Made by a program: the position numbers and the translations under genes. Below are positions 1-64,000 of a stretch of DNA of 64,000 bases, piece after piece. The notes beneath the pieces were generated by a model that had not been told where the DNA came from, made no database searches, and was given only the letters and a program-made list of their open reading frames with translations. This stretch comes from Dehalogenimonas sp. W (GTDB taxonomy: Bacteria > Chloroflexota > Dehalococcoidia > Dehalococcoidales > Dehalococcoidaceae): NCBI RefSeq assembly GCF_037094495.1, contig NZ_CP146612.1, positions 1,364,001 to 1,428,000 of the forward strand, read 5' to 3'. The first letter of the stretch is position 1. Every line of letters starts with the position of its first letter.

Positions 1-1
1 G

Positions 2-88
2 ACATCTATTTACGGCCTTGCCGGAGTAATTGTAACTAGTTTGTTTACGGTGGGGGCTTTTTTCACCTACCGTGATCAAAACAAATAA
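2..88 (+). CDS. C-terminal end of a membrane-anchored protein (partial)
   Basis: An open frame enters from the left edge and stops at the TAA at 86-88, giving about 28 residues. They contain one hydrophobic stretch (GLAGVIVTSLFTVGAFF) followed by a short charged tail, which looks like a terminal membrane anchor. The start and most of the protein lie outside the window, so no family can be named. The next frame overlaps this tail. The two could be one gene split by a frameshift, because the following protein has no signal peptide of its own. Confidence 0.4.
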   Translation, partial: TSIYGLAGVIVTSLFTVGAFFTYRDQNK

Positions 89-518
89 GGCAAGTTGCCC
101 CATGGGAAATGCATGGGCGGCGACCGGGCTCGCCATAAGCACGGATCCTTGGAGTTTTGGGGAATCTCACAACATTGATATCAACCTGCTCGGGTATACA
201 GGATGGGCAATGATGTCAACTTGGTTTTGGGATATTGGTACTTTTGCAGTTACATATAATATTTACGATGTAACAGGTGGGTATTATGTAGATAGTCGGA
301 CACTGTATAGCAGAGAATTTGCTATTGTCTTCCAAGAAGATACTCCAATCTACGGATCAATCAACACAACACTACAGGCTGATCGTACATACCTAATATT
401 CCTGCATGCCTACATTGATGCCAGCGCTTCGGACATGACAAGCTTTTCGCAGTCTTGGTCAAATGGGCCCGACTATTACACTACTTGGTCTATGATCGAA
501 CTCGCCTACAACAATTAA
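72..518 (+). CDS. Hypothetical beta-rich protein
   Basis: The frame encodes up to 148 residues from GTG at 72, or 138 from ATG at 102, which is preceded by a weak AAGG at 87-90. It is rich in aromatic residues, Thr, Ser and Asn, with alternating hydrophobic strands (for example TFAVTYNIYDV and TYLIFLHAYID), as in extracellular beta-sandwich domains. It has no signal peptide, catalytic motif or Cys pair. It overlaps the end of the preceding membrane-anchored frame in another phase, so it may be the distal half of a frameshifted secreted protein. I do not recognise the family. The start is uncertain. Confidence 0.45.
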   Translation: MIKTNKASCPMGNAWAATGLAISTDPWSFGESHNIDINLLGYTGWAMMSTWFWDIGTFAVTYNIYDVTGGYYVDSRTLYSREFAIVFQEDTPIYGSINTTLQADRTYLIFLHAYIDASASDMTSFSQSWSNGPDYYTTWSMIELAYNN

Positions 519-540
519 CGTATTTGTAATTTAAGACAAT

Positions 541-586
541 ACAATATCCAAGAGAGGGTTAATATTGACCTTCTCTTGGATATTGT
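541..586. repeat. Perfect 15-bp inverted repeat (hairpin)
   Basis: The arms at 541-555 and 572-586 are exact reverse complements separated by 16 bases. The hairpin sits 22 bases after the stop at 518 and just before the next gene. It has no T-run of the kind expected of an intrinsic terminator. It could act as a bidirectional transcript end, an mRNA stabiliser or a small mobile-element remnant. Confidence 0.6.
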
Positions 587-620
587 ATATAAAAATCAAG
601 GTTTGAAACGAGGTATTCTG

Positions 621-1070
621 ATGAAGTACGGATTAGGCGAGATTATTCTTATAATTGCTCTAATCGGACTTGTTGGAGTGCGGGTATTCCTTTACGCACT
701 GGGATCATTGCACAAGAAAGAATCAGGTAAATATGTGACGTCTAAGGGAACGATACATATCCCCAAGGTTGATCTGGACAGAATCCCGACATCAAAAAGA
801 GTCCAAATTGAAACAATGCCGATTGAAAAACAAGTTGCTTTCCTGGACGAATATTTGTGGCGGACGAAGAACCTGCCCGAGGCATATCTTCATTGGGCGT
901 TTTTCGGGATGCATTATACCTATCTGGTAAGAGATGATCTCCAGTTTCGCTACTGGCTGACACTTGGCGGGTTGCTGGTTTGGGCGGTCATTGATTTATT
1001 CAGGATGCCTGAGATGGTCATGGCATATAATCTTAAACTTGTTGACCGAGTGTTAAAAGAGTTGGGATAG
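621..1070 (+). CDS. TM2-domain-like small membrane protein
   Basis: The chosen ATG at 621 follows a GAGGT-like site at 609-613. An upstream TTG at 576 lies inside the hairpin arm and is less likely. The 149-residue product has an N-terminal membrane helix (residues about 6-28), a charged cytoplasmic middle and a C-terminal pair of hydrophobic segments. In the latter, GMHYTYL and WLTLGGLLVWAVIDLF resemble the TM2 signature (G-x-H-x-x-Y-L, then a second helix ending in a membrane-embedded Asp). TM2 proteins are small two-helix membrane proteins of mostly unknown role. The match is by eye and degenerate. Confidence 0.55.
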   Translation: MKYGLGEIILIIALIGLVGVRVFLYALGSLHKKESGKYVTSKGTIHIPKVDLDRIPTSKRVQIETMPIEKQVAFLDEYLWRTKNLPEAYLHWAFFGMHYTYLVRDDLQFRYWLTLGGLLVWAVIDLFRMPEMVMAYNLKLVDRVLKELG

Positions 1071-1289
1071 TGCCAACTGACGGGTTTATTCCCAATTTGT
1101 TTTCAGACACAGTACGAACGGTTTGTCGTCTGCTCCGGTGAGCCTCGCGGTGAAGGGTTTTAAGCTATTAGTTAGTAGCAATCTGTTTTAGGGAAAATAT
1201 TTTCCCGTAAAAACCGTTTCGTTCATCTCCCGTTCATGTTGGGGTGGTATAATCCTAAAAATAGGAAAGACCAACGAGGAGGCATCGTT

Positions 1290-1742
1290 ATGAAATGGCA
1301 TAAACTCATACCGGCTGCATTACTGACCATAATACTGACAGCCGGCCTCTTAACCGGCTGCGCGAAGGTGGAAGCCGGCCAGCCATCAGGACTCGTGATC
1401 AATAGCCTGTCATATTCGATCGGCAATGTTGACGGGGATCCGAAGAAACCGGTCAAGATCTCATATTCCCTTTCTATCCAGAACAAAAGTAGAAACGACA
1501 TATTCGTCGGCAGAGTAACCCCCGTTTTGTCCGGGTCCGGGAACGATCTTATCCTGACCCAAACCGATGATTTTGACGCAAACACCAAGCTGTCGCCGGA
1601 TTCTTATGCCAATATCAACGGGGAACTGATTCTGGATACCGGCGACACCGGCATGTCCAAGGAAGAGATGAGTGCATCACTCAATATCACGGGGGTGGAA
1701 GTAGAATCCACTCTCATCCTTGGTCTTCCCGGCCAGGAATGA
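1290..1742 (+). CDS. Small secreted lipoprotein of unknown function
   Basis: The ATG at 1290 is preceded by a strong ACGAGGAGG site at 1274-1282 and a TATAAT box at 1248-1253. The 150-residue product begins with a lipoprotein signal peptide: K-W-H-K, a hydrophobic core, and a lipobox L-T-G-C with the lipidated Cys at residue 24. The mature part has beta-type sequence including VKISYSLSIQNKSRNDIFVG, an immunoglobulin-like arrangement seen in proteins that describe bonded or extended strands. The family is not recognised. It stands alone and may be a surface-anchored protein on a monoderm cell envelope. Confidence 0.7.
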   Translation: MKWHKLIPAALLTIILTAGLLTGCAKVEAGQPSGLVINSLSYSIGNVDGDPKKPVKISYSLSIQNKSRNDIFVGRVTPVLSGSGNDLILTQTDDFDANTKLSPDSYANINGELILDTGDTGMSKEEMSASLNITGVEVESTLILGLPGQE

Positions 1743-1885
1743 CCGGATATCGTTCATTGTGGAAAAATACCTCAGAAAATACGAGCTGTCCCCGGACACC
1801 AGGGCACGCGCAGCGTGCTCCTACGGATAATACTTCAGGAAATGAGGTGTCCCCCCCACAGCAGGTGACGGCAGTATTTAACTGA

Positions 1886-2089
1886 TCAGGATTTAGACTC
1901 GCCAGTACCATACTGGTTCATGACGGTTTTTACTTCTTCTATGCGCTCCGGTTTCAGCATCGCTAATATTTTGGGAACAAAGCTTCCCAAGTATTCCACG
2001 TTGAAGGTACCATTCGGCTGGATGCTGAAACTCTCATTCAGTGATGCTTTTACCTCATCCTGTTTTCCGTCCAGGACACGCTCCATCAT
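1886..2089 (-). CDS. Small hypothetical protein, possibly a gene remnant
   Basis: The frame has 67 codons from a tandem ATG pair at 2089, with AGGAAAGG about 13 bases upstream. The product is mostly charged and helical (ERVLDGKQDEVKASLNES, then PKILAMLKPERIEEVKTVM). The same frame stays open about ten codons further upstream without another start. That fits either a small gene or the surviving tail of a longer one. It is isolated between the lipoprotein gene and a long gene-free stretch. No family is recognised. Confidence 0.35.
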   Translation of the reverse strand: MMERVLDGKQDEVKASLNESFSIQPNGTFNVEYLGSFVPKILAMLKPERIEEVKTVMNQYGTGESKS

Positions 2090-2364
2090 AAAACTGAAAA
2101 ACCTTTCCTGTCCCGGATTTAACTATTCTCCTAACGTTGTTCTTGTCTGTGATATCAGATCGAACGATAAGGCAATTTACTTTAGCACTTGTCATGACGG
2201 CAACAAACTCCAAGTTTGACAAGGCGCACGAAAGTATCGGTGAGTTCCCAAGCGGAACATTAAAGCAATCGGAGTCATGTTTTGATTTATTTCAGAGTTG
2301 AGTCCGAAATTATCCAATAATTCAAGCGAACAACAAGCTATAATTAAAAAAATCAAAAACACTA
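2090..2364. other. A+T-rich gene-free stretch
   Basis: No convincing gene is visible between the small minus-strand frame and the promoter at 2365. The stretch is A+T rich compared with the region to its right. The open frames across it lack ribosome sites and family features. It ends in the strong promoter listed separately. Confidence 0.5.
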
Positions 2365-2392
2365 TTGACAAAATCAATATATGCAGTATAAT
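2365..2392 (+). promoter_or_regulatory. Consensus sigma-70-type promoter
   Basis: TTGACA at 2365-2370 and TATAAT at 2387-2392 are both perfect matches, spaced by 16 bases. The predicted transcript start near 2399 lies just upstream of the AAAGGGGGTG ribosome site at 2408-2417. This supports the ATG at 2422 over the GTG at 2398 as the start of the following gene. Confidence 0.8.
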
Positions 2393-2421
2393 ATCTGGTG
2401 AAAGTTCAAAGGGGGTGTCTG

Positions 2422-2793
2422 ATGGCAAAAGAATGGGCTGAGCTGACAAAGTTGACCGGCGGGCAAACGATAGTGGTAGAACGGGTGCGGTTGCCGGAGT
2501 CGGGCATTGCCATAGAGGGTGAATTCGCCCTGCCTTCCTTAGCCCAGCTCTCCGGCGACGACCAGGTCTTCATCATGGCTTTTGTCGGGGCGCACGGTTC
2601 CATCAAAGACATGGAGCGTTTTTTCGGCATCAGCTATCCGACGGTGAAAAACCGGCTGGATAAGCTGGCGGCACAGCTTAAAATGGTGGAAATGGTGCCT
2701 TCGTCGCAGGGCGAAGACAAGGAAGATGTGCTGGGACTTCTGGAAAGAGGCGAAATATCTGCCGACGAGGCACTCAGGAGGATGAGCAAATGA
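2422..2793 (+). CDS. DUF2089-family DNA-binding regulator
   Basis: The 123-residue protein resembles DUF2089 proteins: a short beta part (IAIEGEFALPSLAQLS), then a helix-turn-helix-like block with E-R-F-F-G-I-S-Y-P-T-V-K-N-R-L-D, where the family has its conserved SYPTVR motif. The N-terminal zinc ribbon usual in the family is missing. The last 22 residues (LLERGEISADEALRRM) form a SHOCT-like helical pair, also seen at the start of the protein encoded at 3094. It heads a four-gene operon, overlaps the next gene by 4 bases and probably regulates it. The start is set by the AAAGGGGG ribosome site. Confidence 0.8.
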   Translation: MAKEWAELTKLTGGQTIVVERVRLPESGIAIEGEFALPSLAQLSGDDQVFIMAFVGAHGSIKDMERFFGISYPTVKNRLDKLAAQLKMVEMVPSSQGEDKEDVLGLLERGEISADEALRRMSK

Positions 2794-3068
2794 ACCGGCC
2801 GCCACTGCTGCTCCATTTGAGAATCCCGACCAGCGACGGTTCCTTCGGGCTATGGCTGCCTTGGTTTTTGATCTACCCGATACTGCTGGCGCTGATGCTG
2901 ATCGCCTTGCCGATTGTGCTGGTGGCGGTATTGATACTGCTGCCGACCGGGAAGGCCCGGCCGTTGATCATGGGCGGGCCTTACCTGTGGAGAATCCTTT
3001 TTTCAATGCGGGGGCTTAACGTGGATATCAACGACGGCCCGAAGCGGATGACCTTTAATTTCATTTAA
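2790..3068 (+). CDS. Small hydrophobic membrane protein
   Basis: This 92-residue product starts in an ATGA overlap with the DUF2089 gene, implying coupled translation. A long hydrophobic region (residues about 20-52, one long or two short helices) is followed by a basic, soluble C-terminal tail. The family is not recognised. Its position between a regulator and a SHOCT-like protein suggests an envelope-associated partner of that regulator, but this is inference from context only. Confidence 0.65.
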   Translation: MNRPPLLLHLRIPTSDGSFGLWLPWFLIYPILLALMLIALPIVLVAVLILLPTGKARPLIMGGPYLWRILFSMRGLNVDINDGPKRMTFNFI

Positions 3069-3093
3069 GAATCAGGGGACGGGAGATAATAAG

Positions 3094-3513
3094 ATGACTG
3101 ATAATCGGAAACGCATACTGGACATGCTGGAGGCAGGCAAAATCAGCGCCGCCGAGGCCATGAAACTGCTTGAGGCTATGGAAAAGACGGGCACGGAACC
3201 CAGACGCGAAGTCCGCAAGATAAAATATCTGCGGGTACTGATAGATAATCCCGGCGGTGATCACGGCGGGGGCAAGGCGGACAAGGTGAACGTACGGGTG
3301 CCGGTGTCGCTGATCCGGGCCGGGATGAAATTTACCTCACTGATACCCCAGGATGCCGCAGACCAGGTGGAAGGCGAACTCAAGAAAAAGGGCATCAGCC
3401 TTAACCTGAAGAACCTGAAAGATGAAGATATTGAGGAATTGATTGCGGCGCTGGCGGAACTTGAGGTTGATATTGACGGCGGCGAAGGTAAGGTCAGGGT
3501 CTTCGCGGAGTAG
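3094..3513 (+). CDS. SHOCT-like domain protein (YvlB/LiaX-like N-terminus)
   Basis: The 139-residue protein opens with R-I-L-D-M-L-E-A-G-K-I-S-A-A-E-A, the short helical domain found at the N-terminus of YvlB/LiaX-type envelope-stress proteins and resembling the tail of the regulator at 2422. The rest has a beta segment with KVNVRVPVSLIRAGMKFTSL, then amphipathic helices and an acidic end. The beta segment is typical of DUF4097-like companions. A GGGAG ribosome site precedes the ATG. The gene lies in the same operon as the DUF2089 regulator and may respond to envelope stress. The exact function is unknown. Confidence 0.65.
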   Translation: MTDNRKRILDMLEAGKISAAEAMKLLEAMEKTGTEPRREVRKIKYLRVLIDNPGGDHGGGKADKVNVRVPVSLIRAGMKFTSLIPQDAADQVEGELKKKGISLNLKNLKDEDIEELIAALAELEVDIDGGEGKVRVFAE

Positions 3514-3558
3514 ACCGGGAATTCCCGAAAAGCAAGACTAATTGTAAGGAGCAGATAC

Positions 3559-3705
3559 ATGAACAAGAGTTGCGGCGCAAGCGGCGGGTATATCTGGTTT
3601 ATCGGCTGGCTGTTCACTATCGGGTTTGTTGATTTGTCGTTTTGGAAAATAGTGCTGGGAATCATCGTCTGGCCGTTTTACCTGGGACAGGCTTTGGCCG
3701 GATAA
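3559..3705 (+). CDS. 48-residue small membrane protein
   Basis: This short frame runs from the ATG at 3559, with AAGGAG at 3547-3552, to the TAA at 3703-3705. The product has a short polar N-terminus (NKSCGASGG) and two hydrophobic segments (about residues 12-26 and 30-44) separated by a short turn, like a helical hairpin. It is 45 bases behind the SHOCT-like gene with no terminator between them, so it is probably the last member of that operon. No family is recognised. The ribosome site and clean hydrophobic pattern support a real gene. Confidence 0.6.
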   Translation: MNKSCGASGGYIWFIGWLFTIGFVDLSFWKIVLGIIVWPFYLGQALAG

Positions 3706-3727
3706 GTGAGACGTTGCTGCTCAGGAT

Positions 3728-3757
3728 TTGACAACCCGCCACCGTTTGCGGTATTTT
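3728..3757 (+). promoter_or_regulatory. Probable trp operon promoter
   Basis: TTGACA at 3728-3733 is a perfect -35 box. TATTTT at 3752-3757 is a moderate -10 box, 18 bases away. Transcription would begin around 3764, directly ahead of the T-box leader. Confidence 0.6.
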
Positions 3758-3776
3758 TAGTTTAACTTAAAAATTT

Positions 3777-4073
3777 AAAAGCGTTGATCCAGACGAGTAC
3801 GTCTTTGGCGGACTTCAGAGAGCCGGGTAAGGTGTGAGCCGGTAGTTGCGCAGGGGCCGAATGGACTGGGGAGCTTCAGACCGAAAGCGTTAAGCGAGTA
3901 GGCTCTGACGGAAAGGGCGCCGTTAGCCGGCCCAGGGTATCGCCGTGCCTGAGAGTACGAGCCGTATCCGACAAATGAGATGGTTTTTACCGGTCGCAAG
4001 ACCTGGATAAACCGAACCAGGGTGGCACCGCGAGATTTGAAGCTCTCGCCCCTAGTGGGCGGGGGCTTTTTTA
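3777..4073 (+). promoter_or_regulatory. Tryptophan T-box leader
   Basis: The leader carries the T-box core AGGGTGGCACCGCG at 4019-4032, Stem I elements (AGAGAGCCGG near 3827, GTGTGAGCCGG near 3832-3842) and a GAGTAG element near 3896. The likely specifier codon is TGG at 3862-3864, in a GAA-TGG-AC context, which reads tryptophan. In the antiterminator bulge the variable base is C (TGGC), which would pair with a discriminator G, the base found in bacterial tRNA-Trp. Uncharged tRNA-Trp is therefore expected to prevent termination and switch on trpEGDCFBA. The leader directly precedes trpE. Confidence 0.9.
4040..4073 (+). terminator. T-box intrinsic terminator
   Basis: The stem arms at 4040-4051 and 4057-4068 pair with three G-U wobbles and are followed by a run of T. 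The 5' arm lies just after the T-box core, so antiterminator and terminator are mutually exclusive as in other T-box leaders. Confidence 0.85.
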
Positions 4074-4093
4074 TTTGGTCGCGGGAGAGAAGA

Positions 4094-5521
4094 ATGTACC
4101 AGCCAACTCTGGCAGAAATCAGGAAACTCAAGGGTAAAGGGAATCTGGCGGCGGTCAGCCGGGAGCTGATAGCCGACCTGGAAACGCCGGTTTCCGCCTT
4201 TCTTAAAATACAACGCGGCGGGCCGTCATTTCTGCTGGAAAGTGTTGAAGGCGGACAGCGGATGGCCCGTTACAGCTTTCTCGGTACGGAGCCCGGCCGG
4301 GTTATCGTGGCTGACGCCGGGTCAAAGGCCGACCCGCTGGAAACGGTGGAACAGGCGTTGAAAAACCGGCATATCGTGCCGCAGCCGGGGTTACCGCGGT
4401 TCAGCGGTGGCGCGGTGGGCTACCTGTCTTATGAAGCCGCCGGACGATTTGAAAAACTGCCGTCGCCGGCAGCCGACTCACTGGGGCTGCCGGAGGCCAT
4501 GTTCCTGCTGACCGATACTTTCCTGGTGTTTGACCATGTTGCCCACCGCATCAAGGTCATTTCACTGATGCCGCTGGACGGCGATCTGGAAGAGGCTTAC
4601 GCCGCGGCGGTGGGGCATATAGACGAAATGTGCCGGCGGCTGGCGGAGCCGCTGGCCAATGGCCATAAGGCCGCCGGGACCGTTACGACTGAGTTCACCT
4701 CCAGCGTCACCAGGGAAGCCTTTGAAGCCGGGGTGGCCGCCATCAAGGAAGATATTGCTGCCGGCGAGGCCATTCAGGTGGTGTTGTCGCAGCGGCTGTC
4801 ACGGCCGACCGGCGTCGCTCCGTTTGATATCTACCGCTCATTACGCAGCATCAACCCCTCGCCGTACATGTTCTTTTTGGACTTTAATTCATTCCAGATT
4901 ATCGGCACCTCTCCGGAGATACTGGTGCGGGTGGAAGACGGTGAAGTGGTGACCCGGCCGCTGGCGGGCACCAGGAAACGCGGGGCGACACCGGAAGAAG
5001 ACCTGGCGCTGGAAGCTGAACTCATAGCCGACCCCAAGGAACGCGCCGAACACATCATGCTGGTGGACCTGGGCCGCAATGACATCGGCCGGGTGGCGGA
5101 GCCGGGGACGGTGGAAGTTTCCGACCTGATGAACGTGGAGCGTTACTCCCACGTCATGCATCTGGTCAGCCACGTCAAGGGGGAATTAAAGCCAAACCTG
5201 ACGGCTTATGACGCCTTGCGGGCGACCTTCCCGGCCGGTACCGTCTCCGGCGCCCCCAAGGTCCGGGCGATGCAGATTATCGCCGAACACGAGCCGGAAA
5301 AACGCGGGCCTTATGCCGGCGCGGTGGGCTATTTCAGCTATAACGGCAATATGGATATGGCCATTGCCATCCGCACCATGCTGACCAAAGACGGCCGCGC
5401 CTATGTTCAGGCGGGGGCGGGCATCGTCTATGACAGTCAGCCGGTAGCGGAGTATCAAGAAACATTGAACAAAGCGCAGGCGCTGTTCAAAGCAGTCAGT
5501 CAGGCAGAAGCCGGCGGATAA
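4094..5521 (+). CDS. trpE: Anthranilate synthase component I
   Basis: TrpE converts chorismate to anthranilate in the first committed step of tryptophan synthesis, using ammonia from TrpG. The 475-residue length is typical. The N-terminal LLES motif (in SFLLESVEGG) is part of the tryptophan feedback site. The C-terminal chorismate-binding half shows RPLAGTRKRG, AEHIMLVDLGRND and the GTVSGAPKVRAM region. The ATG at 4094 follows GGGAGAGA. An upstream in-frame start would overlap the leader terminator and is rejected. It is the first gene of a seven-gene trp operon controlled by the T-box, with trpG 9 bases behind. Confidence 0.97.
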   Translation: MYQPTLAEIRKLKGKGNLAAVSRELIADLETPVSAFLKIQRGGPSFLLESVEGGQRMARYSFLGTEPGRVIVADAGSKADPLETVEQALKNRHIVPQPGLPRFSGGAVGYLSYEAAGRFEKLPSPAADSLGLPEAMFLLTDTFLVFDHVAHRIKVISLMPLDGDLEEAYAAAVGHIDEMCRRLAEPLANGHKAAGTVTTEFTSSVTREAFEAGVAAIKEDIAAGEAIQVVLSQRLSRPTGVAPFDIYRSLRSINPSPYMFFLDFNSFQIIGTSPEILVRVEDGEVVTRPLAGTRKRGATPEEDLALEAELIADPKERAEHIMLVDLGRNDIGRVAEPGTVEVSDLMNVERYSHVMHLVSHVKGELKPNLTAYDALRATFPAGTVSGAPKVRAMQIIAEHEPEKRGPYAGAVGYFSYNGNMDMAIAIRTMLTKDGRAYVQAGAGIVYDSQPVAEYQETLNKAQALFKAVSQAEAGG

Positions 5522-5530
5522 GAGGAAACC

Positions 5531-6112
5531 ATGATTTTACTAATTGATAACTACGACAGCTTTACCTATAACCTGTACCAGTACCTCTGCGAACTGGGGG
5601 CGGAGGTTGAGGTCAGGCGCAACGACGAGATTGATATCGACGGTATTGAAGCGCTGGCGCCGGAGAAGATCGTGGTTTCGCCCGGCCCCTCCACCCCGGA
5701 CCATGCCGGTATCTCCATGGCGGCTATCCGGCACTTCGGGACAAAGCTGCCGGTGCTGGGAGTCTGCCTGGGGCACCAGTGCCTGGGTCAGGTGTACGGC
5801 GGTGAGGTGGTCAGAGCCGGCGCGGTGATGCACGGCAAGGCCTCCATGGTGGAACACCACGGGGACGGGCTTTTCCGGGATGTGCCGTCGCCGTTTTCGG
5901 TCATCCGGTATCACTCGCTGGCGGTGCGCCGGGAGTCGCTGCCGGCGTGTCTGGAAGTGACCGCCTGGACGGCTGACGGTGAGATCATGGGGTTGAAACA
6001 CCGTGATTACGACGTTCAGGGCGTCCAGTTTCACCCGGAATCCTTCATGTCCGAATACGGGCGGGAAATCCTTAAAAACTTTCTGAACGGAGGCAGGAAC
6101 GATGATAATTAA
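5531..6112 (+). CDS. trpG: Anthranilate synthase component II (glutamine amidotransferase)
   Basis: TrpG releases ammonia from glutamine for TrpE. The 193-residue class I amidotransferase has the oxyanion strand [10 protein letters not shown], the catalytic nucleophile Cys79 in GVCLGHQ, and His168 and Glu170 in QFHPES. It is a stand-alone subunit, not fused to TrpD or TrpE. In organisms lacking a separate pabA it may also serve para-aminobenzoate synthesis, which cannot be judged here. AGAGGAAACC is its ribosome site. It overlaps trpD by 11 bases. Confidence 0.97.
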
Positions 6113-7133
6113 AGAGGCCATTGAGAATCTGGTCTGCGGCCGCTCGCTGAGCGCCGATGAGGCGGCGGCGGTGATGAATGAAATCATGGAGGGCCAGGCG
6201 ACGCCGGCGCAGTTCGGCTCTTTCGTGACGGCGCTCCGGTGCAAGGGTGAAACGGTGGAGGAAATGGTCGGGCTGGCCCGGACGATGCGGGCCAAGGCGC
6301 TGCCGATGACGGCGGCCGGACCGTTAGTGGATACCTGCGGTACCGGGGGCGACAAGGCCGGGACGTTTAATATCTCCACTGCCGCGGCCATTATCGCCGC
6401 TGCCTGCGGCGTCAAGGTGGCTAAACACGGCAACCGGGCGGTGTCTTCCCAGTGTGGTTCAGCCGATGTCCTGGAGGCGCTGGGGGTCAAGATTGACCTT
6501 CTGCCGGACGAGGCCGTGGCGTGCCTGGACCAGGCAGGTATTGTGTTCATGTTTGCCCCGGTGTTTCATCCGGCGATGAAACATGCCGGGCCGCCGCGCC
6601 GGGAAATCGGCATCCGCACCGTATTTAATTTACTGGGGCCGCTGTGTAATCCGGCCGGGGCGACGGCGCAGGTTATCGGCGTGCCGCGCCGGGAACTGGT
6701 GCTGACCATCGCTACCGTGTTGAAAGAACTGGGCAGCCATCACGCCATTGTGGTTCACGGGGCTGACGGCCTGGACGAAATTACCCTGACCGGGGTGACC
6801 CATGCCTGTGAACTGCGGGCCGGCCGGCTGGAATGTTATGATATTGACCCGGCGGCGCTGGGTCTTGCCCGGTGTGAGGCTGAGGCCATCAAGGGCGGCG
6901 ATGCCCGCTGGAATGCCGCCGCCATGTTGCGGCTGTTGCAGGGCGAGCCCGGGGCATTGCGGGACGCAGCCATCATTAACGCGGCGGCGGCACTTAAAGC
7001 CGCCGATGTGGTTGATTCACTGGCTGAGGGCGTGGTTCTGGCCGCTGCGGCCATAGATAATGGCAAGGCGCTGGCCAGGATGGAAAAATTCATTGAGGTC
7101 AGCCGGCTGCTGGAGGCGCAGCGTGATTCTTGA
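6102..7133 (+). CDS. trpD: Anthranilate phosphoribosyltransferase
   Basis: TrpD joins anthranilate to phosphoribosyl pyrophosphate. The 343-residue length is normal. The PRPP loop C-G-T-G-G-D (residues 79-84) and the K-H-G-N-R motif with SSQCGSAD are present, as is the conserved P-V-F-H-P-A-M region around residue 152. The start overlaps trpG and follows an AACGGAGGCAGG site. Its own 3' end overlaps the trpC start, so trpG, trpD and trpC are probably translationally coupled. Confidence 0.97.
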
Positions 7134-7899
7134 CGATATCGTCAGGGCAACACGGGCGGCCACGGCGGTGCGTCAGCAACAAGTGCCGCTGGAGGCGCTA
7201 AAACGACAGGCGGCCCAGAGTCCGGTACCCCCGGATTTTACCGCGGCCATTGCCCGGCCGGGCCTCAGTATTATCGCTGAAGTCAAAAAGGCGTCACCGT
7301 CCCGGGGCATTATCCGGCCGGATTTTGAACCGGTGGCCATTGCCCGCAGCTATGCCGGCGGCGGCGCTGCGGCGATATCGGTGCTGACCGAAGAGCAGTA
7401 TTTTCTGGGCCGCCCGGAATACCTGAAGGAGATTGCCGCAGATCTCGGTGCGGGACGTCCGCCGCTGCTGCGCAAGGATTTCATTACCGACCCGTATCAG
7501 GTCTATGAGGCGCGGGCCTGGGGCGCCAGCGCGGTGTTGCTGATTGCCGGTATTCTGACGCCGGAACGGCTGGCGGAGCTGCTGGAGCTGGTGGGGCGGC
7601 AGGGGATGGCGGCTCTGGTGGAGGCGCACGATGAAGCCGAGGTGGCAGCGGCGGTTAGCGCCGGTGCCCGGGTTATCGGTATCAATAACCGGGACCTGAA
7701 AACCTTTACAGTTGACATAAATACAACGGGGCGATTGCGGCCGTTGGTTCCGGCTGACCGGCTGGTGGTCAGCGAGAGCGGTATTGCCACCCATGAGGAC
7801 ATGAACTATTTAAGGCAGTGCGGGGTGGACGCCGCGCTTATCGGGGAGGCATTGATGACCGGAACAGAAATTAAACATCTAATGTCGGGTGGTGAATAG
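7123..7899 (+). CDS. trpC: Indole-3-glycerol phosphate synthase
   Basis: TrpC closes the indole ring from carboxyphenylamino-deoxyribulose phosphate. The 258-residue (beta/alpha)8 protein shows IIAEVKKASPSRG with the catalytic Lys, LLRKDF, and VSESGI near the end. The GTG at 7123, 6 bases after GGAGG (7112-7116), is chosen because upstream codons in this frame are an out-of-frame reading of trpD. It overlaps the end of trpD by 11 bases and ends 3 bases before trpF. Confidence 0.95.
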   Translation: MILDDIVRATRAATAVRQQQVPLEALKRQAAQSPVPPDFTAAIARPGLSIIAEVKKASPSRGIIRPDFEPVAIARSYAGGGAAAISVLTEEQYFLGRPEYLKEIAADLGAGRPPLLRKDFITDPYQVYEARAWGASAVLLIAGILTPERLAELLELVGRQGMAALVEAHDEAEVAAAVSAGARVIGINNRDLKTFTVDINTTGRLRPLVPADRLVVSESGIATHEDMNYLRQCGVDAALIGEALMTGTEIKHLMSGGE

Positions 7900-7902
7900 G
7901 CG

Positions 7903-8565
7903 ATGACGCAAATAAAGATCTGCGGCATCACGGATGTGGAAACCGCCGATTTATGCCGGCGGCTGGGGGCGGACTTCATCGGCCTGGTGTTTGCCGATTC
8001 TGCCCGGCAGATAACGCCGGAGCGGGCGATGCTGATTACCCATCACCTGCTGAATCAGCCGCGGCGGCCGAAGCTGGTGGGTGTATTTGTCAATGCCCCG
8101 GCCTATGAGGTCAACCGTATTGCCGAATACTGCCGGCTGGATCGGGTGCAGTTGTCCGGCGATGAGGATGAAGATTATTGCCGGCGGATGGCCAGGCCGG
8201 TTGTCCGGGCGCTGGGGGTGAGTCACGAGGCGACCGCTGAGGAGATTGAAGCCCGCCTGACGGCGGGGCCCCAGCAAATTCATCTGGTGGATGCGCGGGT
8301 GTCCGGGCGCTACGGCGGCTCCGGCGAGCGTTTTGACTGGGAATTGCTGGCGTACCTGAATCCGGCACTGCCGGTGATGGTGGCCGGGGGACTGAACCCG
8401 GAGAATGTGGGGACGCTCATCAGCCGCTACCGGCCGTGGGGGGTGGATGTTTCCAGCGGGGTTGAAAGCCACGGACATAAAGACCCGGCCAAAATAATGG
8501 CTTTTATCCGGGCGGTGCGGGAAGCCGATTCCGGATTGAGAGGAGTAAATAATGCTGCCAGATAA
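7903..8565 (+). CDS. trpF: Phosphoribosylanthranilate isomerase
   Basis: TrpF performs the Amadori rearrangement between TrpD and TrpC. The 220-residue protein carries the signature K-I-C-G-I-T with catalytic Cys7, the second acid in HLVDAR (about residue 126), and the phosphate-binding VAGGLNPEN and GVDVSSGVE segments. It is a separate enzyme, not the TrpC-TrpF fusion found in enterobacteria. Its last 14 bases overlap trpB. Confidence 0.96.
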
Positions 8566-9739
8566 CAGGGGCTATTTTGGGGATTACGGCGGGCGTTACG
8601 TTCCGGAGACGATTGTGCCGGCGCTGAGTGAGTTGGCGCGCGGCTATGAAGCGGTGAAAGCTGATGAAGCCTTTCACCGGGAACTGGAGCGGCTGCTGAC
8701 GGATTATGCCGGGCGGGCGACGCCGCTGTACTTTGCCGCCAACCTGACCGCCCGCTGCGGCGGGGCGAAAATCTATCTTAAGCGGGAAGACCTGGCCCAT
8801 ACCGGTTCTCATAAAATCAACAATGCCTTAGGCCAGGGACTTTTAGCCAAACGCCTGGGTAAACAGCGGATTATCGCCGAGACCGGCGCCGGGCAGCACG
8901 GAGTGGCGACCGCCGCCGTCTGCGCCATGCTGGGTCTGAAGGGCGTGGTTTATATGGGCGCGGAGGATGTTAAACGCCAGGCGCTGAATGTTTTCCGCAT
9001 GAAGCTGATGGGCACCGAGGTGGTGCCGGTGGAATCCGGGTCACGAACCCTGAAGGACGCCATCAATGAAGCCATGCGGGACTGGGTCAGCCATCCCGAT
9101 GACAGCTACTATCTTATCGGTTCGGTGGTGGGGCCGCACCCGTATCCGGTGATGGTGCGGGATTTTCAGGCGGTTATCGGGCGGGAAGCCCGGGCGCAGA
9201 TGCTGGCGGTGACCGGGGCGTTGCCGGACCAGGTAGTGGCCTGCGTCGGCGGCGGCAGCAACGCTATGGGTATATTCTATCCCTTCATTAACGATGCCGG
9301 CGTCAAACTGACCGGTGCTGAGGCCGGCGGGTCGGGACTGACTTCCGGGCACCACGCCGCGCCGCTGTCCGGCGGGCGGCCGGGGGTGCTGCACGGGGCG
9401 ATGTCTTACCTGATGCAGGACGCGCACGGTCAGGTGGCGGAAACCCATAGTATTTCCGCCGGTCTGGATTACCCGGGGGTCGGGCCGGAACACAGCTATC
9501 TGAAAGACAACCACCGCGCCGCCTATTTTGCGGTGAACGATACTGAGGCGCTGGCGGCCTTCCGGCTGCTGTCGGAGACCGAAGGCATCATGCCGGCCAT
9601 GGAATCAGCTCATGCCGTGGCCCAGGCGGCCAAAATGGCACCGACGATGAGCGCGGAGCAGACGATACTGGTTTGTCTGTCCGGGCGGGGAGATAAGGAC
9701 ATGGATATTGTAATGAACGCTCTGGGGGTGACGGCATGA
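8552..9739 (+). CDS. trpB: Tryptophan synthase beta chain
   Basis: TrpB condenses indole with serine using pyridoxal phosphate. The 395-residue chain matches the TrpB1 type that pairs with TrpA. It has [13 protein letters not shown] with the cofactor Lys88, the catalytic Glu110 in AETGAGQHG, and the phosphate-binding GGGSNAMG loop. GAGAGGAGTAA ahead of the ATG is the ribosome site. The gene ends in an ATGA overlap with trpA, consistent with equal synthesis of the alpha2beta2 complex. Confidence 0.97.
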
Positions 9740-10521
9740 ACGGAGTAACCGGTGCTTTCAGGCCGAAACATAAAACCCTGATCGGCTATCTGACGGTGGG
9801 CTATCCGGATATTGCGACCACGCTCAAGGCGGTGCCGCTGCTGGAAAAAGCCGGCTGTGACATGGTGGAACTGGGAATTCCTTTTTCCGACCCCATCGGG
9901 GATGGGCCGGTTATCCAGGCGGCCAGTTTTCAGGCGCTGGAAAACGGGGTGACGCCGGTGGATTGTATAGAACTGGCGCGGCAGTTAAGGCAGAAAGTGA
10001 ATATCCCCCTGGTATTTATGGGGTACTATAATCCTATCCTCAGCTACGGCCTTGTGGACTTTTGTCGTCAGAGCGCGACGGCCGGCGTCAACGGCCTGAT
10101 TGTGCCCGACCTCCCGCCGGACGAATCCGGGGCTTTGGACGCGGCGGCCGCGGATAACGGTCTGGACCTGATCCACCTGCTGGCGCCGACCAGTACCGCG
10201 GAGCGGATTGAGCTGGTGGCGGCTAAAAGCCGGGGCTTTATTTATCTGGTTTCGGTGGCCGGGGTCACCGGCGCCCGGGAAGGGGTGCCGGAATACCTGC
10301 CGGGTTTTGTGGCCCAGGTCAGGCGTCAGGCGTCTCAGCCGCTGGCTATCGGTTTCGGCGTGTCGTCACCGGCTCAGGCGGCGGCCATGGCCGGACTGGC
10401 CGACGGAGTGATTATCGGCAGCAAGCTAATTAAACTGATTGACGAAGATCCGTCTTTAGGGGGGCTGGAGACTTTTGTGCGGCAGGTCCGACAGGCGCTG
10501 GACGCGGCGGGTCCGGACTAA
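9736..10521 (+). CDS. trpA: Tryptophan synthase alpha chain
   Basis: TrpA cleaves indole-3-glycerol phosphate to indole, which is channelled to TrpB. The 261-residue TIM barrel has the catalytic Glu45 in [11 protein letters not shown] and Asp56 in IGDGP, with the phosphate loops near GFGVSSPAQ and IIGSKLI. It starts in a 4-base overlap with trpB and is the last gene of the operon. No clear intrinsic terminator follows. The spacer ahead of the next gene contains inverted repeats instead. Confidence 0.96.
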
Positions 10522-10557
10522 AGTCACCGGTCGGCGGCGGCGCGTGCCTGAGGGTAA

Positions 10558-10575
10558 CTGGTACGATAGTACCAG
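10558..10575. repeat. Inverted repeat CTGGTAC-GATA-GTACCAG in the trpA downstream spacer
   Basis: The arms of 7 bases are perfect. A second weaker copy of the same theme (GGTAC-TAAG-GTACT) lies at 10590-10604, and further TATAGT/ACTATA-like motifs lie at 10635-10682. The cluster sits between trpA and the sensor-kinase gene. It may be an operator array for the kinase gene, or a weak transcript end for the trp operon. Confidence 0.45.
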
Positions 10576-10715
10576 GTAAGCGGCAAAATGGTACTAAGGT
10601 ACTATGCCAAATCCACCCGAAAATGGCCGCATATAGTCAGATAGTATTATAGACAGCGGCAGCCGGGGCATACTATAGTGTTACTCAGTGACAATTGACC
10701 AAATAGACCACCTTG

Positions 10716-11834
10716 ATGGGACGGACCCGGCGGATGTGTAAATTCCGTCGGTCAGATGATGCCTTGCGCTATGCCGCTGAAGAGTGGCGCAGCACCTTTG
10801 ATTCCATTACCGACCCCATCTCCATTCATGACACTGATTACCGCATTACCCGATTGAATAAGGCTTTTGCCGCGGCTTATGCCGGCGGCGACATTGCCGC
10901 CTGTCTGGGGCAGCGTTGCTACGAGGTGATTCACGGCACCGCTGCGCCGCCGGAAGACTGTCCGCACCGGAAGGTCATGGAAGAGCGGCAACCGGTTAAT
11001 ACGGAGCACTATGATGTGGCCGGTGACCGCTTTCTGGATGTTTCCGTGTCGCCGATAATCGGCGAAGACGACCGTGTGTCCGGCGTGGTTCATATAATCC
11101 GCGATATTACCGAGCGCAAGCGGATGGAAGAAAATCTGATTGTTACCGACCGCATGGTGTCGCTGGGTGAGATGGCCTCCGGACTGGCTCACGAAGTTAA
11201 TAATCCGCTGACCGGCGTCATCGGCTTCGCTCAGCTGGTCCTGAGCGACCCGCGATTGCCGGCGGGGTTGAAGAGTGACCTGGAGATGGTCAGCAGTGAA
11301 GCCCGGCGGGCAGCGGAAGTGGTGCAAAAAATGCTCAATTTTGCCCGGGGCGGCAGTGCCTCAGTCGGCTCGGTGGACGTTAACCAGACCCTGTTGAATG
11401 TCGTCCGGCTGCGGGAATATGAGCTGAGAGCCAATAATATCACGGTGGACAAGCGCCTGACGCTGTCGCTGCCGCAGGTCAATGCTGATGCCATGGAGTT
11501 GCAACAGGTCTTTGTAAACCTGATTATCAATGCCGAATATTTTATGGATAAATATCACCGCGGCGGGCAACTGGAGTTGACCACCGAAGAGGGTGAAGGG
11601 GTGGTGCGGATTATCATCGCCGATGACGGACCGGGCATTGCTCCGGATAAGCTGGCCCAGATATTCTCGCCGTTTTTTACGACTAAAGACTTCGGTCAGG
11701 GAACCGGATTAGGATTGTCTATCTGCCGGGGTATTGTGACGCGCCACGGCGGCACCATCCGCGCGGAGAGCGAAGCCGGCTCCGGGGCGCGGTTTATCAT
11801 TGAGTTCCCGGTAGCTGAGGTGACTGAGGCCTGA
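10716..11834 (+). CDS. Orphan PAS-domain sensor histidine kinase (soluble)
   Basis: The 372-residue protein has a PAS domain (residues about 24-135) with C-Y-E-V-I-H-G and a following C-P-H pair, then a HisKA domain with phospho-acceptor His159 in GLAHEVNNPL, and a HATPase domain with NLIINAE (N box), ADDGPGI (G1), F-F-T-T-K (F box) and GTGLGLSI (G2). There is no membrane segment, so it senses an internal signal. The H-E-x-N-N-P-L type is common in NtrB/ZraS-like kinases. No response regulator is adjacent. The ribosome site is poor and ATG 10734 is an alternative start. Confidence 0.9.
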   Translation: MGRTRRMCKFRRSDDALRYAAEEWRSTFDSITDPISIHDTDYRITRLNKAFAAAYAGGDIAACLGQRCYEVIHGTAAPPEDCPHRKVMEERQPVNTEHYDVAGDRFLDVSVSPIIGEDDRVSGVVHIIRDITERKRMEENLIVTDRMVSLGEMASGLAHEVNNPLTGVIGFAQLVLSDPRLPAGLKSDLEMVSSEARRAAEVVQKMLNFARGGSASVGSVDVNQTLLNVVRLREYELRANNITVDKRLTLSLPQVNADAMELQQVFVNLIINAEYFMDKYHRGGQLELTTEEGEGVVRIIIADDGPGIAPDKLAQIFSPFFTTKDFGQGTGLGLSICRGIVTRHGGTIRAESEAGSGARFIIEFPVAEVTEA

Positions 11835-11855
11835 CGGCTCCCGGTGCGGGGCGAT

Positions 11856-12095
11856 TTATTCTATCGGGATGACTTCTCCGCAGTGGGGACACTTGATGGT
11901 GGTGCGGAAAAAAGCCTGATACTCAGCCACGATGCCGTTTTGCGGAAAGACGGCGTAGCGGGTACCGATCTTATCCTGGGCCAGTTTGATGGCCTTGGCT
12001 TTGGCCTGTTCAAAATCCCCTACAAAATCCAGGCGGGTTACCGTCTTGGGAGAGTAGCTGGTTTCTACGATTTCGTACTGGCGCTCGTCGGTCAT
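11856..12095 (-). CDS. Small protein with C-terminal CPHC zinc-knuckle motif
   Basis: The 79-residue product starts at ATG 12095, 6 bases after GGGAGG. An upstream ATG at 12110 lacks a ribosome site. Most of it is a single alpha/beta unit (DFEQAKAKAIKLAQDKIG, then RYAVFPQNG). The last residues are K-C-P-H-C-G-E, half of a zinc ribbon. The gene faces the kinase gene tail to tail, 21 bases apart. No characterised family is recognised. Dimerisation through the half-ribbon is possible but speculative. Confidence 0.7.
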   Translation of the reverse strand: MTDERQYEIVETSYSPKTVTRLDFVGDFEQAKAKAIKLAQDKIGTRYAVFPQNGIVAEYQAFFRTTIKCPHCGEVIPIE

Positions 12096-12168
12096 AAAAC
12101 CTCCCGGCAAATTAATCTGCCGGTAATGATTATAGGCCAGTGCCGGATAAAAATAAATAGCGGATTTT

Positions 12169-12226
12169 TAGCTTTCAGCAGTCAGCCTTCAGGTGTCAGC
12201 TTTCAGTAAGCAGTAAACGGTAAACG
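12169..12226. repeat. Degenerate CAGCTTTCAG-type short repeats
   Basis: Partial copies of a TCAGCTTTCAG/TCAGCCTTCAG unit and AGTAAACGGTAAACG follow one another in the spacer upstream of the C39-like gene. Such degenerate short tandem repeats are common in intergenic DNA and no coding or structural role is evident. Confidence 0.45.
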
Positions 12227-12235
12227 CTTCGGCTT

Positions 12236-12264
12236 TTGACTTGCCCGGGACTATGAGCTAATCT
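12236..12264 (+). promoter_or_regulatory. Promoter of the C39-like gene, duplicate of the arsR promoter
   Basis: TTGACT (12236-12241) and TAATCT (12259-12264) are 17 bases apart. From 12236 to 12287 the sequence is identical at 43 of 52 positions to 12907-12958, which contains the arsR promoter and operator, with no gaps. The operator half-sites are less symmetric here (ATCTGC and GCATGG). This suggests weaker binding by the same repressor. Confidence 0.7.
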
Positions 12265-12347
12265 GCGGAAACAAGCATGGAGGCAGGCCGGTATGGGGAA
12301 CCTTGATCAGGTTGAACCGGTCTGATGAATCGGAGGGTGCGGTGACG

Positions 12348-12878
12348 ATGATTAATATGCCCGGCGGCCGGCAATCATTTGATTTTGATTGCGGCCCGAA
12401 AGCCCTCCAGTTGGTGCTGGCATATTATGGGGTTGATATCCGGGAAGACCAACTGCTGCTGAAACTCAACGCCGATCATCTGGGTACTCAGGTGACAGAC
12501 ATGGCGGATATGGCCCGGTCACTGGGTTTTATCGTGGAGGCCCGTTGTGACGTAACTATTGGGGAAATCAAGAGATACGTTGATGCCCAACAACCGGTCA
12601 TCGTCCTGGTTCAGGCGTGGGCTGATAAATATATGAGCCTGGATGACTGGCGGCAGACTGAAGAGCATGGTCATTATGTGGTTGTTATCGGATATGATGG
12701 ACGCACCATCTTGTTTGAAGACCCGGCTACTTTCGGCAATACCTGGCTGACGGAACGGGAATTCCTTGCGCGCTGGCACGACATTGACCCGGTTACCGGT
12801 GAAAAACTCAATCGGTTCGCCATGATACTCGGTGGTAAACCGCCGGCACCGCCTCTGGTGCCGCAGCATATGGACTAG
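12348..12878 (+). CDS. C39-like (papain-fold) cysteine peptidase
   Basis: The 176-residue protein matches the peptidase C39-like fold. Candidate nucleophile Cys15 lies in DFDCGPKAL, His109 in EEHGHYVVVIGYD and an acidic residue Asp125 in FEDPATFG. There is no signal peptide and no ABC-transporter fusion, so it is probably a cytoplasmic protease or a related cysteine amidase. The ATG at 12348 follows GGAGGG (12332-12337). GTG 12342 is possible but too close to that site. Its promoter is a copy of the arsR promoter, placing it in the metalloid regulon. The substrate is unknown. Confidence 0.8.
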   Translation: MINMPGGRQSFDFDCGPKALQLVLAYYGVDIREDQLLLKLNADHLGTQVTDMADMARSLGFIVEARCDVTIGEIKRYVDAQQPVIVLVQAWADKYMSLDDWRQTEEHGHYVVVIGYDGRTILFEDPATFGNTWLTEREFLARWHDIDPVTGEKLNRFAMILGGKPPAPPLVPQHMD

Positions 12879-12906
12879 CCGGCCGGCACAGCCCGGCACC
12901 ACTGAA

Positions 12907-12935
12907 TTGACTAACCCGGAACTATCTGCTAATAT
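12907..12935 (+). promoter_or_regulatory. arsR promoter
   Basis: TTGACT at 12907-12912 and TAATAT at 12930-12935 are separated by exactly 17 bases. The -10 box overlaps the operator-like inverted repeat, so a bound repressor would block RNA polymerase. Confidence 0.75.
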
Positions 12936-12951
12936 GCGGAAATAAGCATAT
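12932..12951. promoter_or_regulatory. ArsR/SmtB-type operator
   Basis: ATATGC at 12932-12937 and GCATAT at 12946-12951 form a perfect inverted repeat with an 8-base spacer, the layout of ArsR/SmtB family operators. It lies over the -10 box and 12 bases upstream of the arsR start, consistent with autorepression released by metalloid binding. Confidence 0.7.
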
Positions 12952-12963
12952 AGGCAGGTGGCC

Positions 12964-13359
12964 ATGAAGAACCTGGTGGAAATTTTTAAATCCTTATCCG
13001 ACAGCACCCGTTTGCGTATCCTGAATCTGCTCATTGAACGGGAATGCTGTGTCTGCGAGGTGGTGCAGGCGCTGGGTATTTCTCAGACGCGGGCTTCCCG
13101 CAATCTGTCCCAACTTTATGATGCCGGACTGCTGGAACAGCGGCGCGAGGGGTTATGGGTGATTTATTATCCGGCGCCGCAGACCCTCAACGATTATCGG
13201 GATTTGATCATCCGGGCGGTGGGTCAGGGCCTGGAAAATAATGAACAAGCCGCCGCCGACCGCCGCCGCTTGCGGGGCAGCGCCCGCTTGTGTCCGCCCG
13301 GCGACACTATTTCACCACCAACCGGCAGCACGCCTCACCCGGGCAGTGTCCGATGTTAG
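12964..13359 (+). CDS. arsR: ArsR-family metalloid-responsive repressor
   Basis: The 131-residue winged-helix protein has the ArsR core (LSDSTRLRILNLL, then ISQTRASRNLSQLYDAGLL and the wing LWVIYY). E-C-C-V-C-E (Cys28, 29 and 31) sits at the start of the recognition region where E. coli ArsR has its As(III)-binding ELCVC motif. The C-terminus is longer than usual, Pro/Gly-rich and with extra Cys residues, perhaps an added ligand site. The ATG at 12964 follows AGGCAGGTGG. It heads the resistance operon and probably represses both itself and the C39-like gene. Confidence 0.88.
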   Translation: MKNLVEIFKSLSDSTRLRILNLLIERECCVCEVVQALGISQTRASRNLSQLYDAGLLEQRREGLWVIYYPAPQTLNDYRDLIIRAVGQGLENNEQAAADRRRLRGSARLCPPGDTISPPTGSTPHPGSVRC

Positions 13360-13401
13360 AGAATCCCAAATTTACCGGTTCTGAATCATTCAAGGAGTAA
13401 T

Positions 13402-13884
13402 ATGAGCAGCAACGCCCTTATCTTCATCTCCGCCGCCGCCGCTTTGTCGTTGGTCTCTTTTATCCTGGACCGCGATAAAACCATGCTGGGATTCAAGAAA
13501 GGCTGGCAGATGTTCCGCAAACTGCTGCTGCCGTTTTTGAATATCCTGATTATCGTCAGCATTGCCCTGTATTTAATTCCGCCGAGTGCGATTAATGAGT
13601 ATCTGGGCGCCGAGTCCGGTATCCTGGGCTACTTTATTGCAGCCACTGTTGGCTCCATTACGCTTATTCCGGCTTTTATTTCCTATCCTATCGCCGCGGG
13701 GCTGTTGCAGCAGGGGGCCGGATACGCGGTAGTGGCGACTTTTATGACAACGTTGATGATGGTGGGTGTGGTTACTCTGCCGCTGGAAATCCGCTATCTG
13801 GGGCGTCGCGTCGCCATTACCCGTAATGCGCTCAATTTTGTGGCCGCCGTCATTGTTGGACTGGCAGTAGGAGTCATCTTGTGA
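13402..13884 (+). CDS. Half-size permease, first of a pair
   Basis: The 160-residue protein has about five hydrophobic segments and a region (GSITLIPAFISYPIAAGLL) that resembles the conserved core of the DUF318/COG0701 permease family, to which the methylarsenite exporter ArsP belongs. At half the usual size it probably pairs with the next gene, which starts inside its stop codon (GTGA overlap). A CAAGGAG site precedes the ATG. The location directly behind arsR suggests export of an arsenical or related compound. The substrate is not shown by the sequence. Confidence 0.75.
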   Translation: MSSNALIFISAAAALSLVSFILDRDKTMLGFKKGWQMFRKLLLPFLNILIIVSIALYLIPPSAINEYLGAESGILGYFIAATVGSITLIPAFISYPIAAGLLQQGAGYAVVATFMTTLMMVGVVTLPLEIRYLGRRVAITRNALNFVAAVIVGLAVGVIL

Positions 13885-14438
13885 AACAACTGGCAAAAAA
13901 ATATCAGGCTTATGTCTGGATTGCCGCCTTTGCGGTGGCCATGATTGCCTCATTTGCGGTCGGTTTTAACCCCGGCACCACGGTTTTTACCAATTTCCGG
14001 GTTTCTTTGGTGGAAATGCTGTCTTTCCTGCCGTTTTTGTTCATTATTGTCGGCTTATTTGATGTCTGGGTGCCCAAGGAGAAGATTCAAAAGCATATCG
14101 GTCATGAGTCCGGCATCAAGGGTATCGCCCTGGTGGTCCTGCTGGCGATGCTTCAGGCCGGGCCGCTGTACGGGGCCTTTCCGATAGCCTATATCCTGTA
14201 TAAGAAAGGTATCAGCCCCCGCAATCTGTTTATTTACCTGGGAGCCTTCTCTTCTTTGAAGATTCCGATGCTGGGTATTGAAATCGGCTATCTGGGCATA
14301 GAATTTACCTTAGCCAGGACGCTGATTTCCCTGCCGCTCTTTATTGCCATCGGTTACCTGATGGAGCGCTTCCTTAAAGGCCGGCAGTTTGAAGTTTTTG
14401 ACGGCGGCAATAACGCCAGTCCTAAAGCAGGGGCCTGA
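13881..14438 (+). CDS. Half-size permease, second of a pair
   Basis: The 185-residue membrane protein has about five helices and the motif AGPLYGAFPIAYILYKKG, which resembles the second conserved core of DUF318-type permeases. The GTG start overlaps the stop of the previous gene by 4 bases, indicating coupled synthesis of a two-subunit transporter. The C-terminus is polar. A split permease pair of this kind occurs in other anaerobes (from memory). Its role in this island is inferred from position. Confidence 0.72.
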   Translation: MKQLAKKYQAYVWIAAFAVAMIASFAVGFNPGTTVFTNFRVSLVEMLSFLPFLFIIVGLFDVWVPKEKIQKHIGHESGIKGIALVVLLAMLQAGPLYGAFPIAYILYKKGISPRNLFIYLGAFSSLKIPMLGIEIGYLGIEFTLARTLISLPLFIAIGYLMERFLKGRQFEVFDGGNNASPKAGA

Positions 14439-14480
14439 CATGACGCTGGTTTTACCGAAAAACGGGGAAGAAATTAACTG

Positions 14481-15551
14481 ATGAGACAAACCGATGCCGG
14501 TTGCCCGAGCACGCTGTCCTTCCTGGACCGGTTCCTGACACTGTGGATATTTATGGCGATGGCCGCCGGTGTCGGGTTGAGCTTCTTTCTGCCGGAATTC
14601 GGCAGTTTCATCAATTCCCTGTCGGTGGGGACAACCTCAATTCCCATTGCGGTGGGTTTGATTCTGATGATGTACCCGCCGTTAGCCAAGGTGAAATACG
14701 AAGAACTGGGCAAGGTCTTCCGCAACTGGAAGGTGCTCAGCCTCTCGCTGGTGCAGAACTGGATTATCGGTCCCATTCTGATGTTTGCGCTGGCAATCAT
14801 GTTTCTGGCGGATTTTCCGGAGTATATGGTCGGCCTGATCATGATCGGGCTGGCGCGCTGTATTGCCATGGTCATTGTGTGGAACGAACTGGCCAAAGGC
14901 GATTCCGAATACGCCGCCGGGCTGGTGGCTTTCAATTCCATTTTCCAGATTTTGTTTTTCTCGGTTTACGCCTATGTTTTTATTACCGTCGCACCGCAAT
15001 GGTTCGGGCTGGGCGGCGCTATCGTGGATATCAGCATCGGGGAGATTGCCCGCAGTGTACTGATTTATCTGGGTATTCCGTTCTTTGGCGGCATGCTGAC
15101 CCGCTACATTCTGCTCAAACAAAAGGGACGGGAATGGTATGAAACGCGTTTTATCCCCCGCATCAGCCCGGTTACCCTGATTGCGCTGCTTTTTACCATT
15201 ATCGTGATGTTTTCGCTCAAGGGCGATGTTATCGTGGAACTGCCGCTGGATGTGCTGCGCATCGCGTTACCGCTGCTAATTTACTTTGTGGTGATGTTTC
15301 TGGTCAGCTTTTATATGGGACGGCGCATCGGCGCCGACTATCATCAAACGGCAGCCATATCATTTACCGCGGCGTCTAATAACTTTGAACTGGCCATTGC
15401 GGTGGCCATCGGGGTGTTCGGCATCGGTTCCGGTGTGGCGTTCGCTGCTGTTATCGGGCCGCTGGTGGAAGTCCCGGTGCTGATCAGTTTAGTCAACCTG
15501 GCGCTCTATTTCCAACGGCGATATTTTAAGCCGGCACCAGTAATAAATTAA
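14481..15551 (+). CDS. arsB: ACR3-family arsenite efflux transporter
   Basis: The 356-residue protein has about ten membrane helices and ACR3 hallmarks. These are the N-terminal [18 protein letters not shown], the essential membrane Cys127 in [16 protein letters not shown], and the C-terminal [20 protein letters not shown] with a following [11 protein letters not shown]3 exports As(OH)3 and, in some members, antimonite, driven by proton motive force. It is part of the arsR operon, 42 bases after the permease pair. The symbol arsB is used here in the broad sense. Acr3 is the stricter family name. Confidence 0.93.
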
Positions 15552-15572
15552 TTTAGAAGGAGATAAACCAAA

Positions 15573-15905
15573 ATGTCCCAACAACAAGCCAACATCATTG
15601 TCTATCCTACCCCGGCCGGGGCGTCTTGCTGAGGGCCTAAAGGACAATCGTCGGAGACGATTGACGCGATTAAAAAAGCCGTTGAGGGCGTGCTCGGGGG
15701 CAGTGCTGAAGTTATTGATATTGAAACCATTGATGCCGATGCTGCGGAATTTGCCCCGGTGGTTGAGGCCTTCAACCGTTACGGTATCTGGGCGCTGCCC
15801 GTGGTGACGCTGGACGGCAAAGTGGTTTCAGTGGGTATCACCGCGCCGGAGCAAATAGCATCTGCTGTGAAGCAGGAAATCGGGCAGACTTCCCAGGCCG
15901 GCTGA
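15573..15905 (+). CDS. Thioredoxin-fold protein read through UGA: candidate selenoprotein
   Basis: The frame starts at ATG 15573 (AAGGAG at 15557-15562) and meets TGA at 15630-15632 after Cys19. It then continues in the same frame for 91 codons to the TGA at 15903. If the first UGA encodes selenocysteine, the 110-residue product has a Cys-Sec pair (A-S-C-U-G-P) after the first strand NIIVYPTP, at the active-site position of a thioredoxin fold. It would also have the cis-Pro strand ALPVVTL near residue 75. A SECIS-like hairpin follows at the right distance. It lies between the ACR3 and ArsP-like exporter genes, suggesting a redox or metal-delivery role. It resembles what I remember as SaoT-type thioredoxin-like (seleno)proteins, unverified. 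Confidence 0.82.
15630..15663 (+). promoter_or_regulatory. UGA codon and bacterial SECIS-like hairpin
   Basis: TGA at 15630-15632 is followed by 12 bases and then a perfect 8-bp stem (15645-15652 with 15656-15663) closed by the triloop GGA. The loop begins with G and starts 20 bases after the UGA. This is within the spacing and shape expected of bacterial SECIS elements recognised by SelB. Confidence 0.8.
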
Positions 15906-15977
15906 CGGATAGAAAGGTGCTGTTCAGGCAAATCAATATGACTTCAAACGTCTCTTTAGCACGGTAGGGAACCACGC

Positions 15978-17006
15978 ATGGATTTTATCTTAAATCTGAT
16001 TTCCGGCGGGGTTGAGTCCCTTTTTGATTACCTGTCGGCACATGTACTCACCTGCCTGGTACCGGCCTTTTTCATCGCCGGCGGTATCGCCGTGTTCATT
16101 TCGGCACCGGCGGTATTGAAATACTTCGGACCTCAGGCCAACAAATTCTTAAGCTACGGGGTGGCCTCCGTGTCCGGCAGTATACTGGCCGTCTGTTCGT
16201 GTACGGTACTACCGCTGTTTGCCGGTATCTATAAACGGGGCGGCGGTATCGGGCCGGCGACGACCTTTCTGTTCTCCGGCCCGGCCATTAATATCCTGGC
16301 GATAGTCTATTCGGCCCGGTTGCTCGGGTGGGATATCGGTCTGGCCAGAGCCATCGCGGCGGTGTCTCTGGCCATAGTTATCGGGCTGATCATGGCCTAT
16401 CTGTTCAGGCAGGGGGCGGAAAACCAGGCCAGTCCGGAACTGTTTTCCGGCGACACAGATGATGCCAGTCCCCTCTGGCAAACGCTGCTGTTTTTCGGCA
16501 GCATGACCGGGATTCTCATTTTTGCTTCAGCCGCCAACTGGCCGGTTACTATCGCACTACTGGCGGTGTTGGGCTGGGTGTTATGGCGCTTCTTCAGCCT
16601 TGATGAGATTAAACAGTGGCTCAAGGAAACCTGGTCTTTTGTAAAATTGATCTTTCCATGGTTGATCGGCGGTGTTTTTCTAGCCGGGGTTATCAAGACG
16701 ATTATCCCGGCTGATATCATCACCGGCGTGGTCGGGAGCAGCAATATCGGCTCCAATGCCCTGGCCTCGGTTTTCGGCGTCTTGATGTATTTTGCTACGC
16801 TGACGGAAGTGCCGATCATCAAGGCATTTCTGGAACTGGGCATGGATAAGGGGCCGGCGCTGGCGCTGCTGTTGGCCGGACCGGCTCTGTCGCTGCCCAG
16901 CATGCTGGTAATCCGCAAGATCATGGGCAATAAACGGGCTTTTACCTATTTCGGCCTGGTTGCAGTTTCAGCAACACTCGCCGGACTGATCTTCGGGATG
17001 ATATAA
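15978..17006 (+). CDS. ArsP-like DUF318 permease
   Basis: The 342-residue protein has about eight to ten membrane helices. The conserved C-S-C-T-V-L-P-L (residues about 74-81), followed by GGGIGPATTFLFSGPAIN, is the signature of the DUF318/COG0701 family. ArsP, its studied member, exports trivalent methylarsenicals. The second half shows FATLTEVPIIKAF and GPALALLLAGPALSLPS. An uncleaved hydrophilic loop lies at residues about 145-165. It follows the candidate selenoprotein by 72 bases. Together with the ACR3 gene it suggests protection against both inorganic and organic arsenicals or other organometals. Confidence 0.85.
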   Translation: MDFILNLISGGVESLFDYLSAHVLTCLVPAFFIAGGIAVFISAPAVLKYFGPQANKFLSYGVASVSGSILAVCSCTVLPLFAGIYKRGGGIGPATTFLFSGPAINILAIVYSARLLGWDIGLARAIAAVSLAIVIGLIMAYLFRQGAENQASPELFSGDTDDASPLWQTLLFFGSMTGILIFASAANWPVTIALLAVLGWVLWRFFSLDEIKQWLKETWSFVKLIFPWLIGGVFLAGVIKTIIPADIITGVVGSSNIGSNALASVFGVLMYFATLTEVPIIKAFLELGMDKGPALALLLAGPALSLPSMLVIRKIMGNKRAFTYFGLVAVSATLAGLIFGMI

Positions 17007-17027
17007 GAACTTACGGAGCGTTGACGG

Positions 17028-17273
17028 ATGAAAATTAAGATTTTAGGTACCGGTTGCCCCAAGTGCAACCAATTGGAAGCGGTGACCCGTGAGGCTTTGC
17101 AGGAACTGGGTATTGATGCCGAGGTTCAGAAAGTCAAAGATATCAACGAGATAATGGCTTATCCGGTGATGATGACGCCCGCGCTGGTAATCAATGAGAA
17201 GGTGGTGCTGTCCGGCAAGGTGCCCGGTAAATCTGAGGTGGCGGCGTTATTGCAAAAAGCGGCTGCCGCATAG
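17028..17273 (+). CDS. Small thioredoxin-family protein with CPKC active site
   Basis: The 81-residue protein is of the redox-active disulfide protein 2 type (TIGR00412-like). It has strand KIKILGTG, active-site Cys10-Pro-Lys-Cys13, helix, then the cis-Pro region MMTPALVINEKVVLSGKVP. Such proteins commonly accompany DUF318 permeases and ArsR genes. It ends the operon, 21 bases behind the permease gene. It may deliver or reduce the exported metalloid or recycle the Cys-Sec protein. Confidence 0.88.
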   Translation: MKIKILGTGCPKCNQLEAVTREALQELGIDAEVQKVKDINEIMAYPVMMTPALVINEKVVLSGKVPGKSEVAALLQKAAAA

Positions 17274-17288
17274 GCGGTTGACCGGCGG

Positions 17289-17684
17289 TTAAGGTTTCTC
17301 CAGGTAATCCCGGAGGCGATCCCAGTAAAAGTCATGCCAGCCCTGGGCGATGGCTTCGGCGAATTCTTCCGGGACGCCTTCCTGGGTCAGCATCAGGGTG
17401 GTGGCGCCGCGTTTCTCCTGAAGTTCAATGGTAACGAGCGATGAAACGCCCTCCGGCCAGTCCGCCGCCCGCCAGTCCTGAACGATGAGCTTACCCGGGA
17501 CAATTTTGCGGAAGGTGCCGGTTATATAGCCGCCATAGGCTGAGAAACACCCGCCGGGTTTGGCGTTTATTTCGGCCCGGTCACCGGTGAAGGCGGAGTG
17601 CTGTTCACTGTCGGTCAGGGCTTGAAAAACCTTCCGTACCCCAAACTCAAAAACCGCCAACTGGACGATGGTCTTACCGCTCAA
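17289..17684 (-). CDS. SRPBCC/AHSA1-domain protein
   Basis: The product of about 131 residues has an AHSA1-type hydrophobic-ligand fold: FGVRKVFQALTDSEQHSAFTG, then GGCFSAYGGYITGTFRKI, the strand LIVQDWRAADWPEG, VTIELQEKRGATTLMLTQEGVP and a C-terminal helix with GWHDFYWDRLRDYL. The TTG at 17684 is chosen because it begins inside the last codons of the Cys-rich frame (11-base overlap) and upstream codons are an out-of-frame reading of it. It is the last gene of a minus-strand group behind two cyclophilins. The ligand is unknown. Confidence 0.78.
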   Translation of the reverse strand: MSGKTIVQLAVFEFGVRKVFQALTDSEQHSAFTGDRAEINAKPGGCFSAYGGYITGTFRKIVPGKLIVQDWRAADWPEGVSSLVTIELQEKRGATTLMLTQEGVPEEFAEAIAQGWHDFYWDRLRDYLEKP

Positions 17685-17853
17685 CCGGCCGCTCGCAATG
17701 GGGCAGGGTCCGGCGGTGCTTCGCTCGGCAGGCGTCACACTCGTTGTAGCAGGAACAGTTAAGCTGCGGACAGGTGCAAGAGCCGGCAGAGCGACCAATG
17801 GCAGCCGTATCGCCGCTCCCCCGGGTCTCTTGCGGACACTGTCGCGGATTCAT
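17674..17853 (-). CDS. 59-residue cysteine-rich metal-binding-like protein
   Basis: This frame runs from ATG 17853, two bases after the stop of the cyclophilin gene, to TAA at 17676-17674. It has eight Cys residues, seven of them in the C-terminal half in the pattern C-T-C-x4-C-S-C-x3-C-x2-C, then a His and a closing L-P-H-C. This resembles small DUF6485-type Cys-rich proteins, likely to bind zinc or an iron-sulfur cluster. It is tightly coupled on both sides (2-base gap upstream, 11-base overlap downstream), which supports real translation. Confidence 0.65.
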   Translation of the reverse strand: MNPRQCPQETRGSGDTAAIGRSAGSCTCPQLNCSCYNECDACRAKHRRTLPHCERPVER

Positions 17854-17855
17854 TA

Positions 17856-18407
17856 TTAGCTTTCGGTGACCTTAATCCCTTTAATGACCGGCGGGTCAAC
17901 CGGGCTGGACATTTCACCGTGGGGAGAGCGGGCGACCTGGACGGCGGCCAGCTTCTCAATGACGTCCATGCCGGCAATCACCTTGCCGAACTGGGTGTAG
18001 TTGGGCGCGCCGTTAAGGCCGCGGGAGTCAGCGCCGGTGCAGACGAAGAACTGGCTGCCGTTGGTGTTGGGGCCGGCGTTGGCCATGGCGACGATGCCAG
18101 GATCATAGGAGTGTTTCACCGGCAGTTCGTCGGCAAAACGATAGCCGGGGCCGCCGGCGCCGGTGCCGGTGGGGTCGCCTGTCTGGATCATGAAAGTCTT
18201 GATAATGCGATGGAAGATGACACCGTCGTAGAAGCCTTCACCGGCCAGAAAAACGAAGTTATTGACCGTCTTGGGGCTTTCGCCGGCCAGCAGTTCAAGA
18301 GTGAAACTGCCGAGGCTGGTTTCTATCTCTGCACGATATTTCTTAGCCGGGTCAATTTTCATCTCCGGCGGGCTGCTCCAGCGTTTGGGGGTCTGTTCTG
18401 AACTCAT
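17856..18407 (-). CDS. Cyclophilin-type peptidyl-prolyl isomerase (cytoplasmic)
   Basis: The 183-residue protein catalyses cis-trans isomerisation of Xaa-Pro bonds. It shows the cyclophilin core: FHRIIKTFMIQTGDPTGTG with the catalytic Arg, GIVAMANAGPNTNGSQFFV, and YTQFGKVIAGMDV. It lacks a signal peptide, unlike its paralogue just upstream, so the pair divides into a cytoplasmic and an exported form. AAAGGAATAAAATG gives the start. It shares an operon with the Cys-rich and SRPBCC genes. Confidence 0.92.
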   Translation of the reverse strand: MSSEQTPKRWSSPPEMKIDPAKKYRAEIETSLGSFTLELLAGESPKTVNNFVFLAGEGFYDGVIFHRIIKTFMIQTGDPTGTGAGGPGYRFADELPVKHSYDPGIVAMANAGPNTNGSQFFVCTGADSRGLNGAPNYTQFGKVIAGMDVIEKLAAVQVARSPHGEMSSPVDPPVIKGIKVTES

Positions 18408-18439
18408 TTTATTCCTTTCAGTATTTTTATTAGCTCTGG

Positions 18440-19006
18440 TTAATCGGAAGTGATGGTGACGCTGATCATATAGGGAGGGTCAATGGGTTTGGAAAGTTCG
18501 CCGGAAGCCGAAAGCGTCACCGGCACAGCGGCGATTTTCGCCACCACGTCCATACCCTCAACCACCTTGCCGAACTGGGTGTAGGCCGGATTCTGGTTTA
18601 AACTCAGTGCATTGGCACCGGTGCAGATAAAAAACTGGCTGCCGTTGGTGTCGGGGCCGCGGTTAGCCATGGCGACGATGCCGGGATCATAAGACCGTTT
18701 GACCGGCAGTTCATCGGCGAAGGTGTAGCCGGGGCCGCCGGCGCCGGTGCCCTGGGGGTCGCCGGTTTGAATCATAAAGGGTTCCATGATGCGGTGGAAG
18801 ATGATACCGTCATAAAAACCGTCTTCGGCCAGGTCAATGAAGTTCTGGACGGTATTGGGGGCATCTTCAGTAAAAAACTCAATCTTGATGGTGCCCAGAT
18901 TGGTTTCAATGACGGCGTATTGTTGTTTCGGGGTTGAACTACAGCCGGCGGCAGTCAGGATAGCCAGTATCGGCAGGACTAACAGAAAGGTTTTTAAAAG
19001 TTTCAT
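18440..19006 (-). CDS. Lipoprotein cyclophilin-type peptidyl-prolyl isomerase
   Basis: The 188-residue protein has a lipoprotein signal peptide (KLLKTFLLVLPILAILTA) with lipobox A-A-G-C and lipidated Cys22. A complete cyclophilin domain follows, with FHRIMEPFMIQTGDPQGTG, IVAMANRGPDTNGSQFFI and YTQFGKVVEGMDV. It would act outside the membrane on exported proteins. Its domain is closely similar to the next gene, so the two arose by tandem duplication, one gaining or losing the export signal. It is 32 bases upstream of that gene. Confidence 0.92.
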   Translation of the reverse strand: MKLLKTFLLVLPILAILTAAGCSSTPKQQYAVIETNLGTIKIEFFTEDAPNTVQNFIDLAEDGFYDGIIFHRIMEPFMIQTGDPQGTGAGGPGYTFADELPVKRSYDPGIVAMANRGPDTNGSQFFICTGANALSLNQNPAYTQFGKVVEGMDVVAKIAAVPVTLSASGELSKPIDPPYMISVTITSD

Positions 19007-19132
19007 CTTACCTCTTGGTTATTGGAAATGAGCCTTAATGATACGGGAAAAGCCCCGTCATTGCCAAATCGGGGGCTATTAAAAGTGACTTTGCCGGTAT
19101 ATAATCTGTTCAATATCGCGGCGGAGGAATCC

Positions 19133-19360
19133 ATGAAAATAGAAAAACCGATTTCCAGCGTCTCCATTAACTACAAGGACGGCACCAAAGAATATTTAGA
19201 CGTTTACGCCGTGGTGGGCCTCTCCGGGGATACCTGGTACAGCGCCCTGATGTCACCAGCCGACGAGGAAGAAAAGGTCACCCTGAACAATCTGATGGTG
19301 GACCTGTCCGACGCCATGCTGGAAGACCTGGATAAACTGCGGGGCAAAGGCAAGCGCTAG
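19133..19360 (+). CDS. Small hypothetical protein
   Basis: The 75-residue product starts at ATG 19133 after GGAGG (19123-19127), with TATAAT at 19100-19105 as a likely -10 box. It begins with a small beta sheet (SVSINYKDGTKEYLDVYAVV) and ends in an acidic-to-basic helix (LSDAMLEDLDKLRGKGKR). The frame is open further upstream but without a better start. It has no Cys or catalytic motif, and the family is not recognised. It converges with the next minus-strand gene, with a 4-base overlap. Confidence 0.6.
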   Translation: MKIEKPISSVSINYKDGTKEYLDVYAVVGLSGDTWYSALMSPADEEEKVTLNNLMVDLSDAMLEDLDKLRGKGKR

Positions 19361-19545
19361 CAGTCCGGTTTTTCATCCCGCACAGGTTGCGGCCTTACCC
19401 TGAGATACATGATGCCGGCGGTGGCCAGGCCCATGATGACCCAGGCTATCCCCATCAGCGGCTGGCCGCTGCTCCACAGGCTGATGCCTAAGCCGTCCAT
19501 CAGTCCGGCGGTGATTCCGATCAACAGTGACATATTGATTTCCAT
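19357..19545 (-). CDS. Small two-helix membrane protein
   Basis: The 62-residue frame has two hydrophobic segments (MSLLIGITAGLMDGLGISLW and MGIAWVIMGLATAGIMYL) and a basic C-terminal tail (RVRPQPVRDEKPDC). ATG 19533 (internal Met5) may be the real start because a GGA lies 8 bases ahead of it. The gene overlaps the end of the gene at 19133 by 4 bases, tail to tail. The hydrophobic pattern is convincing, but the ribosome site is weak. Confidence 0.5.
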   Translation of the reverse strand: MEINMSLLIGITAGLMDGLGISLWSSGQPLMGIAWVIMGLATAGIMYLRVRPQPVRDEKPDC

Positions 19546-19689
19546 TTCCGCCGCAGATGGGGCAGGGAAGGCAGCTGCTTTTGTTTAATTTTACCGGTTA
19601 ATCTTATATTCGGGGAATACGGGACAGTACCCGTTTATGGCGAAATTACTACGCGAATCCGGGGTTAATCCCCTTAGTTTGGCTGGTGC

Positions 19690-19935
19690 TTATGTGGCCA
19701 GCCTGGCTTCCAGCTCGGCATTGGCCGGTTCCACCAGGATGGTGCCGTCCGGGAAGACGATGGTGGGGACGCTGCGGCACCCCTTGTTGAGGCGCTCCAC
19801 TTCAGCGGCGGCGTTCTGATCCTCGGCCAGGTCTATCCACTTGTAGGCAACGCCTTTGGCCTCAAAAACCCGCTTGGCCCGGTGGCAGTCGGGGCACCAG
19901 GTGGTACCGTACATGATGATTTCTTTTTCAGACAT
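19690..19935 (-). CDS. Glutaredoxin-like protein
   Basis: The 81-residue protein has the glutaredoxin fold: strand EIIMYGTTW, active-site Cys14-Pro-Asp-Cys17, KRVFEAKGVAYKWIDLAED, then SVPTIVFPDGTILVEP with the cis-Pro after Val. It resembles mycoredoxin/NrdH-type glutaredoxins that act with thioredoxin reductase or low-molecular-weight thiols. GGAGAGGTGTTGAATG precedes the start. It is a single gene, with no ribonucleotide-reductase neighbour. Confidence 0.9.
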   Translation of the reverse strand: MSEKEIIMYGTTWCPDCHRAKRVFEAKGVAYKWIDLAEDQNAAAEVERLNKGCRSVPTIVFPDGTILVEPANAELEARLAT

Positions 19936-20072
19936 TCAACACCTCTCCATAACATTATAAAACGGATTGGCGGGAACCGGTTAACGATATACAGCTCCGT
20001 GGAGCCGCACAAAGAAAAATTGGACGTGGGCAGGTTTATCATCGCTGAATCAGGCACTCATCAGCTTCGCCG

Positions 20073-20813
20073 TTATTTTACTCCCAGCTTATATGACATT
20101 GTTTTAAGTTTTCCGTCCGGGCTGATGTTAACCGGGATAGCGCCGGAAGGAATTTCCGAAAGCTCACCGTTATCAGTGACGGAGCGATAACCATCAGCCA
20201 GGCCGAATCCCTGGCACTTATCCGGGGTGACCATGCCGCCGGAAACTATCATTCGCATAGCGCAATCCACCGCCAGGTCCGGACGACAAATTTGGTTTTC
20301 CCTAAGCAACTGCAGGAAGCCGGATGTCGGTAGCGGGGAAGTCGGCACATAGACGACATAAATCTTCTCGCCATTTTCGTCGACCATCTCGTTGGTGATA
20401 AAAGCCAAGGCCTTCATCCCGGCACGTGGAAAGTCTACCAACACCGTTTCTTTGAAGGCGGTCCTCCTGACGCCGCCCAGCGAATCCATTACCTGCTTGG
20501 CACCTGTATAAATTTGGGAATAGAGGGGAACGCGTTCCATCCCCTGGTCCAGCCTTTTTAACATGGCTCGCCCTAGTCCATTGTGCAGAACCAGTCCGAC
20601 CCCCCAGATCAAGAGCAGCGTACTCAATATACCCAGGCCCATGATTTGCTGACCGAAGATAATGGTTATGAGGGGTTGCAGGATGCCATCTATCGTGGTG
20701 AAGACCCAGATAAGAATTAATATGGAAGCCAGAATCGGAATCAGAAAGAGCATACCGGATGTAAACTCTTTTTTGATGTTTCCTGTCAGCCACCGTCCGT
20801 GTTTATTGAACAT
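20073..20813 (-). CDS. DUF502 family membrane protein
   Basis: The 246-residue protein has two N-terminal membrane helices (about residues 20-42 and 57-78). It then has the DUF502 signature MERVPLYSQIYTGAKQVMDSLGG and a soluble part with FITNEMVDENGEKIYVVYVPTSPLPTSGF. The family's function is unknown. Plant members are linked to membrane trafficking or ethylene responses, which does not inform this case. It is monocistronic, between a glutaredoxin and a DUF1540 gene. Confidence 0.88.
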   Translation of the reverse strand: MFNKHGRWLTGNIKKEFTSGMLFLIPILASILILIWVFTTIDGILQPLITIIFGQQIMGLGILSTLLLIWGVGLVLHNGLGRAMLKRLDQGMERVPLYSQIYTGAKQVMDSLGGVRRTAFKETVLVDFPRAGMKALAFITNEMVDENGEKIYVVYVPTSPLPTSGFLQLLRENQICRPDLAVDCAMRMIVSGGMVTPDKCQGFGLADGYRSVTDNGELSEIPSGAIPVNISPDGKLKTMSYKLGVK

Positions 20814-21003
20814 TCAGGACTACCCCCGGATAATCACCCGGCTAAACCAACCGTTATTCCCATGATCGTTCACATTCGTAGCGACCCCTAATTAGGCACC
20901 GGGGCACTAATTCAAATCGGTGTACATAAAATCGGAAGCGTCTCCACTTGAGCCAAGGATTTTGCGGTTAATCAAACCCTTCCATGCAAATCACGCCGAC
21001 GAA

Positions 21004-21294
21004 TCACTTGCACTCAAAAGTGCTGCAATCCGCCGAAAAATTGTTGAAGCAGGTGACATCAATGGCCGGTGCCTGGCATTCCAGGCTGGCGTTGAATTTA
21101 CAATTGGATGCGGCGCAAGCCCCAACACCGCTTTTCAGATCCTGGAATCCACCCTTGCTGGAACCGTGCAGATACGTATGGCACTCGGCGTGCGGTCCGA
21201 CATTAATCGTGGCGGTGTGGCATATTCCCTGGTCGTTGTAGGCGCATACCCCCATGTTGCACTGGGACACGGAACTCATGGAACTCTGAAGCAT
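21004..21294 (-). CDS. Tandem DUF1540 Cys-rich protein
   Basis: The 96-residue protein contains two copies of the DUF1540 motif, each with four conserved Cys. The first is SVSQCNMGVCAYNDQGICHT with a following HAEC-HTY, and the second GVGACAASNCKFNASLECQA with a following DCSTF. DUF1540 proteins are small, probably metal-binding, and common in anaerobes. The ATG at 21294 follows AGGAGGGTGAG. Upstream in-frame codons are rejected as they precede this strong site. Confidence 0.85.
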   Translation of the reverse strand: MLQSSMSSVSQCNMGVCAYNDQGICHTATINVGPHAECHTYLHGSSKGGFQDLKSGVGACAASNCKFNASLECQAPAIDVTCFNNFSADCSTFECK

Positions 21295-21417
21295 CTCACC
21301 CTCCTGTTCTTTTAGGAACAGAATAAAACAGCATGAGGGGTTGAGCAATACGTAAAACCCCGCAATTTAATGTGTGAAGGTACCTAAAAATCGGGGCAAT
21401 TGGCTGACTTGAGTAGG

Positions 21418-21672
21418 CTAGTGTTTGAAATGGACGAAGATGCGGCCGAAGTTCTTGTCGTCTTTTTCCAGCCGGTGGTAGAGCTTTTTGATGTCCGGCT
21501 GGGCCAGAAAGCGCAGTACCTTTTTCTTTAACTGGCCGGAGCCTTTGCCGGGGATAATCTCTACCGGGGTGATACGTTTGGCGACGGCCTCGTTAATGAC
21601 GCGATTGAGTTCGGCGTCAATAGCGGCGCCTTTGTTGAAGATATCATGCAGATCAAGGGTAATTTTAGCCAT
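21418..21672 (-). CDS. Smr-domain protein
   Basis: The 84-residue product is a stand-alone Smr domain: L-D-L-H near the N-terminus, VEIIPGKGSGQLKKKVLRFL with the G-K-G-S-G loop, and an aromatic C-terminus. Smr domains are small nucleases or nucleic-acid-binding modules related to the tail of MutS2. The Met at 21672 with GGAG upstream is chosen over the Met at 21690. A tRNA-Val gene lies 50 bases upstream on the same strand. Confidence 0.85.
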   Translation of the reverse strand: MAKITLDLHDIFNKGAAIDAELNRVINEAVAKRITPVEIIPGKGSGQLKKKVLRFLAQPDIKKLYHRLEKDDKNFGRIFVHFKH

Positions 21673-21722
21673 TTGGGTACTCCGAATCATTGGCAGGCAG
21701 GGGTGTTATGCCGGGTTGAAAG

Positions 21723-21799
21723 TGGTGGGCGGTAGTGGTCTCGAACCACTGACCTCTGCGATGTCAACGCAGTGCTCTAACCAACTGAGCTAACCGCCC
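21723..21799 (-). tRNA. tRNA-Val (anticodon GAC)
   Basis: Read on the minus strand, the 77-base gene folds as a complete cloverleaf. It has acceptor GGGCGGT/ACCGCCC, D arm GCTC/GAGC, anticodon stem CTGCG/CGCAG with loop TTGACAT (anticodon GAC, valine), T arm AGTGG/CCACT with TTCGAGA, discriminator A, and an encoded CCA at 21723-21725. Confidence 0.97.
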
Positions 21800-21871
21800 C
21801 AGAGAAGCGCTAAGATTTTAGCGGAAGCGGCCTTCTATGGCAAGCGCCGCTGTAACCGCGAAGCCGGTCTC

Positions 21872-22480
21872 TTAGCTGAGATAATCCCGGCCGGGAGTAA
21901 TAACCCGGGCCACCGCGGCTGCGGCCGCAGTCTTGATCAGGTCACCGGCCAGGAAGGGCGCGACACCCATGGCGATAACCGAGGCCAGGGTGGGCGTCTG
22001 ACCGATGAAGCCGAGCCAGAGGTACAGCCAGATAACGCCGGGGATATAAATGAGCAGGACCGATGCCAGGGCCATCAGGCCGAACATCCGGGGTACGGTC
22101 CGGGAAATAACATATTTGTCAGTAATGTGGCCGATAACCAGGGCGGCCAGGATAAAACCGATGAGATAACCGAAGGTGGAGCCGAAACCGGCGACACCGC
22201 CGGTGAACCAGGGAACGCCGACAATACCCAGCCCGACATATAAAGCCATGGCCCCGCCGCCCCACCAACGCCCCAGCGTAACGCCGGCCAGCAGCACGGC
22301 GAAGGTCTGCATGGTAACGGGAACCGGGGTAAACGGCAGGAGCGAAAACTTAACCTGTGCCAGCAGACCGGTTAAAGCGGCAAAGCCGATAACCAGGGCG
22401 ATTTTAGCCGGGACAGACAACGCCTGTCGGCGGCGGAATACGTCATATTTCAGCTGTTCAAATTGAGCTAACAGTTCCAT
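21872..22480 (-). CDS. bioY: Biotin transporter substrate-binding membrane protein
   Basis: BioY is the S component of an ECF-type biotin importer or acts alone. The 202-residue protein has about six membrane helices and the family motifs TPVPVTMQTFAVLLAG, LGRWWGGGAMALYVGLG and GGVAGFGSTFGYLIGF, ending with FLAGDLIKTAAAAAVAR. The gene follows a small protein gene by 15 bases on the minus strand. No ecfA/ecfT genes are nearby, so it would use a shared energising module or act alone. Confidence 0.93.
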   Translation of the reverse strand: MELLAQFEQLKYDVFRRRQALSVPAKIALVIGFAALTGLLAQVKFSLLPFTPVPVTMQTFAVLLAGVTLGRWWGGGAMALYVGLGIVGVPWFTGGVAGFGSTFGYLIGFILAALVIGHITDKYVISRTVPRMFGLMALASVLLIYIPGVIWLYLWLGFIGQTPTLASVIAMGVAPFLAGDLIKTAAAAAVARVITPGRDYLS

Positions 22481-22495
22481 GTGAGACTCCGGTAA

Positions 22496-22735
22496 TTATT
22501 TTCTTGCGATAGTCGGTTTTTCGCTGGCCAGAAGGTTGTAGGTGCTGACCCGGCCGCAACCGGCGCAGGTGACCGAGATGGTTATCGGCTGGCTCATCAC
22601 CCGCTCGGCGACATTGGTGACGATGGAGTCAATGTTATCCAGCCGTTCATCCAGAACGGCCAGTTGCTGAGCGATGTCTTCCAGCGTCGGGGCGGCTTCG
22701 CGCCGCGTTACCTGCGATTTGGATTTATCGGCCAA
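22496..22735 (-). CDS. Small coiled-coil protein with one CxxC
   Basis: The frame has a central helical heptad region (LEDIAQQLAVLDERLDNIDS) and a C-terminal beta part with C-A-G-C-G. TTG 22735 is preferred because GGAG lies 6 bases ahead. TTG 22747 is the alternative. It precedes bioY by 15 bases. No family is recognised. The single Cys pair would need a second copy (dimer) to bind zinc. Confidence 0.6.
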   Translation of the reverse strand: MADKSKSQVTRREAAPTLEDIAQQLAVLDERLDNIDSIVTNVAERVMSQPITISVTCAGCGRVSTYNLLASEKPTIARK

Positions 22736-22823
22736 ATTATGCTCCAAAGGGTTCAGTGTTGAACCATTATAGGTTTTGAACCAGTGAGTGTCAAAACGCC
22801 GGGTTTCACCCGAACGAGTTTTT

Positions 22824-23288
22824 TTAGCCCATGGCCTTCATGAGGTTGGCCATTTCAATGGCCTGAACCGCGGCGTCAAAACCCTTGTTACCCATCTTGG
22901 AACCGGAGCGCTCTATGGCCTGTTCCAGCGTATCGGCGGTGATGACGCCGAAGATTACAGGGGTGCCGGTATCCAGATTCACCGCGGCCACACCCTTGGC
23001 TACTTCGCCGGCGACGTAATCAAAATGAGGGGTACTGCCTTTGATGACGGCGCCCAGACAGACCACTCCGTCATAGCGGCCACTCTTCGCCAGTTTCTTG
23101 GCAGCCAGCGGAATTTCAAAAGCGCCGGGCACCCAGGCGAAATCAACATCGGCGTCGTTCACGCCGTGCCGGGCGAAGGCGTCTTTAGCCCCGGACAGCA
23201 GTTTGCCGGTCATGAATTCATTGAAACGTGAGACGACCACCGCGAATTTAAGCCCCTGGCCGATGAGAGAACCTTCAAAATTAGCCAT
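22824..23288 (-). CDS. ribH: 6,7-dimethyl-8-ribityllumazine synthase
   Basis: RibH makes the lumazine precursor of riboflavin from dihydroxybutanone phosphate and the ribitylamino-uracil. The 154-residue protein shows [50 protein letters not shown] with the catalytic His, and [18 protein letters not shown]. The ATG lies inside the last codons of ribBA (8-base overlap), so the two are coupled. It is the last gene of the riboflavin operon. Confidence 0.96.
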
Positions 23289-24513
23289 TATCCACTCCTT
23301 CAGCCTTTGCGGCCGGTTTAAAAATATGTCCCATTTTATCCCGTTTGGTTTCCAGGTATCTCAGGTTATGGGGATTGGGCGGTATTTCAATCGGTATAGT
23401 TTCTACCACTTTCAGGCCGTAACCTTCAAGTCCGACGACTTTTTTGGGGTTGTTGGTCATCAGCTTAATCTGATGCAGTCCCAGGTCAGCTAGTATCTGA
23501 GCGCCGATACCGTAATCCCGGAGGTCGGCGCCGAAACCCAGCCGTTCATTGGCTTCAACCGTATCCAGCCCCTGATCCTGCAGGGCATAGGCGCTAAGCT
23601 TGTTGTGAAAGCCGATGCCGCGCCCTTCCTGGCGCATGTACAGCAGGACGCCGCGGCCGGCGGCGGCAATCTGCTTCATCGCCAGATCCAGCTGCTCACC
23701 GCAGTCGCAGCGCATGCTGCCCAGCACGTCACCGGTCAGACATTCGGAGTGAACCCGCACCAGTATCGGCTCGGTGGTATCGGTGATGTCGCCGTATACC
23801 ATCGCCAGATGTTCCCCGGTTTCCAGGGCGCTCTTGAAGCCGATGGCGCTGAACTCTCCGTAGCGGGTCGGCAGCCGGGCTTCAGCCACCCGGCGGACTA
23901 ATTTTTCATTGCGGCGGCGGTAGGCGATAAGGTCTTCCACGCTGCCGATTTTCAGGCCCCATTCGGCGGCCAGTTCCCGTAATTTCGGCAGCCGGGCCAT
24001 GGTGCCGTCTTCATCCATGATTTCACAGATAACGCCGGAAGGGTACAAACCGGCGAGGCGGGCCAGGTCAACCGAAGTTTCAGTGTGTCCGGCGCGCACC
24101 AGCACGCCGCCGTCGCGGGCCCGAAGGGGGAAGGTGTGGCCCGGGCGCAACAGGTCTTCCGGACGGGTGGCCGGGTCAACCAGCGCCCTGACGGTTTCCG
24201 CCCGGTCAGCCGCCGAGATGCCGGTGCTGACCCGGTGCCGGGCTTCAACGGAAACGGTGAAAGCGGTGTAGTGTTTGGCGGTGTTGTCCTGTACCATCAG
24301 CGGGATATTAAGTTCATCCAGACGCTCCCCGGTGAGGGAAACACAGATCAGCCCGCGGCCGTTTTTAGCCATGAAGTTGATGACATCCGGGGTGGCTTTT
24401 TCGGCGGCGACCACCAGGTCGCCTTCGTTCTCGCGGTCTTCGTCATCAACGATGATGACCATCTTGCCGGCTTTGATGTCGGCGATAATTTCGGGTATTG
24501 GTGCCAGTGTCAT
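23281..24513 (-). CDS. ribBA: Bifunctional dihydroxybutanone phosphate synthase / GTP cyclohydrolase II
   Basis: The 410-residue fusion carries RibB (residues about 1-200; [33 protein letters not shown]) and RibA (about 205-400; three zinc-binding Cys in the pattern C-L-T-G-D-V-x5-[30 protein letters not shown]). It supplies both precursors of riboflavin. The start at 24513 is supported by AGGAG 9 bases upstream and by the family N-terminus. It lies 84 bases after ribE, a gap containing a hairpin. Confidence 0.96.
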
Positions 24514-24550
24514 GAGCGAAAAATGTCTCCTGTCAGGGGTAATAATAGTC

Positions 24551-24568
24551 TGTCCTTGTATAAGGACA
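24551..24568. repeat. Small inverted repeat between ribE and ribBA
   Basis: TGTCCTT and AAGGACA pair perfectly across a 4-base loop. No T-run follows on the minus strand. It could adjust expression between ribE and ribBA, or be an operator. Confidence 0.4.
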
Positions 24569-24597
24569 TAACTAATCATACTACATAAAGGGGGAAT

Positions 24598-25224
24598 TTA
24601 CGAAGTAAAACCGTGTTCGGCCAGGAACGACGGGGTGATGCGGCTTTCCCGTCGGGTGGTAAAACGTTCGGTGTATTTGGCGATGATATCAGCTTCCAGA
24701 TTGAGCCGGTCGCCGGGTTTCCGTTCGGCGATGGTGGTGTGTTGCCGGCTGAAAGCTACCAGCGACACGGTAAAGCTTTCATCAGTGACGTTTATGGCGG
24801 TCAGGCTGAGGCCGTCTACGGCGATAAAGCCCTTATCCACCACATAACGCATCAGCTCCGCCGGGGCAGCCAGCGTCAGCAGTTCGGCGTCGCCTTCCCA
24901 GGCGATCGCCTTCACCGTACCGGTGGCATCCACATGGCCTTGCACCAGGTGCCCGCCCAGACGGGAAGACAGGGTCATGGCCCGCTCCAGATTGACCCGG
25001 TGGCCGGGCTTGAGTTCACCGAGATTGGTGCGTTTGAGGGTTTCCGGCATGACATTGACGGTGAAGAAGGGCTGCTTCATCTCTTTGACGGTCAGACAGA
25101 CCCCGTTGACAGCTACTGAGTCACCGGGTTTGAGGTCGGCAAATATCACCTCTCCCTGGATGGACAGGGAGTCGCCGCTGGTGGTGGTGATGATGCCGGT
25201 TTCTTCTACGATGCCGCTGAACAC
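24598..25224 (-). CDS. ribE: Riboflavin synthase alpha chain
   Basis: RibE (ribC in some species) converts two lumazines to riboflavin. The 208-residue protein shows the internal duplication of lumazine-binding domains: M-F-S-G-I-V-E-E-T-G near the start with VNGVCLTV, and GGHLVQGHVDATG with VDGLSLTAINV in the second half. It follows ribD by 7 bases. The start has a clear AATAGG-type site. Confidence 0.95.
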   Translation of the reverse strand: MFSGIVEETGIITTTSGDSLSIQGEVIFADLKPGDSVAVNGVCLTVKEMKQPFFTVNVMPETLKRTNLGELKPGHRVNLERAMTLSSRLGGHLVQGHVDATGTVKAIAWEGDAELLTLAAPAELMRYVVDKGFIAVDGLSLTAINVTDESFTVSLVAFSRQHTTIAERKPGDRLNLEADIIAKYTERFTTRRESRITPSFLAEHGFTS

Positions 25225-25231
25225 TGCTGAC

Positions 25232-26329
25232 CTATTCCTTTAAAACGTAACCGGTAATGGCGGTATCGCCGTTAAAGTGGCTGGTGCGGGTTTTCTCCAG
25301 CCGCCAGGCTTTAGCCAGGGTTTCAGCGCCGATGCCGCCGACCGGGGTCAGCGCCTGCGCCCCGCCGATAATAACGGGCGCGATAAACACAATGACCTTG
25401 TCTACCAGTCCGGCATCAAACATGCTTCCCAGCACAGCACTGCCGCCCTCCACCAAAATGCTGGTCACCTGCTGTTGTCCCAGATGTTGCAGCAGGGCCG
25501 GCAGGTCTACCCGGTTATGGCCGTCGGGCAGCTCCACCAGCTCCGCACCGGCTTTGATGTAGCTCTGGCGCTGGTCTTCCGGAATTTGGGTCCCGAAGGC
25601 GATGATAGTGCGGCCGGGTTCGCCGAAAAGACAGGCCTCCGGCGGAGTGCGGCCCACGGAATCAATTACTACCCGCAGGGGTTGTTTATGAGAGGTCCCA
25701 CCGCGACCGGCGCAGCAGCGGGCGGTCAGCTTGGGATCATCAGCGATGACGGTGCCGACACCGGCCATGATGGCATCAGCATCATGGCGCAGCGAATGGG
25801 AGTAAGCCCGGGATTCATCGTTGGAAATCCACTTGGAATCGCCGGTACAGGTGGCGATTTTGCCGTCTAGGCTCATGGCGAATTTGGCGGTCACAAAGGG
25901 CAGACCGGTATTGATATATTTAAAATAGGCTTCGTTGATTTCGCGGGCGGCCTCGCGGTGCTGGCCGACGTGGACTTCAATGCCGGCCGAGACCAGCGCA
26001 GCCTTGCCCTTGCCGAAAACCACCGGATTGTCGTCAAGGGTGGCGAAATGGACTTCTTTAATGCCGGCGGTGATGATGGCGTCGGTGCAGGGCGGCGTCC
26101 GCCCCTGATGAGCGCAGGGCTCCAGAGTGACGTACATGACGGCGCCGTTGGCTGCAGCGCCGGCCTGTTTCAGGGCGACAATTTCTGCGTGGTCCTGCCC
26201 TGGCGGCTGGGTGTAGCCCTGGCCGATAATCTCGTCATTCTTGACGATAACGGCACCGACCGCGGGATTGGGACTGACTTCACCAACAGCCAGCCCGGCC
26301 AGTTTCAGCGCCTGTTCCATGTAGTCCAT
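25232..26329 (-). CDS. ribD: Bifunctional pyrimidine deaminase / reductase
   Basis: RibD carries out the deamination and side-chain reduction of the pyrimidine in riboflavin synthesis. The deaminase domain (residues about 1-145) has H-A-E and PCAHQGRTPPC for zinc. The reductase domain (about 146-365) has FAMSLDGKIAT, GVGTVIADDPKLTAR and VEGGSAVLGSMFDAGLVD. At 365 residues it is complete. It is the first gene of the operon. I see no FMN riboswitch upstream, so control differs from many Firmicutes. Confidence 0.96.
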   Translation of the reverse strand: MDYMEQALKLAGLAVGEVSPNPAVGAVIVKNDEIIGQGYTQPPGQDHAEIVALKQAGAAANGAVMYVTLEPCAHQGRTPPCTDAIITAGIKEVHFATLDDNPVVFGKGKAALVSAGIEVHVGQHREAAREINEAYFKYINTGLPFVTAKFAMSLDGKIATCTGDSKWISNDESRAYSHSLRHDADAIMAGVGTVIADDPKLTARCCAGRGGTSHKQPLRVVIDSVGRTPPEACLFGEPGRTIIAFGTQIPEDQRQSYIKAGAELVELPDGHNRVDLPALLQHLGQQQVTSILVEGGSAVLGSMFDAGLVDKVIVFIAPVIIGGAQALTPVGGIGAETLAKAWRLEKTRTSHFNGDTAITGYVLKE

Positions 26330-26400
26330 GATGGTGGCATTCTAGCATCGGGCGGAAAACGGCGCAAATGGCCGGAGGGGGATGCCGCGCGGCAGCGCGC

Positions 26401-27243
26401 CTACCACAGGTTGGCGACGGTTGAGGCACTGCGGGCCCGCAGGGTAATGGCCCCGGTAGGGCAGGCGGCGCGACAAACGCCGCACCCGTAGCACTGGCGG
26501 GGGTTGATTTGGGCGGCGGCTGAGGTATGACTGTACTCCAGGGCGCCGAAATGGCAGACGCTGAAGCAGTTGCGGCACCCGGAACAGGCCGTTTCATCAA
26601 TCTCAGCGACATATTCCGCCCGGAACAACACCGGCGTTTGCAGATTAAGGCTGACGTTCAGCGCCATGCAATCGGCCCGGTCGCAGTTGCAGATGCCGCC
26701 GATAAACGGCGTCTGAAAAGTCCAGATAGTGTGGCATAAGCCGTCTTCGTCGTGTTTTTGCATATCCAGCAGGGCTTCGGCAGGCGTGAGCACCTCCAAC
26801 CCGGCGGTATCCGGCCCGTGAAGAAAGGTATCGTCAAGTTCGTTCAGGATTTCCTTGATACGGCCGCCGCCGGGGGACAGACTCAGGCCGTAGCAGTAGC
26901 GGGCCTCTTTTTTACCGATGGCATGACGGCAGATGCAGGTCAGACGCACCACCGAGGTGGTCATGGCCAGGACTTCGCTGACGTCCTCCAGCGGCAGTAC
27001 CTGGCCGAAATGGTGTTTTTTCTGACGGCCGGTGAGCACCGGGGTGACCATATTGCGGACAATGGCTGGCATGTCCTGGATTTTGTTCAGGTTAGCCGCG
27101 CCGTTGGTCAGTCCTTCCGGATGGCGGAAGAAATGCTCAATGTACCGGCGGCGTTTGACGTCGTTCAGCAGTTCTTCGGAGTAATTGGCGGCTTTCAGGT
27201 ACCATTTTTGGCCTTCACCGTGCTGGTGACAGAATTGACACAT
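26401..27243 (-). CDS. 4Fe-4S dicluster ferredoxin-domain protein
   Basis: The 280-residue protein has an N-terminal C-Q-F-C-H-x-H, a middle part with C-I-C-R-H and further Cys (GGICNCDRADCM), and a C-terminal two-cluster ferredoxin: CSGCRNCFSVCHFGALEYS and CYGCGVCRAACPTGAITL. Such Cys-rich proteins act in electron transfer in anaerobes. The specific partner is unknown. It stands between the riboflavin genes and a FmdB-type gene, in the same orientation. Confidence 0.85.
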   Translation of the reverse strand: MCQFCHQHGEGQKWYLKAANYSEELLNDVKRRRYIEHFFRHPEGLTNGAANLNKIQDMPAIVRNMVTPVLTGRQKKHHFGQVLPLEDVSEVLAMTTSVVRLTCICRHAIGKKEARYCYGLSLSPGGGRIKEILNELDDTFLHGPDTAGLEVLTPAEALLDMQKHDEDGLCHTIWTFQTPFIGGICNCDRADCMALNVSLNLQTPVLFRAEYVAEIDETACSGCRNCFSVCHFGALEYSHTSAAAQINPRQCYGCGVCRAACPTGAITLRARSASTVANLW

Positions 27244-27313
27244 GGCGCTACTTTAAGGGGTCAGGCCCCGGCGGGTCAAGGCGCCGGCCCGTTTTCCTTT
27301 TGCTGACTGCCGT

Positions 27314-27637
27314 TTAAACACCTTCGCCTGCCGGTTTGGCCGGTTCCGCGGCCGCCGGCGCGGCGGCTTTTTCGGGTACGGCGGGTGTGCCGGCGGCGTC
27401 CGCAGGTTTGGCAGCAGCCTCGGTTTCCTTCTTGCGGTGCGCTACCTCCGGGTCTACCTCGGTCCGGCTGTCGGTGACGTAGAATCCCGGCCCTTTGAAT
27501 ACCAGATGCGGCGCACAATAAATCCGCTGGCCTTCTGCTCCGCATTTCGGACAGGTGCCGCCGCCGGTTTCAGAAAACTTTCGCGTTACCTCAAAGCGTG
27601 ACTTGCACGTCAGACAGTCATATTCATAGGTGGGCAT
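27314..27637 (-). CDS. FmdB-family zinc-ribbon protein with Ala/Pro/Lys-rich tail
   Basis: The 107-residue protein starts with the FmdB/CxxC_CxxC_SSSS zinc ribbon: MPTYEYDCLTCKSRFEV and TCPKCG, then FKGPGFYVTDSR. The remainder (residues about 65-107) is a low-complexity Ala/Pro/Glu/Lys tail. The family is associated with regulation or assembly in metabolic operons but has no fixed function. GGGAG precedes the ATG. Confidence 0.88.
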   Translation of the reverse strand: MPTYEYDCLTCKSRFEVTRKFSETGGGTCPKCGAEGQRIYCAPHLVFKGPGFYVTDSRTEVDPEVAHRKKETEAAAKPADAAGTPAVPEKAAAPAAAEPAKPAGEGV

Positions 27638-27705
27638 GTATGCTTCTCCCTTATTATATGGCGGGTCGGGTGTTATACCGCCCGGATGACAGTGATACCC
27701 TGAGT

Positions 27706-28086
27706 CTAGCCCAGTACCGCCACCACTTCTATCTCCACCAGGGCATTTTTCGCCAGGCCCGACACCTCTACGGTGCTGCGGGCCGGCGGTTTGACGCTGA
27801 AATACTGGGCGTAGACCTCATTCATGGCGGCAAAACCCGCCAGATCAGTGATAAAGACGGTGGCCTTGACCACGTCAGCCAGCGTCCCGCCGGCGGCCTC
27901 AATGACGGCTTTAAGGTTTTCCAGCACCTGCCGGGTCTGGGCGGCGATGTCGCCGCCGACTTCACCCGTCGCCGGATTAAGCGGCAACTGGCCGGAAGTG
28001 AACAGTAAGTTTCCGGCTTTTATCGCCTGAGAATAGGGGCCGATAGCTTTGGGCGCGTGGTCGGAGTGAATTATTTCTTTGGTCAT
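27706..28086 (-). CDS. ridA: RidA-family enamine/imine deaminase
   Basis: RidA hydrolyses reactive enamines and imines, such as 2-aminoacrylate. The 126-residue protein shows [32 protein letters not shown], and the substrate-binding Arg in [13 protein letters not shown]. The ATG at 28086 follows GAGG 8 bases upstream. It is monocistronic, divergent from the nusA promoter. Confidence 0.93.
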
Positions 28087-28197
28087 TTTAGGGCCTCGCA
28101 AGTTATTTTGATGGCCCTGATTCTAATCTACCGCCGACCCGGATAGCAACCGGTCACGGACGGCTGGTTAAATACGGATATTTATGTTTACAACCTA

Positions 28198-28226
28198 TTG
28201 CAGAAAGAATATTGAAGTGATATACT
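28198..28226 (+). promoter_or_regulatory. nusA operon promoter
   Basis: TTGCAG (28198-28203) and TATACT (28221-28226) are 17 bases apart. Transcription would start near 28233, giving an 80-base leader with the hairpin listed next. Confidence 0.7.
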
Positions 28227-28249
28227 CTTTGCAGTTGAAGAGACCTGTG

Positions 28250-28274
28250 AAGTGGGTTGGAATCCCACTTTTTT
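28250..28274 (+). terminator. Terminator-like hairpin in the nusA leader
   Basis: AAGTGGG (28250-28256) pairs with CCCACTT (28264-28270) around a 7-base loop and is followed by a run of six T. It lies 38 bases upstream of the nusA start and downstream of the promoter. It would therefore act as an attenuator, probably sensed by NusA itself. The leader resembles the hairpin often found ahead of rimP-nusA operons. Confidence 0.65.
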
Positions 28275-28311
28275 ATTGTATTAAAAATTGAAGGGGGAGC
28301 CGTAGTAAGAG

Positions 28312-29796
28312 ATGAAGAGCGACTTTTTGCTCGCTATCACTCAACTCTCCGCAGAGAAAAACCTCTCTAAAGAGGTAGTGCTGGCGGCAGTTGAAGCAGC
28401 CCTGGTGTCCGCTTACCGCAAGGAGAGCTTTACCCCTAATCAAAATATCCAGGCCAAAATTGACAATCAGACCGGCCGGGTAAAGGTTTGGGCTGAGAAA
28501 ACGGTGGTTGAGAAAGTCACCGATCCCCGGATTGAAGTGACGCTGGCTGAGGCGGTTAAAGTCCACCCCGGCATTCAGATGGGTGAGCCGGTGCTGATTG
28601 AAGACACGCCGCATGATGCCGGGCGTATTGCCGCCCAGACGGCCAAGCAGGTTATCCTGCAGCGCCTGCACGAGGCTGAAAGCACCGCTATCGTGGATGA
28701 ATATGCCGGCAAGGCCGGTGATATTGTCTCCGGTATGATCCAGCGGGCGGAACCCCGTCAGGTGGTCATTGACCTGGGGCGGGCCGAAGCGGTCATGCCG
28801 CCGAATGAACAGGTGCATACCGAACGTTATCGTCCCGGTCAGCGCCTGAAGGTGTATATGGTGGAAGTAGCCCGGACTGTCAAAGGTGCGGTCGTGGTCG
28901 TTTCACGCTCCCACCCGGGCTTGCTGCGGCGGCTGTTTGAAATGGAAATCCCGGAGATTTACTCCGGCATGGTGGAGATAAAAGGGGTGGCCCGCGAAGC
29001 CGGCGCCCGTTCCAAAGTGGCCGTGTCTGCCCGGCAGTCCGGTATTGACCCGGTGGGCTGTTGTGTCGGTTTACGCGGTATCCGCATTCAGAATATCGTC
29101 AGCGAGCTCAACGGGGAAAAGATTGACGTTATTTCTTGGAGCGCGGATCCGGCCGTCCTGATTACCAATGCCCTCAGCCCGGCGCAGGTGGTGCGGGTTA
29201 TCATCAATGAAGGTGAGAAAACCGCCACCGCGGTGATCCCGGATCGCCAGCAGAGCCTGGCTATCGGCAAAGAAGGGCAGAATGTCCGCCTGGCGGTGAA
29301 ACTCACCGGCTGGCGAATTGACATAAAGAGTGTTTCTCAATACGAGGCCGAACACCCCGTGGTAGTCGCGCCGCCGGTGGTGGAACCGGAACCGGTCAAG
29401 GAAGAAAAGCCGGCGCCGAAGGCTAAGGAAAAAGCCGCCGTCAAGGCGGAGGAAAAGAGCGCCGAGAAACCGGCGGCCAAGCCGCAGGAGAAGCCCGCTG
29501 AACCGCTGCCGGAGCTGGCGCCTGAGATCATGGAACCGGTGCTGAGTGTTGAACCTGAAGCGCCGGCACCCGAACCTGAACCTGTCGGTCTGAAGCTATC
29601 TTTGGATATGGCCGAACGGGTATCGGTCGGCGAGAGCAAGTCCGGCGTTCGGTTCGCTGAGGATATCCTCGGTCGGGCTGCGGAAAATGCAGAAAAGAAA
29701 AAGCGGCGCGGCGGCCGGGATTCTGATGATAGAGATAAACGTAAGAAAAAGCGCAGCGGCGGCGCCGGTGAATTTGATTTCGGAGATGATTACTAA
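28312..29796 (+). CDS. nusA: Transcription termination/antitermination factor NusA
   Basis: The 494-residue protein has the NusA N-terminal domain (residues about 1-130, [20 protein letters not shown]), an S1 domain (about 135-200, GDIVSGMIQ... [10 protein letters not shown]) and two KH domains (about 205-345, [51 protein letters not shown]). The last 150 residues form a Pro/Glu/Lys-rich extension ending in a basic-acidic tail, unlike short-form NusA. No rimP gene precedes it, though rimP usually does. It heads the nusA-ylxR-infB-rbfA-truB operon. Confidence 0.96.
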
Positions 29797-30076
29797 CAAA
29801 AAGGTTCCACAGCGTACCTGTGTGGTCTGCCGGCAGGTAGGGGGCAAACGGGGTTTACAGCGTTTCGTACGCACCCCGGAAGGCGGCGTGTCGCCGGACA
29901 GCACCGGCAAGGCACCGGGCCGGGGCGCCTATCTGTGCCGCGAGCCGGCCTGTCTCAACGGTGCCTTGAAGGGCAATCAACTGGAATACGTCTTAAAGGT
30001 GAGACTCGGCAGTGAAGACCGGGAGACACTGAGGGCGGCTATCGCTGAAATGTTAAAGGAGCAATCCAGTGTCTGA
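29786..30076 (+). CDS. YlxR-family RNA-binding protein
   Basis: The 96-residue product has the YlxR signature: R-T-C-V-V-C-R near the start, a basic RNA-binding face, and GRGAYLC in the middle. It lies in its usual place between nusA and infB, overlapping the end of nusA by 11 bases and infB by 8 bases. The start is ambiguous: the ATG at 29786 has GGAG immediately against it. A TTG at 29774 is possible. Confidence 0.88.
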
Positions 30077-31844
30077 ACAAAAACAAAACCCAGCCGATTC
30101 CGCAGACCAGACTCCGGCTCGTCCGGTGGTGGAACTGCCCGCGGCTCTGACCGTGCGTCAATTATCGGCCACCATCCGGCAGCATCCCATTGAAGTCATC
30201 AAGCAGTTGATGCGCAACGGCGTGATGGCCAACGTCAATGAGGTGATTGATTTTGAAACCGCCGCCAAACTGACGGCGGATTTCGGCATTGAAGCCAAAC
30301 CGCAGCCGGTGCGGTCGGCCGCCCAGAAGAAGAAGCGCCCGGATCAGGAATATCTGAAGCACCTGCCCCTGCGCCCGCCGGTGGTGACCATCATGGGTCA
30401 CGTTGACCACGGTAAGACGCGCCTGCTGGATGCCATTCGCCAGACCCACGTCATGGAAAGTGAAGCCGGCGGCATCACCCAGCATATCGGGGCTTATCAG
30501 GTGGAGGTCAAAGGCCAGAAGATAACCTTCCTGGATACCCCGGGTCATGAGGCGTTTACCGCCATGCGGGCCCGCGGTGCCCGCGCGACCGATATTACTA
30601 TTCTGGTGGTGGCGGCCGATGACGGCATCATGCCGCAGACCCTGGAAGCCATTGACCATGCCCGGGCAGCCGAGGTGCCGATTATCGTGGCTGTCAACAA
30701 GATTGACAAGCCCGGCGCCAATCCTGACCGGGTCAAACAGCAGCTGGCCGACCAGGGACTGGTAATTGAAGAGTGGGGCGGCGATACCATCGCCGTCGGC
30801 ACCTCCGCCAAGGACGGTATCGGTATTGATGAGCTGCTGGAGAATATTCTCCTGGTGGCGGAAATTGAAGACCTCCACGCTGACCCCGGCGCTTCAGCCA
30901 CCGGTGTGGTTATTGAAGCCGAGATGGATAAAAACCGCGGCGCCATGACCACCGTGCTGATACAGAACGGGACGCTCAAAGTCGGCGATATCGTGGTCGT
31001 CGGCAATGTCTTCGGCAAGATCAAGGCCATGTTCAATGACCAGAACAAACAAATCCGCAAGGCGGAGCCGTCCACTCCGGCGGCCATCCTGGGTTTGCCC
31101 GCCGTGCCCAACGTCGGCGATACCCTCACGGTGGCTACCAACGAACGCCAGGCCAGATTACAGATCAGCGAAAGGGCCGAAAAGAAGACGGCCACCGTCA
31201 CCCTGTCCAGTCTGCATGAGCAGATTGCCTCCGGCAGCGTCAAGGAACTCAACATCATTCTGAAAACCGACGTTCAGGGCAGCATTGAACCTATCCGCAC
31301 CTCGCTGGAGAAGCTGACCACCGAGAAACTGTCGGTGCATATTATTCATGCCGGCACCGGCAACGTCACCGAAAACGACGTCATGCTGGCTATTGCGTCC
31401 AGTGGTCTGGTTATCGGGTTCTCTACTGGTATTGAGACCGGCGCTCAGCGTCTGGCTGACGCGGAGAAGATAGACATCCGTCAATATGACATCATTTATA
31501 ACCTGGTGGAAGAGGTTGATAAAGCCCTCAAGGGCCTGCTGGAACCGGAGATTAAGGAAATCATTGAAGGCCGGGCTGAGGTTCGCGCCGTATTCTCCGC
31601 CGGCAAGAAGGTCAATGTGGCCGGTATGTACGTTCTGGAAGGCAAGGCTACCCGTGGTGCCCGGGTCCGGGTCATGCGGGGCAGCGAGGTCATAACCGAA
31701 AATCCGATGATTTCACTGCGGCGCTTCAAGGATGATGTCCGTGAAATATTGGCCGGTTTTGAAGGCGGCGTCGGGCTGGATGGCTTCAACGAATTTGCGG
31801 TCGGGGATATTCTGGAATTTGTCCGCCGGGAGAAAAGCGCTTGA
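30069..31844 (+). CDS. infB: Translation initiation factor IF-2
   Basis: IF-2 positions initiator tRNA on the ribosome. The 591-residue protein has a short N-terminus with the IF-2N helix set (residues about 24-75), then the G domain with GHVDHGKT (110-117), DTPGHEAF and NKIDKPG, and the C-terminal beta barrels that bind fMet-tRNA. It is shorter than E. coli IF-2 because the linker is very short. The GTG at 30069 follows AAGGAG inside the end of ylxR. Confidence 0.97.
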
Positions 31845-32203
31845 GCCATCGCATGGAGCGGGTGAACCAGTTAATCCGGGAAGAACTCAGCCGGATCATG
31901 CAGCGCGAGATTCGCGACCCGCGGCTGGAGTTTCTGTCCATCAACGCCGTGGAAACGGCGGCGGACCTGGGTTTTGCCAAAGTCTTCGTCAGTCATCTGG
32001 TCACCTCGGAAAACAAGAAGGAAATCCTTCAGACCCTGACCGGGGCGGCAGGGTATTTCCGGGGCGAACTGGGCAAGGTGCTGACGCTGCGTCATGTGCC
32101 GGAGCTGGCTTTTTACTGGGATGATTCCATTGAACGGGGCGCCCGCCTGAATCGTTTGATTGAAGAGGCCAACCGGGATTCCGTTAACCCCTCCGGTGAG
32201 TAA
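31841..32203 (+). CDS. rbfA: Ribosome-binding factor A
   Basis: RbfA binds the 30S subunit and helps 16S rRNA maturation. The 120-residue KH-like protein shows [24 protein letters not shown], then [11 protein letters not shown], and [24 protein letters not shown], all typical. The TTG start overlaps the infB stop by 4 bases. The truB start follows 4 bases after its own stop. Confidence 0.95.
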
Positions 32204-32207
32204 AACC

Positions 32208-33098
32208 ATGAGCCTCAACGGCTGGCTCAACGTAGATAAACCGGCCGGCCTGACCTCTTACGGGGTTATCGCCCGCATCAAGAAGATTACCGGCCGTTGC
32301 CGTATCGGCCACGCCGGCACGCTGGATCCGCTGGCTACCGGGGTGCTGCCCATCGCTCTGGGCCAGGCGACCCGGACGGTGGAATATCTCCATCAGCTTT
32401 CAAAAACCTACCAGGCCGATATTGAACTGGGTACGGCGACCGATACCTACGATGCCGAAGGCCGGATAACCTTTACCGCCGATGCCTCCGCGGTGACGCT
32501 GAGTCAGGTGGCCGCCGCCCTTAAGGGTTTCTCCGGCAGTATTGAACAGATTCCCCCCATGTACAGCGCCCTTAAACTCAACGGCCGTCCGTTATATGAG
32601 CTGGCGCGGCGGGGAGAGACGGCTGAGCTTAAACCGCGCGCCGTCACCATCTTCCGGTTGGACTTGCTGGAATTTACCTCCCCGGTGGTGCGGATTGAAG
32701 TGGAATGCAGCGGTGGGACCTACATCCGTTCCCTGGCTTATGACCTGGGGCAGGCGCTGGGGGTGGGCGCGCATCTGAAAAAATTACGGCGGACGGCTTA
32801 CGGCTGTTTTAACATCGGGCAAGCCGTCGCGCTGGATGAACTGACTGACGTCGGGGGCGTCGCCGCCGCTTTATTGCCGCTGGACCACGGACTGGATTTA
32901 CTGCCGCGGCTAATGCTGGACGCCGCTATGTCGGCGAGCCTCAGTCACGGGGTGGTGACGCCGGAACTCCGGGCGCAACTGGCCGAAGGTCAGGCTTACC
33001 GGCTGTACGCTGCCGAAGGGGTTCTGACGGCCATCGCCGACCTGACCGGGCCGGAGCTGCGGCTGAAGGTCTTCGGGGCCGCTCAGCCGGGGGAATAA
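32208..33098 (+). CDS. truB: tRNA pseudouridine(55) synthase
   Basis: TruB forms pseudouridine 55 in the T arm of tRNA. The 296-residue protein has GWLNVDKPAGLTSYGV, catalytic HAGTLDPLATGVLPIALG (Asp of GTLDP), PPMYSALKLNGRPLYELAR, and CSGGTYIRSLAYDLG. A short C-terminal PUA-like region completes it. The ATG at 32208 is chosen because the upstream frame lies inside rbfA, and GGTGAG precedes it. Confidence 0.96.
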   Translation: MSLNGWLNVDKPAGLTSYGVIARIKKITGRCRIGHAGTLDPLATGVLPIALGQATRTVEYLHQLSKTYQADIELGTATDTYDAEGRITFTADASAVTLSQVAAALKGFSGSIEQIPPMYSALKLNGRPLYELARRGETAELKPRAVTIFRLDLLEFTSPVVRIEVECSGGTYIRSLAYDLGQALGVGAHLKKLRRTAYGCFNIGQAVALDELTDVGGVAAALLPLDHGLDLLPRLMLDAAMSASLSHGVVTPELRAQLAEGQAYRLYAAEGVLTAIADLTGPELRLKVFGAAQPGE

Positions 33099-33105
33099 AA
33101 CCGGG

Positions 33106-33546
33106 TCAGTCCTGGATTTCCGCCGATGGTTCCTCTTCCGCCACGGTGTCGGCCTCGGTTCCCGGCCGGCAGAATTTGTAACAGGCCACGGCTTCATGCA
33201 GTTTATCGGTGGCCTTTTCCAGTGTTATCCACCAGACGCTGCGGTTCCACGGTGAGGGCGTACATAAATATTCAACCCCGTAATTACAGCCGTCCAAAAA
33301 CACCTTATAACCGTCAGCAAAGCGTTTTTTCACTTCTTTCAGGTCTTTGCCTGCCGGCTTGGGGGTGTCTTTCAGCTCGGCCAGCAGCGGCGTCATTACG
33401 GTCACGGCCTTATTCAGGGCTGCTCGGGTGGCCGCTTCATCTTCACTGTTCACCGCCAGGGTGACTTCATCTATTACGGCATCAGCCTGCTGAAAGATGC
33501 GGTCAAAATTTTCAAGCCAGCCGGAGTCTTTGGTGTTTTCATTCAT
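33106..33546 (-). CDS. Hypothetical helical protein
   Basis: The 146-residue protein is mostly acidic helices (NFDRIFQQADAVIDEVTLAV, DEAATRAALNKAVTVMTPLL) with a conserved-looking middle (GCNYGVEYLCTPSPWNRSVW) and a Glu-rich tail. Two Cys lie in that middle segment and two near the end (ACYKFC). No family is recognised. It converges on truB, with only 7 bases between stops. The divergent small zinc protein at 33696 shares its upstream region. Confidence 0.7.
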   Translation of the reverse strand: MNENTKDSGWLENFDRIFQQADAVIDEVTLAVNSEDEAATRAALNKAVTVMTPLLAELKDTPKPAGKDLKEVKKRFADGYKVFLDGCNYGVEYLCTPSPWNRSVWWITLEKATDKLHEAVACYKFCRPGTEADTVAEEEPSAEIQD

Positions 33547-33695
33547 TGCATTATTCCTCGCCCAGAGTATAGCAAGAAAACCCTTTTAAGGACACCCGGT
33601 AATTATTTGTTTTATTATAGCTTGAAATAGCTTGACAATGAGTCCATAATCAACGATGATATGGGGCTGGAATGACAAACCAAGGAGTCAGGAAG

Positions 33696-33830
33696 ATGGA
33701 AGCTTATTGCGTCAAATGCCGGGCTAAAAGAGAGATCAAGGACGCCAAGAAAGTCACCCTCAAGAACGGCAAGCCGGCCACTCAGGGCGTCTGCCCGACA
33801 TGTGGCACAAAAGTTTTCCGCATCGGATAG
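33696..33830 (+). CDS. DUF5679-like zinc-ribbon micro-protein
   Basis: This 44-residue gene starts at ATG 33696 after AAGGAG (33682-33687) and ends at TAG 33828-33830. Two Cys pairs (A-Y-C-V-K-C and V-C-P-T-C-G) with NGKPATQGVCPTCG between them form a small zinc ribbon, as in DUF5679 proteins. The family is common in Chloroflexota and Actinomycetota (from memory). The function is unknown. Nucleic-acid binding is plausible. Confidence 0.8.
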   Translation: MEAYCVKCRAKREIKDAKKVTLKNGKPATQGVCPTCGTKVFRIG

Positions 33831-33953
33831 TCCGGGTTCCTCCTTATTTTTCCACCGGGACTGGTTGTCGTGTGTAAACACAGGCTGTAATCCTGCGTTG
33901 GTTCAGTCGTCTGAGTTTAGCTACCGTAATTATTAGAAAGGAGTCCAAATATC

Positions 33954-35069
<1,116 letters not shown>

Positions 35070-35114
35070 CAGCGCTCAACCCGTAATTGATGTAATCCTG
35101 CGGGGGAGGTGCCA

Positions 35115-36293
35115 TTGAGAATAGCGCTGGTTGCGCCCTATGATTTTGCTTATCATGGCGGGGTCGCCAATCATGTGACCGCCCTGGAGCGGCATTTGAC
35201 CGCTCTGGGGCATCATGTGGTTATCATTGCCCCGGCTTCCAAACCGGTAACCGCTTTCGGTAACCGCTTCGTGCATATCGGCACCCCGCGGCCGATGCCG
35301 GCGTCCGGTTCGGTCGCCCGTATCACCATATCCGTTCGTCTGGCCAACAAAATCAAAGCCGTTCTGGCCAAAGAGCAGTTTGACATCGTGCATTTGCATG
35401 AACCGTTTATGATCATGCTGTGTTCGGCGGTGCTGCGTTATTCTCAAGCCACCAATATCGGCACCTTTCATGCCGCTGAAGGCAAGCCGGGCTATAATTT
35501 CGGCTGGCCCGTCAGCCGCTGGATACTGAATCGCCGCGCCCGCAAGCTACAGGGGCACATTGCCGTGTCCGCCGCCGCGCGGGATTATCATTCCCGCTAC
35601 GTCAAGGCGGATTACAGCGTTATTCCCAACGGTATTGACCTGACGCATTTCCACCCTGATGTTGAGCCCATCGCTGAATACTGCGACGACAAGCTCAACC
35701 TGCTTTTTGTCGGTCGGCTCGAGAAGCGCAAGGGGTTGAAATACCTGATTGATGCCTTCAAGAAGGTCCATCATCATAACCCGGAAACCCGTTTGATCAT
35801 CATCGGTCCCGGCACCCGGATGCGGCCGAAATTTGAAAAACAGGTCCGCGACGCTCATCTGACCGATTCGGTGGTCTTTGTGGACTGCGTCAGTTATCAG
35901 GACCTGCCGCGCTATTATAAAACGGCTGATATTTTCTGCGCTCCGGCAACCGGGCAGGAGAGCTTCGGCATCATTTTGCTGGAGGCCATGGCGGCGGGCA
36001 AGCCGGTGGTGGCTTCCCGCATTTCCGGCTATGCCGGCGTATTGACGCACGAGCAGGAAGGTCTGCTGGTTAAACCCAAAAATGCCGCTGACCTGGCCAA
36101 AGCCCTGAACCGGCTGATTGATGATCCCGCCCTCCGGGCCCAACTCGGCGCCCGGGGTCTGGAAACGGTCAAAAATTACGGCTGGGACAAGGTGGCGGTG
36201 CGTATCCTGGAATACTATCGCCTGACGCTGCTGCGTCATGGCAAAACCGTCTCCGCTGAAGATACCCAGCCCCAAACCCTGACAATAGTATAG
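35115..36293 (+). CDS. GT4 glycosyltransferase, PimA/PimB-like
   Basis: The 392-residue GT-B enzyme has the N-terminal PYDFAYHGGVANHVTAL loop, HLHEPF, and the C-terminal nucleotide-sugar domain with VGRLEKRKGLKYL and the E-x7-E motif in ATGQESFGIILLEAMAAGKP. It most resembles phosphatidylinositol mannosyltransferases of mycobacteria. The TTG at 35115 lies 5 bases after the GGGGGAGG site. Co-occurrence with inositol-phosphate synthase and a lipid-head-group transferase supports glycosylation of an inositol lipid. Confidence 0.87.
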   Translation: MRIALVAPYDFAYHGGVANHVTALERHLTALGHHVVIIAPASKPVTAFGNRFVHIGTPRPMPASGSVARITISVRLANKIKAVLAKEQFDIVHLHEPFMIMLCSAVLRYSQATNIGTFHAAEGKPGYNFGWPVSRWILNRRARKLQGHIAVSAAARDYHSRYVKADYSVIPNGIDLTHFHPDVEPIAEYCDDKLNLLFVGRLEKRKGLKYLIDAFKKVHHHNPETRLIIIGPGTRMRPKFEKQVRDAHLTDSVVFVDCVSYQDLPRYYKTADIFCAPATGQESFGIILLEAMAAGKPVVASRISGYAGVLTHEQEGLLVKPKNAADLAKALNRLIDDPALRAQLGARGLETVKNYGWDKVAVRILEYYRLTLLRHGKTVSAEDTQPQTLTIV

Positions 36294-36309
36294 ATAAGGA
36301 ATCCGGCTG

Positions 36310-36894
36310 TTGAGCTTAAATGATTTTCGCCGCTCCATCGGCGGTAAAATGACCCGCGGTTTGTCCGGTCTGTTGGCCCGCAGCGGTCTCAGTCCCAACG
36401 CCGTGACCGTCATCGGCTTTTTAATCACCGTAGCCGCCGCTTATATCATTGCTGAAGGTAATCTGTTGGCCGGCGGGCTGGTGGTGCTTTTTGCCGGCTT
36501 TTTTGACATGCTGGACGGGGCCCTGGCCCGGGCGACCAACCGGGTCACCAAATTCGGCGCCATTCTGGACGCCACCCTGGACCGGTTGTCTGAGGCGGCG
36601 CTTTTCCTGGGTATTCTGGTTTATTTCGCGCCGGACGGTAATACCGCGCCCATCCTGCTGACCGGGGCCACCATGGCCGGTGCGCTCACCGTCAGTTATT
36701 TGCGGGCGCGCACTGAAGCCACCGGCCTTGAGGGCAAGGCCGGCTGGTTCACCCGGCCGGAGCGCGTCATCGTGCTGACGGCGGGCCTGTTGACCGGCTG
36801 GCTGATTGCCGCGCTGGCCGTTATCTGTATTATGAGCTACATCACCGTCGGGCAGCGCCTGGCGGGGGCTTATCGCCAACTGGGCGGTAAATGA
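36310..36894 (+). CDS. CDP-alcohol phosphatidyltransferase (inositol-phosphate type likely)
   Basis: The 194-residue membrane enzyme carries the full motif D-x2-D-G-x2-A-R-x8-G-x3-D-x3-D (DMLDGALARATNRVTKFG, then ILDATLDR) and about five helices. The alcohol substrate is not fixed by this motif. The neighbouring inositol-3-phosphate synthase and PimA-like transferase point to phosphatidylinositol phosphate synthase, as in Actinobacteria. The TTG start at 36310 has AAGGAA upstream. Confidence 0.85.
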   Translation: MSLNDFRRSIGGKMTRGLSGLLARSGLSPNAVTVIGFLITVAAAYIIAEGNLLAGGLVVLFAGFFDMLDGALARATNRVTKFGAILDATLDRLSEAALFLGILVYFAPDGNTAPILLTGATMAGALTVSYLRARTEATGLEGKAGWFTRPERVIVLTAGLLTGWLIAALAVICIMSYITVGQRLAGAYRQLGGK

Positions 36895-36982
36895 CAGACC
36901 GCCCTGATTCTGATAAAATGCTTCTTTGGCTTTTTCAACGGCGAGTATTCGCCGTCAGCCAATAAAACCGGGGGAGATTTCA

Positions 36983-38266
36983 ATGCCAGTAACGGTTATA
37001 GTCGGTGCCCAGTGGGGCGATGAAGGCAAGGGCAAGGTCATTGACATGCTGGCCGAACGGGCGGACGCCGTGGTGCGTTTTTCCGGCGGCGATAATGCCG
37101 GCCATACGGTCATGAATCCGGGCGGCACCTTCAAACTGCATCTGGTGCCCTCCGGCGTTTTTTATCCGGATTGCACCTGTGTTATCGGCAACGGCGTGGT
37201 GGTCAACCCGGAGATCTTTGTCAGTGAACGCCAGATGCTTAACAGCCGGAACGTCAGCACTGATAATGTCTTTATCAGCGACCGCGCACACCTGGTGATG
37301 CCTTACCATTTGCAGCTGGACGCCCTGGAAGAAGCCGCCCGCGGCAATAAGTCACTGGGCACCACCCTGCGCGGCATCGGCCCGGCTTTTGCCGACAAGG
37401 TCGCCCGGATGGGTATCCGCGCCGGCGATCTGCTGGATGCCGACGTACTGCGCACCCGGCTGGAATATGTCCTGGAATACAAAAACAAGATTCTGACCAA
37501 ACTGTACGGCGAAGCGCCTATTGATATTGAAAAACTCTATGACCTGTCCTGCTCTTACGCGGAGCAGTTGAGGGCTAATATCCGGGAAACCTCCTCACTG
37601 CTTAACGACATGGTGGACGACGGCAAGGCGGTTATTCTGGAGGGCGCTCAGGGGGCGTTGCTGGATACTGATTTCGGCACCTATCCTTACGCCACTTCTT
37701 CTTCGCCCCTCTCAGCCGGCGGTTGTCTGGGGGCCGGTATTGGCCCCACCCGCATTGACCAGGTGTTGGGCGTCTTCAAGGCCTATTGCTCCCGCGTCGG
37801 CGCCGGACCGTTTCCCACCGAACTGGTGGACGCCGTCGGCGACCGCATCCGGGACCTCGGTCATGAGTACGGCACCACCACCGGACGGCCGCGGCGCATC
37901 GGCTGGTTTGACGGCGTGGCGGCGCGCTTCAGCGCCCGCATCAACGGCATGACCGATATGGCCGTGACCCGGCTGGATATTCTGGATTCCTTTGATGAAG
38001 TTAAGGTCTGCACCGCCTATCGGCTCAACGGCGACACCCTGACTGATTTCCCGGCGGAACCGGGTTTGCTGAATAAGTGTTCCCCGGTTTATGAGACGCT
38101 GCCCGGCTGGAAGCAGACCACCACCGGCATCACCCGGCTGGATAAGCTGCCGAAGGAAGCCCGGTCATTCATCAACCGGCTGGAAGAGCTGTCCGGCTGT
38201 CCGGCGGCTTACGTTTGTATCGGCCCGGTGCGGGATCAGACCATAGAACTGCGGGCGCTGCTTTAA
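36983..38266 (+). CDS. purA: Adenylosuccinate synthetase
   Basis: PurA makes adenylosuccinate from IMP, aspartate and GTP on the way to AMP. The 427-residue enzyme has GAQWGDEGKGK (GTP P-loop and catalytic Asp), SGGDNAGHTV with the catalytic His, LEGAQGALLDTDFGTYPYATSS and TTTGRPRRIGW, as expected. The ATG at 36983 follows GGGGAG (about 8 bases). It overlaps the tail of the GNAT gene by 4 bases (convergent). Confidence 0.97.
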   Translation: MPVTVIVGAQWGDEGKGKVIDMLAERADAVVRFSGGDNAGHTVMNPGGTFKLHLVPSGVFYPDCTCVIGNGVVVNPEIFVSERQMLNSRNVSTDNVFISDRAHLVMPYHLQLDALEEAARGNKSLGTTLRGIGPAFADKVARMGIRAGDLLDADVLRTRLEYVLEYKNKILTKLYGEAPIDIEKLYDLSCSYAEQLRANIRETSSLLNDMVDDGKAVILEGAQGALLDTDFGTYPYATSSSPLSAGGCLGAGIGPTRIDQVLGVFKAYCSRVGAGPFPTELVDAVGDRIRDLGHEYGTTTGRPRRIGWFDGVAARFSARINGMTDMAVTRLDILDSFDEVKVCTAYRLNGDTLTDFPAEPGLLNKCSPVYETLPGWKQTTTGITRLDKLPKEARSFINRLEELSGCPAAYVCIGPVRDQTIELRALL

Positions 38267-38904
38267 GGTTTAGCCGGCTCCCGCAGCATCAGGTGCATCT
38301 TAACGTCGGTACCCGGTATGGCCTCGGTTTGTAATAATCGGAAGCCCCAGCGGCCGTACATGGCGGCATTTCGCTCATTCTGAGTTTCCACAAAGGCCGG
38401 CATTTTTCCCCGGTCCAGGCGCTCCAGCATCGGCCGCACCAGGCGTCCGGCATGCCCCGCCCCCTGATATTCCGGCGCCACCGCCAGCAGCGCCAGGTAT
38501 ATATGCCGTTTCGGCACCAGTTTCTGACGGACACGGGAAAAACGGGCATCCATCCGGGTTTCCCGGAATAGTGAGCGCCAGCCCAGGCGCAGCGGCAGAA
38601 CAGGCCAGCCGGCCCGGAACTGGGTGAAGAGAGAATCGTTAGCGTCAGGCCCCACCCAGATCACCACCCCCTCACAAGCCGGCGAGGTGACATAAGCCTC
38701 ATACCCGGATGACAGCAATGACAGCCGCAGGTAATACTCAAAAGAAAAGTTCAGATTCTCCCGCTTGTCCGCATCCGGCACCAGGTAGGCCGTGGTCGGG
38801 TCATCGGCGAAGGCTTGAGCGCAGGTCACCGATGCCGCTTTAACCAGTTCCCCACTGAGCGGCAGGAGGCCTTCCGCCGGCGACAGCGTCACGTTAATGC
38901 CCAC
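38263..38904 (-). CDS. GNAT-family N-acetyltransferase
   Basis: The 213-residue protein has a GNAT acetyl-CoA site: YLALLAVAPEYQGAGHAGRL (the R/Q-x-x-G-x-G/A turn) followed by VETQNERNAAMYGRWGF. The N-terminal part (ADDPTTAYLVPDADKR) matches the usual substrate-side helix. The start codon is GTG with no strong ribosome site. It lies 12 bases after dapA on the same strand. The substrate is unknown. Confidence 0.85.
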   Translation of the reverse strand: MGINVTLSPAEGLLPLSGELVKAASVTCAQAFADDPTTAYLVPDADKRENLNFSFEYYLRLSLLSSGYEAYVTSPACEGVVIWVGPDANDSLFTQFRAGWPVLPLRLGWRSLFRETRMDARFSRVRQKLVPKRHIYLALLAVAPEYQGAGHAGRLVRPMLERLDRGKMPAFVETQNERNAAMYGRWGFRLLQTEAIPGTDVKMHLMLREPAKP

Positions 38905-38916
38905 CCGGCCGACTTA

Positions 38917-39819
38917 TCAGCCCAGCGGCAGATCAATGTCATAGCGTTTGAGTGTTTCCCTTATGAGGGCGGCGGATTTCTCGTCCGGCTCGGTCAGCGG
39001 CAGCCGCGGTGCGCCCACCCGGAAGCCGATGTAATTCAGGGCATACTTGATAGGCATCGGGTTGGCCACCACAAACAGGTTGTTGAATATCGGCGTCAGG
39101 TGCCGGTGGATGGCCGCCGCCTCTTCCAGATTGCCGGCGCTGAAGCTGTCCATCATCTTCTTAATTTGCAGGCCCACCAGGTGAGAGGCCACGCTGATGA
39201 CGCCGTGCGCCCCGATGGCCATCATCGGCAGGATGTCGGAATCGTTGCCGCTCCAGATGGTAAAATCCGTCCGGATTTTGCGGGTTTCATCAATAATCCG
39301 GGCAATCTCCCCCAGGTTGCCGCTGGCTTCCTTGGTGCCGGCGATATTGGGGATCGCCGCCAGGCGGATGGTGGTGTCGGCGGACAGCGAGGTGACGGTA
39401 CGGCCTGGTACGTTGTACAGGATAATCGGCAGGCTGGTCGCCTCGGCGACGGCTTTGAAATGGCGGTACAGCCCTTCCTGAGTCGGCTTATTGTAATAGG
39501 GCACCACCAGCAGTGCGGCATCCACGCCCAGCTTCTCCGCCTTGATGGTGTTTTCCACCGCTTCGGCGGTGGAGTTGGAGCCGGTGCCGGCAATGACCCT
39601 TGCCCCGTCGCCCACGGCTTCTTTAACCGCCATGAACAGCTCGTGCTCTTCCTCCCAGGTAACCGTGGGTGATTCACCGGTGGTGCCGGCCACCACGATG
39701 CCGTCTGAGCCGGAGGCCACCAGCCCGCGGGCCAGTTTGCGGGTCTGGTCAAAATCAATGCTGCCGTCGTCCTTGAACGGCGTCACCATGGCGGTAATCA
39801 GGCGTCCCAGTTCTTTCAT
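38917..39819 (-). CDS. dapA: 4-hydroxy-tetrahydrodipicolinate synthase
   Basis: DapA condenses pyruvate with aspartate semialdehyde in lysine/diaminopimelate synthesis. The 300-residue TIM barrel has the Schiff-base Lys163 in GTKEASGN, Tyr135 in ILYNVPGR, and GTTGESPT near residue 46. It begins 1 base inside the asd stop codon (TAATG), so asd and dapA are coupled, and dapB lies just upstream. Confidence 0.96.
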   Translation of the reverse strand: MKELGRLITAMVTPFKDDGSIDFDQTRKLARGLVASGSDGIVVAGTTGESPTVTWEEEHELFMAVKEAVGDGARVIAGTGSNSTAEAVENTIKAEKLGVDAALLVVPYYNKPTQEGLYRHFKAVAEATSLPIILYNVPGRTVTSLSADTTIRLAAIPNIAGTKEASGNLGEIARIIDETRKIRTDFTIWSGNDSDILPMMAIGAHGVISVASHLVGLQIKKMMDSFSAGNLEEAAAIHRHLTPIFNNLFVVANPMPIKYALNYIGFRVGAPRLPLTEPDEKSAALIRETLKRYDIDLPLG

Positions 39820-40841
39820 TATTTACCTCCCAGCCAGCCGCGCAGCCGCATTTCTTCGGCAATCTGCACCGCATTGAGCGCTGCGCCCTTGCGGACATTA
39901 TCGGCCACCACCCACATGGTCAGCCCCTTGGGGTGAGAACAGTCCTGGCGGATCCGGCCGACCCAGGTTTCATCGGTGCCGGCGGCCATCCACGGGTGAG
40001 GATAAAGACTGACCGTCGGGTCGTCCAGTACCCGTACCCCCGGGGCTTTAGCTAAAATATTGCGGGCCTCATCAGCCGAAATCGGCCGGTCAAATTCTAT
40101 ATTCAGGGCCTCGCTGTGGCCGATAAATACCGGTACCCGGACGCAGGTGGCCGACAGCGGCAGGTTCGGCAGGTGCATAATCTTGCGGGTTTCCACCAGC
40201 ATCTTCCACTCTTCCTTGGTGTAGCCGGAATCCATGAAGATATCAATCTCCGGCAGCAGATTAAAGGCAATCTGGTGCGGATAGACGTGCGGCGTTACCG
40301 GCTGGCCTTCCAGGACGGTGCGGGTCTGCTCGGACAGCGCGTCAATGGCCGGGGTGCCGGTGCCGGACACCGCCTGATAGGTGCTGACCACCACCCGTTT
40401 AATGGGATTGAACTGGTGCAGCGGGTTCAGCACCACCACCATCTGAATGGTGGAGCAGTTCGGGTTGGCGATGATGCCGTGGTGGTTGCGGGCATCTTCA
40501 ATATTGACCTCCGGGACCACCAGCGGTACGCCGTTATCCATCCGGAAAGCGGCGCTGTTATCAATGACCACGGCACCTTTTTTGGCGGCAATGGGCGAAA
40601 AATGGCGGCTGATATCGGCCCCGGCGGAAAAGAGCGACAGGTCAATATCCTCAAAACTGTCGGGGGTGGTCTCCCGGACTTCAATCTGCCGGCCGTTATA
40701 GTTCAGTTTCCGGCCGGCGCTGCGGTCGGAAGCCAGCAGTTCCAGGTGGTCTACCGGGAAATGCCGCTGCTGCAGTATTTTAATGAACTCCTGGCCGACC
40801 AGTCCGGTGGCTCCCACGATGGCAACTCTGAGACCCTTCAC
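39819..40841 (-). CDS. asd: Aspartate-semialdehyde dehydrogenase
   Basis: Asd reduces aspartyl phosphate to the semialdehyde. The 340-residue enzyme has an NADP-fold start (VAIVGATGLVGQE), the catalytic Cys129 in ANPNCSTIQ, and FIGHSEALNIEF with the active-site His. It lies 11 bases behind dapB and couples to dapA. Confidence 0.96.
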   Translation of the reverse strand: MKGLRVAIVGATGLVGQEFIKILQQRHFPVDHLELLASDRSAGRKLNYNGRQIEVRETTPDSFEDIDLSLFSAGADISRHFSPIAAKKGAVVIDNSAAFRMDNGVPLVVPEVNIEDARNHHGIIANPNCSTIQMVVVLNPLHQFNPIKRVVVSTYQAVSGTGTPAIDALSEQTRTVLEGQPVTPHVYPHQIAFNLLPEIDIFMDSGYTKEEWKMLVETRKIMHLPNLPLSATCVRVPVFIGHSEALNIEFDRPISADEARNILAKAPGVRVLDDPTVSLYPHPWMAAGTDETWVGRIRQDCSHPKGLTMWVVADNVRKGAALNAVQIAEEMRLRGWLGGK

Positions 40842-40852
40842 ATTATCCCCCT

Positions 40853-41647
40853 TTAGAAATCAAGCAGTTTTTCCAGCCCGAAGATGAATTCCCCCGGACG
40901 TCCGGCGATTTCCCGTATCGCCAGCAGGACGCCGGGCATAAAGCATTCGCGGCTGGTGGTATCGTGTTTGATGGACAGCGTCTGCCCGGGCGCGCCTAAA
41001 ATTACTTCCTGATTGGCCACCAGTCCCGGCATTCTGACCGAATGCACGGTCACACCGTCAAACTTCTGGCCGCGGCTGGGATGGCCGGCGTCGCTGTCCA
41101 GCGAGCGGAAGGGTTTATCCCGGGATGCGGCCATGGTGCGGGCGGTGGCAATAGCGGTGCCGGAAGGGGCGTCGGCCTTGTACTCATGGTGCAGTTCAAT
41201 GATTTCCGCCCAGTCAAAATAGCGGGCGGCGATGCGGGACAGTTCCATCATCACCACCGCGCCCAGCGCAAAATTGGGCGCAATCACCGCGCCGATGTGA
41301 TATTCTCTGGTCAAATCATTCACCCGGGCCAGGGTCTGGGCACTGAGGCCGGTCGTGCCGATGACCAGCGATACACCGGCCCGGGCGGCAATTTCCACGG
41401 TCTGCGGCACCGCCGCGGCCAGACTGAAATCCACCAGGACATCCGGCCGGGTATCGGCCAGCAGCCGGGCCAGATTATCATTCAGCGGTACCGGCGGCGC
41501 GTTTTCGGCGGGGGAAAATTTAGCGGATTTTTCGGCCCTGGCATCACAGGCACCCGCCAGTTCCAGGTCCGGGGCAGCGGTCACCGCCCGCATCACCTCG
41601 CGTCCCATCTGCCCGAGAGCTCCCTGTACTGCAACTTTAATAGTCAT
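40853..41647 (-). CDS. dapB: 4-hydroxy-tetrahydrodipicolinate reductase
   Basis: DapB reduces the product of DapA. The 264-residue protein has KVAVQGALGQMGREV (dinucleotide site), VIGTTGLSAQTLA, and the substrate/catalytic ELHHEYKADAPSGTAIATA with its His and Lys. The ATG at 41647 with AGGATAA is chosen. The longer upstream frame crosses the pnp terminator and is not coding. Confidence 0.95.
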   Translation of the reverse strand: MTIKVAVQGALGQMGREVMRAVTAAPDLELAGACDARAEKSAKFSPAENAPPVPLNDNLARLLADTRPDVLVDFSLAAAVPQTVEIAARAGVSLVIGTTGLSAQTLARVNDLTREYHIGAVIAPNFALGAVVMMELSRIAARYFDWAEIIELHHEYKADAPSGTAIATARTMAASRDKPFRSLDSDAGHPSRGQKFDGVTVHSVRMPGLVANQEVILGAPGQTLSIKHDTTSRECFMPGVLLAIREIAGRPGEFIFGLEKLLDF

Positions 41648-41695
41648 CACGTTTATCCTGTTTTCAGTATTTAGGCCGCAACCCCGGAATGGGGC

Positions 41696-41736
41696 GGTTA
41701 AAAAACCCCTCAGGGCCGTTGGGCCCTGAGGGGTTT
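41696..41736 (-). terminator. pnp intrinsic terminator
   Basis: The 14-bp perfect stem (41704-41717 with 41722-41735, loop 41718-41721) is followed on the minus strand by a run of six T. It lies between pnp and the downstream dapB start, so the two operons are transcriptionally separated. Confidence 0.92.
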
Positions 41737-41750
41737 CATCAGTTCCTCTA

Positions 41751-43949
41751 TTACCTTCGGAATTGCGGCCGGTCACCCCGTTCCATCGGCGCGCCGGGCG
41801 CTGAGCGCCGGAAACCACCCTGAGGCGGTGCCTGGTTGCGCATGGCTTCCTTTTCTTCTTCAGTCGGCGGCGGCAGCAGAGCGCGGATAGACAGATTGAT
41901 TCGGCCCTGAGAATCAATCTCAATCACCTTGACGTTGACGATATCGCCGATCTTGAGGACGTCTTCCACTTTATCCACCCGGCGGTTGGCCAGTTCGGAG
42001 ATATGAACCATGCCTTCCTTGCCCGGCAGAATCTCCATGAAAGCACCGAAGCTCATGATGCGGGTTACCTTGCCGCTGTAGGTGGTGCCGGGTTCAATAT
42101 CCTTGGTCATGCCCTCAATGATGGCAATGGCCTTTTTAGCAGCTTCGCCGTCGGAGGCGCCGATAATAACGGTGCCGTCGTCTTCAATATCAATGGAGGT
42201 TTTGGTCTCTTCAATGATGGCGCGGATCACCCGGCCGCCGGGGCCGATAACGGCGCCGATCTTGCTGGGGTCAATCTTCAGTTTGTACATCCGCGGTGCG
42301 TAGGGCGACATCTCAGCGCGGCTATGGCTGATGGCTTTATCCATGACATCCAGAATGACCTCACGGGCGCGCCTGGCCTGCGCCAGCGTCGCTTCAATTA
42401 CCGCAAAGCTGATGCCCTTGAGTTTGATGTCCAGCTGAATGGCGGTGATGCCGTCACGGGTGCCGGCGACCTTGAAGTCCATATCGCCGTAATTATCTTC
42501 CAGACCTTCAATATCGGTCAGGGTGACAAAACGGTCGGGGTTGGCATCGTCGGTAATCAAACCAACGGAGATGCCGGCCACCGCTTTCTTGATCGGCACC
42601 CCGGCGTCCATCAAGGACAGGGAGGATGCGCAGGTGCTGGCCATGGAGGTGGAGCCGTTGGAGCTGACCGCCTCGGATACCAGTCTCAGGGCATAGGGGA
42701 ACTCCGCTTCTGACGGGATTACCGGCAGCAGCGCCCGCTCCGCCAGCGCCCCGTGGCCGATTTCGCGGCGTCCGGTGCCGATCCGCTTGGCTTCACCCAC
42801 GGAGTAAGGCGGGAAATTATAATGGTGAATATAACGTTTGGAAGTCTCCGGGGCGATATTGTCCAGCTTTTGTTCCATCTGCAGTGAGCCCAGAGTCACG
42901 ATGTTCAAAATCTGGGTCTGACCGCGGGAGAACAGCGATGAACCATGCACCCGGGGCAGTACGCCGACCTCGGCGGACAGCTCGCGGATTTCTTCAATGC
43001 CGCGGCCGCTGACCCGTTCCTTCTTATCCAGAATAGTGGAGCGTACCAGTTGGCGGATTTTCTTATCGTAGGCTTCCATAACGGCGCCGCGGTCAAATTC
43101 TTCGCCCAGCGACTCCATCAGTTCGCCCTTAATCTTCCCCAGGTTTTCCTGACGCTGGGATTTGTCGGCCTGGTAAAAGGCCTCGGCCAGTTTGCCGTCC
43201 ACAATAGCGGAAACTTTGTCCAGCAATCCGGCGTCAATTACCGGCGGGCTGACTTCCCATTTGGCCTTGCCGACGGCAGCGACCATTTCTTCCTGCAGGG
43301 CAATGATTTCCTGGTTGGCCTCATGACCGATGCGGATAGCCTCGTACATCAGGTCTTCCGGAGCTTCATTGGCGCCGGCTTCCAGCATGGTGACTGCTTT
43401 TTTGGTGCTGGCCACGACCACGTCCAGTTTGCTGTCGGCTAACTGAGAATGGGTGGGGTTAATGACGAACTCGCCGTCAATGTAGCCGACATGCACCGCG
43501 GACAGCGGGCCTTCAAACGGCATCTCTGAGATACCCAGGGCGCAGGAAGCGCCGATAACGCCGAGAATATCAGGATCATTCTCCTGGTCGGCGGTCAAAA
43601 CGGTGACGATGATTTGAATCTCGCGGCGCCAGTACTTGGGCAGCAGCGGGCGTAGCGGCCGGTCAGCCAGCCGGGCGGCCAGGGTGGCGTTTTCTGAAGG
43701 CCGGCCTTCGCGGCGGATAAAACCGCCGGGAATTCGTCCGGCAGCGTACATCCGTTCTTCCACGTCAATGGTCAGCGGCAGGAAGTCCACACCGGGGCGC
43801 GGTTCTTTGGCTACCACCACGGTCGCCAGTATCACGGTGTCACCATAGCGGACGGTTACGGCGCCATTGGCCTGTCCGGCCAGTTTACCGCTTTCAATAA
43901 CCAGCTTACGCCCGCTTATGGTGCGTTCAAATGTTTTAATATCAGACAA
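41751..43949 (-). CDS. pnp: Polyribonucleotide nucleotidyltransferase (PNPase)
   Basis: PNPase is a 3'-to-5' phosphorolytic exoribonuclease of the RNA degradosome. The 732-residue protein has two RNase PH domains (GGFIRREGRPSENATLAARL and SNGSTSMASTCASSLSLMDAGVP), a KH domain (GAVIGPGGRVIRAI) and an S1 domain (YSGKVTRIMSFGAFMEILPGKEGMVH), then a short Gly/Pro/Arg tail. It follows rpsO by 59 bases, the conserved rpsO-pnp order in many bacteria. Confidence 0.97.
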   Translation of the reverse strand: MSDIKTFERTISGRKLVIESGKLAGQANGAVTVRYGDTVILATVVVAKEPRPGVDFLPLTIDVEERMYAAGRIPGGFIRREGRPSENATLAARLADRPLRPLLPKYWRREIQIIVTVLTADQENDPDILGVIGASCALGISEMPFEGPLSAVHVGYIDGEFVINPTHSQLADSKLDVVVASTKKAVTMLEAGANEAPEDLMYEAIRIGHEANQEIIALQEEMVAAVGKAKWEVSPPVIDAGLLDKVSAIVDGKLAEAFYQADKSQRQENLGKIKGELMESLGEEFDRGAVMEAYDKKIRQLVRSTILDKKERVSGRGIEEIRELSAEVGVLPRVHGSSLFSRGQTQILNIVTLGSLQMEQKLDNIAPETSKRYIHHYNFPPYSVGEAKRIGTGRREIGHGALAERALLPVIPSEAEFPYALRLVSEAVSSNGSTSMASTCASSLSLMDAGVPIKKAVAGISVGLITDDANPDRFVTLTDIEGLEDNYGDMDFKVAGTRDGITAIQLDIKLKGISFAVIEATLAQARRAREVILDVMDKAISHSRAEMSPYAPRMYKLKIDPSKIGAVIGPGGRVIRAIIEETKTSIDIEDDGTVIIGASDGEAAKKAIAIIEGMTKDIEPGTTYSGKVTRIMSFGAFMEILPGKEGMVHISELANRRVDKVEDVLKIGDIVNVKVIEIDSQGRINLSIRALLPPPTEEEKEAMRNQAPPQGGFRRSAPGAPMERGDRPQFRR

Positions 43950-44008
43950 CAGTCTCTCCTTTTAAGTGTTTTGGCAATAGTCCTTTCCTTAAATTATAAA
44001 GGAAAAGA

Positions 44009-44272
44009 TTACTTGCGCAGACCCAGCTTGACGATCACAGCCTGGTAGCGGGCGGCATCCTCTTTCCTCAGGTAGGCGAGCATGCGCCGGCGCTGGCCGA
44101 CTAATCGCAGCAGGTTACACTTGGTGTGAGAGTCCCGTTTGTTGGCCGTCAGGTGGGAGGTGAGCTGCACGATGCGAGCCGAGAGAATGGCGATCTGCAC
44201 TTCCGCAGAGCCGGTGTCGGTGTCATGGCGTTTGAAGGCATCAATGACGTTGATTTTGTCCAGTTTTTCCAA
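44009..44272 (-). CDS. rpsO: 30S ribosomal protein S15
   Basis: S15 is a primary 16S rRNA-binding protein. The 87-residue protein shows the family motifs DTGSAEVQIAILSARI, LTSHLTANKRDSHTKCNL and LRLVGQRRRMLAYLRKED. AAGAGGAAAG precedes the ATG. It is the first gene of the rpsO-pnp operon. Confidence 0.97.
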   Translation of the reverse strand: MEKLDKINVIDAFKRHDTDTGSAEVQIAILSARIVQLTSHLTANKRDSHTKCNLLRLVGQRRRMLAYLRKEDAARYQAVIVKLGLRK

Positions 44273-44358
44273 TTTCTTTCCTCTTAATCTTTTATCAAAG
44301 ATGGATTATAGCACAACGTGTGAGGGGAATTAAAGAGGGGTGAGGAAAAAATTAGATA

Positions 44359-44386
44359 TTGACATAGCACAAACTAGGGTTATAAT
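44359..44386 (+). promoter_or_regulatory. Consensus promoter of the ABC transporter operon
   Basis: TTGACA (44359-44364) and TATAAT (44381-44386) are exact matches with a 16-base spacer. The predicted start near 44393 gives a leader of about 50 bases that contains the palindrome listed next. Confidence 0.82.
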
Positions 44387-44402
44387 TGAGACAATCGGTT
44401 CT

Positions 44403-44422
44403 CGGTTGGTAATTACCAGCCG
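44403..44422. promoter_or_regulatory. Palindrome in the leader, possible operator
   Basis: The 20-base palindrome has a perfect core TGGTAATTACCA and CGG/CCG ends (one mismatch pair within). It lies 10 bases downstream of the predicted transcript start. It is placed like a repressor site in the early transcribed region. No regulator gene is adjacent. Confidence 0.5.
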
Positions 44423-44444
44423 AAATTTAGAAAAGGAGAGACTC

Positions 44445-46244
44445 ATGAAACACAGGTGGCGAACCAGGGCGGGTTTGGTGCTCGCAAGTATTTTAGCACT
44501 GGCGATGTTTTTACCAGCATGCAGTGGGGATACTGATCCTACCACGGCGCCTCCAACCACAACTGCTGCCGACCCGGACGCAAACATTAAAAACCCTGAA
44601 TCATTTATCATGGCCACAATTGGTTATCCTGATTCACTCGACCCGGCTTACGGCTATGACACGGCAAGCGGGGAATCAGTTCAATTGGTTTACGACACAC
44701 TTCTTACTTTCAAAGGAGCGAGTACAACAGAGTTTTTGCCTGCTTTAGCAACCGAATGGACAATATCTGCAGACGGAAAAACCTATAGATTTCATATCCG
44801 CACTGGAGTTAAATTTCACAATGGAAATGACTTGACTCCTTCAGATGTTGAATATAGCTTTGAACGCGGCATGGTACAAGACTACGGCGCTGGTCCACAG
44901 TGGATGTTCTTTGAACCGCTGCTAGGTGGTTACAGTTCAAGAGATATTGAGCCCAGAATTCCGTTACAACAGATCACAGATGCGGTTCAAGTTGATGGGG
45001 AATGGGTTCAGTTCAATCTGATTGCTCCCTATGCGCCTTTTCTGCAGATTCTGGCAGGCCCTTGGGGTGGCATAGTTGATAAAGAATGGTGTGTACAAAA
45101 TGGGGATTGGGATGGTTCTGAGGCTTCATACGCAGCTTTAAACGATCCCGATGCTGGAGCATCTCCACTACAGGCAATAATGAATGGCACCGGACCGTTT
45201 AAACTTGAGCGTTGGGATCCTGGTGTTGAAATTTCTTTTGTTAGATATGATGCCTATTGGCAGGGACCGGCAAACTTCGAAAGAGTCATCATTAAGACGG
45301 TTGACGAATGGTCAACAAGAAAATTGATGCTTCAAAATGGCGATGTTGATTATGCCTACGTACCGGCAACAAATTTTGCTGAAATGGAAGGCGCTACAGG
45401 TCTCACCATTATCAAAAATCTTCCAACTGTAACCGTTGACTCATTTTTCTTCCAGATGAGTATCAGTCCCCAGAGCACAATGGTTGGCTCCGGCAAACTC
45501 GATGGGGCAGGTATTCCGCTGGATTTCTTTACTGACATAAATGTCAGGAAAGGCTTTTCTCACGCCTTTGATTTCGGGACGTATCTACAAGATGCTCTAT
45601 CCGGACAAGGTGTACAAGCTGCTTCTCCTGTAATCAACGGTTTGTCATACTACAACCCCAATTTGACCACAAAATATAACTATGATTTGGTTAAGGCTAG
45701 GGAGTACCTCCAGGCCGCGTGGGGTGGTCAAGTCTGGGAGAAAGGTTTTACTCTTACCCTTGCCTACAATTCCGGTAATCTTCCGCGCAAACTGGCGTGT
45801 GAGATTTTACAAGCCGGGCTCTTTGCAATCAATCCCTTGTTCAAAGTCAATATTCAAGTCATGCAATGGCCGACTCTACTCCGTGGAATGTACACAGGTC
45901 TACTACCAGCTTTCCAAATTGGATGGTTACCTGATTTTACTGACGCACATAATTTTGTCGTTCCATTCATGCATAGTCAGGGAACCTTTTCCGGTTGGCA
46001 AAACTACAACAACCCTGAAGCCGATGCACTTATTGCTGAGGGTATTAGCTCCATAGATCCCCAGGTGCGGCAACAAATATATGATCAACTCGCTCAAATA
46101 TATTACGATGACGCTCCGGGAATTTTACTGGCCCAACCCCTGGGTCAGAGATACTTCAAAGATTGGATTCAAGGCTTTGTCTATAATCCAGCTTTACCGA
46201 GCCAAATGTGTAACATTTACCTGTTAAGTAAAACATACAAATAG
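44445..46244 (+). CDS. ABC transporter substrate-binding lipoprotein (peptide/nickel type)
   Basis: The 599-residue lipoprotein has a signal peptide with lipobox L-P-A-C (Cys26), a Thr/Pro-rich spacer, and a family 5 solute-binding domain with DSLDPAYGYD, FLPALATEWTIS and GKTYRFHIRTGVKFHNG (the conserved motif of Dpp/Opp/Nik binding proteins). It feeds the permease and ATPase genes that follow. AAGGAG precedes the ATG at 44445. The ligand cannot be told from sequence. Confidence 0.9.
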   Translation: MKHRWRTRAGLVLASILALAMFLPACSGDTDPTTAPPTTTAADPDANIKNPESFIMATIGYPDSLDPAYGYDTASGESVQLVYDTLLTFKGASTTEFLPALATEWTISADGKTYRFHIRTGVKFHNGNDLTPSDVEYSFERGMVQDYGAGPQWMFFEPLLGGYSSRDIEPRIPLQQITDAVQVDGEWVQFNLIAPYAPFLQILAGPWGGIVDKEWCVQNGDWDGSEASYAALNDPDAGASPLQAIMNGTGPFKLERWDPGVEISFVRYDAYWQGPANFERVIIKTVDEWSTRKLMLQNGDVDYAYVPATNFAEMEGATGLTIIKNLPTVTVDSFFFQMSISPQSTMVGSGKLDGAGIPLDFFTDINVRKGFSHAFDFGTYLQDALSGQGVQAASPVINGLSYYNPNLTTKYNYDLVKAREYLQAAWGGQVWEKGFTLTLAYNSGNLPRKLACEILQAGLFAINPLFKVNIQVMQWPTLLRGMYTGLLPAFQIGWLPDFTDAHNFVVPFMHSQGTFSGWQNYNNPEADALIAEGISSIDPQVRQQIYDQLAQIYYDDAPGILLAQPLGQRYFKDWIQGFVYNPALPSQMCNIYLLSKTYK

Positions 46245-46265
46245 AAGTACCATTGACGAATTTAA

Positions 46266-46301
46266 GCAGGTGCCCCTTCCCTTGAGAGACGGGGCACCTG
46301 C
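46266..46301. repeat. Strong hairpin between binding-protein and permease genes
   Basis: GCAGGTGCCCC (46266-46276) and its perfect complement at 46291-46301 form an 11-bp stem with a 14-base loop. No T-run follows. It is placed where such hairpins protect the binding-protein mRNA and reduce read-through to the permease genes. Confidence 0.65.
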
Positions 46302-46322
46302 GGTTTACTACGAGGTACACAC

Positions 46323-47369
46323 TTGGAATTCAGATCTTATTTAGTCCGCCGTTTGGCGATGCTTGTACCAGTGCTTTTTGGTGTCACCGTTTTAATATTT
46401 TTACTCCTTCAATTATTTTCACCTATTGAAAGAGCAGCCTTATATGTAAAAAATCCTGCCCAATTCCAACACATTGATGAAATTATCGCGCAGTACGGGC
46501 TTGATGCCCCAATTTGGAATCAATATATTACGTGGATGAATGAGATATTTCATGGTAATTTCGGTTGGTCCAGGGTTGTTTCGTTGCCGGTTACCGAGGC
46601 GATCGGCAAATTTTTGCCGGCAACTGTTGAGTTGGCATTGTTTGCGACTCCTTTGATTATTATCGGTGGGATATTTTTTGGATCCAAAGCTGCTGCCAAT
46701 AAAGACAAATTTTTTGATCATGCCACACGTTTTGGTGCTATTATCGGTTGGTCTTTGCCTACTTTTTGGCTTGGGCTCGTTCTTCTAATGGTTTTCTACG
46801 GATATTTCAATGGTTTGCTGCCTCCTGAAAGATTAAGTACAGAAATGAGCATCGTTGTAAATTCTTCGGAATTTGTTCGGTACACAGGCATAAACTTTTT
46901 AGATGGGATAATGAACGGTAATTGGCAGGTTTTCTGGGATAGTATCAGGCACATGATACTGCCTGTAATCACTCTGACAGTGGTAAATATTGCTTTTATA
47001 ATGAGATTAATGCGATCCAGTATGTTGGAAGCTCTTGGCAAAGGTTATATCACTACCGCTCGGGCCAAGGGATTGACTGAAAACATTGTCGTCAACGTTC
47101 ATGCAAGGCGTAACGCATTAATACCTGTGCTTACTATCTCGGGTTTTCTTTTTGCTTCAATTGTCAATGGCGTAGTTATTACAGAAACGATATTTAACTA
47201 CAAAGGCCTAGGTTGGTGGGCCTGGCAATCTGCGGTCCAAATAGATATTCCTTCAATTTTGGCGTTCGCCCTTTTTAACGGGGTGCTTTTTGTTGTTACC
47301 AATACCGTTGTTGATCTCCTTTATGCGCGAATAGATCCAAGAATCAGGGTTGGTGGTAAGGCATCATGA
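46323..47369 (+). CDS. ABC transporter permease, DppB-like
   Basis: The 348-residue permease has the DppB/OppB N-terminus (YLVRRLAMLVPVLFGVTVLIF) and about six helices. The cytoplasmic EAA-type loop is EALGKGYITTARAKGL with the following FASIVNGVVITETIFN region. The TTG at 46323 follows GAGG. It overlaps the next permease by 4 bases. Confidence 0.9.
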   Translation: MEFRSYLVRRLAMLVPVLFGVTVLIFLLLQLFSPIERAALYVKNPAQFQHIDEIIAQYGLDAPIWNQYITWMNEIFHGNFGWSRVVSLPVTEAIGKFLPATVELALFATPLIIIGGIFFGSKAAANKDKFFDHATRFGAIIGWSLPTFWLGLVLLMVFYGYFNGLLPPERLSTEMSIVVNSSEFVRYTGINFLDGIMNGNWQVFWDSIRHMILPVITLTVVNIAFIMRLMRSSMLEALGKGYITTARAKGLTENIVVNVHARRNALIPVLTISGFLFASIVNGVVITETIFNYKGLGWWAWQSAVQIDIPSILAFALFNGVLFVVTNTVVDLLYARIDPRIRVGGKAS

Positions 47370-48256
47370 CTAGTCTAAAGTCGTTATTTGGGAGATTAAA
47401 AAAGAATCCTCTGTCTATTATCGGGATAGTCATAATTGTCTCTTTTATATTTGTTGCGGCACTCGCTCCTATAATTGCGCCTCCGCCGGAAGGTCATGTC
47501 AATTCATATATGATTCCAAGAGATGGTTTCTCAGCGGTACCTAAACCCCCGAGTGATGACCATATTTTTGGTACCACACAAGGCCAATATGACGTTTTTT
47601 ATGGTGTGATATGGGGGACTAGAACCGCTTTTCAGATTGGCCTTATTGTAATCGGAGCAATTGTAGTAATTGGGCTATTTCTTGGAAGTGTTGCGGGTTA
47701 TTTTGGTGGTATTATTGACGATATTATAATGCGTATTACAGACGTCTTTTTGGCTTTTCCTTCACTTATTTTAGCGATGGCAATTACCATCGCCTTAGGT
47801 CCGAGCATTCCGAGCGTGATGTTAGCTCTAATTTTAGTTTCTTGGCCGAGCTACGCTCGCATGATTAGAGGGGAGATATTGGCGATACGCGAAGAAGATT
47901 ATGTGACGGCTGCCCGGGGGGCAGGCAGTTCTGATCTGCGAATTATTACTCGGCATATATTACCTAATTCTATTTATCCTGTCCTGGTGATGGCTTCCCT
48001 TGAAATAGGTGCAGTTGTTCTTTCCGCGGCAGCATTGAGTTTTCTTGGACTGGGACCTCAGGAAGGATATGCCGATTGGGGGCAGATGATTAGTTTCGCC
48101 AGGAATTGGATTACGGGAACTGCTAATAATCCATTTGCCTATTGGCATGCGATAACAATACCGGGTATTTTTATATTTTTGTTTGTACTAGGATGGAACC
48201 TTCTTGGTGACGCTTTCCGTGACATTTTAGATCCTAGATTGAGTAAGGGCAGATGA
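47366..48256 (+). CDS. ABC transporter permease, DppC-like
   Basis: The 296-residue permease has the OppC-type N-terminal segment (LKKNPLSIIGIVIIVSFIFVA), the HIFGTTQGQYDVF motif (family H-x-F-G-T-D-x-x-G-R-D) and the EAA loop with EEDYVTAARGAGSSDLRII. It overlaps neighbours by 4 bases on both sides, consistent with an obligate heterodimer with the previous permease. Confidence 0.92.
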   Translation: MTSLKSLFGRLKKNPLSIIGIVIIVSFIFVAALAPIIAPPPEGHVNSYMIPRDGFSAVPKPPSDDHIFGTTQGQYDVFYGVIWGTRTAFQIGLIVIGAIVVIGLFLGSVAGYFGGIIDDIIMRITDVFLAFPSLILAMAITIALGPSIPSVMLALILVSWPSYARMIRGEILAIREEDYVTAARGAGSSDLRIITRHILPNSIYPVLVMASLEIGAVVLSAAALSFLGLGPQEGYADWGQMISFARNWITGTANNPFAYWHAITIPGIFIFLFVLGWNLLGDAFRDILDPRLSKGR

Positions 48257-49428
48257 ACGAGCTTTTAAAAATAGAAAACCTTATCGTCCGTTTTCATACT
48301 GATGAAGGCGTCGTCCAAGCCTTGAACGGAATTACGTTTGATATCGGTCGCCGAGAAACCGTCGGGCTGGTCGGTGAAACAGGCTGTGGGAAAACTATGA
48401 CTGCCTTCTCCATCCTTCGGCTCATTCCGCCACCCGGAAAGATTGAAGGAGGTTCGATTATTTTCGACCGAGGGGATGGAAAGCCCGAGGATATCCTGAA
48501 GATCGGCGAAAAGGAGATGCGCAAACTTCGGGGCAATCGCATTTCAATGGTTTTTCAAGAGCCAAGCGCTGCATTGAATCCTGTATTCACTATCGGTGAC
48601 CAAATAGCCGAAGTAGTGTTGGTCCATGGGCGTCAGGAAACAGGTTTGCAGGCACTTGAATCCGTGAAGGCAGCTCTCCTTAAAACGGGATTTTCGGCGA
48701 GCGTATTCAAGCCATTCAGAACGGTTCAGCGCTATTTATATGGCCAGATAAGCCGTAATCCCAAAGCACTTCTCCCCCGCTTCATCGGTCGTATCCCGCT
48801 GATTCGCGGAATTATGTGGCGACTTAAGGCGGAGGCATTAAAAAAGGCCGTAGCCATGTTGAAAGAGGTTGAAATTCCGGATGCCGCCCGGGTAGCTCAG
48901 GCACATCCTCACCAGCTTTCAGGCGGCATGAAACAACGTTCGGTCATCGCTATGGCATTGGCCCATTCTCCCCAACTTTTGCTTGCAGACGAGCCAACGA
49001 CGGCGTTGGATGTGACCATCCAATCTCAGATTTTGGTCTTGCTCAACAAACTCAAGAACGACTTCAATGCCTCCATACTCTATATCACTCACGATCTGGG
49101 AGTAGCATCGGAAATATGTGACCGGATAGGTGTCATGTATGCCGGTACTCTTGTGGAAATAGCTACGACTGAAGAAATATTTCTGCACCCGGCGCACCCT
49201 TATACCAGAGCTTTGATGGTTGCGGTCCCTCGGCCGGGAGTTGAACCTAAATCAATCAGCGGCAGCGTCCCGGATCCTATCGAACCTCCTTCGGGCTGCC
49301 GATTCCACCCGCGTTGTGACCGTGCAACAGCCGAATGCCGGGAAATATCGCCTGTCATGCGTGAAGTGAGCCCTGGTCACCTGGTAGCTTGTTACAATAT
49401 AGGAGACGATCTTGGAAACGTTGGTTGA
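48253..49428 (+). CDS. ABC transporter ATP-binding protein, DppD-like
   Basis: The 391-residue ATPase has Walker A GETGCGKT, Q loop VFQEPSAALNPV, signature QLSGGMKQR, Walker B LLLADEPTTALD, and the C-terminal oligopeptide-type Cys cluster (CRFHPRCDRATAEC) that in some DppD/OppD proteins binds an iron-sulfur cluster. It is about 60 residues longer than usual because of an insertion between the Q loop and the signature. It overlaps the next gene by 17 bases. Confidence 0.92.
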   Translation: MNELLKIENLIVRFHTDEGVVQALNGITFDIGRRETVGLVGETGCGKTMTAFSILRLIPPPGKIEGGSIIFDRGDGKPEDILKIGEKEMRKLRGNRISMVFQEPSAALNPVFTIGDQIAEVVLVHGRQETGLQALESVKAALLKTGFSASVFKPFRTVQRYLYGQISRNPKALLPRFIGRIPLIRGIMWRLKAEALKKAVAMLKEVEIPDAARVAQAHPHQLSGGMKQRSVIAMALAHSPQLLLADEPTTALDVTIQSQILVLLNKLKNDFNASILYITHDLGVASEICDRIGVMYAGTLVEIATTEEIFLHPAHPYTRALMVAVPRPGVEPKSISGSVPDPIEPPSGCRFHPRCDRATAECREISPVMREVSPGHLVACYNIGDDLGNVG

Positions 49429-50479
49429 AACCCGTCATCTGAAAACCCATTTTCCTATTTTGAAAGGGCTTCTCCGTCGTCCTGCCGGTGCGGTAAAAGC
49501 TGTTGACGGCATTGACCTTAAACTGATAAAAGGGCAATGGCTTGGTCTGGTTGGAGAATCTGGTTGCGGGAAAACTACACTTGGTAAAACACTGGTGCGC
49601 CTGTATACTCCTACCTCGGGCCATATATATTTTAACGTGCCGGAAGTTGAAAAAGATGAGATTGAATCCTTGGAAACATCCGGCAATAACGCCGGCAGAC
49701 TGCAAACACTAAGAGAAAAAGACGATGCCTCGTTATTTTCTGGAAAAACCCTCAAAGCCATGCGGAGACATGTTCAATTGGTGCATCAGGATCCATATAA
49801 TTCTCTAGATCCTCGGATGAAGGTCAAGGATATCATTGGTGAACCACTGGTAGTCCATAATTTGATGAATTCTGCCGCGCGAAAAGAACGGGTAGTCGAA
49901 CTCATTGAACAGGTCGGAATGAGTACTAAACATTTACAAAGATACCCTCATCAGTTTAGCGGCGGGCAACGCCAGCGTATCGCCATAGCCAGGTCATTGG
50001 CTACAAAACCCGGATTTTTGGTTTTCGATGAGCCTACCTCAGCCTTGGACGTTTCCGTCCAGGCTCAGATTTTGAATCTTCTTAAAACATTGAAAGCTGA
50101 AGAAAACCTGACCTATCTTTACGTTACCCATGATCTCAGAGTGGCTGAAAGTGTCTGTGACTCTATCGCTGTAATGTATCTTGGAAAAATAGCTGAGATC
50201 GGCAACGCCGATGAATTGTTCCACGCTCCACGTCATCCATATTCACAAGCCTTGGTACAATCTACTCCAATACCTGATCCGACCCGAAAACGTGGGCGGA
50301 TAATTTTACCAGGAGAAGTGCCAAGCCCTGCTAATCCACCATCTGGATGCGTCTTTCATCCGCGCTGTCCGAAGGCATTTGAACCGTGCCCTAACATTGT
50401 ACCGGTCCTTGCAGACTGTGGTGACGGGCACGAAGTTGCCTGTTTGCTGTATAAGACCTCATGGCCCGAAATCGGCTAA
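49412..50479 (+). CDS. ABC transporter ATP-binding protein, DppF-like
   Basis: The 355-residue second ATPase has Walker A GESGCGKT, signature FSGGQRQR, Walker B LVFDEPTSALD and the Cys-containing tail CVFHPRCPKAFEPC. An insertion of about 40 residues (EVEKDEIESLETS region) follows the Walker A segment, before the Q loop LVHQDPYNSLDPR. The TTG at 49412 lies inside the preceding gene. It completes a five-component importer. Confidence 0.92.
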   Translation: METLVETRHLKTHFPILKGLLRRPAGAVKAVDGIDLKLIKGQWLGLVGESGCGKTTLGKTLVRLYTPTSGHIYFNVPEVEKDEIESLETSGNNAGRLQTLREKDDASLFSGKTLKAMRRHVQLVHQDPYNSLDPRMKVKDIIGEPLVVHNLMNSAARKERVVELIEQVGMSTKHLQRYPHQFSGGQRQRIAIARSLATKPGFLVFDEPTSALDVSVQAQILNLLKTLKAEENLTYLYVTHDLRVAESVCDSIAVMYLGKIAEIGNADELFHAPRHPYSQALVQSTPIPDPTRKRGRIILPGEVPSPANPPSGCVFHPRCPKAFEPCPNIVPVLADCGDGHEVACLLYKTSWPEIG

Positions 50480-50560
50480 AAGGGTGGAAGCGATTAATCA
50501 TACCATGCTGAATGAAAGCGCTTGAATACTTTAAAATACCTTGAATAAATCAGCGGAAAT

Positions 50561-51445
50561 TTGAACTTGAAACCTGGTCTGTATTTGTTAATTGGAGCGG
50601 TTTCCGTTTCCTTTGCCGCCATATTTATCAGACTCGCCGATGCTCCGCCTTTAATCATTGCTGCTTATAGGATCGGTATTGCCTCACTAATCATATTGCC
50701 TTTTACATGGAAAAAGGTAGTCTATGCAGTCAGAACTATTTCCAAAAATACTTTTGGCTTGTTAGTACTAGCTGGAGTATTTTTATCAGCGCACTTTTAT
50801 TGGTGGATCACTTCTTTGGAGTACACCACTGTTGCCAGTTCCGTGGTATTGGTTACCGCTAACCCGATATTTATCGGCCTGGCTTCCTATTTGCTTTGGA
50901 AAGAAAAACTGGGTCGCCGGTCAATATTAGGTATCATGGTTGCAATCGCCGGGGTCGTGGTGATCAACTTTGATAAGGTCTCTTTTAGTTCCGAGGCTTT
51001 TTACGGCAATATGTTGGCTTTGGTTGCTGGACTTATGGCTGGTGGATACCTTTTGATTGCAAGGGTATTACGTGACAAAATCAATGCTATCGCGTATTTG
51101 AGCTTGGTTTATGCCATTTCAGCGGTCATTCTGGTGATTTCAGCAATCGTAAGTGGTTTGGAATTCACCGGCTATTCCACCCAAACATTCCTTATGTTTA
51201 TTTTGCTTGCCATCATACCTCAAATATTAGGTCATTCCAGTTTCAATCTGGCTGCCAGGCTTATGTCGGTAACCTTGGTATCAATTGCAATTCTGGGTGA
51301 ACCGGTGGGCGCGACTATTTTAGGTATATTGATTCTCGGTGAACAGCCTGCGATACAGGAAATTATCGGCGGGGTCGTGATTTTGCTGGGTATATATCTA
51401 GTATTAAACAGAAAAACAGAACCGCAGGCGCTGGTGGATAACTGA
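50561..51445 (+). CDS. EamA/DMT-family transporter
   Basis: The 294-residue protein has ten membrane helices in two EamA repeats (LLIGAVSVSFAAIFIRLA and LVAGLMAGGYLLIARVL), with the closing GEQPAIQEIIGGVVILLGIY typical of the family. These are drug/metabolite exporters or importers of varied substrates. It starts at TTG (50561 or 50567) with weak GGAAAT upstream. It follows the ABC operon by 81 bases and shares its A+T-richer composition. Confidence 0.88.
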   Translation: MNLKPGLYLLIGAVSVSFAAIFIRLADAPPLIIAAYRIGIASLIILPFTWKKVVYAVRTISKNTFGLLVLAGVFLSAHFYWWITSLEYTTVASSVVLVTANPIFIGLASYLLWKEKLGRRSILGIMVAIAGVVVINFDKVSFSSEAFYGNMLALVAGLMAGGYLLIARVLRDKINAIAYLSLVYAISAVILVISAIVSGLEFTGYSTQTFLMFILLAIIPQILGHSSFNLAARLMSVTLVSIAILGEPVGATILGILILGEQPAIQEIIGGVVILLGIYLVLNRKTEPQALVDN

Positions 51446-51552
51446 TAATTCAAATTATAATTGGTTAGTATAAGTCGATTTTTTTCTCGGTCCTTTGCCT
51501 CACCACCGTTATTCTAGCTCTTCGTACTGTTTTGGCTGCAGGCTTCCCCCGT

Positions 51553-51685
51553 TTGTCCGAAACCGCCAAAACCGTTAGAATCAGTCATTATTGCATTTAA
51601 ACTTGAAAAAGAACCTGAACTTAAACCCCCTGACCTGGTGGTCGGCTGGCCGGGTATCGGCAACGTAGGGGTGAGGGTAAAATAA
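51553..51685 (+). pseudogene. Truncated duplicate of the PAC2 gene 5' end
   Basis: Bases 51553-51670 align without gaps to 54156-54273 (offset 2603, about seven differences in 118 bases). They cover the upstream region and first codons of the PAC2 gene at 54193. The start ATG has become ATT at 51590-51592, and after 27 codons of shared frame the homology ends and TAA follows at 51683. It cannot be translated and is a relic of recombination or duplication. Confidence 0.85.
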
Positions 51686-51767
51686 GGTGACCGGGATTGC
51701 TTTGGTTCCTCGCAAGGACGGATGGATGAAGGCCGGGAATGTATAATACCGGCCGAGAGAAAGGCTG

Positions 51768-52679
51768 ATGAATTACAGAGGCTATATTCTTTGGGGACTG
51801 TCAATTGGTCTGCTGGTTACCGGCGTCATCCATATTTCCCGGATTATTAACAGCGAAACACATCCTTCTCTGGTTGATTTCAGCCAAGGCTCCCCGACTG
51901 GAAGTCTCCTTTTCGGGCTGGCTGTTTTACTCCTGTTTTTGCATTCTCTTTGGACTATCGGGTTCCACAGGGGATTAGCTTTGATAGTCGTAGGATTTGT
52001 GTTAGGTTTGCTTTTGGAGATCTTAGGAGTAAACTACGGCGCAATTTTTGGTCATTATGCTTACCATCCGGCTATAAATCCACGCGTAATGGATGTGCCC
52101 TTGCTGGTGCCGGTCATCTGGGCGGGTTTCATTTATGGCTCATTCAGTATCATGTCTTCATTTTATATCTGGCTAAACCGGAAGGCACCTGGAGATATGT
52201 ATCCTGGCATCAGGTCCAAATTGATCTTTGCCGGACTGGGCGCTTTGTTGGTACTGGCGATCGATGTTGTTATGGAACCACTACAGGTCAAAGCCCGGAA
52301 TTGGACATGGCTGGGCAGTGGTCAGTATTTTGATATTCCCGCGCAAAATTTCCTGGGCTGGTTTTTGTTAGTCTTTTTCGTACTTATGATATTTTTGTTT
52401 TTACAGGAGCATCTGCCGCGTATAAAAAGGCGTAACCATGAGATGCACCTGTTGCTGATTCCCGTGCTGGCATACGGTCTTTTGGGCCTGACACTGGCAC
52501 TTTGGGCGCTTTTATCCAATATTCCGGTGCTGGCGGTTATTGCGGTATTAACAATGTTACCGATAGTAATTGTTAATTTGAAACTGTTTGCCAGATGGAG
52601 GGCGTTATCACCAGCCGCGACTGGCACCGCCGCCACCGCTGCTGCCGCCGCTGAAACCGCCGAAGCCGGAACTATGTGA
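51768..52679 (+). CDS. Carotenoid biosynthesis-like (CruF/DUF422) membrane protein with altered C-terminus
   Basis: The 303-residue protein has about seven hydrophobic helices and the DUF422/CruF pattern FVLGLLLEILGVNYGAIFGHYAYHP followed by VPLLVPVIWAGFIYG. CruF hydrates carotenoid ends; family members occur outside that role too. The last 23 residues (Ala/Thr-rich, from about 52608) are the antisense of the Gly-rich tail of the TPM protein, so the original stop was probably lost. The ATG at 51768 follows GAGAAAGGC. Confidence 0.78.
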   Translation: MNYRGYILWGLSIGLLVTGVIHISRIINSETHPSLVDFSQGSPTGSLLFGLAVLLLFLHSLWTIGFHRGLALIVVGFVLGLLLEILGVNYGAIFGHYAYHPAINPRVMDVPLLVPVIWAGFIYGSFSIMSSFYIWLNRKAPGDMYPGIRSKLIFAGLGALLVLAIDVVMEPLQVKARNWTWLGSGQYFDIPAQNFLGWFLLVFFVLMIFLFLQEHLPRIKRRNHEMHLLLIPVLAYGLLGLTLALWALLSNIPVLAVIAVLTMLPIVIVNLKLFARWRALSPAATGTAATAAAAAETAEAGTM

Positions 52680-53498
52680 CGAACTGCTGCGGAAACCGCC
52701 GCCGGAAGACGACCAACTGGTGGGAAGACCGTTGGAGGAACGGGTCTGATAGTTGCGGGACAAGAGGGCATCAAGGAATAAACCGGATACCGCCAGACCG
52801 ATGGTCAGGCCGACCAAAGCCCAGATATTACCGGTAGCCAGCCCGATGACCACCCCGGCGATGGCGCCCCAGATACCGCCTAACCAAATGCTCCTGGTGC
52901 GGGCCATGAAGGCTAAAAGATACATGGTGATAAAACCGATGCCGAAGATCACCGATTCAATCTCCCCAAAAATGTCCCGGATGGGGTTTTCCTCAATGAG
53001 GGACGGTGGTGTACCGGCACGGATAAGTTCTTCCAGTGCGGCAACACCATCGGCGATGCCGGCAGCGTAATCATCAACACGGAAAGACGGCAAGACGTAA
53101 TCATCAAGGATACGCCCGGCGCGGCCGTCGGTGATGATTGGCTCCAGGCCGTAACCGACCTCAATACGTACCTTGTGATCTGCTACGGCGGTGATGAAGA
53201 GAACGCCGTTATCAGCATCCGCCTGGCCGATACCCCAGGCCTCAAAAAGTCTGACGGCGTAATTTTCTATGGTGTCGCCCTCTAAAGAGGCAATGGTCAC
53301 CACGGCAATCTCAGCCCCGGTCTCCTGGGACAGGATGGTGAGACGGTTCTCTAGGGCGGAACGGGTGTCGGCATCAATAACACCGGCAAAATCCGAGACA
53401 AAGCCCTGCGGTGGCGGGAAAGGCTGCGCCCAAACAGCAACGGTGCCACCAAGCAGCAGTGCCGCGACGGTCAGGGAAGTTAAAACGAGACGGCGCAT
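52608..53498 (-). CDS. TPM-domain (YgcG-like) membrane protein
   Basis: The 296-residue protein has a signal peptide (LVLTSLTVAALLLGGTVAVWA), a TPM domain (residues about 35-155; FVSDFAGVIDADTRSALENR, TGAEIAVVTI, DNGVLFITAVADHKVRIEVGYG), two or three membrane helices, and a Ser/Gly-rich tail ending in GGGGASRGW. It follows lemA by 2 bases, the usual lemA-TPM pairing linked to envelope functions. Its 3' end overlaps the carotenoid-like gene by 72 bases. Confidence 0.9.
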   Translation of the reverse strand: MRRLVLTSLTVAALLLGGTVAVWAQPFPPPQGFVSDFAGVIDADTRSALENRLTILSQETGAEIAVVTIASLEGDTIENYAVRLFEAWGIGQADADNGVLFITAVADHKVRIEVGYGLEPIITDGRAGRILDDYVLPSFRVDDYAAGIADGVAALEELIRAGTPPSLIEENPIRDIFGEIESVIFGIGFITMYLLAFMARTRSIWLGGIWGAIAGVVIGLATGNIWALVGLTIGLAVSGLFLDALLSRNYQTRSSNGLPTSWSSSGGGFRSSSSHSSGFGGFSGGSSGGGGASRGW

Positions 53499-53500
53499 AG

Positions 53501-54067
53501 TTAGCTGAAATCCACCACGGGCGGCTGGTCAGTGCCGGGGAAACTCTCAAAATAATCCCGTGGATCAAAACCGAACATGCCGGCGATCAGAACGGTGGGG
53601 AAGCGTTTTATCGCAGTATTATAGTCACGGACTTCGGTGTTGTAGCGGCCGCGCTCCACAGCGATACGGTTTTCTGTGCCCGCCAGTTCATCCATCAGCG
53701 TAGTAACTGTTTCAATGCTGCGGAGTTCCGGGTAATTCTCCATGACGACCAGTAAGCGTGCCAGGGCGCTTTCAACGTCATTGGCGGCGGCGGCCTGATC
53801 TGTGGCGGTGTCGGCGCCGGCGTAACGGGTGCGGGCGTCGGCGATGGCGATAAAGACCGCCTGCTCCTGAGCCATAATACCCTTAACCGATTCAACCAGA
53901 TTGGGGATGAGGTCAAAACGGCGCTGGTACTGCGTCTCCACCTGCGCCCACTGAGCATCAACCGACTGGCTGCGGGTGACCAGGGAGTTATAGGTGTTGA
54001 TAAGAGGCAGAGCGATAACCAGCAGCAGAGCAACGGCGATGCCGATTCCGATAAGGAGTTTCTTCAT
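53501..54067 (-). CDS. lemA: LemA-family protein
   Basis: The 188-residue protein has an N-terminal membrane anchor (KLLIGIGIAVALLLVIALPLI) and the LemA helical domain: NSLVTRSQSVDAQWAQVETQYQRRFDLIPNLV, then FGFDPRDYFE near the end (as GMFGFDPRDYFES). LemA proteins are coiled, membrane-anchored and of unsettled function. It is followed directly by the TPM gene. Confidence 0.93.
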   Translation of the reverse strand: MKKLLIGIGIAVALLLVIALPLINTYNSLVTRSQSVDAQWAQVETQYQRRFDLIPNLVESVKGIMAQEQAVFIAIADARTRYAGADTATDQAAAANDVESALARLLVVMENYPELRSIETVTTLMDELAGTENRIAVERGRYNTEVRDYNTAIKRFPTVLIAGMFGFDPRDYFESFPGTDQPPVVDFS

Positions 54068-54155
54068 ATAATTACCTCAAAGATCAGGCTCATTAATTAG
54101 TATTATAAGGCAGGTCGTGGTTTGCTGCCACAATAATCATACGGTTCTTGATATG

Positions 54156-54273
54156 TTGTCCGAAACCGCCTAAACCGTTAGAATTAGTCATTATGGCATT
54201 TAAACTTGAAAAAGAACCTGAACTTAACGCCCCTGACCTGGTGGTCGGGTGGCCGGGTATCGGCAACGTGGGG
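54156..54273. repeat. Right copy of the 118-base direct repeat (PAC2 gene 5' region)
   Basis: This copy contains the intact start of the PAC2 gene at 54193. The left copy is at 51553-51670. The two flank the carotenoid-like, TPM and lemA genes, as a duplication that accompanied insertion of that block would. Confidence 0.85.
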
Positions 54274-55113
54274 CTGCTGGCGGTAGAGACGCTGTGGCGG
54301 CAGCTGGAGGCGGAATACCTGGGGGAGATAGAGCCGGAGCCGTATTTTTACCCCAGCGGTTTAACGGTAAAAAACGGGGTGCTGGAGAAGCTGTCTTTCC
54401 CGGCCAGCAAGTTCTATTACAAGCGGCTGGAGAACCGGGATGTTATCTTTTTTACCGGCGAGGAACAGCCGGCCGAGAGCGGCTCCACTTATGCCTCCGG
54501 GGTGAAGGCCTACCGCATGGCCAATGAGGTGCTGGACGTGGCTCAGCAGTTCGGCTGCCGGCGGGTGTTTACCTCCGGTGCGGCGGTCAGCCCCATTCAC
54601 CACAAAGCAACGCCGGGGGTGTGGGCGGTGTCTTCCGACAGCGCCTTGCTGGCGGAGATCAACGCGGCCCGGAGCGGCAAGCTGGTCAGCGACTTGCAGG
54701 GGCGGCAGACCCAGGCCAATGTTTCCGGCCTGAACGGTTTACTGGTGGGGGTGGCCTCACGCCGGGGTTTGCCGGCGGCCTGCCTGATGGGTGAAGTGCC
54801 GGATTATCTGGCCCGGGCGCCGGTGGCCTATCCGGCGGCGGCCAAGTCCGTCCTGCAGGTACTGAGCGGGCTGCTGGGCTTCCGGCTGAATTACACTGAG
54901 CTTGATGAGATGCGGGTACAGATGAATGAAATGGTGGAGCAGTTTTTTGAGCAGTTCCCGGCCGAGATAAAAGAAAAACTGGCGCAGCGACGGCAGGAAG
55001 TGGCCGAATCTGAAAGCGGGGAACCCATTACCGAAGATGACAAGAAGTGGCTGGAGGATCATATAGAAGACTTGTTTAAGCCCGGAGGGGATGGCGATGA
55101 CCGGGCAGCTTAA
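54193..55113 (+). CDS. PAC2-family protein (proteasome assembly chaperone-like), copy 1
   Basis: The 306-residue protein has the PAC2 fold signature near the start, VVGWPGIGNVGLLAVETLW, and FYPSGLTV and RVFTSGAAV segments. The C-terminal third is helical and charged. Bacterial PAC2 proteins are of unknown function, and many bacteria that have them lack proteasomes. The ATG at 54193 has only a weak ribosome site. It overlaps the second PAC2 gene by 17 bases. Confidence 0.85.
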   Translation: MAFKLEKEPELNAPDLVVGWPGIGNVGLLAVETLWRQLEAEYLGEIEPEPYFYPSGLTVKNGVLEKLSFPASKFYYKRLENRDVIFFTGEEQPAESGSTYASGVKAYRMANEVLDVAQQFGCRRVFTSGAAVSPIHHKATPGVWAVSSDSALLAEINAARSGKLVSDLQGRQTQANVSGLNGLLVGVASRRGLPAACLMGEVPDYLARAPVAYPAAAKSVLQVLSGLLGFRLNYTELDEMRVQMNEMVEQFFEQFPAEIKEKLAQRRQEVAESESGEPITEDDKKWLEDHIEDLFKPGGDGDDRAA

Positions 55114-55921
55114 ATATTCGGCGGCCCCGCGGCTGGAACGGCCGCTGATGGTGGTGGCATGGAGCGGGGAGACCGGTAATCTGGGACAACGGATTATCGG
55201 TTATCTGAACGATACCCTCCAGATGGCGAAACTGGCGGACATTGAACCGGGAGGCTTTTTCGGCATGAACAGTGTGGAGGTGTCGTCAGACCTGGTCAGC
55301 TTTCCGGAAAGCGTGCTGCGGTATTCCGAAAAGGCGTCCTTGATTACCATGTATTCCGATGTGCCGGCCTATGAAGTGCCGGAGTTTTTGAAACTGGTCC
55401 TGGATGTGGCCGCCCGCTACGGCGTGAGCCAGCTGGTGCTGGTCAACGGCTTGCCGGTCATGGCTTCACATAATACGCCGAGCGAACTGATTGCGAACCT
55501 GAACACACCGTTGCTGAAGGAATGGCTGTCCGGCGACGGGGTCAATACCGAAATCAATTATGAATCACCGCCCGGACAGCGGCCGCCCATAAGCAGTTAC
55601 CTGATCTGGGAAGCGCGGCAACGGGGTATTGAAGCGGTGTCGCTGTGGGTGCCGGTGCCGTACTATCTGGCGCCGTATACCGACGAGGTCGGGGCCCGGC
55701 GTACCCTGGCTTTCCTGCGCGAAAAGCTGGCCTTGGCGCTGGACCTGGACGGGGCGGTGGATGCTGAGCAGCGTTTGCGGGAGCAGTTGGGCGCCTTGCG
55801 CACCGGCTCCGCCGATGTTGACCGGGCGCTGACCATGCTGGAGAGCAACATGAGCCTGACCGAGTACGAAGCCGGGCAACTGGCGGCGGCGGTGCGGGAG
55901 AAGATCGGGCAGGAAGGCTGA
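55097..55921 (+). CDS. PAC2-family protein, copy 2
   Basis: The 274-residue paralogue shows the corresponding core with VVAWSGETGNLGQRIIGYL and VLVNGLPVMASHNTPSEL, then a helical tail. The ATG at 55097, 6 bases after CGGAGGGG, is preferred over the ATG at 55091, which abuts that site. The tandem coupled pair suggests a heterodimer, as for eukaryotic PAC1-PAC2. This is inference from family knowledge. Confidence 0.82.
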   Translation: MTGQLKYSAAPRLERPLMVVAWSGETGNLGQRIIGYLNDTLQMAKLADIEPGGFFGMNSVEVSSDLVSFPESVLRYSEKASLITMYSDVPAYEVPEFLKLVLDVAARYGVSQLVLVNGLPVMASHNTPSELIANLNTPLLKEWLSGDGVNTEINYESPPGQRPPISSYLIWEARQRGIEAVSLWVPVPYYLAPYTDEVGARRTLAFLREKLALALDLDGAVDAEQRLREQLGALRTGSADVDRALTMLESNMSLTEYEAGQLAAAVREKIGQEG

Positions 55922-56202
55922 CGCCGGCCCGGCGGCTGGGAATTCCAGATCCTAAGTTTTTAATTAGAACACTATCCGCCGCCCGATGTTCCACCGCCTG
56001 ACGGTACCGGGCAAAATATATCCCCAAAATGGGACATTTGGTACTTGCGTAATTGCGTCGGATATGTTATCATATGTTCTGTATTTCTCAGGAAAAAGCC
56101 GGTGGCAAGCGATATGATTTGTTTCTCCGGCCGACGAATCCCCGGAGAACTACATTTGAACGTAAAAGAGGATTCGTTGCCTTCGTTTTCCGGTCAGAAT
56201 AC
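55922..56202. other. Gene-free stretch after the PAC2 pair
   Basis: About 280 bases without a supported gene. An open frame at 56053-56268 on the plus strand lacks a ribosome site and recognisable features. It runs through the terminator hairpin of the next minus-strand gene, so it is not counted. Confidence 0.5.
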
Positions 56203-56226
56203 CAAAAGCCGGCGATGACGCCGGCT
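56203..56226 (-). terminator. Intrinsic terminator of the gene at 56283
   Basis: AGCCGGCG and CGCCGGCT (56207-56214 and 56219-56226) pair perfectly around ATGA, and on the minus strand a TTTT run follows. It lies about 57 bases after the stop of the minus-strand gene. Confidence 0.8.
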
Positions 56227-56282
56227 GGTTGGTTGCCTGAAATGGGCGCAGTGACAGCTTTTTCTTAAGGGACTCCGGTTGG

Positions 56283-57008
56283 TTAAGCGGTCTTTTTCTT
56301 GCGCGCCGGGGCCTTGCGCGGCTTCTTGGGGGCTTCGGGCTGGCCGGCCGGTTCTTCAGCTTTGGCGGCATGTTCTTCCGGCTGGGCCTGTGGCTGCGGC
56401 CTTTCCTGGGCATTGCGCAGGTAGCGGTGAATCTCATCCAGAGACGGCGGTGACACGCTGAAGACTTCAATGGTCGCCGGGAACTGAATCTGGTGGCCTT
56501 CGCGCATGAAGAGAATGCCGGCCTCGTTATCCTTGAGGGTTTCGGTAATCCGGCTGCCGATGTGCTCATAGCGCTTTTTAGCCACGGCCATCAGATTTTC
56601 CGTGGCCAGCCGGGCTACCTTGGATGAGGCAAAGCCCATCATGACAAAGCGTTCCCAGTCAATGCTCTCGTTCATCAGTTCCCGGTCTTCAATCGGCGTC
56701 AGGGCGGCGTTCTTGCTGAGACGGGCCTGGGTGATGTCGTACGAGGGGTTTTCAAACTGCTTCAGCGTGGCGACGGCCGCGTCGCCGGAGCTGTCAATGC
56801 CTTCATGATAAATCTGCGCCACCGCGCCGATGCGGTCCTCCAGGTGGTTGAGCTGGTCAGTGACCTCAGACCAGTAACGGTGAAACAGGGCCTGGTATTC
56901 CGCCGGGGCATCCGGCCATTGATAGAGCAGCGGCACGACATAAAGTTTGCGCTTGCCGCTGAAAGAGGCCGCGGTCGGCCGTTCAATCTTACTCAGTTCT
57001 TCGGACAT
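56283..57008 (-). CDS. Hypothetical protein with Lys/Ala/Pro-rich tail
   Basis: The 241-residue protein is largely helical (TDQLNHLEDRIGAVAQIYHEG, VARLATENLMAVAKKRYEHIG). It ends in a low-complexity basic tail (residues about 190-241) like those of nucleic-acid-binding or histone-like proteins. No catalytic motif or family is recognised. TCAGAAGGAGTC precedes the ATG. It is monocistronic with its own terminator. Confidence 0.7.
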   Translation of the reverse strand: MSEELSKIERPTAASFSGKRKLYVVPLLYQWPDAPAEYQALFHRYWSEVTDQLNHLEDRIGAVAQIYHEGIDSSGDAAVATLKQFENPSYDITQARLSKNAALTPIEDRELMNESIDWERFVMMGFASSKVARLATENLMAVAKKRYEHIGSRITETLKDNEAGILFMREGHQIQFPATIEVFSVSPPSLDEIHRYLRNAQERPQPQAQPEEHAAKAEEPAGQPEAPKKPRKAPARKKKTA

Positions 57009-57062
57009 GGTTTGACTCCTTCTGATTGTTACATTATTTATATAAAGAAAGAAAAGACGGCG

Positions 57063-57518
57063 TCAGTCTTCAACATAGACGACAGTTTCATACAGCCGCT
57101 CCAGCGCCGCCTGATGCTCCCGTTCCTGCTCCGACAGGGCGACGGCCAGTTCCCGGGCCAGACTGTCGGAAAAGACATCAGCCAGGTCCTGATAAAAGGC
57201 CGCGGCAGACGCCTCCTGGCGGATGGCAAAGAGCAGGGTGCCCGGCAGGTCGGCACCGGGCAGTTCATCCGGGGCTATCAGGTACTCTGATAAAGTGATG
57301 CGGGATATATCGGGATGGGGCACGGGCTGGATCGGCATTTCGCCTTCGGGTAACTTCTTAAGCGCCGCCAGATGGTTTTCCTCGGCCGCGGCCAGTTCCC
57401 GCAACAGCGCGGCGGCAGCCGGGTCGCTGGTCAGTCCGGCAGCGCGGTGGTACAGAGCCGCGGAGGCGACTTCCTTCATCATGGCGGTTTCCATTATTTC
57501 GGCGATCTGGTCGTTCAT
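57063..57518 (-). CDS. Ferritin-like/rubrerythrin-fold protein
   Basis: The 151-residue four-helix protein has the di-iron ligand pattern: an early Glu in MKEVASAALYHRAAG, E-E-N-H-L in helix 2, an acid in IRQEASAAAFYQDLAD, and E-R-E-H-Q in helix 4. It lacks a rubredoxin domain. It probably acts in iron or peroxide handling. GAGGATC precedes the ATG. Confidence 0.83.
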   Translation of the reverse strand: MNDQIAEIMETAMMKEVASAALYHRAAGLTSDPAAAALLRELAAAEENHLAALKKLPEGEMPIQPVPHPDISRITLSEYLIAPDELPGADLPGTLLFAIRQEASAAAFYQDLADVFSDSLARELAVALSEQEREHQAALERLYETVVYVED

Positions 57519-57688
57519 AAAGATCCTCCCGGCGGTTTAAAGCCGCAATCTATTCTAGTAAGCCGGAGACGGCAGTGTCAATGCCGGAGGGACAGCGCTC
57601 AGCCTGCTGAGTATTTGGTGTCGGAAATACGGGGTTTTTCGGGTCTTGGGACATCAACCGCCGAGTCTTAGTTACCCGGGACTAGGAC

Positions 57689-57717
57689 TTGACCCGTATG
57701 GCCCGTTCTGCTATGCT
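57689..57717 (+). promoter_or_regulatory. ATP synthase operon promoter
   Basis: TTGACC (57689-57694) and TATGCT (57712-57717) are 17 bases apart. The predicted start lies within about 20 bases of the first gene of the operon at 57741, a very short leader. Confidence 0.65.
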
Positions 57718-57740
57718 TTGTCGGGTTTTTTGAGGCAGTG

Positions 57741-57950
57741 ATGAACCGTTGGCTAATCGCTCTGAAGTTCATCGGCGTTGGCTGGTTTATCAGTTTCGCC
57801 ATTTTGGGCGGGGTATTGCTGGGCCGATGGGTTGACCAGCGTCTGAACAGTGAACCTCTGGTCCTGATTATAGGCTTGTTTCTTGGTTTGATTGTAGCGT
57901 TTTACGGCGCATATCAGTTGATATCCGGGTCTTCTAAGAATAAAAACTGA
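57741..57950 (+). CDS. AtpZ/AtpI-family ATP synthase accessory membrane protein
   Basis: The 69-residue protein has two membrane helices (FIGVGWFISFAILGGVLLGRWVD and LVLIIGLFLGLIVAFYGAYQL), as in AtpZ/AtpI. These are small partners that help assemble the c-ring or carry Mg2+. The ATG at 57741 follows GAGG. GTG 57738 is the alternative. It is first in the atp operon. Confidence 0.85.
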   Translation: MNRWLIALKFIGVGWFISFAILGGVLLGRWVDQRLNSEPLVLIIGLFLGLIVAFYGAYQLISGSSKNKN

Positions 57951-57969
57951 AATAGCAAGGAAAACAGAA

Positions 57970-58923
57970 GTGCCAGAAGCCAAAAAAGTAATGGGGATGT
58001 CCAAACCGGTTTTCATTGCCGTCCTGTTGGTTATTCTGGCCGTTACCATCGTCAGTTTCCTCGCCGGCGGCATCGGCCAGGCTTTATTCGGGATAGATTT
58101 CCCCGAATGGCTGACCGTCAAACAGCCTGCACCCCACCTGCCGCCTTCACCGGTCTTTCATATCGGCGGCTTTGCCGTCACCAACACCATTCTGACCGCC
58201 TGGATTTCCATTTTGCTGCTGGGCGGAGTGTTCTGGGCGGCGACCCGGCGGATGAAGCTGATTCCCGGCCGGTTTCAGGCGATAGCTGAAAGCGTTATCG
58301 CCTATCTTTATGACTTCTGCACCGACATCGCCGGCGACAAGAACGGCCGTAAATTCTTCCCGCTGGTGGCTACCATCTTCCTGTTTGTTATTACCAACGC
58401 CCTGATGAACCTGATTCCGGGCTATAATTCCCTGCTTATTGACGACGGTCAACACATGGTGCATTTATTGCGCGGCGCTAACACTGATGTAAACTTTCCC
58501 CTGGCGCTGGCGGTGATTTCCTTCATTATGGTGGAGTACTGGGGCTTGAAAACCATCGGTATCTTCCATTACCTCGGCAAGTTCTTTAATTTCGGTCCGC
58601 TCATCAAGAGCATCAAGCATTTCCGCAAGGAAGGCCCGATGGGCGTTTTCAACGGCCTGATTGCTGTCTTTATCGGGTTGATTGAACTTATGGCTGAGTT
58701 TATCCGGATTATCTCTTTTACCTTCCGTCTTTTCGGCAATATGACGGGTGGTGAAATCTTACTGGTGTCAATGCTGTTCCTGATGCCGTTCATGCTGGCG
58801 CTGCCTTTCTACGGGCTGGAGCTGCTGGTCGGTTTCATCCAGGCGTTGATTTTCGCCGGCCTGACTCTGGTGTTCGCTCACATTGCCGTGACACCGCACT
58901 CCGAGGAAGCCTCGGAGCATTAA
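57970..58923 (+). CDS. atpB: ATP synthase Fo subunit a
   Basis: Subunit a forms the proton path next to the c-ring. The 317-residue membrane protein has the essential Arg in SFTFRLFGNMTGGEI, the conserved MNLIPGYNS loop, and the C-terminal LEL-LVGFIQALIFAGLTLVFA helix. The N-terminus is longer than E. coli AtpB. The GTG at 57970 follows AAGGAAAA. Confidence 0.95.
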   Translation: MPEAKKVMGMSKPVFIAVLLVILAVTIVSFLAGGIGQALFGIDFPEWLTVKQPAPHLPPSPVFHIGGFAVTNTILTAWISILLLGGVFWAATRRMKLIPGRFQAIAESVIAYLYDFCTDIAGDKNGRKFFPLVATIFLFVITNALMNLIPGYNSLLIDDGQHMVHLLRGANTDVNFPLALAVISFIMVEYWGLKTIGIFHYLGKFFNFGPLIKSIKHFRKEGPMGVFNGLIAVFIGLIELMAEFIRIISFTFRLFGNMTGGEILLVSMLFLMPFMLALPFYGLELLVGFIQALIFAGLTLVFAHIAVTPHSEEASEH

Positions 58924-58965
58924 TCCGTCACCAAATTAGCTCATATAGAGAAAAGGAGAAAAGAC

Positions 58966-59196
58966 ATGGAATTGGATGCAGCAAGACTTTTAGCGGCCGG
59001 TCTGGCCATGGGCCTGGGTGCTATCGGCCCCGGTATCGGTATTGGTATTCTGGGTAGCGGCGCGGTAAACGCGGTCAGCCGTAATCCGGAAGCTCGCGGC
59101 CCGATCTTCACCAATCTGCTGTTCGCTGTCGCGTTGGCTGAAGCTGTGGCCATTTACGCCCTGGTCGTTTCAATTCTTTTGATATTCGTAGCCTAG
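58966..59196 (+). CDS. atpE: ATP synthase Fo subunit c
   Basis: The 76-residue two-helix protein is the proton-carrying ring subunit, with the ion-binding Glu59 in ALAEAVAIYAL. The glycine-rich first helix (GLGAIGPGIGIGILGSGAV) and SRNPEARG loop are typical. The Gln and Thr/Ser ligands of Na+-type rings are replaced by Ile and Ala/Val, so a proton-driven enzyme is expected. AAAAGGAGAAA precedes the ATG. Confidence 0.97.
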   Translation: MELDAARLLAAGLAMGLGAIGPGIGIGILGSGAVNAVSRNPEARGPIFTNLLFAVALAEAVAIYALVVSILLIFVA

Positions 59197-59220
59197 TTGT
59201 CCTAAAGGGGGGTTCTGACA

Positions 59221-59721
59221 GTGGAAAAACTGGGGATAGATCTTGCCAGTTTTATAGCCCAATTGGTCAACTTCGGCATTTTGCTGGTCGTGTTGTACCT
59301 GGTGGCCTATAAGCCGATTCTGAAAATGATGGACGCGCGCTCTGCTCGCATCAAAGAAAGCCTGGAACAGGCTGAAGAGATGAAAAAGCAGGCCGAGGCC
59401 GCTGAGGTGGAGTTTAAAAAGCAGATTGCTGAAGCCTCCAAGCAGGGACAGGCGGTTATTGAACGGGCATCTAAAACAGCCGATGAAATTCGGCTAAGAG
59501 CAATGGATGAAGCCAGGGGTGAGGCTGAAGCCCTGGTCAGCCGGGCGAAAGCGGATATTCACCGCGAACGGGATGAAGTCATTGACGAACTGCGCAAGGA
59601 GTTCGCTGATCTGACTATTCTGGCCGCCGGCAAGGTTATCGGCAAAACGCTGGACAAAAGCGCGCACCGCGACCTGATCAATCAGGTACTTGAAGAAAGC
59701 AATCAGTTAAGAAAGAATTAG
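59221..59721 (+). CDS. atpF: ATP synthase Fo subunit b
   Basis: The 166-residue protein has one N-terminal membrane helix (FIAQLVNFGILLVVLYLVAYKPIL) and a long amphipathic coiled-coil that forms the peripheral stalk (EQAEEMKKQAEAAEVEFKKQ and onwards). It starts at GTG after AAAGGGGGGTT and is followed by atpH after 9 bases. Confidence 0.95.
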   Translation: MEKLGIDLASFIAQLVNFGILLVVLYLVAYKPILKMMDARSARIKESLEQAEEMKKQAEAAEVEFKKQIAEASKQGQAVIERASKTADEIRLRAMDEARGEAEALVSRAKADIHRERDEVIDELRKEFADLTILAAGKVIGKTLDKSAHRDLINQVLEESNQLRKN

Positions 59722-59730
59722 GGGAGACAA

Positions 59731-60276
59731 TTGGCAAAAAGAGCCTTTGCATTAGCCCTGCGTTATGGTCAGGCCGTCTATGAGATTGCCGAAGCTAAAG
59801 ACGCTTTTGACAGCTGGCTGAGTGACCTGCAATTACTTGATACGGTCGTAGCTGATAAAGACATCCTCTTTTTTCTGGAGAGTCCGAAGATTGCCCTCGG
59901 CGTTAAGAAAGAAGTTTTGGGAAAAAAGCTGACCGGTGTTAATCCGGCGGCCGTCAACCTGGTGCTGTCACTGGCCAACCGGGGACGGCTGGGCATCATG
60001 CCCGATATTGTGGTTGACTTCCAACGCCGGGTGGACGAACGGCGGGGCATCGCCCACGCCGAGGTCACCTCGGCTGTTGCCCTTAGCGATCAGGATGTCG
60101 CTGATATCCGCAAAAAGCTCAGTGAGATGTTTGATAAAAAGGTGGAGGTTTCCGCCTCTGTTGACGCTTCATTACTGGGCGGGGTGGTCGCCCGGGTGGG
60201 CGACAAGGTAATTGACGGCAGTTTAGCCCGTCGTCTGCAAATTATGAAACAGGAAATCAATCAGGCCAGGCTGTAA
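59731..60276 (+). CDS. atpH: ATP synthase F1 subunit delta
   Basis: Delta joins the peripheral stalk to F1. The 181-residue protein has the helical N-terminal domain (FALALRYGQAVYEIAEAKD, ESPKIALGVKKEVL) and a C-terminal part with EVTSAVALSDQDVADIRKKL and LGGVVARVGDKVIDGSLARRL. The TTG at 59731 follows GGGGAGA. Confidence 0.94.
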   Translation: MAKRAFALALRYGQAVYEIAEAKDAFDSWLSDLQLLDTVVADKDILFFLESPKIALGVKKEVLGKKLTGVNPAAVNLVLSLANRGRLGIMPDIVVDFQRRVDERRGIAHAEVTSAVALSDQDVADIRKKLSEMFDKKVEVSASVDASLLGGVVARVGDKVIDGSLARRLQIMKQEINQARL

Positions 60277-60309
60277 ACTAGTTTTGCTCCTGGAAGGAGG
60301 CTTGTAAAA

Positions 60310-61821
60310 GTGTCACAACGAGGACTTGATATTGTATCTGTCATCAAAGAACAGATAGAAAACTTCGGTTCTGACGTCGCCGTGGCTGATGTCGGAACGG
60401 TAATTGAAGTAGGCGACGGCATTGCCCGGATCCACGGTTTAGCCTCCGCTGAATTTAACGAACTTCTGGAGTTCCCCGGCGGCGTCATGGGTATCGCCAT
60501 GAACCTGGAGGAAGACTCCGTGGCGGCGGTACTGCTGGGCGAAGATACCCTTATTAAAGAGGGCGATCAGGTCCGCCGGACCAATCGCATCATTGAAGTT
60601 CCGGTCGGCGAAGAGATGATCGGCCGCGTGGTTAATCCGCTGGGTCAGCCCATTGACGGCAAAGGCCCGCTGAAAACCACCAAACGCCGCGCTATTGAAC
60701 GGGTGGCCCCCAACGTGGTTACCCGCCAGGGTGTGGATACGCCGGTGCAAACCGGCATCAAGGCTGTTGACGCCATGATTCCCGTCGGCCGCGGTCAGCG
60801 TGAGTTGATCATCGGCGACCGCTCTACCGGTAAGACGGCCGTGGCTATTGACACCATCATCAATCAAAAAGGCGGCAACCTGCTTTGCATCTACGTCGCC
60901 ATCGGTCAGAAAACCTCTAAGATTGCTCAATTAGTGGGCACGCTGGAGAAATACGGTGCCATGGAACACACCATTGTGGTCGCGGCTTCGGCCTCTGACC
61001 CCGCCGCTTTCCAGTACATCGCGCCGTTCGCCGGTTGCGCCATGGGTGAGGAATTCATGGACAGCGGTAAAGAGGCCCTGATTGTGTACGATGATTTAAC
61101 CAAACACGCCTGGGCTTACCGCCAGTTGTCATTGCTGCTGCGACGGCCGCCCGGACGCGAAGCCTATCCCGGCGATGTTTTCTACCTGCACAGCCGGTTG
61201 CTGGAGCGCGCCGCCAAACTGAACAAGGAAAACGGCGGCGGTTCACTGACGGCGTTGCCGATCATTGAGACCCAGGCGCAGGATGTGTCGGCCTATATTC
61301 CGACTAACGTTATTTCCATCACCGACGGTCAGATTTACCTGGAGCCGGATCTGTTTAACGCCGGCGTGCGTCCGGCGCTCAACGTGGGTATCTCGGTCTC
61401 CCGCGTCGGCTCAGCCGCTCAGACCAAGGCTATCAAGAAGGTGGCCGGTAAACTGAAGCTGGAAATGAGTCAGTATCAGGCGCTGGCGGCTTTCGCCCAG
61501 TTCGGTACTTCCGAGCTGGATAAGACCACCCGCGCTCAGCTGGAACGCGGTCAGCGCATCACTGAGGTGCTCAAGCAGCTGCAGTACAAACCGGTGGCCA
61601 TGGAGAATCAGGTGGTTATCTTCCACGCGCTGCTTAACGGGTTCCTGGACGATGTGGAAGTTGCCAGTGTATCCAGGTTTGAAACCGATATGTACCAGTT
61701 CTTACAGGCTAATTACGCCGATATCACCAAAACTATCGCCACCGAAAAAGCGTTCACCGAACAGACCGAGAAGGCCTTGAATGACGCTTTGAAAGAGTTT
61801 AAAAAGAGCTTTGTGGCCTAA
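60310..61821 (+). CDS. atpA: ATP synthase F1 subunit alpha
   Basis: The 503-residue nucleotide-binding subunit carries P-loop GDRSTGKT (169-176, with Ser where Gln is usual), [27 protein letters not shown], and the arginine-finger region with [17 protein letters not shown]. It contributes the noncatalytic nucleotide sites. The GTG at 60310 follows GGAAGGAGG. Confidence 0.97.
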
Positions 61822-61838
61822 GGAAGGGAAGAAGCTGA

Positions 61839-64000
<2,162 letters not shown>

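Follow-up and report, generated by a model that had tools for sequence, protein, structure and literature searches.

Does the TGA that interrupts a reading frame in an arsenic-resistance operon of the window (the whole 64,000-nucleotide stretch analysed here) encode selenocysteine (Sec), and what would the product do among arsenic transporters? The first-pass annotation had proposed a selenoprotein of thioredoxin-like fold within the operon, and had named three outcomes that would speak against it: a genome lacking the Sec machinery, homologues with neither Cys nor Sec at the site, and a sequencing error at the TGA. None of these was found, and the proposal is supported by the results given below, which make the case much firmer than it was first put. 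The features of the operon are listed in Table 1.

Table 1. Features of the arsenic operon and of the predicted selenoprotein gene, in window coordinates.
Feature	Position	Strand	Basis
ArsR/SmtB-type metalloregulator	12958..13359	+	NF033788, 85.7 bits vs cut-off 55
Half-size ArsP-family permease, first half	13402..13884	+	PF03773, 34.7 bits
Half-size ArsP-family permease, second half	13881..14438	+	PF03773, 52 bits
ACR3 arsenite efflux transporter	14481..15551	+	TIGR00832, 465 bits vs cut-off 282.8
Ribosome-binding site AGGAG, ATG 10 nt further on	15558..15562	+	sequence
Predicted selenoprotein gene, 110 residues, Sec20 (MSQQQANIIVYPTPAGASC-U-GPKGQSSETI...)	15573..15905	+	sequence, homologue alignment
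In-frame UGA, predicted Sec, residue 20	15630..15632	+	TGA in 9/9 congeneric homologues; TGC in other-family homologue
Putative bacterial SECIS hairpin CAAUCGUC-GGA-GACGAUUG	15645..15663	+	synonymous freeze, sequence; absent from Cys homologue
ArsP-family permease	15978..17006	+	PF03773, 288 bits
MTH895/ArsE-family thioredoxin-like protein, ordinary CxxC	17028..17273	+	TIGR00412, 112 bits vs cut-off 62

Decoding of the internal UGA codon

The gene forms a single frame from its ATG to a terminal TGA at 15903-15905, with one internal TGA directly after Cys19; read with table 11, the frame is closed at this codon. The first-pass annotation had described the frame and the position of its internal TGA correctly, except that it gave 91 downstream codons where 90 sense codons are counted after the UGA. 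A search covering 60 relatives identified nine homologous genes in eight congeneric genomes, with 38-67% identity to the window protein. Each of these genes contains one internal TGA, and in 9 of 9 it falls at the same aligned codon. Sequencing error, one of the three outcomes named above, is ruled out as the source of the TGA because it recurs in nine genes spread over eight genomes. Among the close pairs that were compared, pN was 0.1-0.35 and pS was 0.5-0.9 on both sides of the UGA, which indicates constraint at the protein level on both parts. No start codon 3' of the UGA is common to the homologues, and none there has a ribosome site.

The UGA is followed, exactly 12 nt later, by the start of a perfect 8-bp stem closed by the loop GGA, as had been noted in the first annotation. 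The element is SECIS-like in being a stem-loop whose loop begins with G (GGA, with GTC in a single member), with about 20 nt between the UGA and the loop. Seven of the nine genes share the block GGACAATCGTCGGAGACGATTG without change; of the other two, one has a synonymous GGG in place of GGA immediately 5' of the stem, and one has the loop GTC. Across all pairs, synonymous difference per site averages 0.041 for the seven hairpin codons; the corresponding values are 0.700 for the part upstream of the UGA and 0.731 for the downstream part. Folding energy alone was rejected as evidence for the hairpin because its z-score of -1.3 is unremarkable, and five other TGAs on the plus strand of the window also have a perfect 8-bp stem 8-23 nt downstream. 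It is the TGA in 9 of 9 genes together with the almost complete lack of synonymous change across the hairpin codons that places the hairpin far above chance. No further copy was found across the window's genome beyond the element's own reverse complement, and Rfam gave no credible match over it.

A class-level profile search detected a tenth member (L093, E 4.3e-20) in G783, a genome from another family of the same class. This protein is 36% identical to the window protein and reads ...SSCCGPAVGQTEEEI..., with TGC (Cys) at the UGA codon, and the hairpin was looked for in its gene and is absent. Thus the alternation of UGA with a Cys codon that the first annotation had suggested looking for is present, with Sec in the nine congeneric homologues and Cys in G783.

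The Sec machinery, which had also been put forward as a check, is all present in the window's genome, a single contig of 1,772,240 bp. The tRNA-Sec (72 bits) adjoins SelD, SelA and SelB; SelB is over its cut-off and SelA scores 421 bits with Pfam. In addition, selD and fdnG of this genome are themselves UGA-containing, with hairpins after the UGA. The genus of the window's genome and its congeners is inferred to be Dehalogenimonas, in part from a reductive-dehalogenase gene. The selCDAB genes have been reported throughout Dehalogenimonas, and the selenoproteins named there are SelD and formate dehydrogenase (PMC4918011, PMC13390414). Two genomes from another genus of the same family (G008, G009) have no SelD over cut-off. 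Judged from the sequences, there is very little doubt that the product of frame 15573-15905 is a selenoprotein; the UGA at 15630 is almost certainly decoded as Sec, and its putative SECIS is the hairpin at 15645-15663.

Distribution and gene neighbourhoods

The comparison of these loci shows a predicted selenoprotein family that is fixed in its genus and tied to arsenic-transport operons. In the window, the stop codon of the ACR3 gene lies 21 nt ahead of the selenoprotein ATG, and the TIGR00832 and PF03773 matches bear out the original placement of the gene between ACR3 and an ArsP-like exporter. In seven genomes (G000, G001, G002, G004, G005, G006 and G007; 7 of 9 loci), ACR3 is the immediately preceding gene, and at an eighth locus (G003) the selenoprotein gene lies directly 5' of split ArsP halves, ArsP and ArsE. 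The first copy in G003 (1 of 9 loci) has no ars genes within the 15 kb examined. ArsP and/or ArsE are found in the same cluster in G000, G001, G005, G006, G007 and at the second G003 copy, and the G004 and G007 loci additionally contain true ArsD and ArsA. The Cys homologue of G783 is likewise surrounded by genes for ArsR, an ArsP permease, an ArsE-like thioredoxin, a CcdA/DsbD protein, a thioredoxin and an SBF/ACR3-like carrier. The selenoprotein gene is absent from G008, G009 and G010, and no relatives were found among genome contigs, viral contigs and plasmids in pattern-based scans, which were narrow. Provisionally, the family is confined to one genus and one Cys relative, with only narrow pattern scans sampling outside Chloroflexota.

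Several other features were observed in and around these loci. The split half-size ArsP pair at 13402-14438 is found again at the ars loci in most of the congeners, which suggests a heterodimeric permease. One G007 gene (L055, 6039-6950, minus strand) encodes ArsD fused behind a DUF2703 domain and adjoins ArsA. A glycosyltransferase and a PIG-L/LmbE deacetylase, like mycothiol-type MshA/MshB, adjoin the selenoprotein locus in two species (L056 in G003, L057 in G002), with a possible link to a low-molecular-weight thiol. In the arsenic cluster of G783, a small protein (L097, G783:C102, 2343-2693, minus strand) that reads MKVTIVLDGGLKSCCTTYPPESV... has a similarly placed vicinal Cys pair and no Pfam match, adjoins a DGC-domain protein, and may be another distant relative of the family. 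In the window itself, 19690-19935 encodes a mycoredoxin/UXX-star-like glutaredoxin with an ordinary CPDC motif, near but under several glutaredoxin model cut-offs, and a T-box leader over the Rfam gathering score (3775-4056) lies 5' of a region with trp genes (7903-10521).

Relation to ArsD and the proposed role

An AlphaFold2 model built from the nine-row alignment (pLDDT 85, pTM 0.78) has the topology beta-alpha-beta-alpha-beta-beta-alpha. The top Foldseek matches were the ArsD structures 3mwh, 3ktb and 3kgk (E 1.5e-3, probability 1.0, TM about 0.54, a moderate value for a common fold), and the DUF1462 protein 1xg8 was close behind. VIA-align gave 1xg8 a Z of 7.4 over 97 residues and ArsD a Z of 6.9, with many thioredoxin folds at Z 6-7.4; thus, the fold alone does not assign a function. 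DUF1462/YuzD (PF07315) has the same fold and a weak profile match, but the best-scoring member of the selenoprotein family reaches 18.9 bits, under the cut-off of 25, and DUF1462 is not known here as arsenic-linked or Sec-containing. MTH895/ArsE (TIGR00412) also shares the fold, and the operon itself ends with a gene for a true member, but it has CxxC, and the window selenoprotein reaches 14.3 bits against a cut-off of 62.

The likeness to ArsD (PF06953/NF033727), which is also the best fold match, extends to the sequence. Both are small thioredoxin-fold proteins encoded in ars operons, with beta1 leading into a long, Cys-rich loop that ends in C/U-GP, a cis-Pro LP motif and an LDG turn. On the PF06953 profile the Cys homologue reaches 26.0 bits, one bit short of the cut-off, which speaks for the affinity. 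The ten-row family profile aligned with ArsD in hhalign at 94.8% (E 4.8e-8), and the next matches of the family profile search include genuine ArsD proteins (best E 1.3e-6). Five of the nine Sec members have a weak ArsD profile match, which partly reflects the shared thioredoxin fold. HMMER and MAFFT alignments both place Sec on ArsD Cys18, the residue before GP. Together with Cys12 and Cys13, Cys18 hands As(III) over from ArsD to ArsA (PMC12607644). However, the family differs from ArsD in having Sec at the Cys18 equivalent, and the vicinal Cys12-Cys13 pair is absent from the window protein and most members, G004 and G007 having one upstream Cys. The PF06953 cut-off of 27 bits is not reached by the window protein (13.6), the best Sec member (20.0) or the Cys homologue (26.0). 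Neither ArsD nor a tandem ArsA is encoded in the window's genome, whose sole ArsA/Get3-type match is far away and not in tandem, and some congeners also have true ArsD. Because these defining features of ArsD were tested and failed, the family is not filed as ArsD. The ArsD genes of G007 and G011 had likewise been marked as containing in-frame TGAs; inspection suggests that these are the normal stops at the gene ends, and they were set aside.

From the sequences and the model, the product is probably a Sec-using, ArsD-like metalloid carrier that would deliver As(III) or organoarsenicals either to ACR3 or to ArsP. It would be a cytoplasmic thioredoxin-fold protein related to the metallochaperone ArsD, in which Sec20 and a neighbouring Cys (Cys19, or in two homologues a Cys 4 residues before Sec) would bind As(III) or methylarsenite. 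The trivalent arsenical would then be passed to the exporters encoded by flanking genes (to ACR3 in the case of As(III), to the ArsP-type permeases, or to both), and the ArsE-like thioredoxin (17028) may hold the Cys/Sec site in its reduced state. As to why Sec would be preferred, at neutral pH a selenolate is in its ionised form and soft ligands exchange on it rapidly, and a strict anaerobe would lose little to re-oxidation. The lack of ArsD and of a tandem ArsA in the window's genome argues that the receiver is a permease and not ArsA, although the missing ArsA, the usual partner of ArsD, also counts against a carrier. We give an even chance to the more specific reading, an ArsD-superfamily Sec metallochaperone that is independent of ArsA and whose Sec serves as the metalloid ligand in hand-over to ACR3/ArsP and not as a redox catalyst. 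The protein is no simple replacement of ArsD, since G004 and G007 hold a true ArsD-ArsA pair as well as the selenoprotein gene.

With ArsD-ArsA kept in these two genomes and, of the Cys-Sec pair, only Sec invariant across members (the adjacent Cys is Gly in two), a selenol redox role stays the main rival. In that case the protein would not be a carrier but a thioredoxin- or glutaredoxin-like selenol oxidoreductase, and its task in the operon would be to reduce metalloid conjugates or protein disulfides. Its thioredoxin-like fold, the vicinal thiol-selenol CU pair in seven of nine members, a PF13192 (Thioredoxin_3) score of 24.5 bits, just below the cut-off of 24.8, and the CcdA/DsbD and thioredoxin genes close to the G007 and G783 copies are consistent with such an enzyme, and most known selenoproteins are redox enzymes of thioredoxin-like fold (PMC13188914). 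However, there is no CxxC or CxxU, the position of the Cys partner shifts between CU and, in two homologues, CxxxU, and Sec20 lies in the long loop about 7 residues ahead of helix 1, not at the helix N-terminus. Thus, of the Cys-Sec pair first assigned to a thioredoxin active site, the adjacent Cys19-Sec20 stands, but its location at the classical CxxC position does not. The nearest family in both sequence and fold is also a metalloid carrier, and we regard the oxidoreductase as possible but doubtful.

The first-pass annotation had also suggested, as a point it could not verify, the SaoT/SaoE proteins of the SAO (Sec-assisted organometal) system, which would handle organomercury or similar compounds. 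SaoT is a small thioredoxin-fold selenoprotein proposed for metal detoxification, and the neighbouring ArsP-like permease (15978..17006) weakly matches SaoE at 107.6 bits. However, this is far under the SaoE (NF040736) cut-off of 325, and SO_0444, at 122.9 bits, is also under its cut-off. The SaoT model NF040730 matched neither the window selenoprotein nor anything in nine genomes, the window's own and five congeners included, no other Sao gene was seen in the operon, and the SaoT motif is UxxC (PMC13188914), not CU. The suggestion was therefore dropped as very improbable.

The weakest alternative, that the UGA is a real stop (a pseudogene, or a separate upstream peptide and downstream ORF) beside a hairpin that is an unrelated regulatory element, agrees with the table 11 reading and the unexceptional folding energy but is barely credible given the TGA shared by all nine genes, purifying selection on both sides, no common later start with a ribosome site, Cys in the homologue and the full Sec machinery.

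Novelty and significance

The family appears to be an undescribed selenoprotein family. No model in NCBIfam (June 2026) or Pfam reaches its cut-off on the window selenoprotein, and ArsD, DUF1462 and metallochaperone families are all missing from a 2026 inventory of selenoproteins in prokaryotes (PMC13188914). The thioredoxin-like selenoproteins Sec.1 and Sec.2 of that inventory share a PF13192-like fold and a Sec near Cys, but they are set apart by their listed motifs, CxU and UxC, from the CU or CxxxU found here (PMC13188914).

The gene provides a third confidently predicted selenoprotein for genomes in which only SelD and formate dehydrogenase were named (PMC4918011, PMC13390414); genes of this kind are easily overlooked by ordinary annotation because of the UGA. 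The host is a dechlorinating soil and groundwater bacterium, and such bacteria serve in the clean-up of chlorinated solvents. The predicted family ties selenium directly to arsenic efflux. It also offers a clean Sec/Cys pair in which the SECIS hairpin is present or absent to match, so that Sec as a metal(loid) ligand is testable on a soluble protein of 110 residues.
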